From: Methyloceanibacter sp. wino2 | GTDB lineage: Bacteria; Pseudomonadota; Alphaproteobacteria; Rhizobiales; Methyloligellaceae | Assembly (NCBI RefSeq): GCF_003071365.1 | Contig: NZ_CP028960.1 | Span: 2,462,501 to 2,526,500, forward strand | Reading direction: 5' to 3' | Length of the DNA stretch: 64,000 bases | Shown here: positions 1-64,000 of the stretch, one piece after another | Position numbering within the stretch: position 1 is the first letter of the stretch | How the letters are laid out: each line of letters starts with the position of its first letter | Notes under the pieces: generated by a model | The model's input: the letters and a program-made list of their open reading frames with translations, nothing else | Database searches by the model: none | What the model was told of the DNA's origin: nothing | Made by a program: the position numbers and the translations under genes

Positions 1-2
1 GC

Positions 3-452
3 TACGATGTCGTGCTGCAGGACATCGGCCACGAGGGGGAGGTCGTCTCGAAGGTGCGGGAGAGCTGCTACTCCCTCGGCCGCCTCCTGACCTATCTCGC
101 CTACGCGGTCAACGAGCGCAAAGAAGGCAAGATCGTCTCCTCGCGGGTGCGCGCGGCCGTGCGTGACGTCAACTCCCTGACGGACCACGCCACATTCTTG
201 TCGGGCAAGATCGTGTTTCTGCTCGATGCGACGCTGGGCATGATCCAGATCCAGCAGAACGACATCATTAAAATCTTCTCGGTTGCAGCCGTCGTGTTCC
301 TGCCGCCGACATTGATTGCATCGATATACGGGATGAATTTCCACGATATGCCGGAACTTGGCTGGGTACTTGGCTACCCGGTTGCCCTCGGCATGATGGT
401 CCTATTTGCGATACTCCCTTATCTTTATTTCAAGCATAAGGGCTGGCTTTAG
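3..452 (+). CDS. corA: CorA-family magnesium/divalent metal transporter, C-terminal part (5' end outside window)
   Basis: The reading frame is open from the first bases, so the gene begins upstream of the window and only about 149 C-terminal residues are seen. They contain the CorA signature YGMNF at the end of the first of two C-terminal transmembrane helices, then a short periplasmic loop, the second helix and a basic cytoplasmic tail (KHKGWL). The preceding helical stretch matches the long stalk helix of the CorA cytoplasmic funnel. CorA proteins form homopentameric inner-membrane channels for Mg2+ (some for Co2+, Ni2+ or Zn2+). Substrate cannot be told from this fragment. The family call is secure; the symbol follows the family. 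Confidence 0.9.
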   Translation, partial: YDVVLQDIGHEGEVVSKVRESCYSLGRLLTYLAYAVNERKEGKIVSSRVRAAVRDVNSLTDHATFLSGKIVFLLDATLGMIQIQQNDIIKIFSVAAVVFLPPTLIASIYGMNFHDMPELGWVLGYPVALGMMVLFAILPYLYFKHKGWL

Positions 453-590
453 AGATTGGGGTTGCACTGCGGCATCGCTATCGCCACATTCGGGGCTAAG
501 CGGATGTTTGTGGTCATAATTTCTTTGAAGTGCTCGTGCACAGATAGTGCCCGCAAGTCCAGACACCCGAACCCCTGGATAGGAGGAAGG

Positions 591-887
591 ATGACTCGTC
601 TGATCGTTTCCGGATTTCTCACGGCGTTTTGCGCCGCCGCCGTCTTTGCGCCTGCGACCGCAAGCGCTGGTCCCGCCGGGCTGACAGTCCCGACGGCCAA
701 GAACGGTATGGTGCAGGAGGTCGGCTGGCGCCGCCGCAATCGCGAGACGGTGGTCGATGCCCCGACAACGTCCGTTCGCACGAGCGATGCCGAGACCGAT
801 GTCCGCGCACCGTTCACGGATGTGAAGACAAGCCGCCGTGGCACTTGGGTGCGCGCGCCGTTCGTCAATCTGTTCGTGCCGAAGTAA
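591..887 (+). CDS. Small secreted protein of unknown function
   Basis: A 98-residue protein. The ATG at 591 was chosen over an in-frame upstream start (456) because a strong ribosome binding site (AGGAGGAAGG) ends directly before it and the first 25 residues form a good Sec signal peptide ending in ATASAG. The mature part is short and polar, with a VVDAPTTSVRT / VRAPFTDVKT / VRAPFVNLFVP pattern: three imperfect 'V-x-A-P-(F/T)-x-x-V' units that may form short beta strands. A clear terminator follows at 921-953, so it is probably a single-gene transcript. I do not recognise the family; the periplasmic location is inferred from the signal peptide. Confidence 0.75.
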   Translation: MTRLIVSGFLTAFCAAAVFAPATASAGPAGLTVPTAKNGMVQEVGWRRRNRETVVDAPTTSVRTSDAETDVRAPFTDVKTSRRGTWVRAPFVNLFVPK

Positions 888-920
888 GCGTCGCACAACA
901 GACGTCAACGATTTTCGAGA

Positions 921-953
921 ACGCGGGAGGTTTTCCTCCCGCGTTTTTGTTTT
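921..953 (+). terminator. Rho-independent terminator after the small secreted protein
   Basis: A perfect 10-bp stem (ACGCGGGAGG pairing with CCTCCCGCGT) with a four-T loop is followed by a T-rich run (TTTTGTTTT). It lies 34 bp after the stop codon at 887. Confidence 0.85.
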
Positions 954-1025
954 GTCTGCCCTATCGCCTAGCCGCTGCTTGAGGGCGTGTTTGTATGCGC
1001 TGTGGCGCTTCGCGCTACTTGAGCG

Positions 1026-2360
1026 CTAAAGCACCGCCGAGAGGGTAAGGCTCGCGCCCGCGCAAATCGCCAGCGTCGTGAGAATGCCGAGCCGCGCTCC
1101 GAAGATCAGCAGGGCGGCGAGGACCGCCAAAGCCGCGGCGTCCCACTGGAAGCTCGCAAGCTCGGGCGTCCACAGCCGCAAGGGACCGGCATCCGTCGCC
1201 GTCACCGTCTTGAAGATGACGTGTAGCGCGAACCACAGGCTCAGGTTCAAGATCACGCCGACCACGGCCGCGGTGACGCCTCGCAGCGCGCCCGCGAGTT
1301 TCGGGTTCGCGCGCAGTTGCTCGACGTAGGGTGCGCCGGTGAAGATCCACAAGAAGCACGGGGCGAAAGTGGCCCAAAGAGTCACGGCCGCGCCGAGGAG
1401 CCCGTAGGCAAGCGCCGGCTGACCGCCATGGCGATAGGCGCCGAGAAAGCCGACGAACTCGGTGACGAGAATCAAGGGGCCGGGCGTCGTTTCCGCAAGG
1501 CCGAGCCCGTCCACCATTTCGGGCGCGCTCAGCCAGCCATAGGTCTCGACGGCCCGTTGCGCCATGTAGGCGAGCACCGCGTAGGCCCCCCCGAACGTCA
1601 CCACGGCGAGCTTCGAGAAGAACACCGAGAGGTCCGTGAAGACCTGCGGAAAGGCGAGGCTCACGGCGACGAGCGGCACGATCCAGACAGCGAGCCAGAG
1701 GCTGGCCGTTCGCAGTGTTTGCGCGAGGGTGACGGGTTCGGTGTCGAGTGCTGTCGTATCGGCGGGTGGGATGCTCTCAGGCGCAAAGCGCGCGAGGAGA
1801 TAGCCGGCCAGTGCTGCCACTGCGACAATGATGGGGAACGGCACCGCGAAGAAGAAGATGGCGATGAACGCGAGCGCGGCGATCGCCCAGGCATGCGCGC
1901 CGTGGAGGGCGCGCTTGGCCACTTTCAGCAAGGCGTCGACGACGATCACGAGCACGGCCGCCTTGATGCCGACAAAGGCCGCTTCCACCACCGGTGCTTG
2001 GCCGTACCAGGCATAGGCGATGGAGAGGGCCAGGACGACGGCGGCGCCCGGCAGGACAAAGAGCAGCCCGGCAACGAGGCCGCCCAGCGTGCCGTTCAGC
2101 CGCCAGCCCACATAGGTCGCGAGCTGCATGGCCTCGGGTCCCGGCAGTAGCATGCAGAAGTTCAGCGCATGGAGGAATCGTTCGTGGCCGATCCAGCCGC
2201 GCTCTTCGACGAGTTCGCGGTGCATGAGCGCGATCTGTCCGGCTGGGCCGCCGAACGACGTGACGCCGATCTTGGTCCACACGGGCAGCGCCTCGCCCAA
2301 TGTCGGTGAGGGTGCGCGACTGGGCGTGGCCTCGGGCATGTCTGCAGGGCTGGTGTCCAT
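1026..2360 (-). CDS. chrA: Chromate transporter, CHR family (two-domain ChrA)
   Basis: This 444-residue inner-membrane protein has the two tandem CHR domains of the long ChrA type. The N-terminal half carries the signature TSFGGPAGQIALMHRE and the C-terminal half the related VTFGGAYAVLAYMAQ, each followed by several transmembrane helices. ChrA proteins export chromate by a secondary mechanism and confer chromate resistance; some members may move other oxyanions. The ATG at 2360 has an AAGGAC ribosome site seven bases upstream. It is divergent from the Kef-type antiporter with about 118 bp between the two chosen starts. No chrB or chrR accessory gene is adjacent, so chromate specificity is a family inference only. 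Confidence 0.92.
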   Translation of the reverse strand: MDTSPADMPEATPSRAPSPTLGEALPVWTKIGVTSFGGPAGQIALMHRELVEERGWIGHERFLHALNFCMLLPGPEAMQLATYVGWRLNGTLGGLVAGLLFVLPGAAVVLALSIAYAWYGQAPVVEAAFVGIKAAVLVIVVDALLKVAKRALHGAHAWAIAALAFIAIFFFAVPFPIIVAVAALAGYLLARFAPESIPPADTTALDTEPVTLAQTLRTASLWLAVWIVPLVAVSLAFPQVFTDLSVFFSKLAVVTFGGAYAVLAYMAQRAVETYGWLSAPEMVDGLGLAETTPGPLILVTEFVGFLGAYRHGGQPALAYGLLGAAVTLWATFAPCFLWIFTGAPYVEQLRANPKLAGALRGVTAAVVGVILNLSLWFALHVIFKTVTATDAGPLRLWTPELASFQWDAAALAVLAALLIFGARLGILTTLAICAGASLTLSAVL

Positions 2361-2478
2361 TCGGTCGTCCTTTGGCCTCTCCTAGCAGGGGACGGGGGCC
2401 CTCGCCATAAGCGGCGTTAGCCAGGCGCGCATCGGCGTGATAGGCAGATTCGGTGAGGGCAGACGGTACGCGAGGGAT

Positions 2479-4308
2479 ATGACAGAGGCGCAGCTTATTC
2501 AGGTAACGGTGTTTTTGGCCGCTGCCGCGATTGCCGCGCCGCTGGGACGCTATCTCGGCATCGGCGCTGTGCTCGGCTATCTCGCCGCCGGGGTCGTCAT
2601 CGGACCCTATGTGCTGGGGCCGCTCTACGCCCTCGACCATGTGGAGAAGGTCCTCGAGTTCGGCGAATTCGGTGTCGTCCTGCTGTTGTTCGTGATCGGC
2701 CTTGAGTTGCGCCCCATGCGTCTGTGGGCGATGCGCTCGGCCATCTTCGGGCTCGGCGCGGCGCAGCTCGTCGTGACCGGCTTTGTCCTGGCCGCCATCG
2801 GCCTCGCGTTCGGGCTTGCGACCGGGCAGGCGCTCTTCATCGGCCTGGCCTTGTCGCTCTCGTCCACCGCCTTCGCGTTGCAGGTTCTGGAGGAAAAAGG
2901 CGAGCTCACGACCCGCCATGGACGGCTCGCCTTCTCGATCCTGCTGTTCCAGGACCTCGCCGCGATTCCGCTGATCGCTCTCGTGCCGCTGTTCGCACTC
3001 GGCAGTGGGGAAGAACCCACGATGGATCTCGGCAGCGCGGGCTTGGCCATCCTCACCATCGCTGGCGTTATCGTCGTCGGCCGGTTTCTGCTGAGCCGGC
3101 TCTATCGGCTTGTCGCCAAGGTGGGGGTGCGCGAGGCCATGACGGCGACCGCGCTCCTGACCGTGGTCGGCGTGGCGCTGCTAATGGAAGAGGTGGGACT
3201 GTCTGCGGCGCTGGGCTCGTTCATCGCCGGCGCGCTCCTCGCCGACTCCGAGTATCGCCATCAGATCGAGGCGGATATCGCGCCGTTCGAGGGCCTGCTG
3301 CTGGCCGTCTTCTTCATGGCCGTGGGCATGTCCATCGACCTGTCGGTTCTCGTGGCCCGGCCCGGCGCGCTGCTTCTCATCGTGGCGGTGCTGATCGCCG
3401 TGAAGTTTGCGGTTCTGTTTGGGCTTGGCCGCTGGTGGGGCCTGACGAACGCGCCGGCGCGGCGGCTCGGGATTGTCCTGAGCCAGGGCGGCGAGTTCGC
3501 GTTCGTTCTGTTTTCGGTCGGTCTCGTCGAAGGGGTGGTCGACCGCGAGACGGCGGGGCTCCTGACCTTGGCGGTCACGCTCTCCATGGCGGCGACGCCG
3601 CTGCTGCTGGTCGCGGACGACATGTTCCTGCGGGCCCGAAAGAGCGCGGCGCCGGACTACGAGATGCCGCCAGACGATGAGAAGCATGTCATCATCGCCG
3701 GCTTCGGCCGTTTTGGGCAGATCGTGGCGCGCGTGCTTAGGGCTCGGCACATTCCCTTTACGGCGCTCGACAAATCGATCGCTCAAGTCGACTTCGTGAA
3801 GCGCTTCGGTGCCAATATCTACTATGGCGATGCCGGCCGCATCGACATCCTGCGCGCGTCAGGCGCCGGCAAGGCCAGTGCCTTCGTGCTGGCGATCGAC
3901 GATGTGGATGCATCGCTTCGTGTGGCGGAGATCGTGCGGGAGAATTTTCCCGGCCTTCCCATCTATGCCCGCGCGCGCGACCGTATCCACGTCCACAAGC
4001 TCATGGATCTCGGTGTGACCATCATCGAACGCGAGACCTTCTTGGCTGCGTTGACACTCACATCCGAGCTTCTGCGCGGGCTCGGGCTGAAGCCCAACGA
4101 AGCCAAACGCCTTATCGAGACCTTCAAGACCCACGACGAGGCGCGGCTCTTCAATGAATACCAGGACTATACGGACCGGGAGAAGATGCGCGCTAATGCC
4201 CTGTCGGCAGCCGTCGAGTTGGAAGACCTGTTCGCGAAAGACATGGAGGCGCTGGAGAACGGCGGCGCTAGCGATGGGCGTTCAGATGATCGAGGATCAT
4301 CTGGTTGA
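2479..4308 (+). CDS. Kef-type monovalent cation:proton antiporter (CPA2) with TrkA-N domain
   Basis: About 609 residues. The first ~380 residues form the hydrophobic CPA2 antiporter domain with roughly 12 helices. Near residue 402 an RCK/TrkA-N Rossmann domain starts with VIIAGFGRFGQIVARVL, the dinucleotide-binding loop of KefB/KefC-type regulators. Such proteins exchange K+ (or Na+) for H+ and are gated by NAD(H) or, in KefB/C, by glutathione adducts. The ATG at 2479 is preferred to a GTG at 2437 because homology-like sequence begins there, although its GAGGG site sits very close. The 3' end overlaps the convergent hydrolase gene by 41 bp. Whether it is a true KefB or KefC ortholog is not decided. 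Confidence 0.9.
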   Translation: MTEAQLIQVTVFLAAAAIAAPLGRYLGIGAVLGYLAAGVVIGPYVLGPLYALDHVEKVLEFGEFGVVLLLFVIGLELRPMRLWAMRSAIFGLGAAQLVVTGFVLAAIGLAFGLATGQALFIGLALSLSSTAFALQVLEEKGELTTRHGRLAFSILLFQDLAAIPLIALVPLFALGSGEEPTMDLGSAGLAILTIAGVIVVGRFLLSRLYRLVAKVGVREAMTATALLTVVGVALLMEEVGLSAALGSFIAGALLADSEYRHQIEADIAPFEGLLLAVFFMAVGMSIDLSVLVARPGALLLIVAVLIAVKFAVLFGLGRWWGLTNAPARRLGIVLSQGGEFAFVLFSVGLVEGVVDRETAGLLTLAVTLSMAATPLLLVADDMFLRARKSAAPDYEMPPDDEKHVIIAGFGRFGQIVARVLRARHIPFTALDKSIAQVDFVKRFGANIYYGDAGRIDILRASGAGKASAFVLAIDDVDASLRVAEIVRENFPGLPIYARARDRIHVHKLMDLGVTIIERETFLAALTLTSELLRGLGLKPNEAKRLIETFKTHDEARLFNEYQDYTDREKMRANALSAAVELEDLFAKDMEALENGGASDGRSDDRGSSG

Positions 4309-5077
4309 GCTTGGCCGGATGGGTGAAGGGGCTCATATGGCCCGCGCCCTTGAGCGTCTCGATTGTCGCGTTGGGGAGCGTCTTGCTCAAGAGCTCGGTC
4401 ACCGCGCGCGTCGGCGGCGGCGTTTTCGATCCCATGATCAGGAGAGTCGGGGCGGTGATCTCCGCATAGTCCATCGTCGTGCTGTTCGCATCGAGCGCGA
4501 TGGAGAATTCGAGCGCGACCTTCGGGATTGTCGCAGCAATGGCGCTCTTGAAGCGATCGGGCGCAAGCCACCAGCGCCATCGTCCGAGCCAGTAACTCAT
4601 GAAAGCCCCGGCGGCCTTCTTGTCGTCCCCCTTCGCGACCGGATCGAGAACGGCGACGCCGAGTTTCTCCACATCCTGCCATTCGGGCAGGTCCTCCAGG
4701 CGAAGCAGGTGGAACGAGACGGGCTCTACTAGGGTCAGGGATTTGACCTTGTCTTTCAGCGTGCGCGCCGCTTCGAGCGCCAGCGCCGCGCCGTAGGAAT
4801 GGCCGACGAGATGCAGCGGCGCTTCGGCCGTTTCGGCAACGGCAAGCAACGCTTCGACATCGGCTTCGATCGAGAAGGGCTCTTCCGCTGGCCACGGTCC
4901 GGACTGCCCGTAACCGATGAAATCGGGCGCGAGGACATGCCAGTCCTCCACCAGCGCTTCGATCAGCGGGGCCCATTCCCTGTGGGACGCCGCGGAGCAA
5001 TGGCCGAGCAGCACCGTCGGCCCTTCGCCCTCGTCGAGATAGGCAATCTCCACATTGCCGGATTCCAGAATGTTCAC
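4268..5077 (-). CDS. Alpha/beta-fold hydrolase
   Basis: A 269-residue alpha/beta hydrolase. Seen motifs are the oxyanion-hole strand VLLGHCSA, the nucleophile elbow GHSYG and the C-terminal catalytic histidine in GAGHMSP, with an acid residue expected after the strand TLLIMGS. A GTG at 5077 was chosen because GAGGGG lies six bases upstream; an ATG at 5107 would add ten residues but lacks a ribosome site. No signal peptide, so cytosolic. It lies downstream of rpoH on the same strand with a gap of about 95 bp and could share its transcript. Substrate is unknown: this fold includes esterases, epoxide hydrolases and C-C bond hydrolases. Confidence 0.85.
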   Translation of the reverse strand: MNILESGNVEIAYLDEGEGPTVLLGHCSAASHREWAPLIEALVEDWHVLAPDFIGYGQSGPWPAEEPFSIEADVEALLAVAETAEAPLHLVGHSYGAALALEAARTLKDKVKSLTLVEPVSFHLLRLEDLPEWQDVEKLGVAVLDPVAKGDDKKAAGAFMSYWLGRWRWWLAPDRFKSAIAATIPKVALEFSIALDANSTTMDYAEITAPTLLIMGSKTPPPTRAVTELLSKTLPNATIETLKGAGHMSPFTHPAKLNQMILDHLNAHR

Positions 5078-5172
5078 GCGCCGCCCCTCATCTGCCGCCC
5101 CGATCATTAGCGGGCAGGGCGATTCGCGTCTACCGCCGCAGGGACCGGTGCCGCCATATAGGGCGCGCCGCG

Positions 5173-6072
5173 CTAGTCGGCGGGCTCGAGCTCCGGCTCC
5201 CCGGCGGCCGCGGCGGCCTTCTGGACGGCCTTCTGCACCTTTTCGAAGGCGCGGACCTCGATCTGGCGGATGCGCTCGCGGCTGACACCGAATTCCGTGG
5301 AGAGTTGCTCCAAGGTCAGCGGGTCTTCGGACAGGCGGCGCGCCTCGAATACGCGGCGCTCCCGCTCGTTCAAGTCCTTCAGCGCGTCGTACAGCATGCC
5401 CCGGCGCTGGTCTTGCTCTTCGGACTCTGCCAGGGCGGTTTCCTGATCGACCGCGGTGTCGTCCACGAGCCAATCCATCCACTCGCCGCTTTCCGCGTCG
5501 TTGCGCACGGGCGCATTGAGCGAGGAGTCGCCGCCGAGTCTGCGGTTCATGGACACCACGTCGTCTTCACTGACGCCGAGCCGTGTCGCGATCTGCTTCA
5601 CCTGATCGGGACGCAGATCGCCATCCTCGAGCGCCTTGAGCTGTCCCTTGATCTTGCGGAGATTGAAGAACAGCTTCTTCTGCGCCGCCGTGGTGCCCAT
5701 CTTCACGAGGCTCCACGAACGCAGGATGTATTCCTGGATCGCCGCGCGGATCCACCACATGGCGTAGGTCGCCAAGCGGAAGCCCTTTTCCGGATCAAAG
5801 CGCTTCACGGCCTGCATCAGGCCCACATTGCCTTCGGAGATCACTTCGCCGATGGGCAGGCCGTAGCCGCGATAGCCCATGGCGATCCGCGCCACGAGAC
5901 GCAAATGGGACGTCACCAGTTCGTGCGCCGCATCGCGATCGCCATGCTCGCGCCAACTCTTGGCGAGCATGTACTCCTGCTGCGGCTCCAGCATCGGGAA
6001 CTGTCTGATTTCTTCGAGATAGCGCGTCAGTCCGCCATGCGCGCTGACGCTCGGTAAACTCTTCGAGGCCAT
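5173..6072 (-). CDS. rpoH: RNA polymerase sigma factor RpoH (sigma-32, heat shock)
   Basis: A 299-residue group 3 sigma-70 factor directing RNA polymerase to heat-shock promoters. It has region 2 with the DNA-melting segment (ATYAMWWIRAAIQEYI), the RpoH box QKKLFFNLR that is diagnostic for sigma-32 and is involved in core and chaperone contact, and region 4 with a helix-turn-helix (LEQLSTEFGVSRERIRQIE). The start at 6072 (MASKSLPSVSAHGGLTRY) matches the usual alphaproteobacterial N-terminus; an upstream ATG at 6132 is less likely. Alphaproteobacteria often have two rpoH copies and only one lies here. The next gene upstream is the frameshifted rluD. Confidence 0.96.
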   Translation of the reverse strand: MASKSLPSVSAHGGLTRYLEEIRQFPMLEPQQEYMLAKSWREHGDRDAAHELVTSHLRLVARIAMGYRGYGLPIGEVISEGNVGLMQAVKRFDPEKGFRLATYAMWWIRAAIQEYILRSWSLVKMGTTAAQKKLFFNLRKIKGQLKALEDGDLRPDQVKQIATRLGVSEDDVVSMNRRLGGDSSLNAPVRNDAESGEWMDWLVDDTAVDQETALAESEEQDQRRGMLYDALKDLNERERRVFEARRLSEDPLTLEQLSTEFGVSRERIRQIEVRAFEKVQKAVQKAAAAAGEPELEPAD

Positions 6073-6195
6073 GGCTGTCTTCCCGGAACCCGTCTCCTGC
6101 AGGGACGTAACAGCCCCCGCGTCTTTCCTCATGTACGTCCCCCGGCCCGTCCGTCTATAGGACGTTTCACGCGTGCATGAAAGAGGGGCGTATCA

Positions 6196-7292
6196 TCACA
6201 GTTGCTTGAATTGTCGCACAATCTCGGCGAGATCGTCAGGGAGGTCACTGTTAAATTCCAGTAAGGTCCCTGTACCCGGATGGACGAAGGCCAGGTGCGC
6301 GGCATGAAGTGCCTGCCGGTCGAGCGCCGCAATCGCGCCGGCCAAATCTTCGGGCAGCGTCTTGAGCTTCGACTTGAAGCCGGCACCGTAGAGCGGATCG
6401 CCCACAAGCGGGTGCCCATAGTGGGCCAGATGGACGCGCACCTGATGGGTCCGCCCGGTTTCGAGCGTGCATTCGATCAGCGAGGCGACGGCGTCCTTGC
6501 CGGTGCCGCCATAACTCTCCACGAGACGCCACTCGGTCGCGGCAAAGCGGCCTTTGTCTTTCGGCACGACGGCCATCCGCGTCCGGCTCGTGGGGTGGCG
6601 CCCGATCGGAGCTTCGATGCGTCCGTGGGGCCGCGAGGGCGCGCCCCACACAAGCGCGAGATAACCGCGCGCCATCTCCCCGGTTCGTCCGTGGTCGGCG
6701 AATTGCTCGGCGAGCGCGCGATGGGCCCGGTCGTTCTTGGCCGCGACCATGAGCCCGCTCGTGTCCTTGTCGAGCCGGTGGACGATGCCGGGCCGGGCCA
6801 CGCCGCCTATCCCTGAGAGGCTCTTGCCACAATGGGCGAGCAGCGCGTTCACGAGCGTGCCGTCCGGCTGCCCGGCGCCCGGATGCACCACGAGCCCGGC
6901 AGCCTTGTCGATGACGATCACGTCCTCATCCTCGTAGACGACGTCGAGGGGGATCGCTTCCGGCTTCAGCTCCGGTTCGGCGGCTGGCGGTACGATGAGC
7001 TCGAAGCAATCGCCCTGTTTGACCCGATATTTGACGTCCTCTATGGTCGCGCCGCCCGAGGGGGCGCCCGCCATCCGCACATGACCTTCACGGATCAACG
7101 CCTGGATGCGCGTGCGGCTGACATCGGGCAGCGCCTCGCTCAGAAACCGGTCGAGCCGCTGGCCGATCTGGATTCGTCCACGGCGGCCAAACGGACGGTC
7201 TCCGTCTCCGTGGCCTCCTCGATGGCATCGAGGTCCAGGGTGGCGTCAAGGTTGGTCGAGGGTTCTGTCTCAATCATTGTCGTGCGCGGCAT
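6196..7292 (-). pseudogene. rluD: Ribosomal large subunit pseudouridine synthase RluD, interrupted by an apparent -1 frameshift
   Basis: The open frame 6196-7098 encodes an RluA-family pseudouridine synthase with the catalytic motif HRLDKDTSG and C-terminal strands (GRTHQVRVHLA). RluD isomerises uridines in helix 69 of 23S rRNA. The frame continues upstream into a good S4 RNA-binding domain (GQRLDRFLSEALPDVSR) but has no ATG or GTG there. The expected N-terminus (from ATG 7292 or 7277, through VRLAAVDE) lies in another frame. The two join if one C is added near 7170-7176, turning CC into CCC (VDE-SQIGQRLDR). Total length is 2 modulo 3, fitting loss of one base. A real mutation or a consensus error are both possible; RluD is rarely lost, which favours error. 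A TTG at 7098 would give a 300-residue product without most of S4. Confidence 0.85.
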
Positions 7293-7312
7293 GTTTCGGA
7301 GTCTGTCATAGG

Positions 7313-7762
7313 ATGACAACGACGGTCGACCCAGAGAAATCGCAAGCCAACACCACGCGCCCGGCAGATGAGCGTATCGAAGGCACGGTGTTCACGCCGC
7401 GCCAGGTGGGCATGCTCAAGGTCGCCGTGGTGGTGATGGGCGTCATGCTGCTCGCCGGGCTTGCGGCCGTTATCGCCGGCATGATCTTTCAGGCCTCCAA
7501 GGTCGGGAAGAAGTCCGCCGCCGAAGCGCCCGCCGCAGCCGCCGCGCCCGACCCGGTCGCCATGGAGCCGGTCGCATCCGGCGCGCTGGAAGCCCTGAGC
7601 ATCCCCGGAGACGCGCAGGTCGTCTCCATGTCCCTCGATGGTCATTTTCTGGCGCTCCACGTGCGGTGGCGGGACGATGCCGAGATCGTGGTCGTGGATA
7701 TGAGGACGGGCAAGGTCGTGTCCCGCCTCAACATCGACAAAGGCGCGCCGCCCGCGCGATAG
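7313..7762 (+). CDS. Single-pass membrane protein next to rluD (DUF6476-like)
   Basis: A 149-residue protein with a cytoplasmic N-terminus of about 35 residues, one transmembrane helix (VAVVVMGVMLLAGLAAVIAGMIF), an Ala/Pro-rich linker and a small beta-rich C-terminal domain (VVSMSLDGHFLALHVRW ... AEIVVVDMRTGKVVSRLNI). The last part resembles the repeating 'value-and-description' strands of DUF6476 proteins, which I recall lying next to rluD in alphaproteobacteria. The ATG at 7313 is 20 bp from the divergent rluD start. It is followed closely by tRNA-Glu. Function unknown. Family assignment is from memory of context and is moderate. Confidence 0.7.
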   Translation: MTTTVDPEKSQANTTRPADERIEGTVFTPRQVGMLKVAVVVMGVMLLAGLAAVIAGMIFQASKVGKKSAAEAPAAAAAPDPVAMEPVASGALEALSIPGDAQVVSMSLDGHFLALHVRWRDDAEIVVVDMRTGKVVSRLNIDKGAPPAR

Positions 7763-7811
7763 TTCTTGATCGTAACAGACGCGAGAACTATAGCTTCTCG
7801 TTCGCGCGCAC

Positions 7812-7887
7812 GGCCCGTTCGTCTAGTGGCCTAGGACGCCGCCCTCTCACGGCGGAAACAGGGGTTCGACTCCCCTACGGGCTGCCA
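7812..7887 (+). tRNA. tRNA-Glu (anticodon CTC)
   Basis: A complete 76-nt cloverleaf. The acceptor stem GGCCCGT pairs with ACGGGCT with a G-T closing pair. The D arm runs from GTCT to AGGAC. The anticodon stem CCGCC/GGCGG encloses the loop CTCTCAC with CTC at positions 34-36. The T arm is AGGGG-TTCGACT-CCCCT. The discriminator is G and CCA is encoded. The last 13 bases overlap the 3' end of the convergent kinase reading frame (stop at 7875). Confidence 0.95.
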
Positions 7888-9491
7888 CTTTCAGCTTTCA
7901 GGCGGTTCAAGCAGCGTTCGGCGACTTGCTCGACCGAACCGCCGGCATCGATGCGCGCAAATCCGATTTCTCCAAGATCGTAGCGAAGCTGCTCCCGGAC
8001 AACCTCGGGCGTGGCGTCGGACACATCGCCGACACGGTCCGCGACACGCTCCTCGAGCACGTCGCCCGGCGCGTCGAACCAGAGCCCCGTGAAGGGAACG
8101 CCGTGCTCTGCGGCGACCGCGGCAATGGCTTCGCGCTCGCGCGGCCGCGCATGGACCGCATCCACGATCACCGATTTGCCGGCTTCGAGAACGAGCGCCG
8201 CGCGCTTGCGGCACAGCGCGTAAACAAGGTCCGAGCTCTCTTGTGTGTAGGCCGTTGCAGGCAACCGGTCGGTGGGCGCCACGCCGAACAAGCGCTTGCG
8301 CTCCAAATCGCTGCGCACGATGACAGCGCCGGGGAACGCGCCGATCCACGGCGCCATCGCGCGGGCGATGGTCGATTTCCCGCTGCCGGAAAGACCGCCG
8401 ACGGCAATCAGCCGTGGCGCCTCAGGTTCGAGGAACTGCAAGGCCAGATCGAAATAGTCCTGCGCCTCGTCGCGGGCCGCTTTGGCTTGCGAAGGTTCCG
8501 CCAATTGGGAACGCAGGAGTTCGACCTTGCCTCTGATCACGGCGCGCAAGGAAAGGAACAGCGGCAGGGCGGCAAGGCCGAGGAGGTTTCCCGTGTCGCT
8601 GTTGTCGAGATAGCCGTTCAGGACGGCATTGGCGTAGGCGCCGAGACCGTGCTTGCCGAGATCCATGAGCAGGAAAGCCAGATCGTACAGCACGTCGATG
8701 GTCGCCAGGCTGTCGTCGAACTCGAGCGCATCGAACAGGACAGGGTCGCCCTCGATCTCGACAATGTTCCGAAGGTGCAGGTCTCCGTGACAATGCCGGA
8801 CGAAGCCGGTCGCGGCGCGCCGCATCAGGAGCGGCTTCAGGCCCTCGAAGGCCGTGCGCGTCCGCTGCGCCAGGGCATCGGCGATATCCTGCGGGATGAC
8901 GGCCCGATCCGCCTCGCGCAAAACGTCCTCATGCTCGGAGATGATCTTCTCGAGCGGCACGACGGCCTGATCGGCCGTGAGGATGCGGTCGGCTGCGTCG
9001 TGAAGGGCGGCAACGGCCAGTGCCGTCCGATGCATGGCGTCCAGGGAAAGGCGGCCCTCGCGCGCCATCCGGTCGAAGAGATTCTCTTGACCGAAGCGGC
9101 GCATGACCAAGACCCATTCGACGGGATCGCCCTGTCCGCGCAGCGTCAGCCTGCCTCCGGCGTCGACTGTCACGGGGACAACCTCCCGATAGATGTCGGG
9201 CGCCGTCCGGCGGTTCAATCGGAGTTCGTTGAGACAAGCCTCGTGCCGTTTCTCGAGGGTCGAGAAATCGAGGAACGGCAATTTGACTTCGCGCTTGATC
9301 TTGTAGGCAAAGGCGCCCGCGAGGAACACGAACGAGGCGTGCGTCTCGATGTGGTCGACGGCTGCGGGCGCAGGGTCGTATGCCCCCGTCCGGGACAAGA
9401 ACTCGATTATCTTGGCCTGTTCCAATGAGAACCGGCCGTCACGCGGCCCGCCTCCTGCTGCAATTGCGATAGCCCGTGTCGGTGACCGCAC
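7875..9491 (-). CDS. Bifunctional aminoglycoside phosphotransferase-like / AAA kinase protein
   Basis: A 538-residue fusion. The first ~340 residues form an APH/choline-kinase-like fold with the catalytic loop HCHGDLHLRNI and metal-binding FDALEFDD. The last ~180 residues form a P-loop kinase with GGLSGSGKST near residue 355, and Walker B-like and lid segments (VIVDAVHARPRERE). Proteins of this two-domain type are widespread; their substrate is not established and they are not proven antibiotic-resistance enzymes. No ribosome site supports the GTG at 9491, and a TTG about 70 bp further in (SLEQAKIIEFL) is an alternative start. The stop codon lies inside the tRNA-Glu T arm, an unusual but small overlap. 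Confidence 0.85.
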   Translation of the reverse strand: MRSPTRAIAIAAGGGPRDGRFSLEQAKIIEFLSRTGAYDPAPAAVDHIETHASFVFLAGAFAYKIKREVKLPFLDFSTLEKRHEACLNELRLNRRTAPDIYREVVPVTVDAGGRLTLRGQGDPVEWVLVMRRFGQENLFDRMAREGRLSLDAMHRTALAVAALHDAADRILTADQAVVPLEKIISEHEDVLREADRAVIPQDIADALAQRTRTAFEGLKPLLMRRAATGFVRHCHGDLHLRNIVEIEGDPVLFDALEFDDSLATIDVLYDLAFLLMDLGKHGLGAYANAVLNGYLDNSDTGNLLGLAALPLFLSLRAVIRGKVELLRSQLAEPSQAKAARDEAQDYFDLALQFLEPEAPRLIAVGGLSGSGKSTIARAMAPWIGAFPGAVIVRSDLERKRLFGVAPTDRLPATAYTQESSDLVYALCRKRAALVLEAGKSVIVDAVHARPREREAIAAVAAEHGVPFTGLWFDAPGDVLEERVADRVGDVSDATPEVVREQLRYDLGEIGFARIDAGGSVEQVAERCLNRLKAESGSP

Positions 9492-9589
9492 CGGGGACGT
9501 GCGGGGGCTGCCACGTCTTTCTCCGAGCCAACGCGGTCATCGCAACAATGCACGTCGCCCTCAACGTACGGGGCGAGGCGCCGTCTGCC

Positions 9590-9622
9590 AAACACAAAGG
9601 GCACTGACCGAAGTCAGTGCCC
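9590..9622 (-). terminator. Rho-independent terminator, minus strand
   Basis: Read on the minus strand, GGGCACTGAC and GTCAGTGCCC form a perfect 10-bp stem around a TTCG tetraloop, followed by TTTGTGTTT. It lies 31 bp after the stop codon of the small secreted protein (9653-9787), which it probably serves. Confidence 0.85.
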
Positions 9623-9652
9623 CACTGCTCAAGCTAATGAGACTGCGGCCGT

Positions 9653-9787
9653 CTAGTTGTCCACGCAGGACTGGGTGTCTTCGTCCCAGGTCTGGCCGTC
9701 CGCGCAATCGTCGGGGCCTGCGAACGCTGCAGAAGCGAGCGGCAACGACATGCCGAGTGCAATGAGAACCGCAAAGACTGTCTTCAT
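9653..9787 (-). CDS. Very small secreted protein with one cysteine pair
   Basis: A 44-residue ORF with an N-terminal signal peptide (MKTVFAVLIALGMSLPLASAAFA) and a mature part of only about 21 residues, PDDCADGQTWDEDTQSCVDN, whose two cysteines lie 14 residues apart. The C-x(5)-W-x(6)-C spacing is like a minimal disulfide loop. Support comes from the signal peptide, a matching terminator at 9590-9622 and upstream non-coding sequence. I do not recognise a family. Expression and export are inferred only. Confidence 0.65.
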   Translation of the reverse strand: MKTVFAVLIALGMSLPLASAAFAGPDDCADGQTWDEDTQSCVDN

Positions 9788-9799
9788 TTCTGTCTATCC

Positions 9800-10520
9800 T
9801 AGACTAGGTGCGCCGGAAACCGGCCGAGGTGACTCGTAGGTCGCCTCGGTGGCAAACGCGCGACGCAATGGCGTCCAACGCGCGGCGCTTTGCGGTTGGA
9901 ATTTGGTTGTCGCGAGAAAAAAATTCTAAGGCCGGACCGAGGCGGGACGCGTGGCGATCGGAGCGGCCGGGACTGGTGGTTTGTGTTGGGTGCCGCCCCC
10001 GCCTTCGTGCGGAGCACAAAGGCGGGACCGGTTCATGACGCAACGTCACCCATCGCGGGGGACTGGTGGAACCGGAGGAGGGGGGGTCCTCAAGGCTCCT
10101 TCCCGAAGGACGTTCCCGTCCTAGACCAAACCGACCATGCTCGCGTGCAGGGCCGCCAGTTTCGGGCCCAGAGGCGAGTGCATCGCCGCGGCGATCAGCA
10201 CGAAGGCCCCGGCTGCGATGAGTCTCATTGTCATGCGAGAGGGCAAATACATGGGGGGTATCCTTCTCTTGCCAACATTGAGGGGTGTCGGGAATCGACA
10301 CCTTGTAGACTAAACGCGCGAGAAGCCGTTTTGGATTACAATTCGCACACATTGCTTCACGGCTGGGTGAGCGAAACTATGGCGCCCTTGAGGCGCCGTA
10401 ACCCAAGTTCCGTTTCTGGTTTGCATGCTTACGCGGTTCGCAATAGGCATATCGGCGTGGCCCGGGGCGTTCGCCGGGGCTCCGATCAACCGAAGGAACG
10501 GGCAGACACGTTGCCGGATA
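9800..10520. other. Mostly non-coding interval before the PAP2 gene
   Basis: About 720 bp in which no long reading frame has the codon pattern of its neighbours. The plus-strand frame open from 9890 into the PAP2 gene looks like chance: it is Arg/Gly-rich with no domain. The only candidate seen is a tiny minus-strand ORF (10121-10252). The interval contains an A-rich block near 9917-9930 (GAGAAAAAAATTC). No RNA gene or repeat was recognised. Confidence 0.5.
10121..10252 (-). CDS. Possible tiny hydrophobic peptide
   Basis: A 43-residue frame that starts MYLPSRMTMRLIAAGAFVL, followed by an Ala-rich hydrophobic stretch and a short polar tail. The basic N-terminus followed by a hydrophobic core resembles a signal peptide or a single-helix membrane peptide. 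There is no clear ribosome binding site and no terminator. It may be spurious and is listed because nothing else explains this gap. Confidence 0.3.
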   Translation of the reverse strand: MYLPSRMTMRLIAAGAFVLIAAAMHSPLGPKLAALHASMVGLV

Positions 10521-10525
10521 CCTCA

Positions 10526-11284
10526 ATGAAGCTCTGGGAGCAGGCGCTCATCGCTTTCTCCGTCCTGGCCGTGGGATTTCTGCTGATCGACCCGTTCATG
10601 CTGGAACGGGCCGAGGCCATGTCGCCGGCGGCGCGCGACTTCTTCCGCGCGATCACCGATATCGGGCGCTCCAATTGGATGCTAATTCCGACCGCGACCA
10701 TTATCGGGTTCGCGGTCCTGCTCCGGCGCAATCACATCGGGTTCCGCAACACGGCCGCGTACGGGCTCATCATTCAGGCGGCGAGCTTCGCCTTCGTCAG
10801 TATTGGCGGGGCAGGACTCATTGCGACGTTGTGCAAGAACATCCTCGGCCGCGCCCGGCCCAAGTTCTACGAAGAGCTGGGCCATTTCCATTTCAACTTC
10901 TTCGCCTTCGACGCCGATCACGCGTCGCTGCCCTCGGGCCACTCGACGTCGATTTTTGCGTTCGCGACTGTGGTGGCGATCCTCATCCCGCGGGCCCGCG
11001 TGTTCGTCTACACGATCGCGGTCTGGGTCGCGTTCAGCCGGGTGCTGATCGGGGTGCACTATTTCACCGACGCGGTGCTCGGCGCGATTCTCGGGACGGT
11101 TTTTCCGTACATCGTCCGCGACCGGTTCGCGGCCCGGCGCTGGCTGTTCGAATACGCCCCGGACGGCGGCTACCGCCTCAGGGGCCTGCGCACCCAGGCC
11201 TGGCTCGGCTGGCCGGCGGGCCTGCGCGGCTCTCACGCCCCCGCGGATCAGGCGGTGCAGGATCAATCTGCCAAGCAGCAGTGA
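10526..11284 (+). CDS. PAP2-family membrane phosphatase
   Basis: About 252 residues with six predicted transmembrane helices. All three parts of the PAP2/type-2 phosphatidic acid phosphatase signature are visible: KNILGRARP, PSGHS and SRVLIGVHYFTD, giving the conserved Lys, Arg, two His and Asp of the active site. The long segment between the first and second motifs (FYEELGHFHFNFFAFDAD) is typical of LpxE/Ybj-type bacterial members. Such enzymes remove phosphate from membrane lipids such as phosphatidic acid, phosphatidylglycerophosphate, undecaprenyl pyrophosphate or lipid A, with the active site on the periplasmic face. Substrate cannot be decided. The start at 10526 follows a weak ribosome site, and a TTG at 10511 is possible. 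Confidence 0.88.
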   Translation: MKLWEQALIAFSVLAVGFLLIDPFMLERAEAMSPAARDFFRAITDIGRSNWMLIPTATIIGFAVLLRRNHIGFRNTAAYGLIIQAASFAFVSIGGAGLIATLCKNILGRARPKFYEELGHFHFNFFAFDADHASLPSGHSTSIFAFATVVAILIPRARVFVYTIAVWVAFSRVLIGVHYFTDAVLGAILGTVFPYIVRDRFAARRWLFEYAPDGGYRLRGLRTQAWLGWPAGLRGSHAPADQAVQDQSAKQQ

Positions 11285-11428
11285 TACCGGCGGGCCGTTG
11301 TGCGCCGCAGCGCTGCTGTTGATCCCTCCGTCCACCGTTCCTATCTGCATGCTTTGCCGGAAGGCGCAGCCCTCGCCCCCAATAGGGGCTTGAGGGTTCG
11401 ACGAAGCAATAGGGAGTAGAGATACGGC

Positions 11429-11824
11429 ATGATCAACAGTCTGACGCGTACACTCGCCATCTTTGCCGTTATCGGCGCGATGCTGGTGCCGGCAGTGGCC
11501 GCGGCACAATTGCTGACCCCGGAAGACATTGCCAAGCTGGAGGCTCGGCTGAGCCTGACGCCGGAGCAGCGCGCCGCGATTTCTCCGATTCTGGAAGACT
11601 CGATGTCGGCCCGCAGTACGACGTTCAACAAGTACGGCGTCGATTTCGAGACTTGCGACCGGCCCGGCGCACTCGGCCTGATCCGGCTCAACAAGGACAT
11701 GAACCGGATCAACGCCGATACGCGTTCGCGTCTCGCCGAGATTCTCACCCCGGCGCAGCTTCGCGAGTACGACAAGATCGTCGCCGAGCAGACGGCCATC
11801 GTGAAACAGCAGATTATGTGCTGA
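11429..11824 (+). CDS. Small periplasmic protein with LTPEQ (Spy/CpxP-like) motif
   Basis: A 131-residue protein with an N-terminal signal peptide (to AAAQ) and an all-helical mature domain. A segment LSLTPEQRAAISPIL resembles the LTxxQ repeat of the Spy/CpxP family of periplasmic chaperones and stress sensors, and a second weaker copy (LTPAQLREY) lies near the C-terminus. Two cysteines (FETCDRP and the terminal C) could form a disulfide. Function within that family is inference. The 3' end overlaps the convergent gene by 11 bp. Confidence 0.7.
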   Translation: MINSLTRTLAIFAVIGAMLVPAVAAAQLLTPEDIAKLEARLSLTPEQRAAISPILEDSMSARSTTFNKYGVDFETCDRPGALGLIRLNKDMNRINADTRSRLAEILTPAQLREYDKIVAEQTAIVKQQIMC

Positions 11825-12191
11825 TCCCGAATGGCGCTCCGGCGGGACCGGTAGGCTCGCCGCGCGCGCTGTCCGGCTGCGCGGCAAGGGCTAAGCGCTC
11901 CGCCTGCAAGGCCGCGAGGATCGTGATGTGGCGGTTCGGGTCGTAGGTCCAATGGCCGGCTCTGCCGGCGCGGGCCGAATTGCGGGCAAGGCGGGTGAGC
12001 CGGGCGATCAGGATGCGCCTCCCCTCGATGGAGAAATCGGCCAGCTCTTGCGGTGTCGTGCCGAGGAGCTTCGGCAGATGCCGTATGCGATCGTACCGCG
12101 CCGTGGCGTTGGCAATCGCTCGGTCGCGGTAGCGCGTGCCGCCACGCTCGCAGGCCGCGAGACGGTCGGGTCCGGGACCGCGTGTTGGCAT
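11814..12191 (-). CDS. Conserved helical protein of unknown function
   Basis: About 125 residues from the ATG at 12191, which has GGAG six bases upstream; a longer frame reaches 12299 but its extra residues are low-complexity Pro/Gly/Ala. The core is rich in Arg and predicted helical: RYDRIRHLPKLLG, RRILIARLTRLARNSARAG, then YDPNRHITILAALQAERLAL. No signal peptide or membrane segment. The pattern is somewhat like small DUF6477-type proteins, but I cannot confirm that. Function unknown. Confidence 0.6.
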   Translation of the reverse strand: MPTRGPGPDRLAACERGGTRYRDRAIANATARYDRIRHLPKLLGTTPQELADFSIEGRRILIARLTRLARNSARAGRAGHWTYDPNRHITILAALQAERLALAAQPDSARGEPTGPAGAPFGIST

Positions 12192-12311
12192 TGGACACTC
12201 CGCACCGCATTTCGCCCCTCCCAGCCCTCCGGCGCCTGCCGATAGGATAGGCGCGTGTGCGGGCAGGTGGATTGGGCGCGGATAAGCGCGGGCCGCCAAG
12301 CGGCAGCGCTG

Positions 12312-13178
12312 CTATGCGAAGATCAGTGTAATGACGATGCCGAGCGCGAGGACCGCGAGCGACACGGCGCCCATGACCCACACCGGCGGGGAGGGCTTGT
12401 GAAGGGCCGAACCGCTCTCGGCCGCCTTCATCTTGTCGGCCATGCTCATGCTGGCCATCTTGCTGTCCGTACCCGCATCTTTGGGCATGTCCATACCCTC
12501 CATGCCACCGGAACCCGCGCTGGATCCGGCCGGCCGTACGGTCAGCATGCCGTGCTTCAGATGATGGGCCACGAGCCAGTAGTTCATGGGGTAGGCGGCC
12601 AGTGCCCCGACCATGAGCGCCAGGGACATGCGGAACCAGAACAGCGCTTGCGTCGGGTCGTGGGCGTTCGGGTTGCCTTGGAAGGCGAGGGCGGAGACCG
12701 GCAGCATGCCGCCCATCAGGCAGTTCATGGACAGGAACTCGGAGGTGAACGTGCCCTTGAGCGCCTTCCAATAGGTGCCGAACATCTCGCCCATGAAGAG
12801 CGCCTGGAAGATGGTCCAGCCGAAGGCGAAACCGAGCACGTATTCCAGCGCGAAATCCACCATCAGAGGAAGCGCGACGAGGGCGCCGATCACCGCACCC
12901 ACCAGGATACCGACGCCGTCGCCGGCGGCGCAATGCATGGTCGAGCCGAGTGCTTGGCGCCAGCGTGCCGTCACGTAGCGCTCATGGAGCCCGGGCAAGG
13001 GCTCGCGGCAGCCCAAGACATAGAGGAACGCGCCGAACGGCCCCGAATAGGCGGTGAAGAGGACGAAAGCCCATTTCATGACGGGGTTTTCAGGCGTCGA
13101 CCGGATGTCGACCGCCACGAAAATCAGCGAAAGCGCTGTCAGAATGAACCATAACAGCACGACCCCATCGATCAGCAT
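12312..13178 (-). CDS. DUF4396 membrane protein
   Basis: A 288-residue integral membrane protein. It has an N-terminal pair of helices, a cytoplasmic segment, then the DUF4396 core, which starts near residue 80 with WRQALGSTMHCAAGDGVGILVGA and contains helices around FALEYVLGFAFGWTIFQALFMGEM and MGGMLPVSALAF. A His- and Met-rich loop follows (AHHLKHGML ... GGMEGMDMPKDAG ... SKMASMSMADKMK) and then a last helix. The Met/His-rich segment between helices suggests metal (copper or other soft metal) contact; this is inference, since DUF4396 has no agreed function. A strong AAAGGGGG ribosome site precedes the ATG. Confidence 0.8.
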   Translation of the reverse strand: MLIDGVVLLWFILTALSLIFVAVDIRSTPENPVMKWAFVLFTAYSGPFGAFLYVLGCREPLPGLHERYVTARWRQALGSTMHCAAGDGVGILVGAVIGALVALPLMVDFALEYVLGFAFGWTIFQALFMGEMFGTYWKALKGTFTSEFLSMNCLMGGMLPVSALAFQGNPNAHDPTQALFWFRMSLALMVGALAAYPMNYWLVAHHLKHGMLTVRPAGSSAGSGGMEGMDMPKDAGTDSKMASMSMADKMKAAESGSALHKPSPPVWVMGAVSLAVLALGIVITLIFA

Positions 13179-13736
13179 ACGTCCCCCTTTGCCAGCTCCA
13201 CCCTATTACTCCGTGCACCACGGTTCTAGCTGGGTCGTTTGATGCCCGTCAGGGACCCACTGGAAACTTGCGGCAAGTGAGTAAAAATTAGGCAGTGCTG
13301 GCGCGCAGCTGGCGTAGGCTTTGCCATTTTTCCTATGGCTGTTGCTTCCGTGCTCTAGGGTTTGGTCCTCGATCGCGCTAGGCTTATGACACTCTTGCGA
13401 ATCAGTTTTTTGCGGTGCAGCATTTATCCGGAAGGTCGGTGGAGAGGCGAAAGCCTTGAAAATCCGGCACTTCCAACCGGGTCGCAGGGACTTCGAAATG
13501 CATGTAAAACCGCTGATTTTGGGCATTCTGACGCAGGGTGCCCTACATGGTCGAAACTAGCACGGGTCTTGCGAAGACCCTTGCAAGCTTGTGAAGTCAA
13601 GCGGGCCGATGGTGCGATGCAACATCGGTAGGCCATGCGGACAGAAGAGTTCCAACCGGTCGAGTTGAGTTTCGGGAGGTGCAGGTCCAAACGGACCCTG
13701 AGGAGTGGCGTTCGTGCAACCTTGAGAGGGGGCCCA
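13179..13736. other. Intergenic interval without a convincing gene
   Basis: About 560 bp of lower GC than its surroundings. Short frames on both strands lack ribosome sites and family features. A 7-bp hairpin (GGGTCTT-GCG-AAGACCC) at 13564-13580 is not followed by a T run. The end (13723-13731) holds the GAGAGGGGG ribosome site of the next gene. No tRNA or known small RNA was recognised. Confidence 0.45.
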
Positions 13737-14114
13737 ATGCCTAAGACACTGACCCTTGCCGTACTGGCGAGCCTGATTCTACCCGTTCAGGCTCTAGCCC
13801 AGTCACCGACGGCGGCGCCAGCGAAGCTCAACGCCGTCCTATGCCAATCCGAATCCCAGGCGGTGGCGCTTGCCCGGTCTATCGCCGCCGGCCACACGGA
13901 AACGATTGCCGTCAATCAGGTGAACAAAGCCGCCGGCGCCGAAGTGTGCGGCCGTTACATCGGCGTGGCCGCAGTGGAGGTCGAGAAGACCGCCAATGTG
14001 CGGGGCAGCCTGTTCATGCTCGCGGGGCTGCGGTTCGCCGAAGACTCGGTGCTCGCTTGGACCGCGAGCTGGGTAACGCCCTTCGATGGCGCAAATCTGG
14101 AAAGGGGAGCCTGA
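13737..14114 (+). CDS. Secreted protein of unknown function (first of three)
   Basis: A 125-residue protein with a signal peptide (to ALAQ). The mature domain has two cysteines (AVLCQSE and AEVCGRY) and a beta-rich second half (IGVAAVEVEKTANVRGSLFMLAGLRF). A GAGAGGGGG ribosome site precedes the ATG; the longer frame from 13635 is unlikely. It is followed after 3 bp by another Cys-containing protein and then by a membrane-anchored one, so the three probably form an operon. I do not recognise a family. Confidence 0.7.
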   Translation: MPKTLTLAVLASLILPVQALAQSPTAAPAKLNAVLCQSESQAVALARSIAAGHTETIAVNQVNKAAGAEVCGRYIGVAAVEVEKTANVRGSLFMLAGLRFAEDSVLAWTASWVTPFDGANLERGA

Positions 14115-14117
14115 GCC

Positions 14118-14522
14118 ATGCCCGTACCGATGCCATCCGCAGTCGTTCTGATCGTCTGCAAAACCGTCATGCTCCCAGCCGAGCAACATGACATCAACTC
14201 CAAGTGGACCGGCTACGAAAACCGTACCTGGGCCATCGAAAACTCGATGATGCAGTGCCGGCGTCAGGAGGTCCAACTGTACGACCAGTCCGAAGCCATG
14301 GGCGCGGCGGCCCAGCCCTTCAACCAGCAGCGCTGCCAGAGAGCGAGCCTCATGCTGGGCGTTGAATGGGATCAAGCCCATAGGAGCTCCAGCTACCGCT
14401 TCTGGCGCGTCGCCTGCCCGGTGCCGATCGTCGACACTCGGACGGGCGAAGTGATCGCCTGGAAGATGCCGGAATGCGGGCATCGTGATACTGTGATTTG
14501 CGAGGTCGACACCGCGATATAA
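14118..14522 (+). CDS. Cysteine-rich protein of unknown function (second of three)
   Basis: A 134-residue protein with six cysteines, a Trp/Tyr-rich centre (NSKWTGYENRTWAIENSMMQCRRQEVQLYDQ) shortened here to its key features, and a C-terminal half with paired cysteines (MPECGHRDTVICEVD). The start lies 3 bp after the preceding stop, with GGGGAGCC as ribosome site. The N-terminus is weakly hydrophobic (SAVVLIVCKTVML), possibly a short signal sequence. The even cysteine number suggests an oxidised, exported protein. Family unknown. Confidence 0.6.
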   Translation: MPVPMPSAVVLIVCKTVMLPAEQHDINSKWTGYENRTWAIENSMMQCRRQEVQLYDQSEAMGAAAQPFNQQRCQRASLMLGVEWDQAHRSSSYRFWRVACPVPIVDTRTGEVIAWKMPECGHRDTVICEVDTAI

Positions 14523-14602
14523 CGCGGACCAGCCTCGATCTCACGATCGTCAAAGCGCGCCCTCCAGCGGGAGGGCGGCCGAGGCGTGGGAGGATCCAGG
14601 CG

Positions 14603-15046
14603 ATGCCAATGTGGGCGAAAATCTCTGCGGGACTGGTGCTTGCACTGATCTTGCTGGGATTTGCGGCCTTCAAGGCCACGTCCGACAAGTTCGGTCCGCT
14701 CGTGCAATCGCACGGCACGACCTATTACGGCGGGGACGGACCGAAAATTGCGACTGTCCCGTGCAAGACCGAAAGCGACATTCGCACGGCCATCGCGCGG
14801 GTTCACGCGACCTTCGACCAATACGGAGGCCCGAGCCTAGAGGCGTTCGAGAAGCGAGCCGCGCTCGAAAAGGGGCTGCCTCCGCTGCGCATCGATACAC
14901 TCTATGTCATCACCGAGGACGATCAGATGCGGGACGGGGGGACCGTTCTGTTCATCGGACTGAAAGCCGACTGCGTGAGCACGGTGTTCAGCTTCCCGGC
15001 ACGGCTCTACCAGGAACTGGCGGCAGGCCACGGCGGCGGCGTCTGA
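14603..15046 (+). CDS. Membrane-anchored protein of unknown function (third of three)
   Basis: A 147-residue protein with an N-terminal transmembrane anchor (ISAGLVLALILLGFAAF) and a soluble, presumably periplasmic domain containing two cysteines (VPCKTES, ADCVSTV) and an alpha/beta pattern (RIDTLYVITEDDQMRDGGTVLFIGL). It follows the previous gene by about 80 bp; that gap holds a G/C-rich hairpin (GCCCTCC-AGCG-GGAGGGC) without a T run. It ends 4 bp before the metallophosphatase start, so the two are probably co-transcribed. Function unknown. Confidence 0.65.
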   Translation: MPMWAKISAGLVLALILLGFAAFKATSDKFGPLVQSHGTTYYGGDGPKIATVPCKTESDIRTAIARVHATFDQYGGPSLEAFEKRAALEKGLPPLRIDTLYVITEDDQMRDGGTVLFIGLKADCVSTVFSFPARLYQELAAGHGGGV

Positions 15047-15050
15047 TCTC

Positions 15051-15776
15051 GTGACCACGACAATTCCCGACGGGCAAGTCGTCTACGCGATCGGCGACAT
15101 CCATGGCCGCTCCGATCTCCTGACCGAATTGCTGGCGCTGATCGAGAGCGATGCCGCGGCTGCGGGGACGGCCGCGAAGACGCTGGTCTTTCTCGGCGAC
15201 TATGTGGACCGGGGGCCGGACAGCCGTGGTGTGATCGAGCTCTTGAGCGCGGACCTTCCTCCCGGCTTCGACACGCACTTTCTCAAGGGCAACCACGAAC
15301 AGTTTCTGCTGGATTTTCTCGACGATCCATCGTCGCTCGATGGGTGGCTTCGCAATGGCGGCGAGCAGACCTTGCGGTCCTACGGTGTGGACATCGACGG
15401 CCTCCAAGACCGCCACGCGCCGCCGATGGCGTGGCGGGAGGCCTTCCTGGAAGCGCTGCCGGAGGCTCACTTGCGCTTCCTCACGACCCTCGAACTCAAA
15501 TGCGTCGTCGGAGATTATGTGTTCGTGCATGCGGGGCTGCGCCCCGGCGTGCCTCTCGACCGACAGGTGCCGCAGGATCTCCTATGGATTAGGCACGAGT
15601 TCCTGGATAGCGAGGAGCCGTTCGGGAAGATCGTGGTGCACGGGCACACGCCGGAGCGTACACCGGTGGTTCGGCCGAACAGGATCGGGATCGATACGGG
15701 CGCGGTCTTTTCGGGCTCTCTGACGGCGCTGCGTCTCGAGAACGGGACGCGTGCGTTCTTGCGTACGGCGCCCTAG
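15051..15776 (+). CDS. Metallophosphatase of the serine/threonine phosphatase (PPP) family
   Basis: A 241-residue enzyme with the complete PPP metal-binding set: GDIHGR, GDYVDRG, GNHE, the later VHAG and HGHT. This matches bacterial PrpA/B-, ApaH-like and diadenosine tetraphosphatase enzymes. They use a di-metal centre to hydrolyse phosphoprotein or nucleotide phosphoester bonds in the cytosol. The start is GTG at 15051, directly after the preceding gene. The length agrees with the protein phosphatase branch; it is shorter than symmetric ApaH (about 270-280). Substrate cannot be settled from sequence. Confidence 0.88.
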   Translation: MTTTIPDGQVVYAIGDIHGRSDLLTELLALIESDAAAAGTAAKTLVFLGDYVDRGPDSRGVIELLSADLPPGFDTHFLKGNHEQFLLDFLDDPSSLDGWLRNGGEQTLRSYGVDIDGLQDRHAPPMAWREAFLEALPEAHLRFLTTLELKCVVGDYVFVHAGLRPGVPLDRQVPQDLLWIRHEFLDSEEPFGKIVVHGHTPERTPVVRPNRIGIDTGAVFSGSLTALRLENGTRAFLRTAP

Positions 15777-15797
15777 TCGGCGCGACAGGCGCACGCG

Positions 15798-17204
15798 CTA
15801 GCCGCGCTTCTCGGGGCTGTCCGCTACAAGGCCGCGAAGCCGGCTGGTGAGGCTCCCGCCTGACTTCTGAGATTGGCGCTTGGCGCGCCGTGCGGCAAAG
15901 CGCCTGGAGAGGCCTTGTGCCTCGTCTTCGTGCTCGCCGGCCGTCTCTTCCACGGCCTCTCCGTGCTCGTCTTCGCCGGCGTCCTCTTCCGCTTCTCCTT
16001 CGTCGTCGCCCTGGGAAGCGTAGTGTCCTTGGATCTCGTAGGTTTCGTAGTCCTCTTCGACCTCGTACTCGTCCTCGCCGTTGAAGAGCTCGCCGGCGTA
16101 GTCCCGTTCCTCCTGAATGGGCTCGGCCGGCTGGGCTTCCTCGGCCTGATAGGCGGTCTCGGCCTCGGCTTCTTGGGCCTCATGGCCGGCTTCGACGTAT
16201 TGGCCGAGCTCGGCCGCATAATTCTCTTCGGACGCGTAGGTCTCCTCGGCCTGTTCGTCCACGTAGGGAGCCTGTTGCTCCGGACTTTCGGCGTAGGCCG
16301 TTCCTTCGAACTGTGTGGCGGGTTCGGCTGCGCCGTTGCCGGCATAGGCCACGGGTTCGGGCATCGCGGGGGTCTCGTCTTCGACAGCCACGTCGAGTTC
16401 GGACTCTTGCTCGGGCTCGTTCTGGACCGCAGCCTGCGCGGCCGCCGCGCTCTGCCAGGCCGGGGGCTGTGTCCGTGCGGCGCTGAGAATTTGCGAGGCG
16501 AGGTGGTTGAGCTCACGGCGCAGGAAGGCGATCTCGTCGCTGCTGGTGCGCACACGCTCCAGTTCCTCTTTGGCCCGGGACAGTTCCGCTGCGAGGCGCT
16601 GGCTCTCAGCCACGGCGCGGGCGTCGTTCTTGGCGGAGCCGCGCCCGGCCGCACTGCCGCTCTCGAGCGACATGCGCAGCTGGTCGATATCGGCACGTTG
16701 GTTGTGGACGGTCCCGCGGGCGATCTTCAACGCGTCTGACTGGGAGGCGACGGTCGTGCGAAGCTCCGCATTCACAGTTTCCAGATCGGACAGCGCCTTC
16801 TTCGCGGCCTTGAGCCGGGCGTCGAGATCGGGCAGGCGCCGCTTGATGGTCTGCTGCAGGACGCGGTTGGCGTTCTCGGCCTCGTGCAGTTCGCCCTGGG
16901 CGGCCTCCAGATTCCCGTTCAGCTTCTGGATCTCGACCCGGCGCTTGTTGGCCTCGATCAGTTCGCGTGCGGCTTTCTCCTTCGACTTTTCGAGGGCCAC
17001 CTCCACCTTGCGCAGCTGGATGGCGAAGTCGGCGCGGATCTGGTCCTTGTCGGCCTGAATCTCGGCGAGCGTCATGGGCATGGTGGCTTCGAGCCGGCGC
17101 GTGGTGAGCTTGACGGCGCGGTTCCACAATGGGGGCGCAAGCATGAGGCCGAGCAGGCATCCCAAGAAGAAGCCCAACGCCCCGAACATGAACCACTCGA
17201 TCAT
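15798..17204 (-). CDS. Membrane-anchored coiled-coil protein with acidic Glu-rich tail
   Basis: A 468-residue protein. The ATG at 17204 gives an N-terminal transmembrane helix (EWFMFGALGFFLGCLLGLML); the longer frame upstream looks non-coding. Residues ~40-270 form a long heptad-rich coiled coil. Residues ~280-430 are strongly acidic and low-complexity (Glu, Ala, Tyr, Gln), for example EDEYEVEEDYETYEIQ. The last 40 residues are basic (RRFAARRAKRQSQKSGG). The layout, an anchor plus coiled coil plus charged intrinsically disordered tail, recalls envelope or polar scaffold proteins, but I know no family for it. It is convergent with the phosphatase gene. Confidence 0.7.
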   Translation of the reverse strand: MIEWFMFGALGFFLGCLLGLMLAPPLWNRAVKLTTRRLEATMPMTLAEIQADKDQIRADFAIQLRKVEVALEKSKEKAARELIEANKRRVEIQKLNGNLEAAQGELHEAENANRVLQQTIKRRLPDLDARLKAAKKALSDLETVNAELRTTVASQSDALKIARGTVHNQRADIDQLRMSLESGSAAGRGSAKNDARAVAESQRLAAELSRAKEELERVRTSSDEIAFLRRELNHLASQILSAARTQPPAWQSAAAAQAAVQNEPEQESELDVAVEDETPAMPEPVAYAGNGAAEPATQFEGTAYAESPEQQAPYVDEQAEETYASEENYAAELGQYVEAGHEAQEAEAETAYQAEEAQPAEPIQEERDYAGELFNGEDEYEVEEDYETYEIQGHYASQGDDEGEAEEDAGEDEHGEAVEETAGEHEDEAQGLSRRFAARRAKRQSQKSGGSLTSRLRGLVADSPEKRG

Positions 17205-17412
17205 CAAGGCCTTTTGTTCCTTGAAATTGGAGCCGCGTAAGCGCTCCGAACGGGCGTTGCGGTGCAATGCCCTATCTGCCCCTCGTGCCGCCGCCGGCGT
17301 GTTGCGCCGAGCCTTTCGCGTTAGCCACGAGCAATTCGCCCACGGCACAGCCTTTACGCGCCCGATGATCCGAGACCCGCAAGACCAACGCTACAGCTTC
17401 ATTAGCGCCAAA

Positions 17413-18231
17413 TTAGAACGGATTCCAGGTCGGCTGGCGAGTATACTTCAAGTAGCCGACATTTGCGCCAAGTCTAAGGCCGACGCCGGAGCGTATGGGG
17501 GCGACGACGACGTCGTCCCGGGCCAGATAGGTGACGCCCACGCCGCCCACCAGATAGGCGGAGCCGTCGATCCCGGCGAATCTGTTGTAGATCTCATTAG
17601 GATTGTGAAGATTGTAGACCAAAACCATGGTCTTGGAGCCTTCGGCGCCGAAATCATAGCCTAGCGACGGGCCCTGCCAGAACACGCGGTACTGACCGCC
17701 ATCCGGCGTGTGAAGCGTGCCTTCGCCGTAGCGCAGGCCCGCGACGAACGCGCCGCCTGCCTCTTCACCGGTGATATAGCCGTTGGGCCGGCCTGACTTC
17801 TGGAATGTGTATTCGACGGCGCTTGCGAAGCCCGACGAGACCTTGCCGAAGAAGCGGTGACCCGCCCCCTTGATCTCCTCGGCCGAGAATCCGTCGGCGC
17901 CATCCAGTCTCTCGGAGGCATAGCCGCTGGCCGCGACATAGGTCTGGCCGGTTTGGGTCTGGCCGGTCTGGGCGGGCTGCTGCTGATAGGTCGGCGGCGG
18001 GACGGCGTTGGGATCATAGCCCCCAACGGCCGGGGTGGCCGCGGTGTTCGATCCCGGCTCCGGCACATAGGATTTCGTCGGCTGGTAGGCACCGTTCACG
18101 GGCGCGTTCGGAACCGGCATCGAGCCGGCCGATGCGCCGTAGGCGGCATTTTGCGCCTGTGATTCCGGTGCCAGAACAAAGTTTGCAAGGATCGCCGAAA
18201 GAGCGGCGATCGCGATGCTGGTAATACGCAT
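17413..18231 (-). CDS. eipA: Periplasmic envelope protein, DUF1134 (EipA-like)
   Basis: A 272-residue secreted protein: signal peptide to ESQAQ, a Pro/Gln/Thr-rich unstructured region to about residue 115, then the DUF1134 domain, a compact beta-rich fold (AGHRFFGKVSSGFASAVEYTF, GSKTMVLVYNLHNP, SAYLVGGVGVTYLARDDVVV). EipA of Brucella is the studied DUF1134 member; it is periplasmic and needed for envelope-stress resistance and virulence. The function here is by family only. The start at 18231 was chosen because the signal peptide begins there; a much longer in-frame extension is not coding. It is downstream of cysQ on the same strand. Confidence 0.85.
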   Translation of the reverse strand: MRITSIAIAALSAILANFVLAPESQAQNAAYGASAGSMPVPNAPVNGAYQPTKSYVPEPGSNTAATPAVGGYDPNAVPPPTYQQQPAQTGQTQTGQTYVAASGYASERLDGADGFSAEEIKGAGHRFFGKVSSGFASAVEYTFQKSGRPNGYITGEEAGGAFVAGLRYGEGTLHTPDGGQYRVFWQGPSLGYDFGAEGSKTMVLVYNLHNPNEIYNRFAGIDGSAYLVGGVGVTYLARDDVVVAPIRSGVGLRLGANVGYLKYTRQPTWNPF

Positions 18232-18335
18232 GACTAATGCCCCCGGACGCGGGCGCCGGCGTTGCCGCCGGACACGAAGAGGCAAATGCCTCAACCGCAA
18301 TTGTTGACCGAAAGCGTTACCAAACGGTGGAAGGC

Positions 18336-19211
18336 TTACCGGGGCGTTAAGACGGTGCGTCCCCAGGCGACGAAGCTGCCGTTTTTCAGCCCGGCATCCG
18401 ATTTGCCGTAGGCGAAGCGCGCGCCCTTCATGTCCACGACATGGCCGCCGGCCGCTTCCAGCACGGCCTGGCCCGCCGCCGTATCCCATTCCATCGTGGG
18501 CGCGAGGCGCGGATAAACGTCCGCATTGCCGCGGGCGATTTCCAGGAACTTCACGGACGATCCGGCGCCGGAGCGCTCCGCGACGGAGAACCCTTCCAGG
18601 AACTCCTCGGTCTTTGCGTCCAGGTGAGACAGGCTGACGAGGGCCGTAACGGCCGCGGGATCCGCGGCCCTTGCGTGCAGGCGCTTCTGGGTCAGCACGT
18701 CCAGGTCGGCGCCGGCCGCGCTCGGCGGCATCGACGCCTCGATGGCAACGCCGTCGGCGACTGTGACGGCGAGAAGGCCGCGCGCGGGCGCGTACACAAT
18801 GCCGAAGCACGGAAACCCGTCCTCGATCAGGCCGACATTGACGGTGAAGTCGGAGCGCTTCTTGATGAATTCCTTGGTGCCGTCCAGAGGGTCCACGAGG
18901 AAGAAGGTACGGCCCAGTGGCGCCTTGCGGTCCGTCGCCGTTTCCTCGGATACGACCGGGATGGACGGCGCGAAGTCGCGGAGCGCAGCCTCGAGAATGT
19001 CGTTGGCGTCCCGGTCCGCCTGCGTCACCGGAGAGTTGTCTTCCTTGTAGTCGATCTCGTCCGTTGCACCGTAGTGGGCCATGATCGCGGCCCCGGCCTT
19101 CGCTGCCGCGTCGGTTAGAACTTGTGCGGCGGCGCGAAGATCGAAGACGGTCGCCGGCTCGGCAAGAGCCGCTGTTGTGTGTCTTGGTGCTGACAAGGCA
19201 AGATGCTCCAA
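18336..19211 (-). CDS. cysQ: 3'(2'),5'-bisphosphate nucleotidase CysQ
   Basis: A 291-residue member of the inositol monophosphatase superfamily. The metal-binding motifs are present: VVSEE, DPLDGTKEF and, near the C-terminus, EWDTAAGQAVLEAAGG. DPLDGTKEF in place of DPIDGT is characteristic of CysQ. The enzyme hydrolyses 3'-phosphoadenosine 5'-phosphate (PAP) to AMP, removing an inhibitor produced by sulfate assimilation. It is divergent from chpT; the 120 bp between them holds both promoters. Confidence 0.92.
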   Translation of the reverse strand: MEHLALSAPRHTTAALAEPATVFDLRAAAQVLTDAAAKAGAAIMAHYGATDEIDYKEDNSPVTQADRDANDILEAALRDFAPSIPVVSEETATDRKAPLGRTFFLVDPLDGTKEFIKKRSDFTVNVGLIEDGFPCFGIVYAPARGLLAVTVADGVAIEASMPPSAAGADLDVLTQKRLHARAADPAAVTALVSLSHLDAKTEEFLEGFSVAERSGAGSSVKFLEIARGNADVYPRLAPTMEWDTAAGQAVLEAAGGHVVDMKGARFAYGKSDAGLKNGSFVAWGRTVLTPR

Positions 19212-19330
19212 AGGGCTGTGATTCGGTCTGCGTGTGCGTTCGAGATGATTGCGCCCTTCGTGTAACAGAAATTCGTGGCCTGGCCATGATAACTCCGCAG
19301 CGCCACTGCGGACGCGACAAGGAGAAAGCC

Positions 19331-19969
19331 ATGTCGGAGCCGATCGCGCTCGGCGATCTCGACCTTACGGCGCTGGTTTCCAGCCGTATCTGCCACGACA
19401 TCATCAATCCGGTTTCCGCCATTTCCAACGGTTTGGAGATGTTGGCCGAGGAGCCGGACGACGAGATGCGCGCGGCGGCGATGGATCTGATCCTGAAGAG
19501 CGCAACCCAAGCCTCCGCCAAGCTTCAGTTTGCCCGGATCGCGTTCGGCGCGGCAGGATCGGCGGGCGCCGAGATCGACACCCGCGATGCGGAGAAAGTG
19601 GCGCAGGCGTTCGTTCAGACGAGCGAGAAGCATCAACTCGTTTGGGACGGGCCCGCGCTTATTCTGCCTAAGAACAAGGTCAAGCTGTTGCTCAACCTGG
19701 TCGGGCTCGGGGTCGTGGCGCTGCCCCGCGGTGGCCAAATCCGAGCTGTCATCTCCGGCGATGGTCCAGATGTGTCCTTCACGGTGACATCGACGGGTAA
19801 GGCCGCGCGTCTTAGCGACCAGGTCGCCGCGCTGCTCACCGGCGATGCCGCGGGAGAGGTCGATGCCCATTCGATCCAGCCCTATTATGCCGCGCGGGTG
19901 GCGCAGGCAGCCGGGATGACCGTCACCACGACGTCCGGCGAGGACGAAGTCGTCTTTCAGGCGCGCTAG
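19331..19969 (+). CDS. chpT: Histidine phosphotransferase ChpT
   Basis: A 212-residue ChpT-type protein. The dimerisation helix carries the phosphoacceptor His22 within SRICHDIINPVSAISNG, followed by a degenerate HATPase-like domain. In alphaproteobacteria ChpT passes phosphate from the hybrid kinase CckA to CtrA and CpdR, controlling the cell cycle and motility. The ATG at 19331 has GGAGAAAG just upstream. It lies directly before the che operon (158 bp gap) and about 6 kb from ctrA, its target. The cckA kinase is not in the window. Confidence 0.93.
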   Translation: MSEPIALGDLDLTALVSSRICHDIINPVSAISNGLEMLAEEPDDEMRAAAMDLILKSATQASAKLQFARIAFGAAGSAGAEIDTRDAEKVAQAFVQTSEKHQLVWDGPALILPKNKVKLLLNLVGLGVVALPRGGQIRAVISGDGPDVSFTVTSTGKAARLSDQVAALLTGDAAGEVDAHSIQPYYAARVAQAAGMTVTTTSGEDEVVFQAR

Positions 19970-20127
19970 GATCTCCAGGACGGGTTTTCGCACTGCCGTC
20001 TATCTCGGCGTGCGGGCGGTCATTAGGCCGTCAACGGACCGTAAACCAGGAATCACAGACAATCCGCCCAGTATTTCTTGGGGTTTGGGCAGCGTGAATC
20101 ACCGGCGATTCGCGCTGGGGTTGAGTC

Positions 20128-22749
20128 ATGGACGATCTCCTAGGCGAGTTTCTGGTCGAGACAGGCGAGCAGCTTGAAGAGCTGGACGCGTGTCTCGTGC
20201 GCTTTGAAGCGGACCCGAACGACGCGGAGATGCTCAAAACGATCTTCCGCGTGGCCCACACGATCAAGGGCACGTGCGGTTTCTTCGATCTGCCACGGAT
20301 AGCCAAGCTCGCGCACGCGGTCGAAGCGCTCATGAGCGGGTATCGGGACGGTGCGCCCGTCTCGTCGGCCGGTGTCACGATCGTTCTCGCCAGTCTCGAG
20401 CGGCTCAAACAGATTCTCGCCGTACTCGGCCGCGACGGGACCGAGCCCGAGGGGAACGACGACGACCTGATCCAAGCGCTCACGGCGCTGGCCGAGGGTG
20501 ATATCGGGACCATCAATGCGGACGCTGGTCCGGACACCTCGCCTGCGTCGCCTGTCCACAATCACCTCGATGCATTGGAACGCGCCTGGCAGGAGGACTT
20601 GGTCCAGGCTGCGGATCCGGCGCAGCCTCTCGATGCGTCCCCTGCCGTGGACATGGCTGCCGAGGTGATTTCCGAAGATCGGCCGAGTGCCGAGGTTCAG
20701 CCGAGGGCGCTGCGCGTTCAGACCGTTCGGGTCGCCGTCGATACGCTGGAAACCCTGATGACGACGGTGAGCGAGCTCGTGCTCGCCCGCAATCAGCTGA
20801 TGGATGTCGCGACGCATGCGGATGAGCCGGCCTTCGCGGCGCCGCTGCAGCGTTTGTCCTCTGTCACCGTCGAACTCCAGGACGCGATCATGAAGGCGCG
20901 CCTGCAGCCCATCGCCAACGCATGGCAGAAGCTGCCGGTGATTGTCCGCACGCTCTCCACCGAGCTCGGCAAGCCGATGGAGATCACGATGTCGGGCGGC
21001 GATACCGAGCTCGACCGGCAGGTTCTTGAGGCGATCAAGGATCCGCTTACGCACATGGTGCGCAATGCCGCGGATCATGGTCTCGAAAGCCCGGAGGAAC
21101 GTATCGAAGCCGGAAAGCCGGCGTTGGGCCGCATCACCCTCAAGGCGTCGCAGCAGCGGGGCAACATCGTCGTCGAAGTCTCCGACGATGGGCGCGGGCT
21201 GGATGTCGGGGCCGTGAGGCGCAAGGCGGTTGCCAACGGATTGGCGACAACCGCTGAGCTTGACGCGCTTCAAGACGAAGAAATTTACGACCTCATTTTT
21301 CAGCCGGGCTTCTCGACCGCGGAGACCGTAAGCGAAATCTCGGGCCGGGGCGTCGGCATGGATGTGGTTCGCAGCAATATCGAATCGATCGGTGGTACCG
21401 TGGCGCTCGCGTCAACGTCACCGAAGGGTACGACGTTTGTCATCAGGATTCCGCTGACGCTTGCGATCATGTCGGCGCTTATCGTGGATGTGGCCGGTAT
21501 GCGGTTCGCGATCCCGCAGTTCAGCATCGCCGAACTGGTGCGGGTTGGCGACGCCGCGGCGCACCCCGTCGAAACGATCAACGGGGCGGCCGTTCTTCAC
21601 CTGCGCGATAGGCTGATCCCGCTGCTGGACTTTGCGGCGGAGCTCGATCTGCGCCGGCAGGACTGGCGCGACATCAACGCCGCTGGGGGAACCGCAGTGA
21701 TCTTGCACGTCGGAACGCAGCGCTTCGGCATCTTGGTCGACGCCGCCTCCCGGACGGAGGAGATCGTGGTGAAGCCGGTGTGCAAACTGCTGCGGCCGAT
21801 CGGGATGTATTCCGGCGGGACGATCCTGGGCGATGGCAGCGTCATCATGATCGTGGATCCGCGAGCTCTGTCCGAGATGATCGGGCCGATGGAGGGGATC
21901 GAAGACGACACGATCGCGGCGGCACCGGTGGCGCAGGCCGACAATCGCACGGCCATGCTTCTATTCCGGGCCGGTTCGCCGGGCCTCAAGGCCTTGCCTC
22001 TGTCGCTCATCACCCGGCTCGAAGAGATTCCCGCCAAGTCGATCGAGACATGCGACGCGCAACAGGTCATTCAGTATCGCGGGGGGCTTCTTCCGCTCGT
22101 GCGCCTCGACAAGGCCGAAGCGCCGCATCAGGCGGACATCTTGCCGGTGCTTGTTTTCTCCGAAGGCTCACGCGTCGCGGGTCTCGTGGTCGACGAGATC
22201 GTCGACATCGTCGAAGAGCCATTGTCGATTGCCTTGCAGTCTGATGGCGAAGGTATCGCCGGAAGCGCCGTGGTGCGCGACCAGGCTGTCGAGATCGTCG
22301 ATGTCTCGCACTATCTCGGTTCGATCCTCCGCCAACAGGGGGCCGGCCTCGCACCGGGCACGGATAGTCCGCCGCGTGTGTTGCTTGTCGATGACGGTCA
22401 GTTCTTCCGCGACATGCTTGCGCCTTTGCTTCGCGGCAGCGGCTATGCGGTCACGACGGCTTCGTCGGGCCAGGAGGCGCTCGACCTCAAGGAGGCAGGC
22501 ATCCGCTTCGACATTGTCGTGAGCGATATCGAGATGCCGGGCATGGATGGGCTCGAGCTTGCGCGCGCTATCAGAACGGATCCCGCCTGGAATTCGGTTC
22601 CACTGATCGGATTGTCGTCTCAGCAAAGCCCCCGGCTTTCCGAGGCCGGCCGCCTGGCGGGCTTCGATGTGCTGGTCGGCAAGTTCGACAGACGGTCGCT
22701 GATGCAAGTGCTCGCGAACTGGCGCGAGTTCAGGGAGGAGGCCGCGTGA
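20128..22749 (+). CDS. cheA: Hybrid chemotaxis histidine kinase CheA with extra CheW-like and receiver domains
   Basis: An 873-residue kinase. Domains in order: Hpt with phospho-acceptor His44 (RVAHTIKGTCGFF); a linker to ~residue 190; a dimerisation domain (~195-260); an HATPase domain with N-box MVRNAADHG and G-boxes DDGRGLD and GRGVGMDVV; a CheW-like coupling domain (~430-570); a second, divergent CheW-like segment (~600-730); and a C-terminal receiver (~745-865) with phospho-Asp in DIEMPGMDG. It phosphorylates CheY and CheB in response to chemoreceptors. The extra receiver may act as a phosphate sink. First gene of a five-gene operon. Confidence 0.94.
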   Translation: MDDLLGEFLVETGEQLEELDACLVRFEADPNDAEMLKTIFRVAHTIKGTCGFFDLPRIAKLAHAVEALMSGYRDGAPVSSAGVTIVLASLERLKQILAVLGRDGTEPEGNDDDLIQALTALAEGDIGTINADAGPDTSPASPVHNHLDALERAWQEDLVQAADPAQPLDASPAVDMAAEVISEDRPSAEVQPRALRVQTVRVAVDTLETLMTTVSELVLARNQLMDVATHADEPAFAAPLQRLSSVTVELQDAIMKARLQPIANAWQKLPVIVRTLSTELGKPMEITMSGGDTELDRQVLEAIKDPLTHMVRNAADHGLESPEERIEAGKPALGRITLKASQQRGNIVVEVSDDGRGLDVGAVRRKAVANGLATTAELDALQDEEIYDLIFQPGFSTAETVSEISGRGVGMDVVRSNIESIGGTVALASTSPKGTTFVIRIPLTLAIMSALIVDVAGMRFAIPQFSIAELVRVGDAAAHPVETINGAAVLHLRDRLIPLLDFAAELDLRRQDWRDINAAGGTAVILHVGTQRFGILVDAASRTEEIVVKPVCKLLRPIGMYSGGTILGDGSVIMIVDPRALSEMIGPMEGIEDDTIAAAPVAQADNRTAMLLFRAGSPGLKALPLSLITRLEEIPAKSIETCDAQQVIQYRGGLLPLVRLDKAEAPHQADILPVLVFSEGSRVAGLVVDEIVDIVEEPLSIALQSDGEGIAGSAVVRDQAVEIVDVSHYLGSILRQQGAGLAPGTDSPPRVLLVDDGQFFRDMLAPLLRGSGYAVTTASSGQEALDLKEAGIRFDIVVSDIEMPGMDGLELARAIRTDPAWNSVPLIGLSSQQSPRLSEAGRLAGFDVLVGKFDRRSLMQVLANWREFREEAA

Positions 22750-23213
22750 CATCCGAATACCAAGCCGACGCGCTCACGAATGGATTGGTCACGGTCGCCG
22801 TTGCCGGTCAGTTTTTCGGTGTGCCGCTGCCGCGGGTCAAACATGTCTTTGTCCCCGACCGCGTATCGCCGGTGCCGCTGGCGCCCGCCGAGGTCATGGG
22901 ACTTCTGAATTTGCGTGGCCGGATCGTCACCGCGCTGGATCTGCGCACGAGACTCGGGCTGCCCTTGCGTGTGCCCGGCGATCCCATGGTCGCGCTCGGC
23001 GTCGAAAAGGGCGGTGAGATGTTCGGACTGATCGGGGACAAGGCCGGAGAGGCGATGTGGACCGCCGAGTCCGGCATTGAGCCCGCGCCGGCGAATCTCG
23101 ATGCGCGCTGGGCTCGCCTGTGTGCCGGCGTGTACCGGTTGGACGGCGGGCTCCTGACGGTGCTCGACGTGGATCGGGTTCTCGATCTCAACCACTGCGG
23201 AGTTGCTGCGTGA
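22746..23213 (+). CDS. cheW: Chemotaxis coupling protein CheW
   Basis: A 155-residue CheW-domain protein that links receptors to CheA. The GTG start overlaps the cheA stop by four bases (GTGA), a sign of translational coupling. The core motifs MGLLNLRGRIVTALDLRTRLGL and DVDRVLDL are typical. No receptor gene lies in the operon, so the receptor must be encoded elsewhere. Confidence 0.93.
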   Translation: MTSEYQADALTNGLVTVAVAGQFFGVPLPRVKHVFVPDRVSPVPLAPAEVMGLLNLRGRIVTALDLRTRLGLPLRVPGDPMVALGVEKGGEMFGLIGDKAGEAMWTAESGIEPAPANLDARWARLCAGVYRLDGGLLTVLDVDRVLDLNHCGVAA

Positions 23214-23250
23214 GGGCGCTGGGCCCGACATGCCTTTGAGGGGAAAGACA

Positions 23251-23616
23251 ATGAAACATTGCTTGGTCGTGGATGACAGCGCCGTCATTCGCAAAGTGGC
23301 CAGACGAATCTTGGACTCGCTCAGTTTCAGTACATCCGAAGCCGAGAATGGGCGGGATGCGCTGGACCAGTGCCGCACATCGATGCCCGATGCCGTCCTG
23401 CTCGACTGGAACATGCCGGAAATGGACGGCATCGCGTTTCTGGTCGCGCTTCGCAAAGAAGCGGGCGGGCAAGAGCCAAAGGTCATTTTCTGCACGACCG
23501 AAAACGATGTGGAGCACATCACCCGGGCGATCTCGGCCGGCGCCAACGAATACATCATGAAGCCCTTCGACCGAGAGATCATCGAAGAGAAGTTTCAGGA
23601 AGTCGGATTGCTCTAG
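23251..23616 (+). CDS. cheY: Single-domain response regulator CheY
   Basis: A 121-residue receiver domain with the acidic pair VVDDS, phospho-Asp52 in LLDWNMPEMDG, conserved Thr (FCTTEND) and Lys (YIMKPFD). It is phosphorylated by CheA and, as CheY, controls the flagellar motor switch. GAGGGG seven bases before the ATG supports the start at 23251 over an ATG at 23230. It lies 37 bp after cheW and 7 bp before cheB. Confidence 0.93.
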   Translation: MKHCLVVDDSAVIRKVARRILDSLSFSTSEAENGRDALDQCRTSMPDAVLLDWNMPEMDGIAFLVALRKEAGGQEPKVIFCTTENDVEHITRAISAGANEYIMKPFDREIIEEKFQEVGLL

Positions 23617-23623
23617 GACGCCC

Positions 23624-24781
23624 ATGGCAGCCTTGGGCAGGGTTTCGCATATGCCAAATTACCAGGCGCCTCCTCCTCCCGGCGGCAGGCGCGTATACCA
23701 GCCTGTGGCCAATCCCGGTCGTGTCATGATCGTGGATGACTCGGGCGTCCTTCGCGGCGTTGTCGCGCGATGGATTGAATCCGAAGCGGACTTGGAGGTT
23801 GTCGGCCGCCACGCTAACGGGAAGCAGGCCATAGACGCCGCGGCGCACTGTGCGCCCGACGTGATCATCCTCGATATCGACATGCCGGTGATGGATGGGT
23901 TGGAAGCGTTGCCGCTTCTCAAACGAGCCTGCCCGGACGCCCGTGTGCTGATGATTTCGACGCAGACCCGGCGCAATGCCGAAATCAGCCTCAAAGCGCT
24001 CGAGCTGGGGGCGGTGGACTTCCTGGCGAAGCCCGAGGCGCAGCGAGACATCGTCGGTCTACCCGAGTTCCACGGAGAGCTGCTGCGTAAGGTCAGAGGC
24101 CTCGTGCGATGGCGGTCGCGGTTCACAGGCCATCCACGGGAGGGTGGCCCGGCGCAGCAGTTCGCGCGGCATGCCTACTCATCGCGGCCGCCGGAAGCCA
24201 TCGTGATCGGCAGTTCCACCGGCGGGCCGGAGGCGCTCAGCCGCCTGTTGAAGGCTCTGGCGCCGTCGCTTGGTCGAACCCCCGTGCTGGTTGCTCAGCA
24301 CATGCCGCCGCTGTTCACCGCCGCGCTGGCCGAACGGCTCGGCCGGGTCTCAGGCATCGAGGCCACAGAAGCGCGCGACGGTCAGGAGATTGTCGGTGGG
24401 CGCATCTATGTGGCGCCTGGCGATGGGCACATGACGATCGCGCAGGGCGCGCCGCCACGGATTGCTGTCGGGCAGGGACCTGCGGTCAATTTCCACCGTC
24501 CCTCGGTGAACCTCCTGTTCGAGAGTGCGGCCCGGGTCTTCGCCACCCGAACGCTTGGCATCGTGCTCACCGGGATGGGAACGGACGGCGCAACGGGCGC
24601 CAAGCAGATTGCCGATGCGGGCGGCAGCGTGATCGCGCAGGATTTCGGCACGAGTATTGTTTGGGGCATGCCGAGCGCAGCGGCCAAGTCCGGCGCCTGC
24701 GCGGCGATCCTTCCTCTGGACGAAATCGCCAGGGCGGTGGGGCAACTGATCGCGGGACAGCAGCCGCGAGGTCAGGCATGA
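23624..24781 (+). CDS. cheB: Protein-glutamate methylesterase CheB
   Basis: A 385-residue CheB: N-terminal receiver (IVDDSGVLRG; phospho-Asp in LDIDMPVMDG), a linker, then the methylesterase domain with catalytic Ser in GSSTGGPEAL, His in AQHMPP and Asp in GMGTDGATG. It demethylates receptor glutamates and deamidates glutamines, giving adaptation. The ATG at 23624 has AGGA upstream; an ATG at 23651 is an alternative and would remove nine residues. The Pro-rich N-terminal extension (APPPPGG) is unusual. The stop overlaps cheR by four bases. Confidence 0.93.
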   Translation: MAALGRVSHMPNYQAPPPPGGRRVYQPVANPGRVMIVDDSGVLRGVVARWIESEADLEVVGRHANGKQAIDAAAHCAPDVIILDIDMPVMDGLEALPLLKRACPDARVLMISTQTRRNAEISLKALELGAVDFLAKPEAQRDIVGLPEFHGELLRKVRGLVRWRSRFTGHPREGGPAQQFARHAYSSRPPEAIVIGSSTGGPEALSRLLKALAPSLGRTPVLVAQHMPPLFTAALAERLGRVSGIEATEARDGQEIVGGRIYVAPGDGHMTIAQGAPPRIAVGQGPAVNFHRPSVNLLFESAARVFATRTLGIVLTGMGTDGATGAKQIADAGGSVIAQDFGTSIVWGMPSAAAKSGACAAILPLDEIARAVGQLIAGQQPRGQA

Positions 24782-25803
24782 GAGCGCACGAGTTCCAGCG
24801 TATCGGCGAGGTCCTGCGGGACCATTCCGGGGCCGTGCTCGGAGAAAACACCATGGCCGCGGTGGCCGTGAAGCTCGGCCCCGTGCTCACGGAATTCGAC
24901 TTTCCATCGATGACCCATCTGACCATGGCTCTGTCCCAACCGGACAGCGGGCGTCTGCGCCAGCGCGTGGCCGAGGCCGTCGCCGTCCCGGAATCCTATT
25001 TCTTCAGAAACAAGGATTGCTTCGCCTATATCGGCGACGTGATGCTGCCGCAGCTCATGGAGCGGCGCGCCGGGGTGCGCCGGCTTCGCATCTGGAGCGC
25101 CGCGTGTTCGACAGGGCAGGAGCCGTATTCGCTGGCGATGCTGTTGGCCGAAAAGGGCCGGGCGCTGGACGGCTGGTCCGTGGAGATCGTCGCCACCGAC
25201 TTTTCCCAGGCGGTTCTGGGCAAAGCGCAGGCCGGGCAGTATTCGCAGTTCGAGGTTCAGCGGGGCCTGCCCGTCAAGCTGCTGATCAAATACTTCGAGA
25301 AGTTCGGGCCGCTCTGGCAGGTCAAATCCGAAATTCGCGAGCGCGTCGACTTTCGCGCGCAGAATCTGCTGCACAGCTACGCGCAGCTCGGCCGTTTCGA
25401 CATCATCCTGTGCCGCAACGTCCTGATCTATTTGGGCGCCGACCAGCGCACCTCCGTCTTGGGCCAGCTTGCGCGTTCGCTCGCTCCCGACGGCTATCTT
25501 GTCCTCGGGGCTGCGGAGACGACGTTGGGGGTATCGACGGAGTTCCAGCGGGTCTCGGGACAACTCGGGGGTGTCTATCGCCTTGGGGCCGGGTACGGCG
25601 CCGAGGGCGTCAAAGCGGACAGACTTGCTGACATGGATCGTGCACCGGCCGGCGCGTTCCGGAGCGTCAGGCTCGACCCTGTGACGGCCGACCGTCTGGA
25701 AGCCAAGGCGCGCGCGTGCGGCATGACCTTGTCCGCGTTCCTGGCCGAGTTCGCGGATTTGGGCTTGCGCACTGAGAGGGCTTCGGGGCCCAAGAAGGAC
25801 TAG
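24778..25803 (+). CDS. cheR: CheR protein-glutamate O-methyltransferase with C-terminal ribbon-helix-helix-like extension
   Basis: A 341-residue protein whose ATGA start overlaps the cheB stop. Residues 1-280 are a complete CheR: N-terminal helical domain, SAM-binding motif WSAACSTGQEPYSLAM, ATDFSQAVLGKA and CRNVLIYL. It methylates receptor glutamates using S-adenosylmethionine. After the usual end (VYRLG) there is a linker and about 45 extra residues (SVRLDPVTADRLEAKARACG ... LSAFLAEFADLGL) with the strand-helix-helix pattern of ribbon-helix-helix DNA-binding proteins. The CheR call is secure; the extension is inference. Confidence 0.92.
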   Translation: MRAHEFQRIGEVLRDHSGAVLGENTMAAVAVKLGPVLTEFDFPSMTHLTMALSQPDSGRLRQRVAEAVAVPESYFFRNKDCFAYIGDVMLPQLMERRAGVRRLRIWSAACSTGQEPYSLAMLLAEKGRALDGWSVEIVATDFSQAVLGKAQAGQYSQFEVQRGLPVKLLIKYFEKFGPLWQVKSEIRERVDFRAQNLLHSYAQLGRFDIILCRNVLIYLGADQRTSVLGQLARSLAPDGYLVLGAAETTLGVSTEFQRVSGQLGGVYRLGAGYGAEGVKADRLADMDRAPAGAFRSVRLDPVTADRLEAKARACGMTLSAFLAEFADLGLRTERASGPKKD

Positions 25804-25834
25804 GCGCCGGTCCCGTTCTGTCTGCGTGCAGGCA

Positions 25835-25860
25835 CAAAAATGGCCGGGACAAGCCCGGCC
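25835..25860 (-). terminator. Rho-independent terminator of ctrA
   Basis: On the minus strand, GGCCGGG and CCCGGCC pair around a short loop and are followed by ATTTTTGT. It lies 34 bp after the ctrA stop codon. A nearly identical GGCCGGG terminator serves sciP at 29294-29321. Confidence 0.8.
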
Positions 25861-25894
25861 ACCTTCGTATCCAACAATCGAGACTTCGAAAGAC

Positions 25895-26602
<708 letters not shown>

Positions 26603-26996
26603 CTTAAATCCCCCGTATTCTCATAATCCTGGCTGTCCCCTGACCCAATACGTCGGACGCTGATTGGTTAATTTCGAATCAAAAAATTAACGGCCAATAG
26701 TTAACAAAAACTAATCAACAGGATAGTGCTAACCAAATCCGCTAACCCAGCCCCCCCGATTGCAGACTTTTCCGACCGGTATGTTCGATTAGATGCAATT
26801 CATATGGTTTACCGCCGCTTAAGTCCTGTCGGCGATGATCTTGCGTGAAGGGCGGGGGGAACCGGTCCTTGAGACTTGTTGGAAGCCGTTTAGGGACCTG
26901 GCTTGGGGAATGCCGGGCGCCCGTCAGTCGGCTCGTGGCAGTACAGTAACGTCCGTGTAAAATGCGCGGACCCGAACAGGCTTGAGGGTATTGAGT
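26603..26996. other. Divergent ctrA-fliJ intergenic region
   Basis: About 394 bp separating ctrA and fliJ, markedly AT-richer than its neighbours. The AT-rich part nearest ctrA (26660-26720) holds several TTAA words and the CtrA-like/GANTC element at 26668-26682. Another tract with repeated CTAAC words lies at 26728-26746. No reading frame or RNA gene was seen. A long leader upstream of ctrA agrees with the multiple promoters known for this gene in Caulobacter. Confidence 0.65.
26668..26682. promoter_or_regulatory. CtrA-like box overlapping a GANTC (CcrM) site upstream of ctrA
   Basis: The sequence TTAA-TTTCGAA-TCAA matches the CtrA consensus TTAA-N7-TTAA at seven of eight positions and contains GAATC, a CcrM methylation site of type GANTC, at 26676-26680. 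It lies 66 bp upstream of the ctrA start. In Caulobacter the ctrA P1 promoter is repressed by methylation at a GANTC site, and CtrA autoregulates. The same logic here is inference. Confidence 0.55.
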
Positions 26997-27395
26997 ATGA
27001 AGTCACGCGACGGAGTCATTCGTTTGAAGCGCTTCGAGGTCGACGAGAAGCGCCGCAAGGTGGCCGACATCGAGTCCATGATCGCCGAATTCAACGATAT
27101 GGCGGTGGATCTCGACCGGCAGATCGCCGTCGAGCAAGAGCGCGCCGGCGTTTCGGACGTCAATCATTACGCCTATCCGACCTTTGCGAAGGCGGCCATG
27201 CAGCGCCGGGACAATCTGGCGGTGTCGGTGGCCGGCCTCGAGGCCAAGCTCAGCGCGGCCAAAGGGGAACTCGAAGAGGCCGAAGAAGAGCTTCGGAAGA
27301 TCGAGGCCCTGCAAGGGCGCGAGACCGATCGTGGGCGCGAGGTCGAGCCGGAAACCGGCTTCGGCATGATCGGCGTGGCCCGCGCTGCGGGCTGA
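26997..27395 (+). CDS. fliJ: Flagellar export protein FliJ homolog
   Basis: A 132-residue, almost entirely helical coiled-coil protein: MKSRDGVIRLKRFEVDEKRRK at the start (first residues only), then IEAMI-type heptads and a C-terminal Glu/Lys-rich helix (AKGELEEAEEELRKIEAL). Length and N-terminal pattern match alphaproteobacterial FliJ, the soluble chaperone/ATPase-stalk protein of the flagellar type III export apparatus. Its position divergent from ctrA is common in this class. fliI is not adjacent here. A GAGGG ribosome site lies about ten bases before the ATG. Confidence 0.85.
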   Translation: MKSRDGVIRLKRFEVDEKRRKVADIESMIAEFNDMAVDLDRQIAVEQERAGVSDVNHYAYPTFAKAAMQRRDNLAVSVAGLEAKLSAAKGELEEAEEELRKIEALQGRETDRGREVEPETGFGMIGVARAAG

Positions 27396-27435
27396 TAGTG
27401 ACCTCTAGAGGCCACTCTGTAGTTTGAAGAACATG

Positions 27436-27469
27436 AACCGGCGGTGGACCTCCACCGCCGGTTTTCGTT
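27436..27469 (+). terminator. Rho-independent terminator after fliJ
   Basis: A 13-bp stem (AACCGGCGGTGGA with TCCACCGCCGGTT) is followed by TTTCGTT. It lies about 40 bp after the fliJ stop. Confidence 0.8.
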
Positions 27470-27514
27470 AGATGTGCGCGAACAAGAAATTTTGCCCCGC
27501 GCGGAGGTCTCGCC

Positions 27515-28000
27515 ATGCCCTCATTCGATATCGTCTCCAAGACGGAGATGCCCGACGTCGACAACGCCCTCGCCAACATGACCCGCGAGATGACCCAGAG
27601 GTACGACTTCAAGGGCTCAAATTCCAAGATCGAGCGGAACGAGGGCGTCATCGTCATCCACGCGGACGACGACCTCAAGCTCAAGCAGATGCACGAACTG
27701 CTGCAGGGCCATCTCGCCAAGCGGGGGATCGAGCCGGGCGTGGTCGATTACCAGGCCGTGGAGAAGGCGGCCGGTCAGTCGGTCCGGCAGAACGTGCTAC
27801 TGCGCCAAGGCATCGACAAGGAACTGGCCAAACGCATCGTCAAGGAAGTGAAGGGCTCCAAGATCAAGGTCCAGGTCGCCATTCAGGGCGACGAGCTGCG
27901 CGTCACCGGCAAGAAGCGCGACGACCTGCAGGAGGTCATCCAGTTCGTGAAGGGCCTCGATATCGAGCAGCCGCTCCAGTTCGAGAACTTCCGGGACTGA
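27515..28000 (+). CDS. yajQ: YajQ-family (UPF0234) nucleotide-binding protein
   Basis: A 161-residue YajQ protein with the conserved start MPSFDIVSK and the two ferredoxin-like domains; signature segments are RYDFKGSNSKIE and the C-terminal LQFENFRD. Family members bind nucleic acids or nucleotides; the Xanthomonas homolog binds cyclic di-GMP and acts with a transcription factor. Cytosolic. It probably forms its own transcription unit after the terminator at 27436. Confidence 0.93.
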   Translation: MPSFDIVSKTEMPDVDNALANMTREMTQRYDFKGSNSKIERNEGVIVIHADDDLKLKQMHELLQGHLAKRGIEPGVVDYQAVEKAAGQSVRQNVLLRQGIDKELAKRIVKEVKGSKIKVQVAIQGDELRVTGKKRDDLQEVIQFVKGLDIEQPLQFENFRD

Positions 28001-28131
28001 CCTCTGGGGAAGCCGTCCGAGGAGCGCGCCCCCGCCGAATTGCATTTTTGGGCCCGGGGGCCCATTTAAGCGGCGATGCGCCCCATCGCCGTTCGGCTGC
28101 CCGGAAAGCCCGTTTCGTCTATATCTAGCCC

Positions 28132-29052
28132 ATGATTTCGATCATCGTTTTCGTCGTCCTCGTGCTTCTTCTGCTCCTTATCGCAAGGCGCAGCAGCAAG
28201 AACCGGGACGCGATCCTCATCGAAGTGATCCTGGGCATCGCGGGCTCGGTCGCGGCGGCTGTCATCGTCACGTCCTTCCCCAAGGTCGATACGGACAATT
28301 TCCTCGGCTACCTGGATACCCAGATTTACGAGACTCTCTTCGGCAAGAAGGCCGAAGCGCCGCCCGCGGTGCCGGTGCCCGACAAGAAGGCGGTCGCCGT
28401 CAAAAAGAATGTCAGCCGCGACGACCGGAAGATCGAAGGGGTCTATGCGGGGCTGATCCGCTCCGTCCAGAACGGAGGGCAGGTGCTCGGCGAAAAGGCG
28501 TATGTCCTGCGGGTCGATCCGGCCAAGAAGGACAAGGTGCTCGAGATCTACAAGAGCGGCGACATCGAATACAAAGTCCGCATCGACGGGACACTCGAGA
28601 AGGATGGCGTCACCTGGGTCGGTGAGACCAAATCGGTGCTGAAGGGCGACAGTTTCGTTCAGGACGATCTGAAGCTGCTGCTCTCCCCCGAAGTCGGGCG
28701 GATCGATTGGCACCAGCACGACAAGATCCAGAACATCGAGTCCATCGGCATCCTTCACAAGATCGACGAGGCCACGGTCTCGAACCGGATCAGCGCCGTG
28801 AACCGGATCAAGAATGACATGGTCATCTGCAAGGAGGAGGCCGCCAAGCTGGGCGGGAAGGCCTCGTTGTTCCTCTTCATACCCCTCGAGAACCCGCAAG
28901 GCGCGACCGCGTTCACGCTGCAAGGCCCGGCCGCGTCCGACAAGATCTACACGGACATCATCTCAGGCACGATCAAGCCCTATGAGGGCCCGTACGATCT
29001 CCATGTCAAAACACGATACAAGAGCAACGACTTTCCCAATCTCTCGGGATGA
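28132..29052 (+). CDS. Membrane-anchored protein of unknown function
   Basis: A 306-residue protein. Two N-terminal hydrophobic segments (IIVFVVLVLLLLLIA and ILGIAGSVAAAVIVTSF) are followed by a Pro/Lys linker and a soluble domain of about 220 residues with an alternating beta/alpha pattern (GEKAYVLRVDPAKKDKVLEIY, IEYKVRIDGTLEKDGVTWVGE). A single Cys (MVICKEEA) is present. The start of the next gene overlaps the stop by four bases (ATGA). I do not recognise the family. The linker and hydrophilic domain could lie on either side of the membrane. Confidence 0.7.
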   Translation: MISIIVFVVLVLLLLLIARRSSKNRDAILIEVILGIAGSVAAAVIVTSFPKVDTDNFLGYLDTQIYETLFGKKAEAPPAVPVPDKKAVAVKKNVSRDDRKIEGVYAGLIRSVQNGGQVLGEKAYVLRVDPAKKDKVLEIYKSGDIEYKVRIDGTLEKDGVTWVGETKSVLKGDSFVQDDLKLLLSPEVGRIDWHQHDKIQNIESIGILHKIDEATVSNRISAVNRIKNDMVICKEEAAKLGGKASLFLFIPLENPQGATAFTLQGPAASDKIYTDIISGTIKPYEGPYDLHVKTRYKSNDFPNLSG

Positions 29053-29252
29053 AAAGGCTGCACCCGGACTTGTCGTCCTTCGTCGGCTTCTTCGACAAGG
29101 ACTATCAGATAGGCGTCAATCAGCCGGGCGCCGAGCCGAGCTGGTTCAAGGAGAGCTTGGCCGAATCCGTGCCGTGCCGAATCTTCTACGTGGGGTTCCC
29201 GCCTGTTCTGGGCGTGCCGCAGAACGGAGCGGCGGTCGGCCAACAGCCCTAG
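29049..29252 (+). CDS. Small protein translationally coupled to the preceding gene
   Basis: A 67-residue protein starting at the ATGA overlap with the 28132-29052 gene. Contents: DLSSFVGFFDKDYQIGVNQ, PSWFKESL and CRIFYVGFPPVLGVPQ. No signal peptide or membrane segment. The tight coupling suggests that the product works with the upstream membrane protein. Family unknown; coding status rests on the overlap and on codon use like that of its neighbour. Confidence 0.55.
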   Translation: MKRLHPDLSSFVGFFDKDYQIGVNQPGAEPSWFKESLAESVPCRIFYVGFPPVLGVPQNGAAVGQQP

Positions 29253-29293
29253 CAGATCGCCCCGCCGCGAAGCGGTCAAGCGACGAAGTCGCC

Positions 29294-29321
29294 AAACAAA
29301 ATGGCCGGGGCGGGCCCGGCC
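29294..29321 (-). terminator. Rho-independent terminator of the sciP-like gene
   Basis: On the minus strand GGCCGGG and CCCGGCC form the stem, followed by ATTTTGTTT. It lies about 35 bp after the stop of the DUF1153 gene. Confidence 0.75.
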
Positions 29322-29355
29322 ATAGAATGCTCAGAACTAGGGTGGAAAAAGCGGG

Positions 29356-29634
29356 TTACCCGCCGCGATATTCCTGAATGCGGGTCGCGCGCAGGCCGGC
29401 GAGGCCATGCTTGTCGATGGAGCGCTGCCAGCTGAGGAATTCATCCACGGTCAGCGTATAGCGGTCGCAGGCCTCTTCGAGGCTCAAGAGGCCACCGCGG
29501 ACGGCGGCCACGACTTCCGCTTTACGCCGGATGACCCAGCGGCGGGTGTTCTTCGGGGGTAGGTCGGCGACAGTCAGCGGACTGCCGTCCGGCCCGATTA
29601 CATATCGGACACGCGGCCTGTAATGTTCAGTCAT
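29356..29634 (-). CDS. sciP: CtrA inhibitor SciP (DUF1153)
   Basis: A 92-residue helix-turn-helix protein with the DUF1153 signature: YVIGPDGSPLTVADLPP, RWVIRRKAEVVAAVRGG, LSLEEACDRYTLTVDEFLSW. In Caulobacter, SciP binds CtrA at its promoters and blocks RNA polymerase recruitment in G1 cells; it is itself CtrA-activated. The ATG at 29634 gives the usual N-terminus; a TTG at 29646 would add four residues. Together with chpT and ctrA, three members of one regulatory circuit lie within 10.5 kb. Confidence 0.92.
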   Translation of the reverse strand: MTEHYRPRVRYVIGPDGSPLTVADLPPKNTRRWVIRRKAEVVAAVRGGLLSLEEACDRYTLTVDEFLSWQRSIDKHGLAGLRATRIQEYRGG

Positions 29635-30045
29635 CGTACGCAACACTCACAAAACACTCGATGAGCAACAATCAAGGGGGACCTTACCTCCGCCCCATTT
29701 AAGAATTGCCTAAGCCGGGCAGTAAAATTACCCGCAAGCAAATCCCCAAAACTCTCTGAATTGTCTAAAGTTTCTTAGCTTCTTGAATCGCGACTTGGCC
29801 GCGTTTGCTGTCCGTTTGGCTTGCGCGGGCCGGGCCTGCTGCCTATGTTTCTGGACTTATCCAAACTGTCACAAGGGATTAGGGGACAGGGCAGCGTCTG
29901 CGAGGCGACGGCTGTGAGACACCAATAGGCCGGGTGTCGTTGCATGACCGTCCGCCTGAGTTTACAGGTTGCGGTGCCCGCGCGGCAGGCTCCGACGGGC
30001 GAGAGCCGGAAGCGCATCGATCCGAAAGAGCGCCTAACAGCAATT
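29635..30045. other. sciP-mnmA divergent intergenic region
   Basis: About 410 bp. The half next to sciP is AT-rich and contains a CtrA-like element TTAA-GAATTGC-CTAA at 29699-29713 (seven of eight consensus positions), sensible for a gene that is CtrA-activated in Caulobacter. The other half is GC-rich and contains the open but probably untranslated upstream extension of mnmA (from 29944). No RNA gene was recognised. Confidence 0.5.
29699..29713. promoter_or_regulatory. CtrA-like box upstream of sciP
   Basis: TTAA-N7-CTAA, one mismatch from TTAA-N7-TTAA, located 65 bp upstream of the sciP start in an AT-rich stretch. CtrA control is known for sciP in Caulobacter; here it is inferred from this single short match. 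Confidence 0.4.
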
Positions 30046-31251
30046 ATGGTTAACAGTTTGCATCTTCCAGGGCGTCCGTCCGAGACGCGGGTGGTCGTCG
30101 CCATGTCGGGCGGCGTCGACTCGTCGGTCGTGGCCGGCCTGTTGAAGCGCGAGGGGTACGACGTCGTCGGCATCACCTTGCAGCTGTATGACCATGGCGA
30201 GGCCGTAGCCAAGAAGGGTGCCTGCTGCGCCGGCCAGGACATCAAGGACGCCCGCCGCGTGGCGGCTGCGCTCGATATTCCGCATTACGTGCTCGACTAC
30301 GAGCGGGAGTTCGAGAAGGCGGTCATGGGCGCCTTCGCCGACAGCTATCTGTCCGGCGAGACCCCGGTCCCGTGCGTTTCCTGCAATCAGACGGTCAAGT
30401 TCCGGGATCTGCTCGAGACGGCGCGTGGGCTGGGCGCCGACGCGCTTGCCACGGGCCATTACATCAAGAGCTTCCCGGGCGAGAAGGCCTGGGAGCTGCA
30501 CCGCGCCGCCGACAAGGATCGCGATCAGAGCTATTTCCTGTTCAACACCACGCCGGAGCAGCTCGCCTTCCTGCGCTTTCCCCTAGGCGGTCTGCCGAAG
30601 GATGAGACACGGGCGCTCGCGCGCGAGTTCGGCCTCGACGTCGCCGACAAGTCCGACAGCCAGGACATTTGCTTCGTGCCGTCCGGCCGCTACACCCAGG
30701 TGATCGAACGGCTTCGGCCGGGCGCGGCCGAGGCCGGCAATATCGTCCATGTGGACGGGCGGGTGCTGGGCCGGCACACGGGCATCATCAATTATACGAT
30801 CGGCCAGCGCCGCGGCCTTGGGATTGCCGCAGCCGAGCCGCTTTATGTGGTCAAGCTGGATGCCTCGCGTCACGAGGTGGTGGTGGGGCCGCGGGAAGCG
30901 CTGCTGGCGCGGAGCGTGGAACTGCGCGATGTTAATTGGCTGGGCGATGAGCCCTTCGAGACGGCGGTTGCCGGCGGCCTCGAGGTTCTGGCGCGGATCC
31001 GCTCCACGGGCCCGCTGCAGGCGGCGACGGTCGTGTCGGAAAACGGGTCCGTGTTCGTGGAGCTCGCGGACGGCGAGGAGGGCGTGTCGCCCGGACAGGC
31101 TTGTGTGTTTTACGCCGCCGATGGCGGCGGTGAGCGGCTTCTTGGCGGCGGCTGGATCAAGTCCGCCGCGGGAGCTTTTATGACCAAGGATGCAATCCCG
31201 GCTCAGGCGGCGCCGCTGCCGGCCGAGGCGTTTTTGGTACAATCGCGTTAG
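30046..31251 (+). CDS. mnmA: tRNA-specific 2-thiouridylase MnmA
   Basis: A 401-residue enzyme that inserts sulfur at C2 of the wobble uridine (U34) in tRNA-Lys, -Glu and -Gln. It has the PP-loop ATP-binding motif SGGVDSS, catalytic cysteines in PVPCVSCNQ and SQDICFVP, and the C-terminal RNA-binding beta barrel. A CxxGQD segment ([11 protein letters not shown]) is typical of the alphaproteobacterial form. The ATG at 30046 (NSLHLPGRP) was preferred to the longer frame at 29944. Confidence 0.95.
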
Positions 31252-31295
31252 GCCGCGGCACGGGCAAGCGGCATAGCCTCGGGGAGGGTTCAGCG

Positions 31296-32099
31296 TTGTC
31301 TTCCAATCATCCGACGATGGATACGGAGTCGGTCCGTCACGCTTACCGCCGCTGGGCGCCGGTTTACGATTACACCTTCGGCCAAGTCGCCGATGCGGGC
31401 CGCAAGCACGCGGTGCGGATGATCAATAAGCGCAAGGGCCGCGTGCTCGAGGTCGGCGTGGGCACGGGGCTTTCGCTGCCGGCTTACGGCAAGCACTTGA
31501 CCATCACCGGCATCGACCTGTCTCCCGAGATGCTGGAGAAGGCGATGGGGAAGGTCTCCAAGAAGAAGCTCGACAACGTGGACGGGCTGCACGAGATGGA
31601 CGCGAGCGCGCTCGGCTTCGCGGACGAGAGCTTCGACACCGTTGTCGCCATGTATGTGATGACCGTGGTCCCGGACCCGGTCAAAGTCATGCGCGAGCTG
31701 GAGCGCGTCTGCGCGCCCGGCGGCGAGGTGATCCTGGTCAACCATTTCAGCCAGGAGCATGGGGTGCGCGGGTTCCTCGAGCGCAAATTGGCGCATTTCG
31801 CCGATCTCATCGGCTGGCACGCGGTGTTCGAGCCCGAGCGCGTCCTCACGTGCGAGGATCTGCGCCTGGTGGAGCGCAAGCCGCTCTTTCCGGTCGGGCT
31901 TTTCACCATGCTCCGCTTCGTCAAGGAGCCGGGCTTCGCCATTGGCCCGCAGGCCGCGCGGACGTTCCTGGCGAACGGCGGCAAGGCGGAGGCGCCGGAC
32001 GCGCCGCAGCGCAAGGCCGTGTCGGTACGGAGAATGCTTGACTTGAATTACTGGCGGTCCCTATATCGCCGCCTTCAGAATCAATTGGCCGAGCGCTAG
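31296..32099 (+). CDS. pmtA: Phosphatidylethanolamine N-methyltransferase PmtA (Rhodobacter type)
   Basis: A 267-residue SAM-dependent methyltransferase with motif I VLEVGVGTGLSL, a conserved N-terminal segment AYRRWAPVYDYTFG, and a C-terminal amphipathic, basic end (LDLNYWRSLYRRLQNQLAER). These features match the Rhodobacter/Sinorhizobium-type Pmt that methylates phosphatidylethanolamine to phosphatidylcholine at the inner membrane. The start is a TTG at 31296 with GGAGGG about eight bases upstream; an ATG at 31317 is possible. It follows mnmA by 44 bp. Confidence 0.87.
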   Translation: MSSNHPTMDTESVRHAYRRWAPVYDYTFGQVADAGRKHAVRMINKRKGRVLEVGVGTGLSLPAYGKHLTITGIDLSPEMLEKAMGKVSKKKLDNVDGLHEMDASALGFADESFDTVVAMYVMTVVPDPVKVMRELERVCAPGGEVILVNHFSQEHGVRGFLERKLAHFADLIGWHAVFEPERVLTCEDLRLVERKPLFPVGLFTMLRFVKEPGFAIGPQAARTFLANGGKAEAPDAPQRKAVSVRRMLDLNYWRSLYRRLQNQLAER

Positions 32100-32247
32100 G
32101 TTATTTGTTTGCGCTATCGGCTTAGCAGCCTACCTCAGCGCATATTTTTCGCGCTACCGCTCTCTGCGCTACTTGAGCGCGAGACCAAGTTGGGGTCTAA
32201 GAGGCCGACGATCTGGAATGCGTGGGCCTCAACCCACGCCGCATTGG

Positions 32248-32324
32248 GGCGGAGTAGCTCAGCCGGTTAGAGCAGCGGAATCATAATCCGCGTGTCGGGG
32301 GTTCGAGTCCCTCCTCCGCTACCA
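32248..32324 (+). tRNA. tRNA-Met (anticodon CAT, elongator type)
   Basis: A complete 77-nt cloverleaf with encoded CCA. The acceptor stem GGCGGAG pairs with CTCCGCT. The anticodon stem GCGGA/TCCGC encloses the loop ATCATAA with CAT. The T arm is GGGGG-TTCGAGT-CCCTC. The overall sequence matches the alphaproteobacterial elongator tRNA-Met rather than the initiator. tRNA-Ile with modified CAT is the alternative and is less likely on overall similarity. Confidence 0.92.
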
Positions 32325-32460
32325 CTTGGATCAATCAGATAGGCCTATGCCGCGTGTCGCGTTGGCAGGATCAGACTGCGACGCAGCGAAAGCAAATTGC
32401 CGTGGTCTATGCCGGGCCGTGTCCTCACAAATGGGCGTCGGTCGAACCGATGGAGAAGAA

Positions 32461-32535
32461 GGTCTGCTTCGCTCCGATAGCGGACCTCGTTCGAGCCCCC
32501 TTGCACGCTCCGCTTTGTGCCAGAAGCCGACATAA
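32461..32535 (-). repeat. Rhizobial dispersed repeat of the 'MSAFGGKAD' type
   Basis: Read on the minus strand the segment gives ATGTCGGCTTCTGGCACAAA, then GCGGAG, and ends GTCCGCTATCGGAGCGAAGC. Conceptual translation FMSASGTKR ... EADL resembles the repeat family often mis-annotated as 'MSAFGGKADI' proteins in Bradyrhizobium and relatives. Identification is from memory of that pattern; copy number in this genome cannot be judged from one window. Confidence 0.5.
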
Positions 32536-32728
32536 AGGCTTCCTGGTTCACGCTCCCTCGTTTTCGAATAATTGACGGCCTGGCGAAGCATCCCCGTACG
32601 CCGCCGCGTCGTGGTTCTTTGGCGCCCCCGCTAGGTGCCAAAGCGAAGAGGGACTCCGGTGCGCCAAGCGCAATGCCGGAACTGCTCCCGCAACAGACCG
32701 CCGCTGCCGAGTAGGTTACGAAGAATGA

Positions 32729-32757
32729 GGGGCCGGCGGGGATGAATCGCCGGTCCC
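32729..32757 (-). terminator. Possible terminator downstream of cobF
   Basis: GGGGCCGGCG and CGCCGGTCCC can pair over 10 bp around a nine-base loop. It lies just past the cobF stop on the minus strand; the following sequence (TCATTCTT) is only modestly T-rich. Confidence 0.45.
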
Positions 32758-32759
32758 AA

Positions 32760-33523
32760 TCAACGCGTTTGCGGCTTTCGCAAGAGATACGTGTCCATGA
32801 TCCAGCCCTTCTTCGACCGGGCTTCGTGTCTGACACGTTCAATCTCGTCGAGCACGTCGCTCAGCTTGCCGGAAACGAGAATCTCGTCGGCGGTGCCGAC
32901 ATAGGCGCCCCAGAAGATTTCCATATCGCCGTCGACGTTTTTGAAGGCAGCTTGTCCATCGAGCATCACGATGACGCTGTCTGCACCCTCGGAAAGCCTT
33001 CTTTGAGTTTGCGCCCGGTGGTGATCATGATGGATTCGCCAATGCGGTTCATGGGAATCCTATGGGCTGCGGCCAAGGCCTGGACGCTGGTGATCCCGGG
33101 AACGACCTCGTATTCGAGCTCGATATCACCCCGCGCTCGAATCTTCTCCAAGATGCGCAGGATGCTGTCGTAGAGGCCGGGGTCCCCCCAAGCGAGAAAG
33201 GCGCCGCACTCGCCGTCGTTCAGTCTCTCCGCCAACAAGGTTTTGTAGACGTCTTCCACCGCGTCATGCCAGTCGCTGACGCGTTGGCGGTAGCTTGGGG
33301 TCGCGCTGTCGCGAACCGGGTTGTCGAAGCCGACGACCTCATAGTTCGTACGTGTCACGAAGCGTTCGATGATCTCGCGTCTCAGCTGCGCGAGGTCGCT
33401 CTTCTCGGCGCCCTTGTCGGGGATGAAAAAAACGCTGGCCCGATTCAGCGCGTCGATGGCCTGCACGGTCAGGTGGTCGGGGTTCCCCGCGCCGATCCCG
33501 ATGACGAGAACCTTTCGCTTCAT
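32760..33523 (-). pseudogene. cobF: Precorrin-6A synthase (deacetylating) CobF, apparent frameshift
   Basis: Two frames together make one CobF. The first (33523 to 32966) carries the tetrapyrrole methylase start VLVIGIGAGNPDHLTVQA and runs to TTGRKLKEGFP. The second carries VIVMLDGQAAFKNVDG, WGAYVGTADEILVSG and the typical CobF end KKGWIMDTYLLRK. Adding one G near 32989-32993 restores TGRKLKEGFPEGADSVIVML. Total length is 2 modulo 3, so one base seems lost. CobF methylates C1 and removes the acetyl group in aerobic cobalamin synthesis. Its ATG directly abuts the stop of the cobalamin-binding gene. Real decay or a sequencing error are both open. Confidence 0.85.
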
Positions 33524-34362
33524 TTATAGACCTGGCCTCGCTACCGGCGCAGTGACGCTGTTGCCGTTTCCCAGCGCTGCGAGTATGGCATCGAGGCCGT
33601 CCGTCAGCGCCGCGGGGCCCGGCTGCAGAATGAGCGGCGATTTTATTTCAACGATGCGGTTGTTCCGCACGGCCGGGATCGTGCTCCAGCCCGCACGTTG
33701 CTTGATTTTATCCGGCACGACTTTCTTGCCGCACCAAGAGGCGAGGATGACGTCCGGCGCCGAGCCGATAACGTCTTGCGGCGCGACGATTCGATCCTTG
33801 GCGGCTTGTCTTGTCCTGAGTTCCGGAAAGACATCCTGTCCGCCGGCGATCTCGATCAGTTCAGATACCCAGCCAATGCCGCTGATCATGGATCGTCCCA
33901 CTCCTCGAAATACACCTTCGCTTTGACCGCAGCTCGAGCGTTGTTCGCGACCTCGTTGAGGCGATGCTCGTATTGCCGGGCAAGCCGATCCGCCTTGTCG
34001 GTCGCGCCGACCAGAGCGCCGAGCGTCCGGATCATCGCTAGGATGCCGGCGACATCCCGGTGGTTGAAGGCATGCACCGCTACTCCAGCCTTGATCAACG
34101 CTGCGGCGATCTCCGCCTGAAGATCGGAGAATGTCAAAACCAGATCTGGATCGAGCGCAAGGATCTTCGGAATATCGGCCGAGGTGAAGGCCGAGACGCG
34201 CGGTTTCTCGCGGCGCACTTGTGGGGGCCTGACCGCGTAGCCGGACACGCCCACGATCCGATCCTGCTCACCAAGAAGGTAAAGCGTTTCGACCGTCTCC
34301 TCGGTCAGGCAGACAATCCGCTCTGGCGGGAATTGGCGCATGTCAGGCCGTCGCTCCAGCAT
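33524..34362 (-). pseudogene. Cobalamin-binding (BtuF-like) protein, apparent frameshift
   Basis: Two overlapping frames form one BtuF/FecB-fold substrate-binding protein. The N-terminal frame (34362 to 33886) starts near MRQFPPERIVCLTEETVETL and ends KAKVYFEEWDDP. The C-terminal frame continues ISGIGWVSELIEIAGGQDVFPEL. Adding one C near 33889-33892 (CC to CCC) gives the usual WDDPMISGIGW. No signal peptide is present, as in the cytosolic 'cobalamin-binding protein' group of Rhizobiales. The gene lies between a radical SAM gene (20 bp) and cobF (0 bp) in one operon. ATG 34341 is an alternative start. Confidence 0.8.
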
Positions 34363-34382
34363 GGGCTGAAATTTCTATGGCA

Positions 34383-35279
34383 CTATAGGCCGCGCGCCCA
34401 GGCTGGCCTTAAGGGCGCCGCTTCAGGCGCAGCTATGGCCGCCCGCAATTCCTGCAGCAGCCGCGGCTTGTCCGCTCCCAGCGTCCCTTTCAGGATCAGC
34501 CAATTCGAGGCGTGGTCGCTGCGGAATATGGTCTGTCTCAGCTCCAGCTCGGAGAGCAACAGCTCCATTTCCTGCATCAGGCCCGGCACGCTGAGCGGCT
34601 CGAAGTCGGGGAAATTTTCGCGCAGCCGCGTCTCGCCTTGCGGGAAGCTCACGACAAGCGTGGCGAGATACTCGGGCTGTACTGCGTTCATCAACGCCGC
34701 CGAGTTCAGCGCATGCTGACGTGACAGCGCTTCGCCACCGAGCCCGTTGAGGATCATCACCGAGCGTTTGATCCCCGCCTCCTGCAACTTGTCGAGCGCC
34801 TCGCGCGTCGTCGCGAAGGTTTCCCCCTTGTTGACCCGCGCCAGCACTTCGTCGTCTCCGGATTCCGCCCCGACATAGACGAGCGACAGGCCAAGCTCCG
34901 CCAGCTCCCGCAGCTCCGCCGCCGACTTCTTGCGCAAATTGCGCGGCAGGCAATAGCTCGACACGCGGCGTACGCCAGGCATGTCGCGGCGGATCGCCTC
35001 GAGGATGGTCACGAGGCGGCGGGTTGAAAGCGTCAACGCATCGCCGTCGGCCAGGAAAACACGCTCGATGCCGCCGCCAAGTTCTTCGCCGCAGCGCCGG
35101 ATGTTTTCGAGCACCTCCTCCTCGCTGCGGGGACGGAAGCGCTTCTGCGGGGCGGTGTACATTTCGCAGAATGTGCACCGGTTCCAGGAACAGCCGTCCG
35201 TCACAGGCAGGATCAACGAATCCGCTTCGCTCGGCGGGCGGTACACGGGTTCGACGTAACGGATGGGAACGATGGTCAT
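34383..35279 (-). CDS. Radical SAM protein
   Basis: A 298-residue radical SAM enzyme. The 4Fe-4S cluster motif is CSWNRCTFC (C-x4-C-x2-C rather than the more common C-x3-C-x2-C). Further typical segments are VFLADGDAL, YVGAESGDDEVLARVNKG and ILNGLGGE. It belongs to the Elp3/MiaB-like group of unknown substrate. The ATG at 35279 (TIVPIRYVEPVYRP) is preferred to 35318. It heads an operon with the cobalamin-binding protein and cobF, so a role connected with B12 or with a B12-dependent step is possible but not shown. Confidence 0.85.
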   Translation of the reverse strand: MTIVPIRYVEPVYRPPSEADSLILPVTDGCSWNRCTFCEMYTAPQKRFRPRSEEEVLENIRRCGEELGGGIERVFLADGDALTLSTRRLVTILEAIRRDMPGVRRVSSYCLPRNLRKKSAAELRELAELGLSLVYVGAESGDDEVLARVNKGETFATTREALDKLQEAGIKRSVMILNGLGGEALSRQHALNSAALMNAVQPEYLATLVVSFPQGETRLRENFPDFEPLSVPGLMQEMELLLSELELRQTIFRSDHASNWLILKGTLGADKPRLLQELRAAIAAPEAAPLRPAWARGL

Positions 35280-35539
35280 GGCTGAGCGACTGGTTTTCCG
35301 GAACGGCCGAAGGGACACGGCCAGAGTTTAGCGCAACACACGCCTCACCCGAAAACTATTGGCGGCCGATTGTCGGTCGCGGCGGGGCGGCACCGGCGCC
35401 AACGGCCGCTTCACCTGACTGTTCGACCTAGCGGGCCTGACTGTTCGGCCTCGCGGGCCTATGTCGTCCGCTGGCGGGCTCGACGTAGGCCCCCGCGTTT
35501 GGATGGCGCTGGTCATAGCGTCGCAATCAGGTCGGGGCA

Positions 35540-35686
35540 TTATTGCATGAAGGCTCCAACGGCGACGGCGATAATTGCCAGGAAGGCCAACGAGGCGACA
35601 AGCACCCAGATCAATCCGACGCGCTCAGCCTGTCGCGCTTCTGTCGAGCTCAAGACCGGAGTCCCTGTTTTCTTGTCTCTATGCAT
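35540..35686 (-). CDS. Small single-helix membrane protein
   Basis: A 48-residue protein with a basic cytoplasmic N-terminus (MHRDKKTGTPVLSSTEARQAERVG, given in part) and one C-terminal transmembrane helix (IWVLVASLAFLAIIAVAVGAF). An excellent ribosome site (AAAGGAGG) lies six bases before the ATG at 35686, so translation is likely. Family unknown. Confidence 0.75.
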   Translation of the reverse strand: MHRDKKTGTPVLSSTEARQAERVGLIWVLVASLAFLAIIAVAVGAFMQ

Positions 35687-36190
35687 ATCGTCCTCCTTTC
35701 GGTTGTGACCTCGCGGGCGATGCGGCCGTTTCCGCGCATACGAGAGTGCGAGCCGCGACAACGCCCGGTCGGCTTCGAAGTTTCGGTCGCAATGCGATTT
35801 CGACCTGAGCACCAGGAGGGGCCGGAACAGGCCCGCGGCTCTGAGACGCCCAACGAGACTATGGTCCGTTCGGGCAATTCAACCCACGCCGCCGGAGTTA
35901 CTTGACGCGGCCTGGATCGCTGAAACGCGCGTTCGAAGCAGCTTTAGCTGCTCCGCGCGTTGACCATGGGGCTCAACGATTGCGTTCACTGATAGACCTA
36001 AGGGGCACGAGGCATAGTTCAAGGGGCGGCGGGAAGCGATCCTGATAGCAATCTTCTATCGTCTGCAGCTCCGCGCGATCTGTTTCGATAGGCTGTTCGC
36101 CGTTTTCGTTTACGCGTGCCGGAGGCCCGCGGCCCTGCTATTTTAGAACGTGCTGGGCAACGATCCTGCACCAATACGGGGAGGAAACTC
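35687..36190. other. Intergenic interval with one hairpin
   Basis: About 500 bp with no gene-like frame. A perfect 7-bp inverted repeat (AGCAGCT-TT-AGCTGCT) at 35937-35952 is flanked by CGCGCG on both sides, so a longer structured hairpin is possible at 35924-35960. The end holds the GAGGAAACTC ribosome site of the next gene. Nothing else was recognised. Confidence 0.4.
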
Positions 36191-36457
36191 ATGGATCTCG
36201 TCGGCATTCTCGTAACCCTGATTATCGGCGCAATCGCTGGCTGGCTGGCCGGCGTCATCGTCGAGGGCGCAGGCTTCGGCCTGTTGTGGAACATCATCAT
36301 CGGTATCGCGGGCGCGTTCATCGCGGGCTGGCTGTTTCCGAGACTGGGCCTTCGGTTGGCTATCGCCGGCGGTGTTATCGGCGCAATCGTTTCGGCCGCG
36401 CTCGGTGCGATCATCCTGCTGGTCGTGGTCAATCTGATCCAGCGGCTCATCGGCTGA
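36191..36457 (+). CDS. GlsB/YeaQ/YmgE-family stress response membrane protein
   Basis: An 88-residue hydrophobic protein with three helices and the conserved glycine-rich pattern IIGAIAGWLAGVIVEG and NIIIGIAGAFIAGWLFPRLGL. This family (transglycosylase-associated, GlsB) is small and membrane-embedded and often induced by general stress; its molecular role is unclear. GAGGAAAC precedes the ATG at 36191. Frames extending to 36116 are not coding-like. Confidence 0.88.
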   Translation: MDLVGILVTLIIGAIAGWLAGVIVEGAGFGLLWNIIIGIAGAFIAGWLFPRLGLRLAIAGGVIGAIVSAALGAIILLVVVNLIQRLIG

Positions 36458-36757
36458 TCCGATGTTATTGAGGGGACGCGGCCGCGCTGGCCGCGCGCCC
36501 TGCTGTCTCGTGCGTAGATCGAAATCTGGGATCGTCATTCGGCGCCCGGCGCGGGCATTGGACGGCGGCGTTTCTTTGCGTCCGGATTCCCCCCAAGTGG
36601 CGTTCGCGGACGAGCGGGAGCACATGGCTCCATAACATTCTCTGAAGTCCCCCAAACGACTGAGGCTTCGAGCAGCGAGAGGCCCTCGGCTGCTTGACAG
36701 CCGGAGATCCGTTCACCTATGGAAGTTATGTTATAACATTATAGCCGAGGAGTAGTC
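36458..36757. other. Intergenic region with a Zur-like operator
   Basis: About 300 bp of non-coding sequence between the GlsB-like and DUF1826 genes. Its promoter-proximal end holds the palindrome at 36726-36741. No reading frame with family features was seen. Confidence 0.5.
36726..36741. promoter_or_regulatory. Zur-like operator
   Basis: TTATGTTATAACATTA contains the perfect 12-bp palindrome ATGTTATAACAT (36728-36739). This matches alphaproteobacterial zinc-uptake regulator (Zur) sites of the form TATGTTATAACATA. It ends 16 bp before the start codon of the DUF1826 gene, where bound Zur would block transcription or initiation. Confidence 0.7.
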
Positions 36758-37510
36758 ATGGATGGACAAGCTGCCGATGCGGTTGGCGTGCTGAGGGAAG
36801 GGCGCCCAGGACAGGAGGCGCGGTCCAATCCGCGCCAGGATCGATCCGAAGCCTCAGGTCCGGCAAAAATGGTGGACGCGCGCGGCGGCACGGGCGGCAA
36901 GGGAGCACCGGCAGTTGCGTGCCGCGTCGTCGATCAGGCCAGGGCGGGCGTCCTGGACGAGATTTGGTCTCCGGGTTGCGCCGCCGCGATCTGGCGGCGT
37001 GAGTTGCCTTCGCACTTCCAAGCCTGGATCGATACGCTTGAGCCGGACTCGCTGCCGGACGTTCGAATTGTCGTGCCCTCGAATGGTGTGCACGACGCGT
37101 TGTGCGCGCTCTTCGACGAACAGGGCGTGCCTGCCAGCGAAGGCCGAGCGACGCTTGCGCGCGATGCCGCCGAGCTTGCGAGTACTTTCGCCCGGATCAT
37201 GAACGCAAACACGGTGCGGCTTCGCCTCGACGTGATCGGCGACAATGCCTGCCGCAAATTCCATGTCGACAATGTCGCCGCGCGCTTGCTTTGTACCTAT
37301 CGGGGGCGCGGCACCCAATACGGGCGTGTCCGCTCGGGCGGCGATCCGAGTGTCATCCACGAACTCCCGGCAGGCGCCGTCGGTCTGTTCCGCGGAGCGC
37401 TCTGGCCCTCCATGGAAGAGACCGGCATCGTCCATCGGTCGCCGCCGATCTCCGGGTCGGGAGAGACCCGGCTCCTGCTCGTCATCGATCCGGTCTCGGA
37501 CGTTTCCTGA
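36758..37510 (+). CDS. DUF1826 protein, predicted zinc-homeostasis protein
   Basis: A 250-residue protein. The first ~55 residues are low-complexity and polar; the DUF1826 domain follows, with VPSNGVHDALCALF, RLRLDVIGDNACRKFHVDN, RLLCTYRGRGTQY and GAVGLFRGALWP. Several conserved Cys and His (ACRKFHVDN, VIHELPAG, GIVHRSPP) could bind a metal. DUF1826 genes often sit near COG0523 zinc chaperones and Zur-regulated genes; the Zur-like palindrome directly upstream fits. A function in zinc limitation is inference. GAGGAG lies five bases before the ATG. Confidence 0.8.
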   Translation: MDGQAADAVGVLREGRPGQEARSNPRQDRSEASGPAKMVDARGGTGGKGAPAVACRVVDQARAGVLDEIWSPGCAAAIWRRELPSHFQAWIDTLEPDSLPDVRIVVPSNGVHDALCALFDEQGVPASEGRATLARDAAELASTFARIMNANTVRLRLDVIGDNACRKFHVDNVAARLLCTYRGRGTQYGRVRSGGDPSVIHELPAGAVGLFRGALWPSMEETGIVHRSPPISGSGETRLLLVIDPVSDVS

Positions 37511-37544
37511 CAAGCCTCGGGCTGCGAGCGTCAGGCCGCGAGAG

Positions 37545-38531
37545 TCAGGCTACGAGCCTTGTGCGGCCGTGTGGTGCATCGAAATCGAGCTTAGGCCCGA
37601 TGGCGACGACACCGGACGGATTGATGGTGCCGTGGCTCTCGTAATAGTGCCGGCGATTGTGCTCGAAGTTCAGCGTGCCGGCCACGCCGGGTTGCTGATA
37701 GAGGTCGCGCGCATAGGCCGGCAGCGCCTCGTAGTCGGCGAGGCGCTTCAGGTTGCATTTGAAGTGTCCGTGATAGATGGCGTCGAAACGCATCAAGGTC
37801 GTGAACAAGCGCCAGTCGGCTTCGGTGATCCGGTCTCCCGTGAGGTAGCGCTGCGTCCGCAGGCGCTGCTCGAGCCAGTCCAGGGTCTCGAACAGCGGAT
37901 AGACGGCCTCTTCGTAGGCTTCCTGAGACGTGGCGAAGCCGGCTCTGTATACGCCGTTGTTCACCGTGTCGTAGATGCGGCTGTTCAAGGCATCGATCTC
38001 GCCGCGCAGTTCTTCCGGATAATAGTCGCCCGGCTTGGCGCCGACGTTGTCGAAGGCGCTGTTGAACATGCGGATGATCTCGGAGGACTCGTTCGAGACG
38101 ATCGTGCCGGTTTCCTTGTCCCAGAGAACGGGCACCGTGACGCGGCCCGAGTAGTTGGGATCCGCCCTCAGGTAGACCTCGTAATAGTACTGCGATTGGA
38201 AGAGGCGATCGCCGACGATGCCCGCATCGTCCGGCTGGAAGGTCCAGCCCTTGTCACCCATGAACCAATGGACGAAGGACACGTCGATCATCTCGTCGAG
38301 GCCTTTTAAGGCGCGATAGATCAGCGTCCGATGGGCCCACGGGCAGGCGTAAGAGACGTAAAGGTGATAGCGGTCCGGCTCGGCCTTGAAGCCGCCTTGA
38401 CCGGTGGGACCCGGCGCACCGTCGGGCGTGACCCAATTGCGGAATTGCGACTTGGAGCGGACGAAGCGTCCGCCGTGTTCCTTCGTGTCGTACCAGGCGT
38501 CGTGCCAGACGCCGTCAACCAGCAAACCCAT
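37545..38531 (-). CDS. Glutathionyl-hydroquinone reductase (Xi-class GST, YqjG/ECM4 family)
   Basis: A 328-residue Xi-class glutathione transferase. The catalytic cysteine lies in the diagnostic YACPWAHRTLI, with the GST N-domain motif VPVLWDKETGTIVSNESSEI and a C-terminal helical domain (DRITEADWRLFTTLMRFDAIY). Such enzymes reduce glutathionyl-hydroquinones back to hydroquinones in the cytosol. The length agrees with YqjG (about 328). It ends 35 bp from the convergent DUF1826 gene. Confidence 0.92.
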   Translation of the reverse strand: MGLLVDGVWHDAWYDTKEHGGRFVRSKSQFRNWVTPDGAPGPTGQGGFKAEPDRYHLYVSYACPWAHRTLIYRALKGLDEMIDVSFVHWFMGDKGWTFQPDDAGIVGDRLFQSQYYYEVYLRADPNYSGRVTVPVLWDKETGTIVSNESSEIIRMFNSAFDNVGAKPGDYYPEELRGEIDALNSRIYDTVNNGVYRAGFATSQEAYEEAVYPLFETLDWLEQRLRTQRYLTGDRITEADWRLFTTLMRFDAIYHGHFKCNLKRLADYEALPAYARDLYQQPGVAGTLNFEHNRRHYYESHGTINPSGVVAIGPKLDFDAPHGRTRLVA

Positions 38532-38666
38532 AGGACCTCTCGCGGGGCTATGACCGCCCAGGCGAGCGGCACATTTATTGTAGCGTTCGTTACAGAACCC
38601 AATGTGGGAGGGGCTGGTATGAATTCAAGGCGCCGGAGTGAGCGTCGACGCCGGCGCGGACCGCGC

Positions 38667-38837
38667 TTACATCGATTTCAGGCTCGTATCGATCGAGTTG
38701 AAAACGTCGGCGAGCGAACAGCCCAGCGTCGAGACGGACGTCATGATCGCGACGGCGATCCCGGCAGCGAGCATGCCATATTCGATGGCTGTGGCGCCGG
38801 ATACGTCCTTAAGGAACGTCGCGAACTGCGGACCCAT
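38667..38837 (-). CDS. Flp-family type IVb pilin
   Basis: A 56-residue prepilin. The 14-residue leader MGPQFATFLKDVSG is followed by ATAIEYGMLAAGIAVAIMTS, the class IVb Flp signature with Glu at +5 and Tyr at +6 after the Gly cleavage site of TadV/CpaA. A hydrophobic helix and a short C-terminal tail follow (DVFNSIDTSLKSM); a Cys in the middle (LGCSL) is unusual. No tad/cpa assembly genes are adjacent, so it is an orphan pilin whose partners lie elsewhere. The start at 38837 is the only sensible one. Confidence 0.88.
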   Translation of the reverse strand: MGPQFATFLKDVSGATAIEYGMLAAGIAVAIMTSVSTLGCSLADVFNSIDTSLKSM

Positions 38838-38892
38838 CGCCTCGTATCTCCAAGTTGAAGCGCTCCGATTACACAGCCATTCCCTTAATGTT

Positions 38893-40104
38893 TCATTGCG
38901 CGAATGCAGCCAAAAAATGAGGCATACGGAACAGCTTAGCGCGGGCGAGCGAGGTGATCATCTCGTTCACCACTTCGGCCATGAGCATAGCGGCGCCGAA
39001 GTCGAATTGGTTGATGGCGACGAAGGCGGCGACGCCGCGCGTCGGTGCAAAGGCGATGTAGGAAAACGTGCCTTGCAGGCCGCCGGCCTTTTGCAGGATC
39101 AGCGGACGGTCGCCGTCGGGCATCATCACGACCCAGCCCAGACTCATGGCGTCCATGTGGCCGGACTCGTCCATGCCGGACACGGGATTGAGATTGTCGC
39201 GGACAAGATAGGCCGCGTGATCGAGCATCCTGACTTCAGCGTCCTCTTCGCTGAGCCGATCCAAGTGCCACTGCATCCAGCGCAGCAGGTCTTTGGGCGT
39301 GGAATACAGGCCGCCGGAGCCGACAATGACGTCTCCTGTCGGCACGTCACGCAGCGCTTTGCCGTCGAAGCCGTGTCCCTCCATCAGCCGCTTGCGCTGG
39401 TCGTCCGACAGTTCGAAGACCGTGTCGGTCATGCCGAGCGGGCCGGTGATGTGTTTGGCGAGGATTTCCGGGTAGGGCGTCTTGGCCGCCTCCGACAGGC
39501 CGATGGCGAGAAGGTCGAAAGCGAAATTCGAATAGAGGATGCCCGTGCCGGGTGGGTAGAGCAACTCGTTCTGGTCGAGCCAGCCGGCGAAGGCCTTGCG
39601 GGTGATCGTGCTGAACGGATCGCCCACGGGACCCGGTTTGCGCGGGACTTCGCGCGGCAGACCTGCGGACTGGGTCGCGATGTCAATGAGCCGGATCTTC
39701 GATGTGTTGGGGTCCTTGCCCGCGCCGAGATCGGGGGCGAGCGACCCCAGCCGCTGAGTCAGTGATACCGTCCCATCGGCCGCGAGTGAGGCCAGGACCT
39801 GACCCGTGAAGGCCTTGGTGATCGATCCGATCCGCAGCACCGTGTCGCCGTCGGGTTCCTTGCCGCCGTCGATGCGCTCGCCGTAGCCGTGAATGGATGT
39901 CGCGCCGTTCCGGACCGCACCGATCACCAGACCAGGGACTTTGGTCTGCAGGAACAGGACCGTGCCGGTGAACTCAACCGTCTCGTCGAGCAGGGGATCG
40001 GCGGCCGCGGGTGCCGATAGGCTTCCGGCTGCGAGAGCGCATCCGAGGAAACCAAGGATGGCGCTGCGAAAGCGGGACGGTGCGAATTGTATGGAAGTGG
40101 GCAT
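38893..40104 (-). CDS. Serine hydrolase of the beta-lactamase / DD-peptidase fold (AmpH-like)
   Basis: A 403-residue secreted enzyme with a signal peptide (to APAAA), catalytic SxxK in SITK, the Tyr-x-Asn motif YSN, and a later glycine-rich strand corresponding to the third motif (QKAGGLQGTFSYIAF). The composition and length resemble class C beta-lactamase-related carboxypeptidases such as AmpH, which act on peptidoglycan in the periplasm. Whether it hydrolyses beta-lactams is unknown. It is divergent from the chorismate mutase gene (97 bp). Confidence 0.87.
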   Translation of the reverse strand: MPTSIQFAPSRFRSAILGFLGCALAAGSLSAPAAADPLLDETVEFTGTVLFLQTKVPGLVIGAVRNGATSIHGYGERIDGGKEPDGDTVLRIGSITKAFTGQVLASLAADGTVSLTQRLGSLAPDLGAGKDPNTSKIRLIDIATQSAGLPREVPRKPGPVGDPFSTITRKAFAGWLDQNELLYPPGTGILYSNFAFDLLAIGLSEAAKTPYPEILAKHITGPLGMTDTVFELSDDQRKRLMEGHGFDGKALRDVPTGDVIVGSGGLYSTPKDLLRWMQWHLDRLSEEDAEVRMLDHAAYLVRDNLNPVSGMDESGHMDAMSLGWVVMMPDGDRPLILQKAGGLQGTFSYIAFAPTRGVAAFVAINQFDFGAAMLMAEVVNEMITSLARAKLFRMPHFLAAFAQ

Positions 40105-40201
40105 ATCCTTCGGGGCCTTCGGTGCTGCTAGTGTCGGTTGGAGGTTCTGTGGTCCAAGGCTCTTGGCAGGTCTTTATAGCCGCTTCGGAGCCCTGACACA
40201 T

Positions 40202-40768
40202 ATGACGGAGACAGATCACTTGCGCCATGCGGTTTTGGCCTTACTCATCTTCTTGGCGTTGCCACCTCTCGCCGGCTGCGCCGACACGGCAAATGAGGTG
40301 CTGGTGCTCCGAAGGCTCATGATCGAGCGGTTGGACCTGATGGAGCAGGTCGCCGCCTACAAGTGGAACAACAAGCTTTCGATCGATGATCCGGTTCGCG
40401 AAGCGAATGTCCTCAAGGCCACCATGGCGCGGTCGCGTGCTGCGGGGCTCGATCCAAAGATCGCGCAGCGCTTCATCGTGGCGCAGATGGAGTCTGCCAA
40501 GACCGTGCAGCGCTACTATTTCGATCTGTGGCGGCAACAGGGGGTCGCCCAGGTGACTGGGGTGTCGGACCTCGTTACTGAATTACGTCCCAGGATTGGC
40601 GCGCTGTCGGTGGACCTGATCGCCGCCATGGCGGAGGGTGGCAGCCAGCTGGCGGATTGTTCGTCCACGTCGGTCCTGCGGCCGGTCCCGCAGGAATTGT
40701 TGAATGTGCCCCGGGCATGGAACATTGCCGTCGACGGTGTGTTGGGGGAGCGCAGGGACTGCCCGTAG
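40202..40768 (+). CDS. Secreted (AroQ-gamma) chorismate mutase, probably a lipoprotein
   Basis: A 188-residue protein with an N-terminal signal ending in the lipobox LAGC and a helical AroQ-gamma domain: VLRRLMIERLDLMEQVAAYKW, DPVREANVLKATM, FIVAQMESAKTVQRYYFDLW. Chorismate mutase converts chorismate to prephenate; gamma-class enzymes are exported. Periplasmic location and lipid anchor are inferred. The start at 40202 was chosen for the signal peptide; the longer frame upstream overlaps the divergent gene. No prephenate dehydratase is nearby, so the pathway role is open. Confidence 0.85.
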   Translation: MTETDHLRHAVLALLIFLALPPLAGCADTANEVLVLRRLMIERLDLMEQVAAYKWNNKLSIDDPVREANVLKATMARSRAAGLDPKIAQRFIVAQMESAKTVQRYYFDLWRQQGVAQVTGVSDLVTELRPRIGALSVDLIAAMAEGGSQLADCSSTSVLRPVPQELLNVPRAWNIAVDGVLGERRDCP

Positions 40769-40915
40769 CTCGGGAGTGCCGATCGCGTCGAGGCGCCGTT
40801 CATACTTTTCTAACCGAGACGCCGGTTTCACCCGATTATTGCCCTGGTTTTATGACAATTCGCGCTTACCTATAGTGGAAGCCATTCCGAAACCTCAAAT
40901 TTGTACGTTGCGATC

Positions 40916-41080
40916 ATGAAACAGATTGCCCTATTCGCCACCGCTGCTTTTGTCTCGCTGTCTGTTGCGGGCTGCGCGGTCGAGGTGCCGATGTCGGCCT
41001 TCCAACTGGGGCCGCTCGAGGCCGAGAAGGCCCCTGCGCCGGCGTCTCAGCCTGAGCGCGACCAGCCTCCCGTCCGCTAG
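40916..41080 (+). CDS. Small lipoprotein of unknown function
   Basis: A 54-residue predicted lipoprotein: signal MKQIALFATAAFVSLSVAGC with a good lipobox (VAGC), then a short Pro/Glu/Ala-rich tail (PLEAEKAPAPASQPERDQPP). The mature part of about 34 residues is probably disordered. A ribosome site is not clear. Known small outer-membrane lipoproteins have this layout, but no family is recognised. Confidence 0.65.
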   Translation: MKQIALFATAAFVSLSVAGCAVEVPMSAFQLGPLEAEKAPAPASQPERDQPPVR

Positions 41081-41199
41081 AGCCCTATCCAACGCGATCC
41101 GCTCCATGCCGGCGCGCCTGGGATTGTCGCTGGCAATCGGCTAGACTTGGCTTCCGTCCGGCTCCCTCCGGCCCAAGCTCGAAAGTCCGATAATCGCCG

Positions 41200-41736
41200 A
41201 TGTCGCTTCCGACGCGCACAACGCCAACTCCCGACAAGAACTTCGCGTCGCCTTACGACGAATTGAACCGTCGTATCGTGGCTATCCTCCAGGAGGACGG
41301 GCGAACCTCGTTCCGCACCATCGCCGAGATGCTGGAGATCTCCGAGGGCACGGTGCGCAACCGGGTCGCGTGGATGAAGGAAGCAGGTCACCTGGCGATT
41401 GTCGCCATCGTGGACCCGACATCCATCTCCTACCGGGCCGATGCCATGCTCGGCATCAAGGTCGCGCCGGGGCATACGCCGGAGGCCGTGGCAGCTCGTC
41501 TCGGTGCATCGCCGAGCGTGGTCTATGTCATGTGGGTCAGCGGCCGTTACGATCTTCTGGTCGAGGTCATCTTCGACGACGAGGACGGCCTCGCAGGCTT
41601 CATGAACGGCATGTGCTACAGCGACGCCGGAATCGCCTCGGCCGAGATCATGACCGGCATCAAGATGTTCAAGAACCAGTTCCTGTTGAAGCGCGATCTG
41701 CCGGAAGGCCACACGGCCCGCGATGCCGCCGAATAG
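41200..41736 (+). CDS. Lrp/AsnC-family transcriptional regulator
   Basis: A 178-residue regulator with an N-terminal helix-turn-helix (DGRTSFRTIAEMLEISEGTVRNRV, in part) and the C-terminal RAM ligand-binding domain (SVVYVMWVSGRYDLLVEVI, EIMTGIKMFKNQFLL). Lrp-type proteins sense amino acids and control amino-acid metabolism. It is convergent with the glutamine synthetase-like gene (18 bp apart), a plausible target by neighbourhood. Its operator is not recognised. Confidence 0.92.
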   Translation: MSLPTRTTPTPDKNFASPYDELNRRIVAILQEDGRTSFRTIAEMLEISEGTVRNRVAWMKEAGHLAIVAIVDPTSISYRADAMLGIKVAPGHTPEAVAARLGASPSVVYVMWVSGRYDLLVEVIFDDEDGLAGFMNGMCYSDAGIASAEIMTGIKMFKNQFLLKRDLPEGHTARDAAE

Positions 41737-41754
41737 AGGCGCAGGCCGCGTCTC

Positions 41755-43239
41755 CTAATAGAGCCGCAAATACTCCGCCACTTCCCAGTCCGTCACCGCT
41801 TGGTGATAACGCTCCCACTCGTCGGTCTTATAGGCCAGGTACGAATTGAGCATGGTCGGGCCCAGCACCTTCTCTGCAAGCGGGTCCTTGGCGAGGCATT
41901 GAATCGCGTCGAAGAGCGTCCTCGGAAGGCGGCGGATCCCGGCGGCGTCGATCTCCTGCTGGCTCATGGCGTAGAGATCCTGATCGGTCGGCGCGCCTGG
42001 GTCGATTTCCTCGGTCACGCCCTCGACCGCCGCGGACAGCGTCAGCGCCAGCGACAGGTACGGGTTCATGCACATGTCGGCGGCTCTGTTCTCGATGCAG
42101 TAGCGGCTTTGCGGCAGCCGGAACTGTGCGGACCGGTTGTTGTGCCCGTATGTGATGTTGGTCGGGGCCCAGGTCACGGTGCCGCCTTCGAAGCCGCCCA
42201 CGCGCGGGACCAGCCCGTTGTAGGAATTGACCGTCGAACACGCGATTGCGGTCAGCGCCTCGGAGTGCGCCAAGAGGCCGCCCACTGCGTGGCGCGACGC
42301 TTCGGTCCATTCGCCCGCCGGCCCCTTGAAGAGATTGCCATCGAGGTCCGCAACGCTGCGCAGCGAGAAGTTGATATGCGCGCCGGACCGCCAGTCGCCC
42401 ACGGTGGGCTTCGGCATGAAGGTCACGAACAGCCCGTGTTCCTTCGCCACTTCCTTCAAGAGGATGCGCAGGAACACGAGCCGGTCCGCCATCTCAAGGA
42501 GATGGGTGTAGTGGAAGTCCAGCTCGAATTGCGAGTAGGCGCCTTCGGCGACCACATCGTGAAGCTGCCAGCCCAGTCCGTTGAGGATGTCCATCAGCTC
42601 TTTCAGAAACGGCATGGAGTCGCACGAGTACTCTGCGTCGTAGCCGAAGGCCTGGCGGCGCGGCCGGAGGCCGTGACCGGGGGCCGGATCGTCGTCGAAG
42701 GCTTTGACCGGTTGGCCGTCTTCTTCCCAGCGCATCACGATGAATTCGGGCTCGACGCCGGCGAAGCCGACATAGCCCGCCTCGCGTGCGTCTTTGACGG
42801 CGCGGCGCAGGGCCTGTCGCGGGCAAACGTTGTAGGGCGCGCCCTCCCAATAGAGGTCGGCGAAGATGAAGGCCGTGCTCGGATCCCAGGGGCAGATGTA
42901 AACGGCGTCGAGATCCGGAACCATGACCTGGTCGGAGTCCGCAGGCGTCAGCTCCGGCACGTATGAGATCGAGTGAACGGCGAATTGCGGACCTTTGCCC
43001 ATGCAGAGCGCATCGAAGTCGCTCATGGGGACCGGCTTGGTCTTCGGGATGCCGAACAGGTCGATCCAGCACGACATGACATATTTGACGCCTGCCTCTT
43101 CGAGGCGCTCCCGCACGGCTGCGATCTTCTCGGGTGAGGGGAGCGCGTCCTCGAACCGCTCGTGGAACGGCGGTGTCGGGGACGTGTCGCCCGGTCCGTA
43201 TTGATCGGTCTCGCTTGGGATGTCTGTGTCGCCGAGCAT
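41755..43239 (-). CDS. Type III-like glutamine synthetase / gamma-glutamyl-amine ligase (GlnT/GmaS family)
   Basis: A 494-residue glutamine synthetase-fold enzyme. Glutamate- and metal-binding strands are visible (GVEPEFIVMRWEEDG, EGAYSQFELDFHY, GAHINFSLRS, RSAQFRLPQSRYCIENRAAD). The length and the WIDLFGIPKTKPVP start are typical of the GlnT/type III group, in which some members make glutamine and others gamma-glutamylmethylamide. The substrate here, ammonia or an amine, cannot be settled. Two matching operators lie directly upstream (43272-43317). Confidence 0.88.
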   Translation of the reverse strand: MLGDTDIPSETDQYGPGDTSPTPPFHERFEDALPSPEKIAAVRERLEEAGVKYVMSCWIDLFGIPKTKPVPMSDFDALCMGKGPQFAVHSISYVPELTPADSDQVMVPDLDAVYICPWDPSTAFIFADLYWEGAPYNVCPRQALRRAVKDAREAGYVGFAGVEPEFIVMRWEEDGQPVKAFDDDPAPGHGLRPRRQAFGYDAEYSCDSMPFLKELMDILNGLGWQLHDVVAEGAYSQFELDFHYTHLLEMADRLVFLRILLKEVAKEHGLFVTFMPKPTVGDWRSGAHINFSLRSVADLDGNLFKGPAGEWTEASRHAVGGLLAHSEALTAIACSTVNSYNGLVPRVGGFEGGTVTWAPTNITYGHNNRSAQFRLPQSRYCIENRAADMCMNPYLSLALTLSAAVEGVTEEIDPGAPTDQDLYAMSQQEIDAAGIRRLPRTLFDAIQCLAKDPLAEKVLGPTMLNSYLAYKTDEWERYHQAVTDWEVAEYLRLY

Positions 43240-43271
43240 GGCATCCCCTCGTTGCCTCTGCTTCGCATCAA

Positions 43272-43286
43272 ATACGCAGCGCGTAT
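43272..43286. promoter_or_regulatory. Operator-like inverted repeat 1 upstream of the glutamine synthetase-like gene
   Basis: ATACGC-AGC-GCGTAT is a perfect 6-bp inverted repeat with a 3-bp spacer. It lies 33 bp upstream of the start codon. It has the same arms as repeat 2, centred 31 bp away (about three helical turns), consistent with two dimers of one repressor, such as a TetR-family protein. No such regulator is encoded next to it. Confidence 0.65.
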
Positions 43287-43302
43287 TTATATGCCAATCT
43301 AG

Positions 43303-43317
43303 ATACGCAATGCGTAT
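43303..43317. promoter_or_regulatory. Operator-like inverted repeat 2 upstream of the glutamine synthetase-like gene
   Basis: ATACGC-AAT-GCGTAT, with the same arms and spacer length as repeat 1. The one-base flanks also pair (G...C), giving GATACGC-AAT-GCGTATC. Identical arms in tandem make chance unlikely; the protein that binds is unknown. Confidence 0.65.
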
Positions 43318-43467
43318 CAGTCAAAGAAAATGGTGCGGCATGCGGTTTCCTGTGGCGAGTGGACGCACATGCAAAACGACCGGAGCGCGCGGGAGCGCTC
43401 CAGCCGTTTGTCGAAGTCTTGGATTGGAGATGCCCCGGCGTCAGGGCAGGTGCCCGAGGGCGGACTA

Positions 43468-43791
43468 TCAGGCGAAGTCGGACAGCTTTCCGAAGTGGTC
43501 GGCCAGCAGGTAGTAGACCGTCACCCGGTTCTTGTTGCGGACGTCCTTCAACTTGTCGCCGATCGTCGCGATGGCGCCATCGAGTTCCGCGTCGGACATG
43601 CTGAGGCCGAGCTTCTTCTTCAGGAACTTCTCGCGCACGCGCTCGAGCTCCGACTTGTCGGTGAAGGACACGAGCGATGCGTCCCGGCTTTGCAGCGCAA
43701 TGCCGCAGTGACGAACGATCCCGGCGATTGCGTTGTCGTCGGCATCCGGCACGTATTTTTTGACGTCTTCGCTCCAATCTGTGTCAGCCAT
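43468..43791 (-). CDS. DUF2853 protein
   Basis: A 107-residue helical protein matching DUF2853: WSEDVKKYVPDADDNAIAGIVRHCGIAL, then KKKLGLSMSDAELDGAIATI, VTVYYLLADHFGKL, given in parts. No signal peptide; cytosolic. GGGAGGAATTG directly precedes the ATG at 43791. Function unknown. Confidence 0.87.
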   Translation of the reverse strand: MADTDWSEDVKKYVPDADDNAIAGIVRHCGIALQSRDASLVSFTDKSELERVREKFLKKKLGLSMSDAELDGAIATIGDKLKDVRNKNRVTVYYLLADHFGKLSDFA

Positions 43792-43915
43792 CAATTCCTC
43801 CCGTAACGTTTTTGAAGTCTGCAAGCGCGTTGTGACAGCATCCTACGTGTGTAGGGTCCGCTTGTGACAAGACAATTGCATGCGTGCGCCAGAATGTACC
43901 AGCTGTCGCGCGGAC

Positions 43916-44470
43916 TTAACGGTCGATCTTGGTGATCTTCGAGCCTTCGAGCGTCAGATTGTACATGAGGCCCTTCGGGTCGAGCACGAAACCGATGACG
44001 GGCTGGGTGATTTTATCGGTGTCGATGGATCCGCCTGCACCCAACGTGATGATCGCCACCGAGGCGTCCACGCCGATCTTGAAGCCTGAGAGGCTGTAGA
44101 ACTGATCGAGCGCATCTTGGGTCATGAACATGATGATGACCGAACGCTCCTGCACGCCGAGCTGAAACCCGAACGAGGCGCCGACGAGATTGTAGTAGCC
44201 GGCGGGTTTCTGATCGACGATCAGCATGCCTTCGCCGTATTCGCCGCCAATGCCGAAGCCGGCCTTGACGACCGACGGGAACACCAGAATGCCCACGGCC
44301 TTGTTGGCAAGCGGCTTGGCCCCGCCGATCCGATCGACGAAGCGATGCAGCGTGTCGTTGACGTCGTCCTCGATCTCCTGGGCCGAGGCCGCCTCCGCGG
44401 ACGACGACGCGGACAAGGACGGCGCAAGCGCAAGGAAGGCAGCAAACAGACTCGTAGTCAGGAATTTCAT
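43916..44470 (-). CDS. SYLF-domain (YSC84-like) secreted lipid-binding protein
   Basis: A 184-residue protein with a signal peptide (to AEAAS) and a SYLF domain: VGILVFPSVVKAGFGIGGEYGEG, SVIIMFMTQDALDQF, VDASVAIITLGAGG, in parts. SYLF domains bind phosphoinositides or other lipids in eukaryotes; bacterial members are periplasmic or lipid-associated with unknown roles. AAGGAG lies eight bases before the ATG at 44470. Confidence 0.88.
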   Translation of the reverse strand: MKFLTTSLFAAFLALAPSLSASSSAEAASAQEIEDDVNDTLHRFVDRIGGAKPLANKAVGILVFPSVVKAGFGIGGEYGEGMLIVDQKPAGYYNLVGASFGFQLGVQERSVIIMFMTQDALDQFYSLSGFKIGVDASVAIITLGAGGSIDTDKITQPVIGFVLDPKGLMYNLTLEGSKITKIDR

Positions 44471-44645
44471 GACGCAGCTCCTTAAGGTCCCCCGATCCGC
44501 CCTATAGGGCCGCATTGTGGCAGAGCTTCGCCCTGCCTGGGACAACAATCGGCGGATCTATTGCTGAATGTTTCTCCCGTCTGTTCCGGACGGCGCATCG
44601 AAGCGGACGGTGACGGCGCCCCCTCCGGCGCCCTAAAGTCCCCGG

Positions 44646-45287
44646 ATGAAAAAGATCGCTGGAATCATCCTCGCCGGAGGACAGTCGCGACGCATGGGCG
44701 GAGGCGACAAGAGCCTGCTTCCACTGCGTGACAGGCCTGTCCTGGCGGAGGTCGTCGATCGTCTTGTCCCGCAAGTCGGGCCCCTGGCCCTGAGCGCAAA
44801 CGGCGACCCCGGCCGCTTCGCCGCCTTCAGCTTGCCCGTCGTGCCGGACACGCTCGAGGGGTCTCACGGGCCGCTTGCCGGTATCGAGGCCGGGCTGTCC
44901 TGGGTGCGGGCCCAATGTCCCGGTGTTGCTTTCGCCGTGACCGTGCCCGGCGATACGCCCTTCATCCCTGCGGACCTGGTGGCGCGTCTCGTTGAAGGGA
45001 AGGGCGAGGCCTCGATGGCGGTCGCTGTTTCGGCGGTGGGCCTTCATCCCGTGGTCGGGCTCTGGCCCGTGGGGATGGCGGATGCTCTTGCGGACGCCTT
45101 GGCGCGCGGGGACCGCAGGGCAAGCCAATTCGTCCGGACGCAAGGCGCGGCGGAAGTTTTCTTCGCGCCTGTCTCGATCGCCGGGACCGAGGTCGATCCG
45201 TTCTTCAATATCAATACGCCCGAGGATATCGACTACGCCCGGGAGCTGACGGCGCGCGCTTCGCCATCGGCAAACGACTCGCGCTAG
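44646..45287 (+). CDS. mobA: Molybdenum cofactor guanylyltransferase MobA
   Basis: A 213-residue nucleotidyltransferase that attaches GMP to molybdopterin, forming the bis-MGD cofactor of enzymes such as formate dehydrogenase and DMSO reductase. The GTP-binding loop LAGGQSRRMGGGDKSLL is intact, with further motifs GPLAGIEAGL and VPGDTPFIP. It overlaps the convergent fdhD by four bases at the stop. Both genes serve Mo-dependent formate dehydrogenases. Confidence 0.94.
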   Translation: MKKIAGIILAGGQSRRMGGGDKSLLPLRDRPVLAEVVDRLVPQVGPLALSANGDPGRFAAFSLPVVPDTLEGSHGPLAGIEAGLSWVRAQCPGVAFAVTVPGDTPFIPADLVARLVEGKGEASMAVAVSAVGLHPVVGLWPVGMADALADALARGDRRASQFVRTQGAAEVFFAPVSIAGTEVDPFFNINTPEDIDYARELTARASPSANDSR

Positions 45288-46114
45288 GCCACGTCGCTTT
45301 TCGAGGCGCCGGCGATGCGGTGCGGGTGGGTGAAGACTTCGAACCCGTCTTTCCGGGCGACGGCGGCCAGTGTCATGCCGCACGCCTCGGCCATGCGCAC
45401 GGCAAGCGCCGTCGGCGCCGACACGGCGACAACCAGGGGTGCGCCGATCATGGCTGATTTCTGGATCATCTCGATTGAGACCCGGCTCGTCAGAACGACG
45501 ATGCCTTGGGACGCGTTGCCGCCCTTGCGCACGCAGGCGCCAGCAAGCTTATCGAGCGCATTGTGACGACCCACGTCCTCGCGCACGGCAACGAGGCCGC
45601 GTGCAGGCTCCCAAAAGCCCGCGGCGTGGACCGCGCGCGTCTCCCGATTGAGCTCTTGATGGGTGGCAAGCGATGCCACGGCCGTCATGATCTCGTCCGG
45701 TGTCAGCACCTGACCCTGGCCCACCTCGGGCGGGGGGCGCATGGCTTCGTTCAGGCTCTCGACGCCACAGAGGCCGCAGCCGGTGGGACCCGCGATCTTG
45801 CGGCGGCGCCCCAAGAACTCGGCCGCGTCCTTAGCCTTCAGCCACACACGCAGCTCGATGCCGGGCTCTTCCTCGATGATCTCGACAGTGTCGATGGCGT
45901 CCGGCGACGTCACGATCCCTTCGGTGAGGGCAAAGCCGACCGCAAAGTCCTCGAGATCCTGAGGGGTCGCCATCATCACCGCGTAGGACGCCGTATTGAA
46001 CGTAAAGGCGATCGCGGTCTCTTCCGGGATCGCGCGCGTGCCAGCGGTCATCGTTTGCGAGGCGGAATCCGAGCGCCAGATCGAGCAGGGGACGCGGACG
46101 ATGGGCTTGATCAT
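45284..46114 (-). CDS. fdhD: Formate dehydrogenase accessory sulfurtransferase FdhD
   Basis: A 276-residue FdhD. The sulfur-transfer cysteine loop is GCGLCGVESL. Conserved segments ETAIAFTFNTASYAVMMATP (in part), RETRAVHAAGF and VAVREDVGRHNALDKLAG are present. FdhD moves sulfur from IscS to the molybdenum of formate dehydrogenase, which is required for activity. No formate dehydrogenase structural genes lie in the window. Confidence 0.94.
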   Translation of the reverse strand: MIKPIVRVPCSIWRSDSASQTMTAGTRAIPEETAIAFTFNTASYAVMMATPQDLEDFAVGFALTEGIVTSPDAIDTVEIIEEEPGIELRVWLKAKDAAEFLGRRRKIAGPTGCGLCGVESLNEAMRPPPEVGQGQVLTPDEIMTAVASLATHQELNRETRAVHAAGFWEPARGLVAVREDVGRHNALDKLAGACVRKGGNASQGIVVLTSRVSIEMIQKSAMIGAPLVVAVSAPTALAVRMAEACGMTLAAVARKDGFEVFTHPHRIAGASKSDVA

Positions 46115-46344
46115 AAGGCACTCCCGGGCCGGCCCGTGATCGAAGGCGGCCGCTAGAGAATCACTTCTCTTAGATACTGGAACATATCAGCCTTCACCAC
46201 CGGGTGCGGGAGGCGAATAAAGCGGTGGAATTCAAGGGGATTCACTTATCGTCCGGCGTCGACACGGCCGAGTTGCTATAATTCTATGCACTTTCCGCGG
46301 GCGGGGGCCTGCGGCAACAACATGTCTTCAGGGAGGAAATGAAG

Positions 46345-46878
46345 ATGGCTGGTATGACCGCCTCAAAGAGTCAGTCCGATATCTGGTGGGTGTTCTTGCT
46401 CGAAGGGATCGCATCGATCCTGTTCGGATTCTTGCTGATTACCCGGCCCGCGGAAACGCTGGTCGCTCTTGTGATCTTCCTTGGTCTGTATTGGTTGTTC
46501 ATCGGCGTGCTTGAGCTGGTGCGCGTGTTCGTGGACGACACCGTGCCCTGGTACTGGTCGCTCATCATCGGCATCTTGGGCATCCTGGCCGGTATCATCG
46601 TCCTCAGGCACCCGCTCTTCTCCGCGATCATCCTGCCGACGGCCATCGTCCTGTGGCTTGGCATTCTGGGCGTCGTGATCGGTGTCATCGGGATCATCGG
46701 GTCCTTCACCGGCGGCGGGATCGGCTCCTTCATATTCGGCGTGGTGAATTTGATCATCGGCGTTATCCTGCTCGGTGCGCCAATTCCCGCGGCCGTGGCC
46801 GTTCCGATCGTTTTCGGAGCGCTCCTACTGATCCAGGGCGTGATCCTGATCGTATACGCCTTCAATATCCGCGAATAG
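46345..46878 (+). CDS. HdeD/DUF308-family membrane protein
   Basis: A 177-residue protein with six hydrophobic helices and the DUF308 pattern ILFGFLLITRPAETLVALVIFLGLYWLFIGV (in parts). Related E. coli HdeD is linked to acid resistance. Start: the ATG at 46345 has GGAGG eight bases upstream, while the ATG at 46339 lies only two bases after it. It resembles the GlsB-like protein at 36191 in being a small, probably stress-related membrane protein. Confidence 0.85.
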   Translation: MAGMTASKSQSDIWWVFLLEGIASILFGFLLITRPAETLVALVIFLGLYWLFIGVLELVRVFVDDTVPWYWSLIIGILGILAGIIVLRHPLFSAIILPTAIVLWLGILGVVIGVIGIIGSFTGGGIGSFIFGVVNLIIGVILLGAPIPAAVAVPIVFGALLLIQGVILIVYAFNIRE

Positions 46879-46952
46879 CGCGTCTCCTGACAGAGCGCCT
46901 TCTCGCGGCCGCCCATAGGGCGGAATGAGAAGCTTCTTGCGGGGAGGAGGGT

Positions 46953-47732
46953 GTGAGAGTGCAGTTGCAGCGTAGAACCCTCCTCGCAAGTCTCCTTCTT
47001 GTGGTTCTAATTGCCGCGCCCGCGGATCGCGGCGCGGCGCAGGACCAGAAAACACCGTGCACGGAAGATGCGATGATCGTCTTCGACGCCTCGGGCTCGA
47101 TGGCGGGGAATCTCGGTCAGGGCATCATGACCGAGAAGCCGCGGATCTTCGAAGTGCGCCGCGCGCTCGCGCGCGTTCTGCCCAGTATCACCCAATATCG
47201 CAAAGTGGGTTTGATCACCTACGGTCCGGGTCCCTACCGGCAGTGCAATGTCCACCTCGACCTGAAGCCGATCGCCGATGCTGCCGAGCCCATCATGACT
47301 GTGGTCTCAAGACTGAACCCGGCCGGCAAGACGCCCTTGACTGAAGCGGTGGAGCAGGCGGCGAACGTGCTCGACCACCGGAGGAAGCCCGGTGTCGTGG
47401 TGCTGCTCACGGATGGCGAGGAGACCTGTAACCGCGATCCTTGCGCCTTGGGAAAGAAGCTCACGGCGACGAGCAGCAATCTGACCGTGCACGTCATCGG
47501 CTTTCAAATGAAGAACTTCACCTGGACCGGCGAGACGAGCGTTCTGGACGTCAAATGCCTCGCGAAGGAGACCGGAGGCCTCTACATCTCGGCGCAGAAC
47601 GAGGAAGACCTCGTCAAAGCCTTCCAGCAAACCCTCGGCTGCCCCATCATGTCGGGCTTGGAGACGACGTCGGCCTTGGACTCGCGCCGCGTTTTGGCCG
47701 ATAAGTCTTCCGGGTTCGCTGTCGGTCCATAG
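46953..47732 (+). CDS. Secreted von Willebrand factor A domain protein (copy 1 of 3)
   Basis: A 259-residue protein with a signal peptide (to AAQD) and a vWA domain. The metal ion-dependent adhesion site is complete: Asp45-x-Ser47-x-Ser49 (FDASGSM), Thr in GKTPLTEA and Asp in LTDGEETC. Six cysteines shared with the two following paralogs (PCTEDAM, QCNV, ETC, PC, KCLA, GCP) probably make three disulfides in the periplasm. vWA proteins mediate protein-protein contacts or act with MoxR ATPases, none of which is adjacent. GTG start. First of a tandem triplet. Confidence 0.85.
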   Translation: MRVQLQRRTLLASLLLVVLIAAPADRGAAQDQKTPCTEDAMIVFDASGSMAGNLGQGIMTEKPRIFEVRRALARVLPSITQYRKVGLITYGPGPYRQCNVHLDLKPIADAAEPIMTVVSRLNPAGKTPLTEAVEQAANVLDHRRKPGVVVLLTDGEETCNRDPCALGKKLTATSSNLTVHVIGFQMKNFTWTGETSVLDVKCLAKETGGLYISAQNEEDLVKAFQQTLGCPIMSGLETTSALDSRRVLADKSSGFAVGP

Positions 47733-47771
47733 ACAGCCACGGGCTCGCGAGTTTCTGGGCGAGGGAATTTC

Positions 47772-48521
47772 ATGACTGGGATGGGTTTTATCGGGCGATG
47801 CTGCCTTGTTCTCATGGCGGTCTGCCTTTTGCCGGTCGAGGGCCGTGCCGCCGACGAGGTGGTACCCTGCACCGAAGACGCCATGATCGTCTTTGACGCG
47901 TCAGGTTCGATGGCGGGCAGTCTTGCCGAGGGTATCGGCGCGAAGATCCGGCGCATCGACGAGGTGCGGAAAGCTTTGGCCCAGGCGCTTCCCCGCGTGA
48001 CCCATTTTCGGAAGATCGGGCTCATCACCTACGGTCCCGGTCCCTATCAGCAATGCAACGTCAATCTGGACCTGAAGCCGATCGCCGACGCCGCGGAGCC
48101 CATTCTGCACGCGGTCGATGGACTCAACCCGGCGGGCAAGACGCCCATGACGGAGGCGGTCGAGCAAGCGGCCGATGTGCTCGACTACAAAGCCAAGCCC
48201 GGAATCATCGTGGTTCTGACCGACGGTGAGGAGACTTGTGGCGGCGCACCCTGCGACCTTGGCAAGAAGCTCAAGAACGAGGGCGCGCGGCTGACGGTGC
48301 ACGTTATCGGCTTCCGCATGACGGCTTTCTGGACGGCGGCGCAGAGCGCGCTCGACGTGCAATGTTTGGCGAAGGAGACGGGCGGGCTCTATATCGCTAC
48401 GAACAGCCAGGAAGAACTCGTCAAGGCGTTCGAAAAGACGCTCGGCTGCCCCATGATGTCGGCCGTGGATCCGTCGGACCTCGAGCAGCACGCTTCCGCA
48501 AGCCTACGTTTGCACCCTTAG
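47772..48521 (+). CDS. Secreted von Willebrand factor A domain protein (copy 2 of 3)
   Basis: A 249-residue paralog of the flanking genes. Signal peptide MTGMGFIGRCCLVLMAVCLL with cleavage near GRAA, then PCTEDAM, MIDAS (FDASGSM), GKTPMTEAVEQAADVLDY, LTDGEETCGG and the C-terminal LGCPMMS. The gap to copy 1 is 39 bp, consistent with one transcript. Extensive identity with copy 1, including KPIADAAEPI and LVKAFEKTLGCP, shows tandem duplication. Confidence 0.85.
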   Translation: MTGMGFIGRCCLVLMAVCLLPVEGRAADEVVPCTEDAMIVFDASGSMAGSLAEGIGAKIRRIDEVRKALAQALPRVTHFRKIGLITYGPGPYQQCNVNLDLKPIADAAEPILHAVDGLNPAGKTPMTEAVEQAADVLDYKAKPGIIVVLTDGEETCGGAPCDLGKKLKNEGARLTVHVIGFRMTAFWTAAQSALDVQCLAKETGGLYIATNSQEELVKAFEKTLGCPMMSAVDPSDLEQHASASLRLHP

Positions 48522-48595
48522 GGCAAAATCGGCGATAAGTGACCGGCCCCTGGGTTCGCCATGGGTCTGCCATCGGAAACGTTGCGAGCTGTCGT

Positions 48596-49318
48596 ATGAA
48601 GCACCTTTTCGATTATCTCGCGTGCGCCGTGCTGCTGCTGTCAGGCGCCCTAACCGGGGCGATGCCTGCCCATGCTGCCGAGCAGCCAACGCCGTGCACC
48701 GAGGACGCGATGATCGTCTTCGATGCGTCGGGGTCCATGTCTGGAAATCTGGATCCGTTTTCGACGGTGGTGCAGTTGCGCATCGACGAAGTCCGCAAGG
48801 CGCTGCGGCGCGTCTTGCCTCGGGCGCAGCTGAACCGGAAGATCGGTTTGGTGACCTACGGTGCCGGCGCATACAATCAATGCAACGTGCAGCTGGAACT
48901 CCGTCCGACACCGCAGGCGGCGGCGCCGATCATGCGCATCGTCGACGCCCTGCGTCCGGCCGGCAAGACACCGCTGACGCAGGCGATCGAACAGGCCGCC
49001 GAGGTGTTGGACTACCGCAACCAGCCCGGTGTGATCGTCGTCCTGACCGATGGCCAGGAGACGTGCGACGGGCACCCTTGCGAGCTGGGCAAGCGCTTAG
49101 GCGCAGAGGCGCCCAATCTGACCGTCAACGTCATTGGCTTTCGCTTGCAGTCCGACTCGTGGCTGGGCGCGCAGAGTTATCTCGACGCCAAGTGTCTCGC
49201 CGAAGAGACAGGCGGAACCTATCTGAACGTCCATGGCGAGGACGACCTCGTCAAAGCGTTCGAGCAGACGCTGGGTTGCCCCATGATGTCCATGTGGGAA
49301 CCGGGTACGGTTCGTTAG
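48596..49318 (+). CDS. Secreted von Willebrand factor A domain protein (copy 3 of 3)
   Basis: A 240-residue paralog; the ATG at 48596 gives the signal peptide MKHLFDYLACAVLLLSG (in part, to AHAAE). MIDAS motif FDASGSM, then GKTPLTQAIEQAAEVLDY, LTDGQETC and LGCPMMSMW. It is more diverged from copies 1 and 2 than they are from each other (for example RPTPQAAAPI in place of KPIADAAEPI). It follows copy 2 by 74 bp. The frame opens at 48539 but the upstream part lacks a signal sequence. Confidence 0.83.
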   Translation: MKHLFDYLACAVLLLSGALTGAMPAHAAEQPTPCTEDAMIVFDASGSMSGNLDPFSTVVQLRIDEVRKALRRVLPRAQLNRKIGLVTYGAGAYNQCNVQLELRPTPQAAAPIMRIVDALRPAGKTPLTQAIEQAAEVLDYRNQPGVIVVLTDGQETCDGHPCELGKRLGAEAPNLTVNVIGFRLQSDSWLGAQSYLDAKCLAEETGGTYLNVHGEDDLVKAFEQTLGCPMMSMWEPGTVR

Positions 49319-49325
49319 AACGGGC

Positions 49326-50483
49326 TCAGTAGAGCAGGTAGGGAAGTCGCAGCGCCGAGAATTCCGCGACGCCTGTCGTCCAACTCTCCGCAATGTCCAT
49401 GACGGCGACTTGCGCTTCGACCTGTTCCCGGAGTTCCGGCGAGCCGGCCAGAATATCGATCGGCATTTTGTCGTGCTCGTACTCGTACGGCCCTTCGCGC
49501 CATGCGAACTGTTCCGGCGCAAGTCCATAGCACTCGCGGATTAGCGCGGCGCCGGCGATCACGGGCTCGAAGGCTTCGCGCTCCGTGATGTGGAGCTGAC
49601 ATCCGCCGCAGGGCGTCTTGGCGTGCTTCTGGAACGTGGGTTCGAACACGACCGGACGGAAGTAGACACCGCCCAGACCGTGCGCGTTCATGCGTGCTGC
49701 CAGCGCTTCCGCATCCAGGTAGGGCGCGCCGATCAGCTCGAAGGGGCGCGTGGTCCCGCGCCCTTCCGAAACCATCGTGCCCTCGAATAGCACCGTGCCG
49801 GGATAGACGATCGCCGTCTCCAGCGTCGGCATGTTGGGGGAGGGCATGATCCACGGCACGTCCGTGTCGTCGAAATAGTCCGTCCGGGACCAGCCTTCCA
49901 TGGTCACGGTCTCGAGCGGCGCATCGATCTCGAAATGCTCGTTGAAGAGTTTGGCGAGCTCGGCGACGGTCATGCCGTGGCGCATGGGAATGGGAAACTG
50001 ACCGACAAAGGATTCGTAGCCCGGCTCCAGCATGGGCCCCGCCACCGCAACGCCGCCGATCGGGTTGGGGCGGTCGCACACGATCACGGGCGTCCCCGTC
50101 TTGGCGGCCGCGCGCAGGCAGTTCGCCATCGTGTAGATGAAGGTGTAGATGCGTGCGCCCACGTCCTGCAGGTCGATCACGAGCACATCGATAAGATCGA
50201 GCATCTCCTTGGTCGGCTCGCGGGTCTCGCTGTAGAGCGAGAAGATCGGAACGCCCCGCTTGGGGTCGGTCGCGTGCGGCGTCTCGATCATGTTGTCCTG
50301 CAGATCGGAGTTGAAGCCGTGCTGCGGACCGAAGATCGCCGCAAGGTCGAACGTATCCGAGGCTGCAAGCTGGTCGACGATGTGGCGGTAGTCGTGATCG
50401 ACCGAGGCGGGATTGGCGAGAATCCCCACTTTCAGCCCATTGAGCCGGCCTGAGGCGAGAAGGCGTTCGGAACCGAGCAGCAT
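49326..50483 (-). CDS. DUF1343 protein, exo-beta-N-acetylmuramidase NamZ family
   Basis: A 385-residue protein with the DUF1343 features KVGILANPASVDHDYRHIVD, FGPQHGFNSDLQDNM, DLQDVGARIYTFIYTM and VCDRPNPIGG (in parts). NamZ of Bacillus removes terminal N-acetylmuramic acid from peptidoglycan fragments. No signal peptide is visible at ATG 50483, so a cytosolic recycling enzyme is suggested. It is convergent with the vWA triplet (7 bp apart). Confidence 0.85.
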   Translation of the reverse strand: MLLGSERLLASGRLNGLKVGILANPASVDHDYRHIVDQLAASDTFDLAAIFGPQHGFNSDLQDNMIETPHATDPKRGVPIFSLYSETREPTKEMLDLIDVLVIDLQDVGARIYTFIYTMANCLRAAAKTGTPVIVCDRPNPIGGVAVAGPMLEPGYESFVGQFPIPMRHGMTVAELAKLFNEHFEIDAPLETVTMEGWSRTDYFDDTDVPWIMPSPNMPTLETAIVYPGTVLFEGTMVSEGRGTTRPFELIGAPYLDAEALAARMNAHGLGGVYFRPVVFEPTFQKHAKTPCGGCQLHITEREAFEPVIAGAALIRECYGLAPEQFAWREGPYEYEHDKMPIDILAGSPELREQVEAQVAVMDIAESWTTGVAEFSALRLPYLLY

Positions 50484-50821
50484 GGCCTAGAGCCCTCCTA
50501 GCGAGCCGCGGGGCGGTTGCGCATCGAAAATCGGGTGGTGCGGCATTCTGTTCTCCCCATGCGCAGACCGTTGCTGGCGGCCGAGCGGCGTCTATCGCCA
50601 AGCGCCGCCAAGGACTTAACCGGAGTCGCCCGATCTTTCCACGCCCCAATTTCGCAAGCCTCCCCGCCATTCCCGTCCTTGGGGCTGGCGATGGGGCCAA
50701 TTTTGCGACAAAAAGCCGGGCAAGGAACACCCTCTTGAAGAGGGGCAAGCAAAGCAACTCGGGGCCCGGCAGGGCAATTCACCGCTTAAGCAGGCGGGAC
50801 AGCGTTGAGAGGATTATCGGA
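50484..50821. other. Divergent intergenic region, nothing recognised
   Basis: About 340 bp between the NamZ-like and Gfo/Idh-like genes, transcribed away from each other. Frames seen here are short and lack family features. The end (50805-50820) holds the GAGAGG ribosome site of the next gene. No terminator, RNA gene or operator was identified. Confidence 0.4.
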
Positions 50822-51823
50822 ATGGCGGATCAGATTCGGACGGCGGTCGTGGGCACCGGGTATTTCGGACGGTTCCACGCAAATCACTACACGAAGAACC
50901 CCGATGCGAAGCTGGTTGCCGTCGTCGATTCCAATCCCGAGCGGGCCAAGGCGATGGCCGATGAGTTCGGCGCCGAAGCGGTGATGGATCACCGCGAGAT
51001 CTACGACAAGGTCGATGCGGTGAGCGTGGCCGTACCCACGCCGTTCCATTTCGACGTGGCGCGCGACCTGATCGATGCAGGGCTTCACGTCAATATCGAG
51101 AAGCCGATCACCGAGACGGTCGAGCAGGCGCAGGTTCTAACCAAGCTGGCCGAGGAGCGCGGCACCGTGCTGCAGGTCGGCCATATCGAACGCTACTCCG
51201 CCGCCTACCGTGTCATCTCTGAGAAGATCGACCGCCCGCTTTATCTTGAGAGCTACCGGATTGCGCCCTGGAAGGCGCGCGGCGTGGACGTGGACGTCAT
51301 TCTCGATCTGATGATCCACGACATCGACATGATCATCGGTCTGGTCGGCTCGCCCGTCTCCAGCGTCGATGCGGTCGGCACCGGCGTCATGGGCCGCAAG
51401 GTCGACATCGCCAATGCGCGGATCAATTTCGAATCCGGCTGCGTGGCGAATGTCACCACGAGCCGGATCAGCTACAAGACCGAGCGGCGCTTGCGGGTCT
51501 TCTCGCACAGCCAATATTTGAACTGCGATCTCGGCGAGCGGAAGATCTTCGGCTACAGCCTGCGCGGCGATCCCATGACCGAAGGGCTCGCAGCTATCGC
51601 CACCGACACGGTGGACATCCCCCAGGAGGACAGCCTCGGCAACGAGATCGCCTCGTTCCTGGACTGCGTACGGACCGGGAAGAAGCCGTTCGTGGACGGC
51701 TATGCGGGGTCGGAGGCTTTGCGCGTTGCCGTGATGATCAACGAGAGCATCGACGCACAGCTCAAGAAGGTGCAGGCCTGGCTCACACCGGGCTCGCCTG
51801 TCTCCGTCTCTGCTAAAAGCTAG
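50822..51823 (+). CDS. Gfo/Idh/MocA-family NAD(P)-dependent oxidoreductase
   Basis: A 333-residue oxidoreductase with the Rossmann start VVGTGYFGRFHANHY and the catalytic segment EKPITETVEQA. Other features are GHIERYSAAYRVI and DVILDLMIHDIDMIIGL. The frame opens at 50735, but GAGAGG and the family N-terminus support the ATG at 50822. It is convergent with lpxB. Gfo/Idh enzymes beside lipid A genes in this group include GnnA-like UDP-GlcNAc 3-oxidases, which supply 2,3-diamino sugars for lipid A; that role here is only a proposal. Confidence 0.87.
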   Translation: MADQIRTAVVGTGYFGRFHANHYTKNPDAKLVAVVDSNPERAKAMADEFGAEAVMDHREIYDKVDAVSVAVPTPFHFDVARDLIDAGLHVNIEKPITETVEQAQVLTKLAEERGTVLQVGHIERYSAAYRVISEKIDRPLYLESYRIAPWKARGVDVDVILDLMIHDIDMIIGLVGSPVSSVDAVGTGVMGRKVDIANARINFESGCVANVTTSRISYKTERRLRVFSHSQYLNCDLGERKIFGYSLRGDPMTEGLAAIATDTVDIPQEDSLGNEIASFLDCVRTGKKPFVDGYAGSEALRVAVMINESIDAQLKKVQAWLTPGSPVSVSAKS

Positions 51824-51834
51824 GCGGTTCGCGC

Positions 51835-53001
51835 TCAGGTTTCGCGGTTCGCGATAAGATCGAGCACGACTTTTGCGGCGCGTTTGCTCGGCGGCGGATC
51901 GGCGTCGCCGAGAACGTGCAAGACCTCGGAGAAGCCCTCCTGCTGCGCGGCGCGCGCCTCGGGAGATCCTAGCAGAGTTCCGACTTTCTCCGCGACGGCC
52001 TCCGGCGTGCAGTCTTCCTGTATGAGTTCGGGGACCACCTCGCGATCGGTGAGCAGGTTCACAAGCGAGGCGTATTTCACAGCGATGGGCATGCGGCGCA
52101 CGATGAACACGGTGAGGGCACTCACGCGGTAGGCCACGGCCATGGGAACGCGCGCGAGACCTAGCTCCAAAGTCACCGTGCCGGATTTCGCCATGGCGAC
52201 GTCGCTTGCCGCAAACGCATCGAAACGTTCTGCAGGATTCTTCACATGCAGGACTGGCAGCGGCCAGTCCTTCGTTTGCTCTTCGACTTGTTCCGCAACA
52301 TTGGGCGCGACGGGGATCACGATCTGAAGGTCCGGATAGCGCTCGGCCAAGAGCGCCACGGCCTCGGCGAAGACCGGGAGCATGCGCCGCACTTCGCTGT
52401 TCCGGCTTCCCGGCACCACGCACAGCACGGTTGCCGCATCCGCAATGCCATGCGCCTTGCGGAAGGCCTTGCCGTCGCCGGCCAGAGCGGATTCGATCGC
52501 GGGGTGGCCCACATAGCTCGTCGGCAGTCCGTGTTCGGCGAAGAACGGTACCTCGAAAGGCAGTAGTGCCATGAGATGATCCACGCGCTTGCCCAGTGTC
52601 TTGGCTCGGCCCGCGCGCCAGGCCCAGGCTTGCGGCGCCACGTAGTGCACGATCGGAATGCCCGACCCGCGCAGCTTGTCCGCGACGCGCAAGGTGAAGC
52701 TCGGCGCATCGACCGTCACCACGATATCGGGCTTCATCTTGCGGATCGTCGCCGCGGTCTCACTCATCCGCCGAAGGAGGCGCGGAAGATGCGGCACGAC
52801 CTCGGCAATGCCGATCAGTGCCAGCTCGCGCATGGGAAACAGGCTCTTCAGCCCTTGCGCCTCGCTTTGCGGGCCGCCGATGCCGGCGATTTGGATGCGG
52901 CCGCCGGTCATCTCCCTCAGAGCGGCGATCAGCCGTCCGGCGAGATTGTCGCCGGACGGTTCGCCCGCGATGATAAAGACCAGCGGCTCCTGCCGATTCA
53001 T
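51835..53001 (-). CDS. lpxB: Lipid-A-disaccharide synthase LpxB
   Basis: A 388-residue GT19 glycosyltransferase joining UDP-2,3-diacylglucosamine and lipid X, on the cytoplasmic face of the inner membrane. Seen are IAGEPSGDNLAGRLI at the N-terminus, IAGIGGPQSEAQGLKSLF, YVAPQAWAWRAGR, VPGSRNSEVRRMLPVF and MAKSGTVTLELGLARVPM (in parts). The ATG at 53001 matches the family start; the frame upstream to 53271 is not coding. The rest of the lipid A operon (lpxD, fabZ, lpxA) is not in the window. Confidence 0.95.
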   Translation of the reverse strand: MNRQEPLVFIIAGEPSGDNLAGRLIAALREMTGGRIQIAGIGGPQSEAQGLKSLFPMRELALIGIAEVVPHLPRLLRRMSETAATIRKMKPDIVVTVDAPSFTLRVADKLRGSGIPIVHYVAPQAWAWRAGRAKTLGKRVDHLMALLPFEVPFFAEHGLPTSYVGHPAIESALAGDGKAFRKAHGIADAATVLCVVPGSRNSEVRRMLPVFAEAVALLAERYPDLQIVIPVAPNVAEQVEEQTKDWPLPVLHVKNPAERFDAFAASDVAMAKSGTVTLELGLARVPMAVAYRVSALTVFIVRRMPIAVKYASLVNLLTDREVVPELIQEDCTPEAVAEKVGTLLGSPEARAAQQEGFSEVLHVLGDADPPPSKRAAKVVLDLIANRET

Positions 53002-53222
53002 GCTACGCTCCGATTTGTATTCGTCAGCCCTAGGACTTAGGGCAGGCGGGGGCCGTTGTTCCAGAAAAATTGGCCACGACGCGTGTCGTATCCCCGACAA
53101 CCCATGTCGTCGGCATGCTGTGGCGGTCCCACAAGCCTCTGAAATGTTGGTGAGATTTTCTGCTGGCGCAAACCTTGCTCCCCAGGGCGGAAACTCTTGT
53201 AGCGAGAAGGACGTCAGGACGA

Positions 53223-53627
53223 ATGGCGAAAGTAATCTTCTATGAAAAGCCCGGATGCGGCGGAAATGCACGGCAGAAGGCCCTGCTGAAAGCGTCGGGC
53301 CACGAATTGGAGGTGCGCGACCTCCTGAGCGAGGCCTGGACGCCCGAAACGTTGCGGCCCTTCTTCGGCACGCGCCCGGTGAGCTCTTGGTTCAACCCGT
53401 CCGCGCCGCGAATCAAATCCGGGGAAATCAACCCGGACATGATTGGGGCGAGCAAGGCGCTCGCGATGATGATCGAGGATCCGCTGTTGATTCGCCGGCC
53501 ACTGATTCAAGTCGGCACGCGCCGCGAAACCGGTTTCGAGCAGGATCAGGTGGATATCTGGATCGGTCTATCGAAGACGCGCGAGCCGGTGGATGAAACC
53601 TGCCTGAAAGCGAAAGCAGGTGTCTAG
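53223..53627 (+). CDS. ArsC/Spx-fold nitrogenase-associated protein
   Basis: A 134-residue thioredoxin-fold protein: VIFYEKPGCGGNARQKALL, then SEAWTPETLRPFFGTRPVSSWFN and IRRPLIQVG. The single Cys in PGCGGN (one cysteine, not CxxC) and the overall pattern match the ArsC-like 'nitrogenase-associated protein' group, often found near nitrogenase or Mo genes. No nitrogenase genes are in the window. A shortened copy of it lies at 54818. It probably supports a Mo-related process; its chemistry is unknown. Confidence 0.78.
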   Translation: MAKVIFYEKPGCGGNARQKALLKASGHELEVRDLLSEAWTPETLRPFFGTRPVSSWFNPSAPRIKSGEINPDMIGASKALAMMIEDPLLIRRPLIQVGTRRETGFEQDQVDIWIGLSKTREPVDETCLKAKAGV

Positions 53628-53671
53628 GCCTCAGCAGCGGCCAGGCACGGGATTTGGCGTGCCGGGGCTGC

Positions 53672-53737
53672 TCACTCGACGTGGATACTGAACTTCGTGC
53701 TGTGCTTATCGCCGGGAGAGACGGGGCGCAGCGCGGT
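53672..53737 (-). pseudogene. Remnant of an aldose 1-epimerase C-terminus
   Basis: On the minus strand this reads ALRPVSPGDKHSTKFSIHVE and then a stop, closely matching the end of the intact epimerase (GLRLVSPGDTFSATFRIRVE, stop at 56687). The DNA is roughly 75-80 percent identical over about 60 bp by eye. Only about 20 codons remain, without a start. It shows that an epimerase gene, or a duplicate, once lay here. Confidence 0.75.
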
Positions 53738-53753
53738 TCGCGGCCCGGATTTG

Positions 53754-53773
53754 TTATATTCGCGACAATATAG
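53754..53773. promoter_or_regulatory. ModE-type box 1 (Mo-box)
   Basis: TTATATT-CGCGAC-AATATAG, an inverted repeat with 6-bp spacer. Preceded by G, it gives GTTATATT, identical to the left half of the E. coli modA operator, and it resembles the alphaproteobacterial Mo-box (TATATA-N6-TATATA core). A ModE-like regulator is encoded in the downstream operon (55581). Binding is inferred. Confidence 0.7.
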
Positions 53774-53797
53774 GAACTCCCGCAAGAGTCCGATTTG

Positions 53798-53817
53798 TTA
53801 TATCCTCGACAATATAG
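53798..53817. promoter_or_regulatory. ModE-type box 2 (Mo-box)
   Basis: TTATATC-CTCGAC-AATATAG, the same layout as box 1 with one mismatch in the palindrome. The boxes are 44 bp apart from start to start, close to four helical turns, inside a direct repeat of about 28 bp (CGATTTGTTATAT...CGACAATATAG). Two copies on one face of DNA favour cooperative binding. Confidence 0.68.
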
Positions 53818-53952
53818 CATTGGCGAGTGTGCAAGGACGTGGGCTGGAATGGGGACTGTTTCCCAACAGATTGAAATTGCGGTGATTTCTCCTTACCTCG
53901 GAGTTGGCCTGCGGCTTGCTACGACAAAAGCCGAGCAAACGACGCAACACCC

Positions 53953-54825
53953 ATGAACCGCAGTCTTCAATCACCCGTCCCGCCAGCGCGGCAGCCCGTT
54001 GCCATGGTGCTCGGCACCAACGAGATCGCCTCGGCCGTGGCCGTCCATCTCAAGCGCGGCGGCTACGCTGTCGTGCTGAGCCATGATCCGTTTCCGCCGG
54101 TGATCCGGCGCGCGATGGCCTTTCACGACGCGCTGTATGGCGACCCGGCGGTGCTGGCGCTCCTTCATGGTCAGCTTGCGGAGACGGGGCCCGAGCTTTC
54201 CGTGGTTTCGGCCAGACCAGATTGCGTTGCCGTATCGCCGCTTCTCCTCAACGACCTTCTCGCTTGGCGCATGCCGCAAGTCCTCATCGACGCGCGGCTT
54301 CAGAAGAATCGCGTGACGCCGGATTTGCGCGGCATCGCACGCCTGACGGTCGGCCTCGGACCCAATTTCGCGGTCGGCCGCAATTGCGACGTGGCCATCG
54401 AAACGCGCCCCAAGAAGGCTGGCGACATCGTCGTTCGGGGGCGTACCGACGAACCGGACGGGGTGCCGCCGGCTCTCGGAGGCGTGGGCAAGGAGCGGTT
54501 TGCCTATGCGACGACCGACGGGCTTTGGCATACGCCCATCGAGATCGGCATGCGTGTCTATAAGAACGTCATCGTTGGAACGCTGGGGAGCGTCGCCGTT
54601 CGCGCGCCGATCGACGGACACGTGCGGGGCATCGTCCGCGATTCGCTCACCGTCGAGGCGGGCGGCAAGCTGCTCGAGATCGATCCGCGCGGGCGGAATG
54701 CGGTTTGGACGGGCATGGACGGCCGCGGCCGCACCATCGCCCGCGCCACCATGAAGGCGATTCGGTTGCGCACTGCGCAGCGGGCGAGCCGTGGGAACGG
54801 ATCCAAGGAGGTCGTCGATGGCTAG
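53953..54825 (+). CDS. YqeB-family (EF2563-type) molybdenum hydroxylase accessory protein
   Basis: A 290-residue protein matching the 'selenium-dependent molybdenum hydroxylase system' YqeB group: VAMVLGTNEIASAVAVHLKRGG (in part) at the N-terminus, IDARLQKN, LTVGLGPNFAVGRNCDVAIET and GMRVYKNVIVGTLGSVAVRAPIDG (in part). YqeB-like proteins are thought to help mature or insert cofactors into molybdenum hydroxylases; no selenium link is seen here. First gene of an operon preceded by two Mo-boxes. Its end overlaps the next gene by 8 bp. Confidence 0.82.
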   Translation: MNRSLQSPVPPARQPVAMVLGTNEIASAVAVHLKRGGYAVVLSHDPFPPVIRRAMAFHDALYGDPAVLALLHGQLAETGPELSVVSARPDCVAVSPLLLNDLLAWRMPQVLIDARLQKNRVTPDLRGIARLTVGLGPNFAVGRNCDVAIETRPKKAGDIVVRGRTDEPDGVPPALGGVGKERFAYATTDGLWHTPIEIGMRVYKNVIVGTLGSVAVRAPIDGHVRGIVRDSLTVEAGGKLLEIDPRGRNAVWTGMDGRGRTIARATMKAIRLRTAQRASRGNGSKEVVDG

Positions 54826-55027
54826 GGTGGTCTTCTACGAAAAACCCGGTTGCGCGGGGAATGCGCGGAAAAAGCCGCTGCTCGTCTCGTCGGGCCACGC
54901 GCTCGGAGTGCGCGACCACCTGGCGAAGTCCTGGACGCCTGAGCGTTTGCGTCCGTTCTTCGGATACCGGCCCGTCAGCGATGCCTGTCGGAACGAGGCG
55001 CCCCTTCTTCAGCGGGGGAGGGCGTGA
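54818..55027 (+). CDS. Truncated paralog of the ArsC-like nitrogenase-associated protein
   Basis: A 69-residue protein. Residues 1-53 match the N-terminal part of the 53223 gene (VVFYEKPGCAGNARKKPLL, SWTPERLRPFFGYRPVS). The similarity stops abruptly at RPVSD and an unrelated short tail follows (ACRNEAPLLQRGRA). The C-terminal half of the fold, including the substrate-side motif IRRPLIQVG, is missing. It still has a strong ribosome site (AAGGAGG) and coupled starts on both sides, so it may be translated. It is either a broken copy or a minimal derivative. Confidence 0.7.
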   Translation: MARVVFYEKPGCAGNARKKPLLVSSGHALGVRDHLAKSWTPERLRPFFGYRPVSDACRNEAPLLQRGRA

Positions 55028-55581
55028 TGGCCAGAATTGCTGCGTTGCGCGGGTCTTCGTCGGCCCATCAGGCACTGCTCGCCACGTTCGCACAAAATGT
55101 CCGCGATGCCGGCTATCGCGTGGCGGGTCTGGTGCAGATCGCCCAGCCGTGTTCGAGCGGGTGCGAGGGTCTCGCCTTGCAGGACCTCTCGACCGGCGAC
55201 GTCCTCCCGATCTCGCAAGATCTCGGTCCGGGATCGACTGCGTGCAAGCTCGACTCGGCGACGCTGGCCGATGCCTGCGCCCGCGCGGAGCGGGCGATTG
55301 TCGGCGGTGCGGATCTCATGATCCTGAGCAAGTTCGGTAAACTCGAAGTCGTGCGCCATGGCCTCGTCGATGCGTTTCGTGCGGCGATGCTGGCGGGAAC
55401 GCCCGTCGCCACGTCGATTGCGGCCGAGGCGATTGCGGCCTGGCAGGACTTTGCCGGTCCGTTCGCCGACTTCGTGCCGGCAAATGCGGCAGACCTCGAT
55501 GAGTGGTGGGGAACGGTAAAAGATTTGCGTGCGCTAGATGAGCCAGCCGAAGCCCTGGCCGGCGATGGAGGCATGAGCTAA
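55027..55581 (+). CDS. DUF2478 protein (molybdenum-locus associated)
   Basis: A 184-residue protein of the DUF2478 family, which is usually located in molybdate transport or nitrogenase-related loci. N-terminal IAALRGSSSAHQALLATFAQN lies where related members have a nucleotide-binding loop, but a canonical P-loop (GKS/T) is not visible here. Later segments are GYRVAGLVQIAQPC, ADLMILSKFGKLE and AMLAGTPVATSIAAE. Either ATG 55027 or the overlapping GTG 55024 may be used. It is coupled to its neighbours on both sides. Function unknown. Confidence 0.78.
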   Translation: MARIAALRGSSSAHQALLATFAQNVRDAGYRVAGLVQIAQPCSSGCEGLALQDLSTGDVLPISQDLGPGSTACKLDSATLADACARAERAIVGGADLMILSKFGKLEVVRHGLVDAFRAAMLAGTPVATSIAAEAIAAWQDFAGPFADFVPANAADLDEWWGTVKDLRALDEPAEALAGDGGMS

Positions 55582-56015
55582 TGGGACGCGCAGCACCAGG
55601 CTCGGCGCACATGGAGATCACGATCCGGTTTGCCAATGGCGGGACCGTCACGGCGGAGGATATCGATCTTATCGAGGCCGTCCGCCGCGCGCGGTCGATC
55701 CTCGGGGCCAGCAAGGCGACGGGCGTGTCCTACCGGAAATGCTGGTTGACCGTCGATGCGCTCAACCGCTGCTTCGAGACGCCCGTGTTCGAGACGTTTC
55801 CAGGACGGCGCGGTGGCGGCGCTGCGCTCACGGATTTCGGCGCGCGGCTCGTGGCGCTCTACCGCTCCGTCGAGAGGCGCGCCGGAAACGCCGCGGCGCC
55901 GTCTCTTGCAGAGCTCACCGCGGCTCTCGATCCGGACTATCAGCCCCGCGCCACGTCCGGGGCTGCGGCAGGTCGTGTGGCTCAACCGCGTCCTTCCCGA
56001 TGGCAACAGTCTTGA
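55581..56015 (+). CDS. ModE-like winged-helix regulator (DNA-binding domain only)
   Basis: A 144-residue protein with the ModE N-terminal domain: DIDLIEAVRRARSILGASKA, TGVSYRKCWLTVDALNRCFE (in part), then TFPGRRGGGAALTDFGARLV. The helix-turn-helix and the R-x-G-G-G loop are typical of ModE/LysR-like molybdate regulators. The C-terminal Mop (molybdate-sensing) domains of full ModE are missing, and two separate Mop-containing proteins follow. It overlaps the preceding stop by one base (TAATG). Its tail overlaps the convergent gene by 101 bp. Confidence 0.83.
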   Translation: MGRAAPGSAHMEITIRFANGGTVTAEDIDLIEAVRRARSILGASKATGVSYRKCWLTVDALNRCFETPVFETFPGRRGGGAALTDFGARLVALYRSVERRAGNAAAPSLAELTAALDPDYQPRATSGAAAGRVAQPRPSRWQQS

Positions 56016-56424
56016 TCATGGCCCAGGCATTGAGATGCGGCTCGAGACCAAGCCGCTCGACGGATTCGCTGGTGACCAACGCCGTCAGCGATGTCGAACC
56101 GAGATTAAACGTGATCTGGACGAAGGGAAGTTCCAGCGCCTCTACGCCGACGATCGTGCCGGGCAAACGATTGGTGATGGAGACGTCCATAGGACGTGAC
56201 AAAGCGATGGAGACGTCGCGGGCGAAGATTGTCACCTGCACCCCCGAACCGGCCGGGGCGTCGACGAGGGGAACCCGCAGTTCTCCGTCACCGAAGAAAA
56301 GCGTCGACAGGCCGTACCGCGTGTCGTGGCGCAGAACGCGCGCGACAAGGGTCGTCGACAATGCCGGCGGTGTACCCGCCGCCGAAACGTTCGCCGTGCC
56401 TTGTGTCTCGGTGACGTCAGTCAT
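55915..56424 (-). CDS. Stand-alone ModC C-terminal (TOBE/Mop) domain protein
   Basis: A 169-residue protein corresponding to the C-terminal third of the molybdate ABC ATPase ModC: ARVLRHDTRYGLSTLFFG, VPLVDAPAGSGVQVTIFARDVSIAL (in part), then NRLPGTIVGVEAL and LTALVTSESVERLGL ending AMIKTVAI. There is no Walker A, signature or Walker B motif, and no room upstream for them: mop lies 32 bp away on the other strand. It is thus a truncated ModC or an oxyanion-binding protein evolved from one. A tail of about 25 residues extends across the 3' end of the ModE-like gene. Confidence 0.72.
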   Translation of the reverse strand: MTDVTETQGTANVSAAGTPPALSTTLVARVLRHDTRYGLSTLFFGDGELRVPLVDAPAGSGVQVTIFARDVSIALSRPMDVSITNRLPGTIVGVEALELPFVQITFNLGSTSLTALVTSESVERLGLEPHLNAWAMIKTVAIGKDAVEPHDLPQPRTWRGADSPDREPR

Positions 56425-56456
56425 GACTTGTTTAATACCACTAAGGAGCAATCAGC

Positions 56457-56660
56457 ATGAAGATATCCGCACGCAACGCTATCCCCGGCAAGGTCGAAGA
56501 GGTCAAGATGGGCGTCACGACCGCGCATGTGCGCATTGATGTCGGCGGCACCGTCGTCACCGCTGCTATCACCAACGAAGCGGTCGAGGATCTCGGGTTG
56601 GCCGTCGGCGACGAGGTGCGCGCCATTATCAAGGCGTCCGACGTGATGGTTGCGAAGTAG
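56457..56660 (+). CDS. mop: Molbindin (single Mop domain)
   Basis: A 67-residue molbindin: KISARNAIPGKVEEVKMG, DVGGTVVTAAITNEAVEDLGL, VGDEVRAIIKASDVMVAK (in parts). Mop proteins form hexamers that bind several molybdate or tungstate ions and serve as cytosolic storage. AAGGAGCAATCAGC precedes the ATG. It is divergent from the ModC-like gene. Confidence 0.92.
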   Translation: MKISARNAIPGKVEEVKMGVTTAHVRIDVGGTVVTAAITNEAVEDLGLAVGDEVRAIIKASDVMVAK

Positions 56661-56686
56661 AGGAGAGCCCAGCCTGATGCCGGGTC

Positions 56687-57607
56687 TCACTCGACGCGGA
56701 TACGGAATGTCGCGCTGAACGTGTCGCCGGGGGAGACGAGCCGCAGCCCGTCTTCGCTGATGAGCGCGTTGGCGGGCGCCGTCATCGGCTCGAACGCGAT
56801 GTAGTTCTGATCGTGCGGCGCGTAGACCTGCGTGTGCGTGTAACCGTCGAGCAGGTCCACGGCGATCTGATGCCCGCCGTACGCGATGGAGAGCGTTGCT
56901 TGAGGTTCGAGCAGCGCGAACCCGTCGTCGAAGCTCTGCATGCCGAGCAACGCATCGAGGCCCGGGTATTGCTCCGAGGCGCCTGTCGGAATTTGGCGGG
57001 CATCCAGCGTGAGGTGGCGCATTTCCGGCAGACGGATATGCCAGTTCGCGCGATCTTGTTCGAAGCCGAAATAGGGGTGAAAGCCGAAACTCACCGGCAC
57101 ATCGATATCGCCTGTCGCCGTCAGCGCGGTCTTGATCGTCAAGCTGCCGGACTCGACGGTGGCACTCAGCGTCAACTGACAGGGATAGGGAAACACGGCG
57201 AGGCCTTGGGGATGGGACCAGTCGAGCCGTGCCGTCAGGGCGGTGCCTGAAACATCGGCGACGGCCCATTTGAGGTGCGGCCACATCAGACCATGCATGG
57301 GCAGCCCGTTCTCGTCGTAGCGCAACACGAGCGAATGCGGCGGCAGTGTCACACCGCGCCCTGCAACCTCGTATTGAAAGTCGGCGAGGCGGTTGGCGAA
57401 GGGAAACAGGAACGGAATGCCTACGGTGCGATTGGCGGCTGCGGCGACGATGAGGTTGTCGACGCGCCGCAAGGCTTCCAGGCCATCTCTCTTCAGCGAA
57501 ATGCCGATCATTCCGTAGCTGGGGAGAAAGACGGCCTCGGTGTCGCCGGCTGCGATGCGGGTGGCATTGGGGTCGCCGAGAAGGTTGGGGATGTGCGTCT
57601 CAGTCAC
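56687..57607 (-). CDS. Aldose 1-epimerase family protein
   Basis: A 306-residue galactose mutarotase-like enzyme: IPFLFPFANRLADFQYEVAG (in part), MHGLMWPHLKWAV with the catalytic His, FGFHPYF and MTAPANALISEDGLRLVSPG (in part). It interconverts alpha and beta anomers of an aldose; the exact sugar is unknown. It is the last gene of a minus-strand group with phzF, aguB and aguA. A fragment of a related gene survives at 53672-53737. Confidence 0.9.
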   Translation of the reverse strand: MTETHIPNLLGDPNATRIAAGDTEAVFLPSYGMIGISLKRDGLEALRRVDNLIVAAAANRTVGIPFLFPFANRLADFQYEVAGRGVTLPPHSLVLRYDENGLPMHGLMWPHLKWAVADVSGTALTARLDWSHPQGLAVFPYPCQLTLSATVESGSLTIKTALTATGDIDVPVSFGFHPYFGFEQDRANWHIRLPEMRHLTLDARQIPTGASEQYPGLDALLGMQSFDDGFALLEPQATLSIAYGGHQIAVDLLDGYTHTQVYAPHDQNYIAFEPMTAPANALISEDGLRLVSPGDTFSATFRIRVE

Positions 57608-57632
57608 AAGCGTTTCCTTCCGCGTGACGCGA

Positions 57633-58544
57633 TCATCGAACCGTCAGTGTGCCGCTCATCACAGAGATACACCGTCCACCGACCTTTGTCGCCGTGACAA
57701 CGCCGCCGCGCTTCGCGGCCATCGCTTCCACCAAGCTCGGACGCCCCATATCGACGCCTTGGCCGATCCGTGCTTTGAGGACGAGATCCGGCTTGCTGTT
57801 AAGATGCGCCAAAAGACCGATTAAGGCCACATTCGCCGAGCCCGTCGCCGGGTCCTCGGGAATGCCGTGGAGCGGCGCAAACATGCGGGCCTGGATAGGC
57901 GGATCGTTCGAGGGTTCGCGAACATACAGAAACAGGCCGTCCGCCATCTCGCGCGGGAGCTGTGCCTCGAACGCGGCCTCGTTGGGCTTGGCTGCCCGCA
58001 AGGCGGCGCGGTCCCGGAGCTGTGTGAACACGAACGGGTTGCCCGCGCTCGCGATCAGGGGTAGGTGCCGGCTCTGCTCGATGGCATGGGTGGGCAGTCC
58101 GCACAGTGCCGCGACAACGCCCGGCGCCACGCCCGAGCCAATCTTGAGCGGCTGCGGGGCCGCCACATGGGCCCCGACGATACCGGCGCCGTTGCGCAGC
58201 ACATTGATCGTAACTAGGCCGCCGAGTTCCTCGAACGTGAGCTTGTCGTCGGCGTAAGCCTTTCCCCGGCGTTCCGCCTCGGAGGCCAGGACATAGGCCG
58301 TGCCTACATTCGGATGGCCCGCGAAGGGCAGTTCCGCGCGCGGCGTGAAGATGCGGATACGCGCCGTGTGGGCCGGATCCTGCGGGCGCAGCACGAACGT
58401 GGTCTCGGACAGATTGAACTCGGCTGCCACCGCCTGCATTTGCTCCGTCGTGAGCGCATCGGCGCCATGGACGACGGCCAGCGGGTTGCCGCCGAACTGG
58501 TGCTCGGCGAAGACATCGACGGTGTTGAAGCGATAAAGCGTCAT
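57633..58544 (-). CDS. PhzF-family isomerase
   Basis: A 303-residue PhzF-fold protein: FNTVDVFAEHQFGGNPLAVV (in part), LSETTFVL with the catalytic Glu, PFAGHPNVGTAYVL and DPATGSANVALIGLL. PhzF itself isomerises dihydro-hydroxyanthranilate in phenazine synthesis, but most homologs act on other, usually unknown substrates, and no phenazine genes are near. The start overlaps the aguB stop by four bases. Confidence 0.9.
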   Translation of the reverse strand: MTLYRFNTVDVFAEHQFGGNPLAVVHGADALTTEQMQAVAAEFNLSETTFVLRPQDPAHTARIRIFTPRAELPFAGHPNVGTAYVLASEAERRGKAYADDKLTFEELGGLVTINVLRNGAGIVGAHVAAPQPLKIGSGVAPGVVAALCGLPTHAIEQSRHLPLIASAGNPFVFTQLRDRAALRAAKPNEAAFEAQLPREMADGLFLYVREPSNDPPIQARMFAPLHGIPEDPATGSANVALIGLLAHLNSKPDLVLKARIGQGVDMGRPSLVEAMAAKRGGVVTATKVGGRCISVMSGTLTVR

Positions 58545-59398
58545 GTCAGCGCAGTCCCATAGAGATCCGTGCGGCGGTCCCGGAAGAACCCCCAGTTCGC
58601 GCGATAGGCGGCGATCTCGTCGAGATCGAACGTTGCCAAGATCACGCCTTCGGCGTCGTCTTCCATGCCGGCGACGATCTCGCCTGTGTGATCGGCGGCG
58701 AAGGAGTGCCCGTAATAGCGTTGGCGCACCCCGTCATTGTCTTCCTCGCCCACGCGGTTCGCGGCGATGACGGGGACGGCGTTGGCAACGGCGTGACCCT
58801 GCATGACCCGGCGCCAGCGTCCGCTCGTGTTCAAGCCCTCGTCATAGGGCTCCGAGCCGATGGCGGTGGGGTAGAGCAGGAGTTCCGCGCCCTGAAGCAC
58901 CATCGCCCGCGCCGCCTCCGGGTACCATTGATCCCAGCAAATGCCGACGCCGATCGTGCCGTGCCGCGTGCGCCAAGCCTTGAACCCCGTGTTGCCGGGG
59001 CGGAAGTAGTACTTCTCCTGATAGCCCGGGCCGTCGGGAATATGGCTCTTGCGGTAGACGCCGAGGATTGTCCCGTCCGCATCGGCGATGGCGACGCTGT
59101 TGTAGAAATGGGGCCCGTCCTTCTCGAAGAAGGAGATGGGAATGACGACGTTGAGGGCGTTTGCGAGTGCAGCGAACGTCCGCACGCACGGGTGCTCGTC
59201 CACGGCATAGGCCGTTTCGAACCATTTCGGATCCTGGCGGGTGGGGAAATAGATGCCCTGAAACAGTTCGGGCGGCAGAACGACCTCAGCGCCCTGGGCA
59301 GCCGCCTCGCGGATCAGGGCTTCGACCCGTGCGATGTTGGCGGTCATGTCATGACCCAAGGTGGTTTGAACCGCAGCAACTGTCACCTGGCGCGCCAT
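58541..59398 (-). CDS. aguB: N-carbamoylputrescine amidase AguB
   Basis: A 285-residue nitrilase-superfamily amidase. The catalytic triad is present: Glu in LPPELFQG, Lys in YRKSHIPDGPGYQE and Cys in GVGICWDQWYPEAAR. It splits N-carbamoylputrescine into putrescine, CO2 and ammonia, the last step of the agmatine route. It is directly downstream of agmatine deiminase, its pathway partner. Confidence 0.95.
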   Translation of the reverse strand: MARQVTVAAVQTTLGHDMTANIARVEALIREAAAQGAEVVLPPELFQGIYFPTRQDPKWFETAYAVDEHPCVRTFAALANALNVVIPISFFEKDGPHFYNSVAIADADGTILGVYRKSHIPDGPGYQEKYYFRPGNTGFKAWRTRHGTIGVGICWDQWYPEAARAMVLQGAELLLYPTAIGSEPYDEGLNTSGRWRRVMQGHAVANAVPVIAANRVGEEDNDGVRQRYYGHSFAADHTGEIVAGMEDDAEGVILATFDLDEIAAYRANWGFFRDRRTDLYGTALT

Positions 59399-59458
59399 GA
59401 CCTGTTCCTACTGGCCTATCCCCAAGGCCCGTTCCGACTGTCCGACCTGATCGGTCCC

Positions 59459-60496
59459 TTACTGAGATAAGAGACGCCCGCGGGTGAAGTCCGGTTCCTC
59501 GCGGGTGATGCAATGGAAGGCGCCGCCGCCGGCGTCTCCTGCTCCGAGGAGCCCCGCGGCGGGAAGCCCGACAACCTTGCGGTCCGCAAACAAGGCTTGC
59601 AAGCGCTCGAGAGCGTCCGCTTGCGTATTTGTGTCGAAGACCGGCACGACCACAATGCCGTTCGCGATGGCAAAGTTAAGGTGGGATGCGGGCGCCACCT
59701 CGCCGAGCGCGTTGAGAATGCGGCCTGGGCCCGGAATTGGTATGACCTCGATGGTGCGCCCGTCGGCATCGGTCGCGCCCTGAAGGTTGCGCGCGATCGC
59801 CTCGAACACCGCGGCGTTCGGGTCGTCCGGGCCTGCCGGTTCTTGGATGACGATGCGGGCCGGGCCGACAAATCGGGCAATGTTGTCGATGTGACCGTCG
59901 GTGTGGTCGCCTTTGAGCCCTTCGTCGATCCAGAGGACTTTGCGCGCACCGAGTGCGCTACGCAGTGCCGCTTCGGCATCGCCTTGCGACCAGCCGTTCC
60001 GGTTTGGGTTCAGGAGCGTTTGCCTGGTGGTGAGGATCGTGCCCGCCCCGTCATGGTCGATGGCGCCGCCTTCGAGCACGAAATCGAAGTCCTGCGTGGC
60101 GACGCCGGCCAGCCTTGCGATGTCGTCGCCGACGGTCTCGTCGCCCGGGAGCGAGAATTTGCCGCCCCAGCCATTGGTGCGGAAACGCAGAGCGAGAGGC
60201 TCGCCGCGCGCCGTGGCAAAAAGGGGGCCGGTGTCGCGCAGCCAGATGTCTCCGTACTTTGCGGGGACAATGTCCGCGACGTCTCCGACCGCACTCTCGG
60301 CCGACTGCTGCGCTTCCGCGCCGTCGACGAGGAGGCGGACATGGTTGTCCGGCGCGAGTGCGCGTACCAGCGCCGCCACGTCTCGTCGGGGGGAATCGAG
60401 GTCGCCGTTCCATTCTTCGGCCGCGGCCGGCCACGCGGTCCAGATCGCCTTCTGCGGCGCCCATTCGGGAGGAGGTGGATATCGGCCGAGGGCCAA
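59459..60496 (-). CDS. aguA: Agmatine deiminase AguA
   Basis: A 345-residue pentein-fold enzyme that converts agmatine to N-carbamoylputrescine and ammonia. Conserved segments: DIWLRDTGPLF, NGWGGKF, VLEGGAIDHDGAG, DEGLKGDHTDGHIDNIARF and the catalytic cysteine in GGGAFHCITREEP. It heads the operon aguA-aguB-phzF-epimerase, giving putrescine from agmatine without arginine decarboxylase being present locally. Confidence 0.95.
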   Translation of the reverse strand: MALGRYPPPPEWAPQKAIWTAWPAAAEEWNGDLDSPRRDVAALVRALAPDNHVRLLVDGAEAQQSAESAVGDVADIVPAKYGDIWLRDTGPLFATARGEPLALRFRTNGWGGKFSLPGDETVGDDIARLAGVATQDFDFVLEGGAIDHDGAGTILTTRQTLLNPNRNGWSQGDAEAALRSALGARKVLWIDEGLKGDHTDGHIDNIARFVGPARIVIQEPAGPDDPNAAVFEAIARNLQGATDADGRTIEVIPIPGPGRILNALGEVAPASHLNFAIANGIVVVPVFDTNTQADALERLQALFADRKVVGLPAAGLLGAGDAGGGAFHCITREEPDFTRGRLLSQ

Positions 60497-60762
60497 TCTG
60501 TCGTCGAGGGGTGCAAAGGCGACCGAGCCTGTGAATTATAGGTGGGAGCGGCAGGGCCGTGTTCGGGGCGCGCCGGGGTCCATGAATGCCGGCGCGATGT
60601 TTAGGGCGCGGAATTTGGCCCCGCAAGGGCCTCGTTGCTTAGGCGGCAGCGATCAGGTTGGATTGCCCGACAGGGTGTGCGGCCGAGCCGAAGTGCCTCG
60701 AGCCATCGCGCAGGCGCAAAGGAAGCGCGCCACGCGCCCGTTCGTATTTGCAGTTGCCAAAT

Positions 60763-60975
60763 CTAGGCCGAAGCCACCCACACACCGGCGACGTAGCCGA
60801 ATGCCACGGCGTCAGGGTTCTTCCGCGCGGCCGCCAACAGCTGCTCTTCGGCATCGACCTTGAGCCGATAGTCGCCGAGCCGTTGCGCTTCACGAATACC
60901 CTTGAAGTCGTCCTTGCAGTAGCCGCTCAGAAGAATGACCTTCTTGCCGCGAACGACAATCTTGGGGAGTGCCAT
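60763..60975 (-). CDS. Small protein of unknown function
   Basis: A 70-residue protein. GGAGGCGGGT directly before the ATG at 60975 favours this start over 60996. Contents: LPKIVVRGKKVILLSGYCKDD, REAQRLGDYRLKVDAEEQLL and AVAFGYVAGVWVASA (in parts). The single Cys and the basic N-terminal strands suggest a small soluble alpha/beta protein. I do not recognise a family. It lies alone between convergent and parallel neighbours. Confidence 0.6.
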   Translation of the reverse strand: MALPKIVVRGKKVILLSGYCKDDFKGIREAQRLGDYRLKVDAEEQLLAAARKNPDAVAFGYVAGVWVASA

Positions 60976-61203
60976 ACCCGCCTCCAACTGCGCCATCCTC
61001 GAGATGCGCCCCGCTCGTTAAAGCGTCGGAGACGATTTCATCATCGCAGACAGCGATTTTACAACAGCGACCCCCACGTCAGCCTGAAAACACTATAGGC
61101 GGAGAATGCGACATTGATAAGACGTGTGATCCGAAAAGTACTTAAAATTCCGAGTGTTGCGCGCTGCAGCATCGATGCGGTGCAGCAATTTCCGAATCGT
61201 TGG

Positions 61204-62157
61204 TCAGCTGGGCATTTGCCGCGCGAGCGCGGCCAAGCCCTGTTGCGTCGCAACAGGCGGCGCCCAGTTCAGCGCGCGTAATGCGGCCGGATCGGCCACG
61301 AGGGAGCTGAACAGCGGCCCGGTTTCGATCTGTGGACCGACGGCGGCCAAGGCAGCCTTGAGCAGGGATGGCGGCACGTAGAACAGCCCGGCCCTGCGGC
61401 CGAGCCCCTGGCGCAAGGCGCGAACAATCTCGGCCACGGTGACAGGGGCAGGGTCGGCCACGATAAAGGGCCGGTTCAGCGGCTGCGGCGCCGTCAGGAT
61501 CCGGTCCACGGCCTCGACCAGATTGTCGAGCGCGAGGAGCGAGTGCCGCGCCTTCAGGCCGGCCAGCGGCAGCGGGTAGGGCGCGCGGGCGAGCTTCATG
61601 AGCTTGGCGATATTGCCGCCGGCTCCCGGACCGTAGACGAGGGCGAGGCGCAAGGCGGCCCAATCGAGGCCCGTCTCGGCCACGCCCAGTTCCGCTTCGA
61701 GTTTCGACCGGCCGTAGGCGTCGGTAGGCCGGGCCTCCTGATCCTCGGTCAGCACGCAAGATGCCGCCGGGCCCGATTGGGCGCGAATGGACGACAGGAA
61801 CAGGAAGCGCTTCACCCGGGCGCGTTTGGCCGCCTTGGCGAACCGCACCGTCGCGTCGGTATTGAACAGGCGGTAGTCGTCCTCGGGCAGGCCGGTCATG
61901 GCGCGGGGAATGCCGGCGGTGTGGATCACGGCATCGACCTCCGCGAGCGCCTCGGACATGTTGTAGGGCTTGGCGATGTCGCCGATGAGGACGCTGGCGC
62001 AGGACTCCGGCATCTGGGTGGGCCGCCGCAACAAAACGCGGACACGGTAGCCGCGGTCCGTGAGGCCTTTCAGAAGATGCTGGCCGATGAAACCCGTCGC
62101 GCCGGTGAGGGCCACCAGCGGTTTGCGGTCCGGTTCTTGAGCCTTTGCGCCCGGCAT
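61204..62157 (-). CDS. Extended-SDR NAD(P)-dependent epimerase/dehydratase
   Basis: A 317-residue extended short-chain dehydrogenase/reductase. N-terminal NAD(P) loop TGATGFIGQHLL, LSSIRAQ with the catalytic Ser, and YGRSKLEAE as the Tyr-x3-Lys motif. The C-terminus resembles sugar epimerases or complex I assembly-like SDRs. Substrate unknown; UDP-sugar or NDP-sugar chemistry is plausible only by family. Confidence 0.88.
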   Translation of the reverse strand: MPGAKAQEPDRKPLVALTGATGFIGQHLLKGLTDRGYRVRVLLRRPTQMPESCASVLIGDIAKPYNMSEALAEVDAVIHTAGIPRAMTGLPEDDYRLFNTDATVRFAKAAKRARVKRFLFLSSIRAQSGPAASCVLTEDQEARPTDAYGRSKLEAELGVAETGLDWAALRLALVYGPGAGGNIAKLMKLARAPYPLPLAGLKARHSLLALDNLVEAVDRILTAPQPLNRPFIVADPAPVTVAEIVRALRQGLGRRAGLFYVPPSLLKAALAAVGPQIETGPLFSSLVADPAALRALNWAPPVATQQGLAALARQMPS

Positions 62158-62260
62158 GCTGCTCCACGCTTCACGACGGGCGCTGGCCCGTCCTTCAGAA
62201 CACGGAGTTCACAATCACAATTGGGCTAGAGCAAGCCCTTCGCCGGCCTGTCTCGAAGTC

Positions 62261-63229
62261 TCAGAATTTGAAGCTGACCGCCGCGTCGAAGGTCTCCCCT
62301 TCGAACGTATTCTTGGCGTTGAACTCCTTGTAGTACTTCACGATCACCGTCAGAGCCTTGGTCGGATCGGGGCTGGTGGTGAAGGTGACGATGGGGCCGA
62401 CGCCATAGACTTCGGACTCGAACGCTCCCAAGCGCGCGCCCGCGCCACTGTCGCCGGTCACCTGGATCATGCCGTAGCTCGCCACGCCCACGCCCAAGGG
62501 TCCGAAATTCTTGGTGATCGTGCCTTCCAGATTGACGATGTCGCCGGTGAGGTAGTTCGTTGCCGTGTTCTCGGTGTTCCATGTGTAGAGCACGGCGCCG
62601 GTCGCCTGCCAGCCCGTCTGCGGATCGAAATAGGTGGCCGCGAAACGGGGCATGAAAGCCCAATGATTGAGGCTCGTGTTCGCGAGTTGATCGGTGCTGT
62701 AGTCGCCCGTCGGCGCCAGGACGAACATGGCGACGTTCCAGTGCCAATTGCCCTCGTTCCAGCCGAGGATCGCCGGTGCGAAGACCATGTCGCCGAGGGC
62801 AAAATTGTTATCGCCCCGGTTGACGGTGAACCCGCCGACCGTGTTTCCGAGCGGTCCCGTGAAGGTGGGGATCCCTAGTCCGACATCGACGTCCATGGCG
62901 ACCACGGTCGGCGTGACGTTCACCGCAAACGTGCCGCCGAGAGGCTTCCACGGTGTCACATAGGTCAGAGAGCCCACCGTTGCGGTGAAGTTCTGGTCGA
63001 CGCCAAGGTCGACACGGCCATTCAAGATCGTGGTGTCGGCACTGCCGCTGTAATCGTAGACGTCGGTGCGGAGATAAAATCCGGGCACGGAGGGGATGAC
63101 CCCGCCAAAGATGTCCGTGTAGCCCTTGAGCCAAGGACTGGCACCGAACTCGGCGCTTTGCGCGGCACCTGGTGCCGATACGGCGGCAAGCAGTGCCAAG
63201 CCGCCGGCAACGAGACTCTTTCTGGCCAT
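62261..63229 (-). CDS. SphA-family outer-membrane transport protein (phenol MetA-degradation family)
   Basis: A 322-residue protein with signal peptide (to AQSAE) followed by amphipathic beta strands: GRVDLGVDQNFTATVGSLTYV, WNVAMFVLAPTGDYS, LEGTITKNFGPLGVGVASYG and a terminal aromatic FDAAVSFKF, typical of outer-membrane beta barrels. It matches the SphA/MetA-pathway phenol degradation family, thought to transport hydrophobic compounds. The start at 63229 (MARKSLVAGG) was chosen for its signal peptide; 63262 is an alternative. Substrate not known. Confidence 0.8.
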   Translation of the reverse strand: MARKSLVAGGLALLAAVSAPGAAQSAEFGASPWLKGYTDIFGGVIPSVPGFYLRTDVYDYSGSADTTILNGRVDLGVDQNFTATVGSLTYVTPWKPLGGTFAVNVTPTVVAMDVDVGLGIPTFTGPLGNTVGGFTVNRGDNNFALGDMVFAPAILGWNEGNWHWNVAMFVLAPTGDYSTDQLANTSLNHWAFMPRFAATYFDPQTGWQATGAVLYTWNTENTATNYLTGDIVNLEGTITKNFGPLGVGVASYGMIQVTGDSGAGARLGAFESEVYGVGPIVTFTTSPDPTKALTVIVKYYKEFNAKNTFEGETFDAAVSFKF

Positions 63230-63393
63230 CGATTTTGCCCCCCGTTTGCTGCCTTTTGGCATTCTTGAGGGGAGTCTATCCCGGGCATGGCTCGTATCGC
63301 CATGGCATTTTGCGTCAGCGCCCGCGGATCACGGGGCGCCGTGCATATTTGCAACAGGCTGTGTTCTCGCGGTTGTGTGGACCCGCCGCCCGG

Positions 63394-64000
63394 CTAACCC
63401 CTGATGACTTTCTGTAGGCCTTTGGGGTCGACGACTTTGATCCGGCCATACCCTTGCTCCACAAGGCCGTCGCGCACGAAGCGGGCGATTGTGCGCCGCA
63501 GCGTCGGCAAGGAGACAGCCAATAGCTGCGCGAGGTCGGGCTGAGAGATTCGAACCCAACCGTCGGCCTTCGGATGAGCGTCTGTTTCGAGGAGCAGCCG
63601 GTCGGCCACCCGCTTGTCGATGGAGACGATGGCCAGGTTCGCGAGAACGTTGAGGGCGATCCTGACGTTCTCATAGGCGAGCGTGTAGAAGTCCGTGTGC
63701 AGCCGGGGATCCTCGCGCACGAGACGGGTAATACCCTGAGGACTGAGCTGAACCATTGTTGTCGTCCCGGTGGCATGAACCGAGACGAGGCGGGGGGCAT
63801 CGGCAAAAAGCGCGAGGTCGCCGATCCAAAAGCCGGAACCGGCGTGGTGCGCGATGTAATCTTCGCCGTCGTTCCGCGGATAAGCGATCTTGATGGATCC
63901 ATCCACCATGCCGAAGACGCCGTTTGGGTTTTGCCCCGCGAGATAGATCGGCTCATGGGCCTCGAAGGTCCTGAGCCTCGCGATCGCGGCCAAGCGCTTT
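63394..64000 (-). CDS. Crp/Fnr-family transcriptional regulator (5' end beyond window)
   Basis: The frame is open to the window end, so the start lies beyond 64000; at least 202 residues are visible. The N-terminal part is a cyclic-nucleotide-binding-type beta roll (GSGFWIGDLALFADAPRLVSV, in part). The C-terminus has a Crp-like winged helix (ISQPDLAQLLAVSLPTLRRTI, in part; RFVRDGLVEQG). No Fnr-type cysteine cluster is seen, so a Crp-like or redox-independent sensor is more likely. Its target is unknown; the SphA-like gene downstream on the same strand is a candidate. Confidence 0.85.
   Translation of the reverse strand, partial: KRLAAIARLRTFEAHEPIYLAGQNPNGVFGMVDGSIKIAYPRNDGEDYIAHHAGSGFWIGDLALFADAPRLVSVHATGTTTMVQLSPQGITRLVREDPRLHTDFYTLAYENVRIALNVLANLAIVSIDKRVADRLLLETDAHPKADGWVRISQPDLAQLLAVSLPTLRRTIARFVRDGLVEQGYGRIKVVDPKGLQKVIRG

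Follow-up and report, generated by a model that had tools for sequence, protein, structure and literature searches.

Full-length ModE of the E. coli type joins an HTH domain to two Mop domains, and the E. coli Mo-box has the consensus ATCGCTATATA-N6-TATATAACGAT (PMC2700814, available part). Genes encoding a lone ModE DNA-binding domain were described in 2004, and Desulfovibrio encodes separate MOP-containing chimeric proteins in its modABC cluster, where the available part of the same source calls the route of Mo sensing not clear (PMC545781). According to the accessible part of a review (PMC10710835), transport in Methanosarcina is inhibited by the ModC regulatory domains, whose dimer interface binds molybdate. 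Here we describe a locus within a 64,000-nucleotide stretch of DNA (the window) in which an HTH-only ModE is encoded convergently with a lone ModC C-terminal regulatory domain, which we call the tail. The original prediction of a compact operon in this genome was too modest, as the ModE–tail pair is a widespread module.

Genes and Mo-boxes of the locus

The locus comprises the following features.

53223..53627, + strand: intact nitrogenase-associated (ArsC-superfamily) paralogue, 5' of the boxes (TIGR01616, 180.5 bits)
53753..53774, no strand: Mo-box 1, GTTATAT-N8-ATATAGG, by pattern matching (GTTATATTCGCGACAATATAGG)
53797..53818, no strand: Mo-box 2, GTTATAT-N8-ATATAGC, beginning 44 bp after box 1 (GTTATATCCTCGACAATATAGC)
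53953..54825, + strand: YqeB-like protein, 290 aa, first gene after the boxes (TIGR03309, 143.7 bits, cut-off 220; 23-row alignment A6)
54818..55027, + strand: C-terminally truncated TIGR01616 nitrogenase-associated (ArsC-superfamily) protein, 69 aa (profile positions 1-66 of 126)
55027..55581, + strand: DUF2478 protein, 184 aa (PF10649, 150 bits)
55581..56015, + strand: HTH-only ModE (ModE1), 144 aa (TIGR00637, 59.9 bits, cut-off 98.5)
55915..56015, no strand: 3' overlap of the modE and tail genes, 101 nt, phase conserved in relatives
55915..56424, - strand: tail, 169 aa from ATG, ModC positions 218-352 (TIGR02142, 80.9 bits; TOBE, 40 bits)
56457..56660, + strand: molbindin (Mop), 67 aa (TIGR00638, 74.8 bits, cut-off 55)

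Profile matches bore out the predicted order of yqeB-like, truncated nitrogenase-associated (ArsC-like), DUF2478, and HTH-only modE genes. The YqeB-like protein scores below the TIGR03309 cut-off and is thus a relative only, not an equivalog, and a longer form of the truncated nitrogenase-associated protein occupies the equivalent operon position in two relatives (L058 and L061). The intact paralogue probably lies outside the operon as a mere neighbour. The ATG of modE overlaps the stop codon of the DUF2478 gene, and 32 bp separate the start codons of the molbindin and tail genes. The Mop domains missing from ModE1 had been expected as two separate proteins; a ModC C-terminal piece and a molbindin are indeed present, but the former is a ModC regulatory domain and not the lost Mop pair of ModE. 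The window had also been said to encode no molybdate transporter or Mo-enzyme, and none was seen among the predicted genes (judged by eye from sequence starts only), but the Moco genes mobA (44646-45287) and fdhD (45284-46114) are present.

A proposed check for full-length ModE and ModABC elsewhere in the genome gave a divided answer: modABC and a Mo-nitrogenase are encoded, and searches of the source genome recovered two genes for HTH-only ModE but no full-length ModE, a candidate that we therefore rejected. A TOBE search of the same genome matched at four places, at none of which is the domain fused to an HTH, and two molbindins are encoded. The second short regulator, modE2, is among the HTH-only ModEs that lack a tail, and has its own perfect Mo-box; a tail is thus not required for every short ModE. 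ModE1 has the HTH of full-length ModE, as judged by the TIGR00637 match, although below cut-off, and by PDB matches to ModE, but at 144 aa and with no TOBE match it lacks the two Mop domains. Its content instead fits ModE(S), which is HTH-only and about 130-150 aa.

The two ModE-type boxes predicted ahead of the operon stood up to pattern counts against shuffles and to a reversed control, and both resemble the E. coli consensus (PMC2700814, available part). GTTATAT-N8-ATATAG at two or fewer mismatches gave three matches against 0.06 expected from shuffled sequence; the third match is box 2 on the opposite strand, leaving two distinct sites. With the stricter CGNTATAT-N8-ATATANCG, the boxes need three and two mismatches, 0.22 matches are expected, and 2 of 100 shuffles reach two. 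Genome-wide, SNTATAT-N8-ATATANS at zero mismatches, a setting under which weaker boxes elsewhere are possible, matched three places in 3.21 Mb (boxes 1 and 2 and one beside the second modE), and the reversed pattern matched none. Of 23 yqeB-bearing loci, window included, 16 have a box with two or fewer mismatches close to the start of yqeB; in one of the other seven, L066, the contig stops 63 bp upstream. Around that start, the density of such boxes is 73 times that in the rest of the loci. In the 14-kb modABC locus of the source genome, searched at three or fewer mismatches, the sole matches have three mismatches and lie >2 kb from modA, and Mo-box control of this modABC was rejected because nothing better was found there.

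An Rfam search of the window from 50 to 60 kb gave no match at the gathering score, on which basis a Moco riboswitch or other Rfam RNA was rejected. Neither strand of 53.6-56.75 kb showed a promoter-like site in a sigma-70 scan, and terminator matches in the locus were at chance level.

Conservation and origin of the ModE–tail pair

Named genomes were scanned with two peptide patterns, which can miss distant tails. The tail stands alone, without a joined ATPase, at 39 of 42 loci, and each of these 39 has an HTH-only ModE convergent with the tail, with a 3' overlap of 38-116 nt that is always 2 mod 3. An automated flag gave 38 of 42 alone and four full ModCs (L075, L094, L095, and L098); we counted L075 as alone because its open frame is 166 aa and the flag came from a long weak alignment crossing a stop. 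Several loci from the genomes of the order and from the named genomes are one and the same record (L043/L058, L042/L059, L044/L081, and L046/L093, for example), and alignment A3 (42 rows) was built after removal of such duplicates; the ModE alignment A5 has 41 rows, with the split modE of L058 left out. The constant neighbour of the tail is modE, not modABC. The tight 3' overlap would by itself keep modE and the tail gene linked, even if their products did not act jointly.

The main rival to a joint function starts from the operon's other genes. HTH-only ModE might sense Moco status, rather than molybdate, through Moco-handling partners (the YqeB-like protein and a THEP1-like DUF2478 protein), with the tail as an accessory. 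The DUF2478 protein is predicted to fold as a THEP1-like P-loop NTPase (AlphaFold pLDDT 83.6; Foldseek to 1ye8, E 2.2e-5); by eye, alignment A4 contains no recognisable Walker A, and our literature search found no paper joining DUF2478 to molybdenum. In keeping with Moco sensing, the operon behind the Mo-boxes carries yqeB and DUF2478 along with modE, both here and in several relatives, and the best PDB sequence match of ModE1 is 2ijl, a 135-residue repressor that we take to be Agrobacterium ModE(S). A 2016 paper is said to tie Agrobacterium molybdate uptake to Moco status, which its ModE(S), the best-studied short ModE, reportedly follows; we know of no sensor protein for that link. By contrast, among lone-tail loci, some on short contigs, yqeB was found in only 22 of 39 and DUF2478 in 13 of 39, whereas HTH-only ModE was found in all 39, and among the genomes searched only this ModE clade is associated with the tail. 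We therefore consider Moco sensing possible but unlikely.

Searches of 397 genomes of the order, in which 9-10 candidates per genome were scored with profiles A3 and A5 and misses are possible, recovered 14 lone tails, all adjoining an HTH-only ModE (kinship ignored). nifD is present in 13 of these 14 genomes versus 53 of the 383 others (kinship ignored). This link would fit a tail that stores or donates molybdate in the manner of ModG or Mop, serves as a Mo buffer for FeMo-cofactor synthesis, and is tied to modE by history and overlap only, as would the match of its fold to ModG and the adjoining molbindin. A store, however, would not have to remain beside modE throughout the lone-tail genomes found, a tail is lacking from 53 of the 66 nifD-bearing genomes, and the source genome already has its two molbindins. 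We regard this role as rather improbable. In G004, a diazotroph of the same genus, nifD is present and neither a tail nor a tail-type ModE was found.

In a tree with 18 full ModCs, the 42 tails form one clade (100/100), and thus have a single origin on the sampled rows. The sister group comprises four full ModCs (99/96). Three of these, too, are convergent with a ModE, and among short-branched rows the ModEs facing those three lie closest to the tail-linked ModE clade (100/99; joins 83/57 and 95/74). A modC convergent with a short modE may therefore, on this topology, have lost its ATPase part to become the tail. The same ancestry raises another role, in which the tail pairs with the ModC regulatory domain and tunes trans-inhibition of the molybdate pump, the modE link being co-regulation only; such domains act in this way in Methanosarcina (PMC10710835, available part). 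The ModCs of tail-bearing genomes in the tree (the source genome, L047, L064, L067, L068, L071, L072, L077, and L091) nevertheless fall outside the tail's sister group, so that the pairing interfaces have probably diverged, and the tail keeps company with modE, not modABC. We think it quite improbable that the tail tunes the pump.

The tail is under purifying selection. In its non-overlapping part, median dN/dS was 0.34; of 861 pairs, 234 were usable, and 222 of these gave values below 0.5. In four of the 14 lone-tail genomes of the order (G056, G175, G394, and G407), the profile match crosses one stop codon; these are the genes' own terminal stops, as checked in the same genes in L046, L077, L084, and L064 (record identity judged from identical nifD places, except for L046, which was judged separately). 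The missing ATPase domain could suggest a decaying leftover of modC, but the open frames, selection across 42 tails, and the nearly invariant core motif RPMDVSITN make this scarcely credible, and tail debris was rejected.

The tail as a candidate sensor

By profile and fold matches, the tail is a ModC C-terminal regulatory/TOBE domain, with one recognisable TOBE domain rather than two and without an ABC ATPase domain, the profile match beginning at ModC position 218. The predicted structure (pLDDT 87.7) best matches the ModC regulatory domain 3d31 (E 1.5e-8) and ModG 1h9j (3.8e-7) in the PDB, followed by E. coli ModE 1b9n (1e-6) and the ModE Dimop domain 1h9s (1.9e-6). By sequence, it matches the second Mop of ModG at E 1.4e-4, or 9.7e-9 with a profile. 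Ser4, Ser40, and Lys60 are oxyanion ligands in Tub (PMC11980592, available part), and we mapped tail residues Ser82, Thr118, and Lys138 onto them by hand through an alignment. These candidate ligands are kept in 42, 41, and 42 of the 42 tails, respectively; the equivalent positions are mostly kept in full ModCs too (Lys 18/18, Thr 17/18, Ser 11/18) and thus do not single out the tail.

We infer contact between ModE and the tail, molybdate binding, and the direction of regulation as follows. HTH-only ModE would bind Mo-boxes, including the pair ahead of its own operon, and the tail would bind molybdate at a dimer interface. Association of the two would rebuild in trans the HTH-plus-sensor layout of full-length ModE, and DNA binding would become molybdate-dependent through the tail. 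Such a split ModE, its sensor supplied by a ModC-derived protein, is our preferred reading, and we judge its chances evenly balanced. Weighing against it are the overlap that would preserve the pair in any case, the tail-less short ModEs, the reported Moco response of ModE(S), the single TOBE domain of the tail, the absence of promoter-like sites for a tail gene that lies on the strand opposite modE, the tail-less diazotroph G004, and the seven yqeB loci with no nearby box. The original prediction had the regulator sensing molybdate through the separate Mop proteins. For the tail, linkage, conservation with ModE, selection, and predicted fold give that idea strong circumstantial support; the molbindin, found nearby in 15 of 39 lone-tail loci, is a weaker candidate. 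Somewhat more tentatively, just short of even, we propose a two-gene, one-function molybdate switch: an inhibitory domain cut once from a transporter ATPase, kept as a detachable sensor subunit of short ModE, and spread mainly through nitrogen-fixing alphaproteobacteria.

The presence of an HTH-only repressor with an adjoining ModC-derived gene in many nitrogen-fixers suggests a possible route by which short repressors detect molybdenum. The module provides a precise candidate partner for short ModE in many diazotrophs, and the majority of the listed ones are cultured isolates. If our reading is true, it would account for how Mo control works in some methanotrophs, in purple bacteria, and in photosynthetic bradyrhizobia, and would give one answer to how a ModE without Mop domains senses metal, with the feedback domain of a pump becoming a transcription co-factor; transporter feedback domains could become gene regulators by this route.

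Comparison with known systems

Compared with full-length E. coli-type ModE, the locus has a homologous HTH (1b9m, 1o7l), a similar Mo-box, and a tail predicted to fold like the molybdate domain, but here the halves are separate genes on opposite strands and the sensor half comes from ModC, not ModE. Geobacter metallireducens Gmet_0511, a ModE reduced to MopI domains, is likewise a free-standing sensor-like half; it is ModE-derived, however, and has lost the DNA-binding half while its boxes decay, whereas both halves are kept here (PMC2700814, available part). The tail shares sequence origin and fold with the ModC regulatory (TOBE) domain, or trans-inhibition domain of ModBC, but is a free-standing protein without the ATPase domain. 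ModG and Mop molbindins have a fold in common with the tail, which also resembles the second Mop of ModG in sequence, but the tail has one recognisable Mop domain, is ModC-derived, and is tied to modE. In MalK-MalT, a transporter ATPase is coupled to a regulator. The present locus would likewise place a transcription factor under the control of part of a transporter, but by presumed coupling and through a domain that has become a separate protein. ModE(S) has the same domain content and size as ModE1; our literature search, which covered some sources in part, found no such convergent ModC-derived partner of a short ModE. HTH-only ModE proteins were already known; here, a ModC-derived tail, a dedicated, conserved candidate sensor, is encoded convergently beside one of them.

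A conserved ModC tail convergent with a short ModE

At 53.7-56.7 kb of the window, two Mo-boxes precede a row of four genes on one strand whose ends overlap by a few bases; a convergent gene and a molbindin gene come after them. By profile, these genes encode a relative of YqeB, the N-terminal half of a nitrogenase-associated (ArsC-superfamily) protein, a DUF2478 protein, the DNA-binding domain of ModE alone, ModC positions 218-352 (the tail), and a Mop protein. The boxes (three strand-counted matches forming two sites, versus 0.06 expected) are beyond chance, and the whole 3.21-Mb genome holds three mismatch-free matches to the relaxed Mo-box.

44646-46114, mobA (192.7 bits, cut-off 151.85) and fdhD (198.9 bits, cut-off 140.9), a convergent pair overlapping by 4 nt
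53223-53627, intact nitrogenase-associated ArsC-superfamily paralogue, upstream of the Mo-boxes
54818-55027 (+), truncated operon copy of the nitrogenase-associated gene
55581-56015 (+), modE, HTH domain only
55915-56424 (-), ModC tail
56457-56660 (+), molbindin

The tail, called a ModC fragment in the original prediction, is by sequence criteria a conserved gene. When named genomes (84,980 species) were scanned with an alignment of seven stand-alone tails, 42 loci were returned, 39 of which have no ATPase part joined (L075 being counted on a 166-aa frame); L094, L095, and L098 are full ModCs. The gene arrangement recurs across these loci: an HTH-only modE converges on the tail at all 39 lone-tail loci and at 41 of 42 overall (exception L095), and the 3' overlaps at the 39 lone loci span 38-116 nt, every value being 2 modulo 3. 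Hosts include Rhodoplanes, Bradyrhizobium BTAi1, Methylocella, Methylocapsa, Beijerinckia, Rhodomicrobium, Methylosinus, Prosthecomicrobium, and one Azospirillum. Outside the modE overlap, tail dN/dS had a median of 0.34 and a maximum of 0.59, and was below 0.5 in 222 of the 234 pairs, among 861, that lay within the dS range used. GC3 of the window tail (0.75) is similar to that of neighboring genes. Its nearest named relative is the tail of Methyloceanibacter methanicus (89%; dN 0.072, dS 0.504). In that draft genome, the tail frame is open and the adjacent modE is split over two frames (L058 7416-7846 / L043 7545-7975), reflecting either a sequencing error or a broken regulator.

Phylogenetically, the 42 tails form one clade (support 100/100) relative to 18 full ModCs, with four full ModCs (L019, L094, L095, L098) as its sister (99/96). 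All of these except L095 converge on ModE, and the three ModEs lie next to the tail-linked ModE clade (100/99), although the joins are only moderate given supports of 83/57 and 95/74; one long-branched row, L039, falls just outside the tail-linked grouping. The full modC of L098 already shows a 38-nt overlap with modE. The simplest account of these trees would be that a modC converging on a short modE lost its ATPase part a single time. Such convergence is not rare, as 6 of 23 other ModE loci around the order have it within flanks of about 1.5 kb (L019, L021, L022, L034, L038, L041). Azospirillum sp. TSO22-1 carries yqeB, DUF2478, modE, and tail, with no Mo-box found near yqeB; its tail nests within mostly Hyphomicrobiales tails, and the four genes were likely transferred as a unit.

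AlphaFold predicted an almost all-beta chain for the 42 tails (pLDDT 87.7, pTM 0.77). Foldseek ranked Methanosarcina ModC first for this model, followed by ModG, E. coli ModE, and the molybdate-bound Dimop domain of the latter; lower matches were other ABC ATPase tails, such as that of MalK. Methanosarcina ModC binds molybdate at the dimer interface of its regulatory domain, according to a review (PMC10710835). In the tungstate-binding TOBE protein Tub, Ser4, Ser40, and Lys60 are oxyanion ligands (PMC11980592). Mapped by hand through an alignment, these correspond to tail Ser82, Thr118, and Lys138, which are kept in 42, 41, and 42 of 42 tails. Because full ModCs mostly share them (Ser 11, Thr 17, and Lys 18 of 18), these positions represent retained rather than new chemistry.

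Molybdenum genes and nitrogenase in tail-bearing genomes

The original prediction directed attention to the rest of the genome for ModABC and a full-length ModE. A modABC set is present (modA and modC by profile, modB by eye); the four TOBE places found are the two molbindins, the tail, and the ModC of this set, none joined to an HTH domain. The set adjoins nifW and a fixB-like gene, and nifD lies about 17 kb away from modABC, so the organism is, by gene content, a diazotroph. No close Mo-box match was found near modA (L008:6314-8916), and molybdate uptake may thus follow nif control rather than ModE. Moco-enzyme domains occur in the genome (PF02738, one match; PF00384, seven), and mobA and fdhD place Moco genes within the window, unmentioned in the original prediction.

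A second HTH-only gene, modE2, has a perfect palindromic Mo-box (L007:7665-9618, about 2.0897-2.0916 Mb); this box, the third relaxed genomic site, begins 21 nt past the start of the longest reading frame of modE2. Following modE2 is a phosphate-selective O/P-family porin (PF07396, 207 bits), a candidate molybdenum-controlled oxyanion porin. The modE2-porin pair recurs in L025/L055, L030, and L032, and a modA lies nearby in L055 and L036.

Among 397 genomes of the order, with about nine candidates scored per genome, 16 matched the tail profile at E 1e-30. Fourteen exceeded 200 bits; G104 and G284 scored ~145 bits in long frames, as expected of full ModC. The best ModE match was close by and convergent on the same contig in all 16. 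NifD exceeded its cut-off in 13 of 14 lone-tail genomes (exception G277) versus 53 of 383 others (Fisher p 3e-10, uncorrected for kinship), and occurred in 6/7 tail-bearing versus 10/114 tail-less genomes of an earlier set of 121 relatives. It was above cut-off in 29 of the 42 named loci's genomes, namely 23/24 lone-tail records not titled MAG, 5/15 lone-tail MAGs, and L094. That 53 of 66 nifD genomes of the order lack a lone tail, including G004 of the same genus, counts against necessity of the tail for nifD genomes.

A proposed split molybdate sensor

Computation shows the pairing of the genes, the ancestry of the tail, selection on it, its predicted fold, its ligand positions, and the boxes. 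The most likely reading is that the tail acts in trans as the sensor half which full-length ModE has in cis. A tail dimer would bind molybdate and contact ModE, and the yqeB-modE operon would be repressed at high molybdenum. At 16 of 23 yqeB loci, the window included, a Mo-box (≤2 mismatches) lies in the span from 300 bp before to 60 bp after the yqeB start, and the other seven have none; box density in this span is 73-fold above the rest of the loci. In five Bradyrhizobium loci (L064, L067, L068, L071, L072), modABC sits immediately upstream; boxes lie in the modC-yqeB interval in every one of them, and a box precedes modA in all but L064.

In the strongest rival explanation, ModE would respond to Moco status, as Agrobacterium ModE(S) reportedly does; YqeB and DUF2478 would then be the partners of interest and the tail a buffer. 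Among the 39 lone-tail loci, yqeB occurs at 22, DUF2478 at 13, and a separate Mop gene at 15. DUF2478 has the predicted fold of a THEP1 NTPase (1ye8, E 2.2e-5), with no Walker A recognizable by eye. At the same operon place, L058 and L061 have a longer form of the nitrogenase-associated gene (118 and 132 of 134 residues matched), and the truncated window copy looks like a deletion relic. Elsewhere in the window, 46953-49318 encodes three similar tandem proteins, each carrying PCTEDAMIVFDASGSM, which by eye look secreted and resemble the starts of von Willebrand A domains.

With respect to the split-sensor reading, the literature surveyed, largely outside subscription journals, describes no pairing of ModE with a free ModC tail. 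Single-domain ModE was already noted in 2004; that account describes Desulfovibrio sensing as not clear and reports separate MOP-containing proteins nearby (PMC545781), whereas in the window a ModC tail converges on HTH-only ModE. In Geobacter metallireducens, ModE is reduced to its Mop domains (PMC2700814); the window ModE, by contrast, keeps its DNA-binding domain only.
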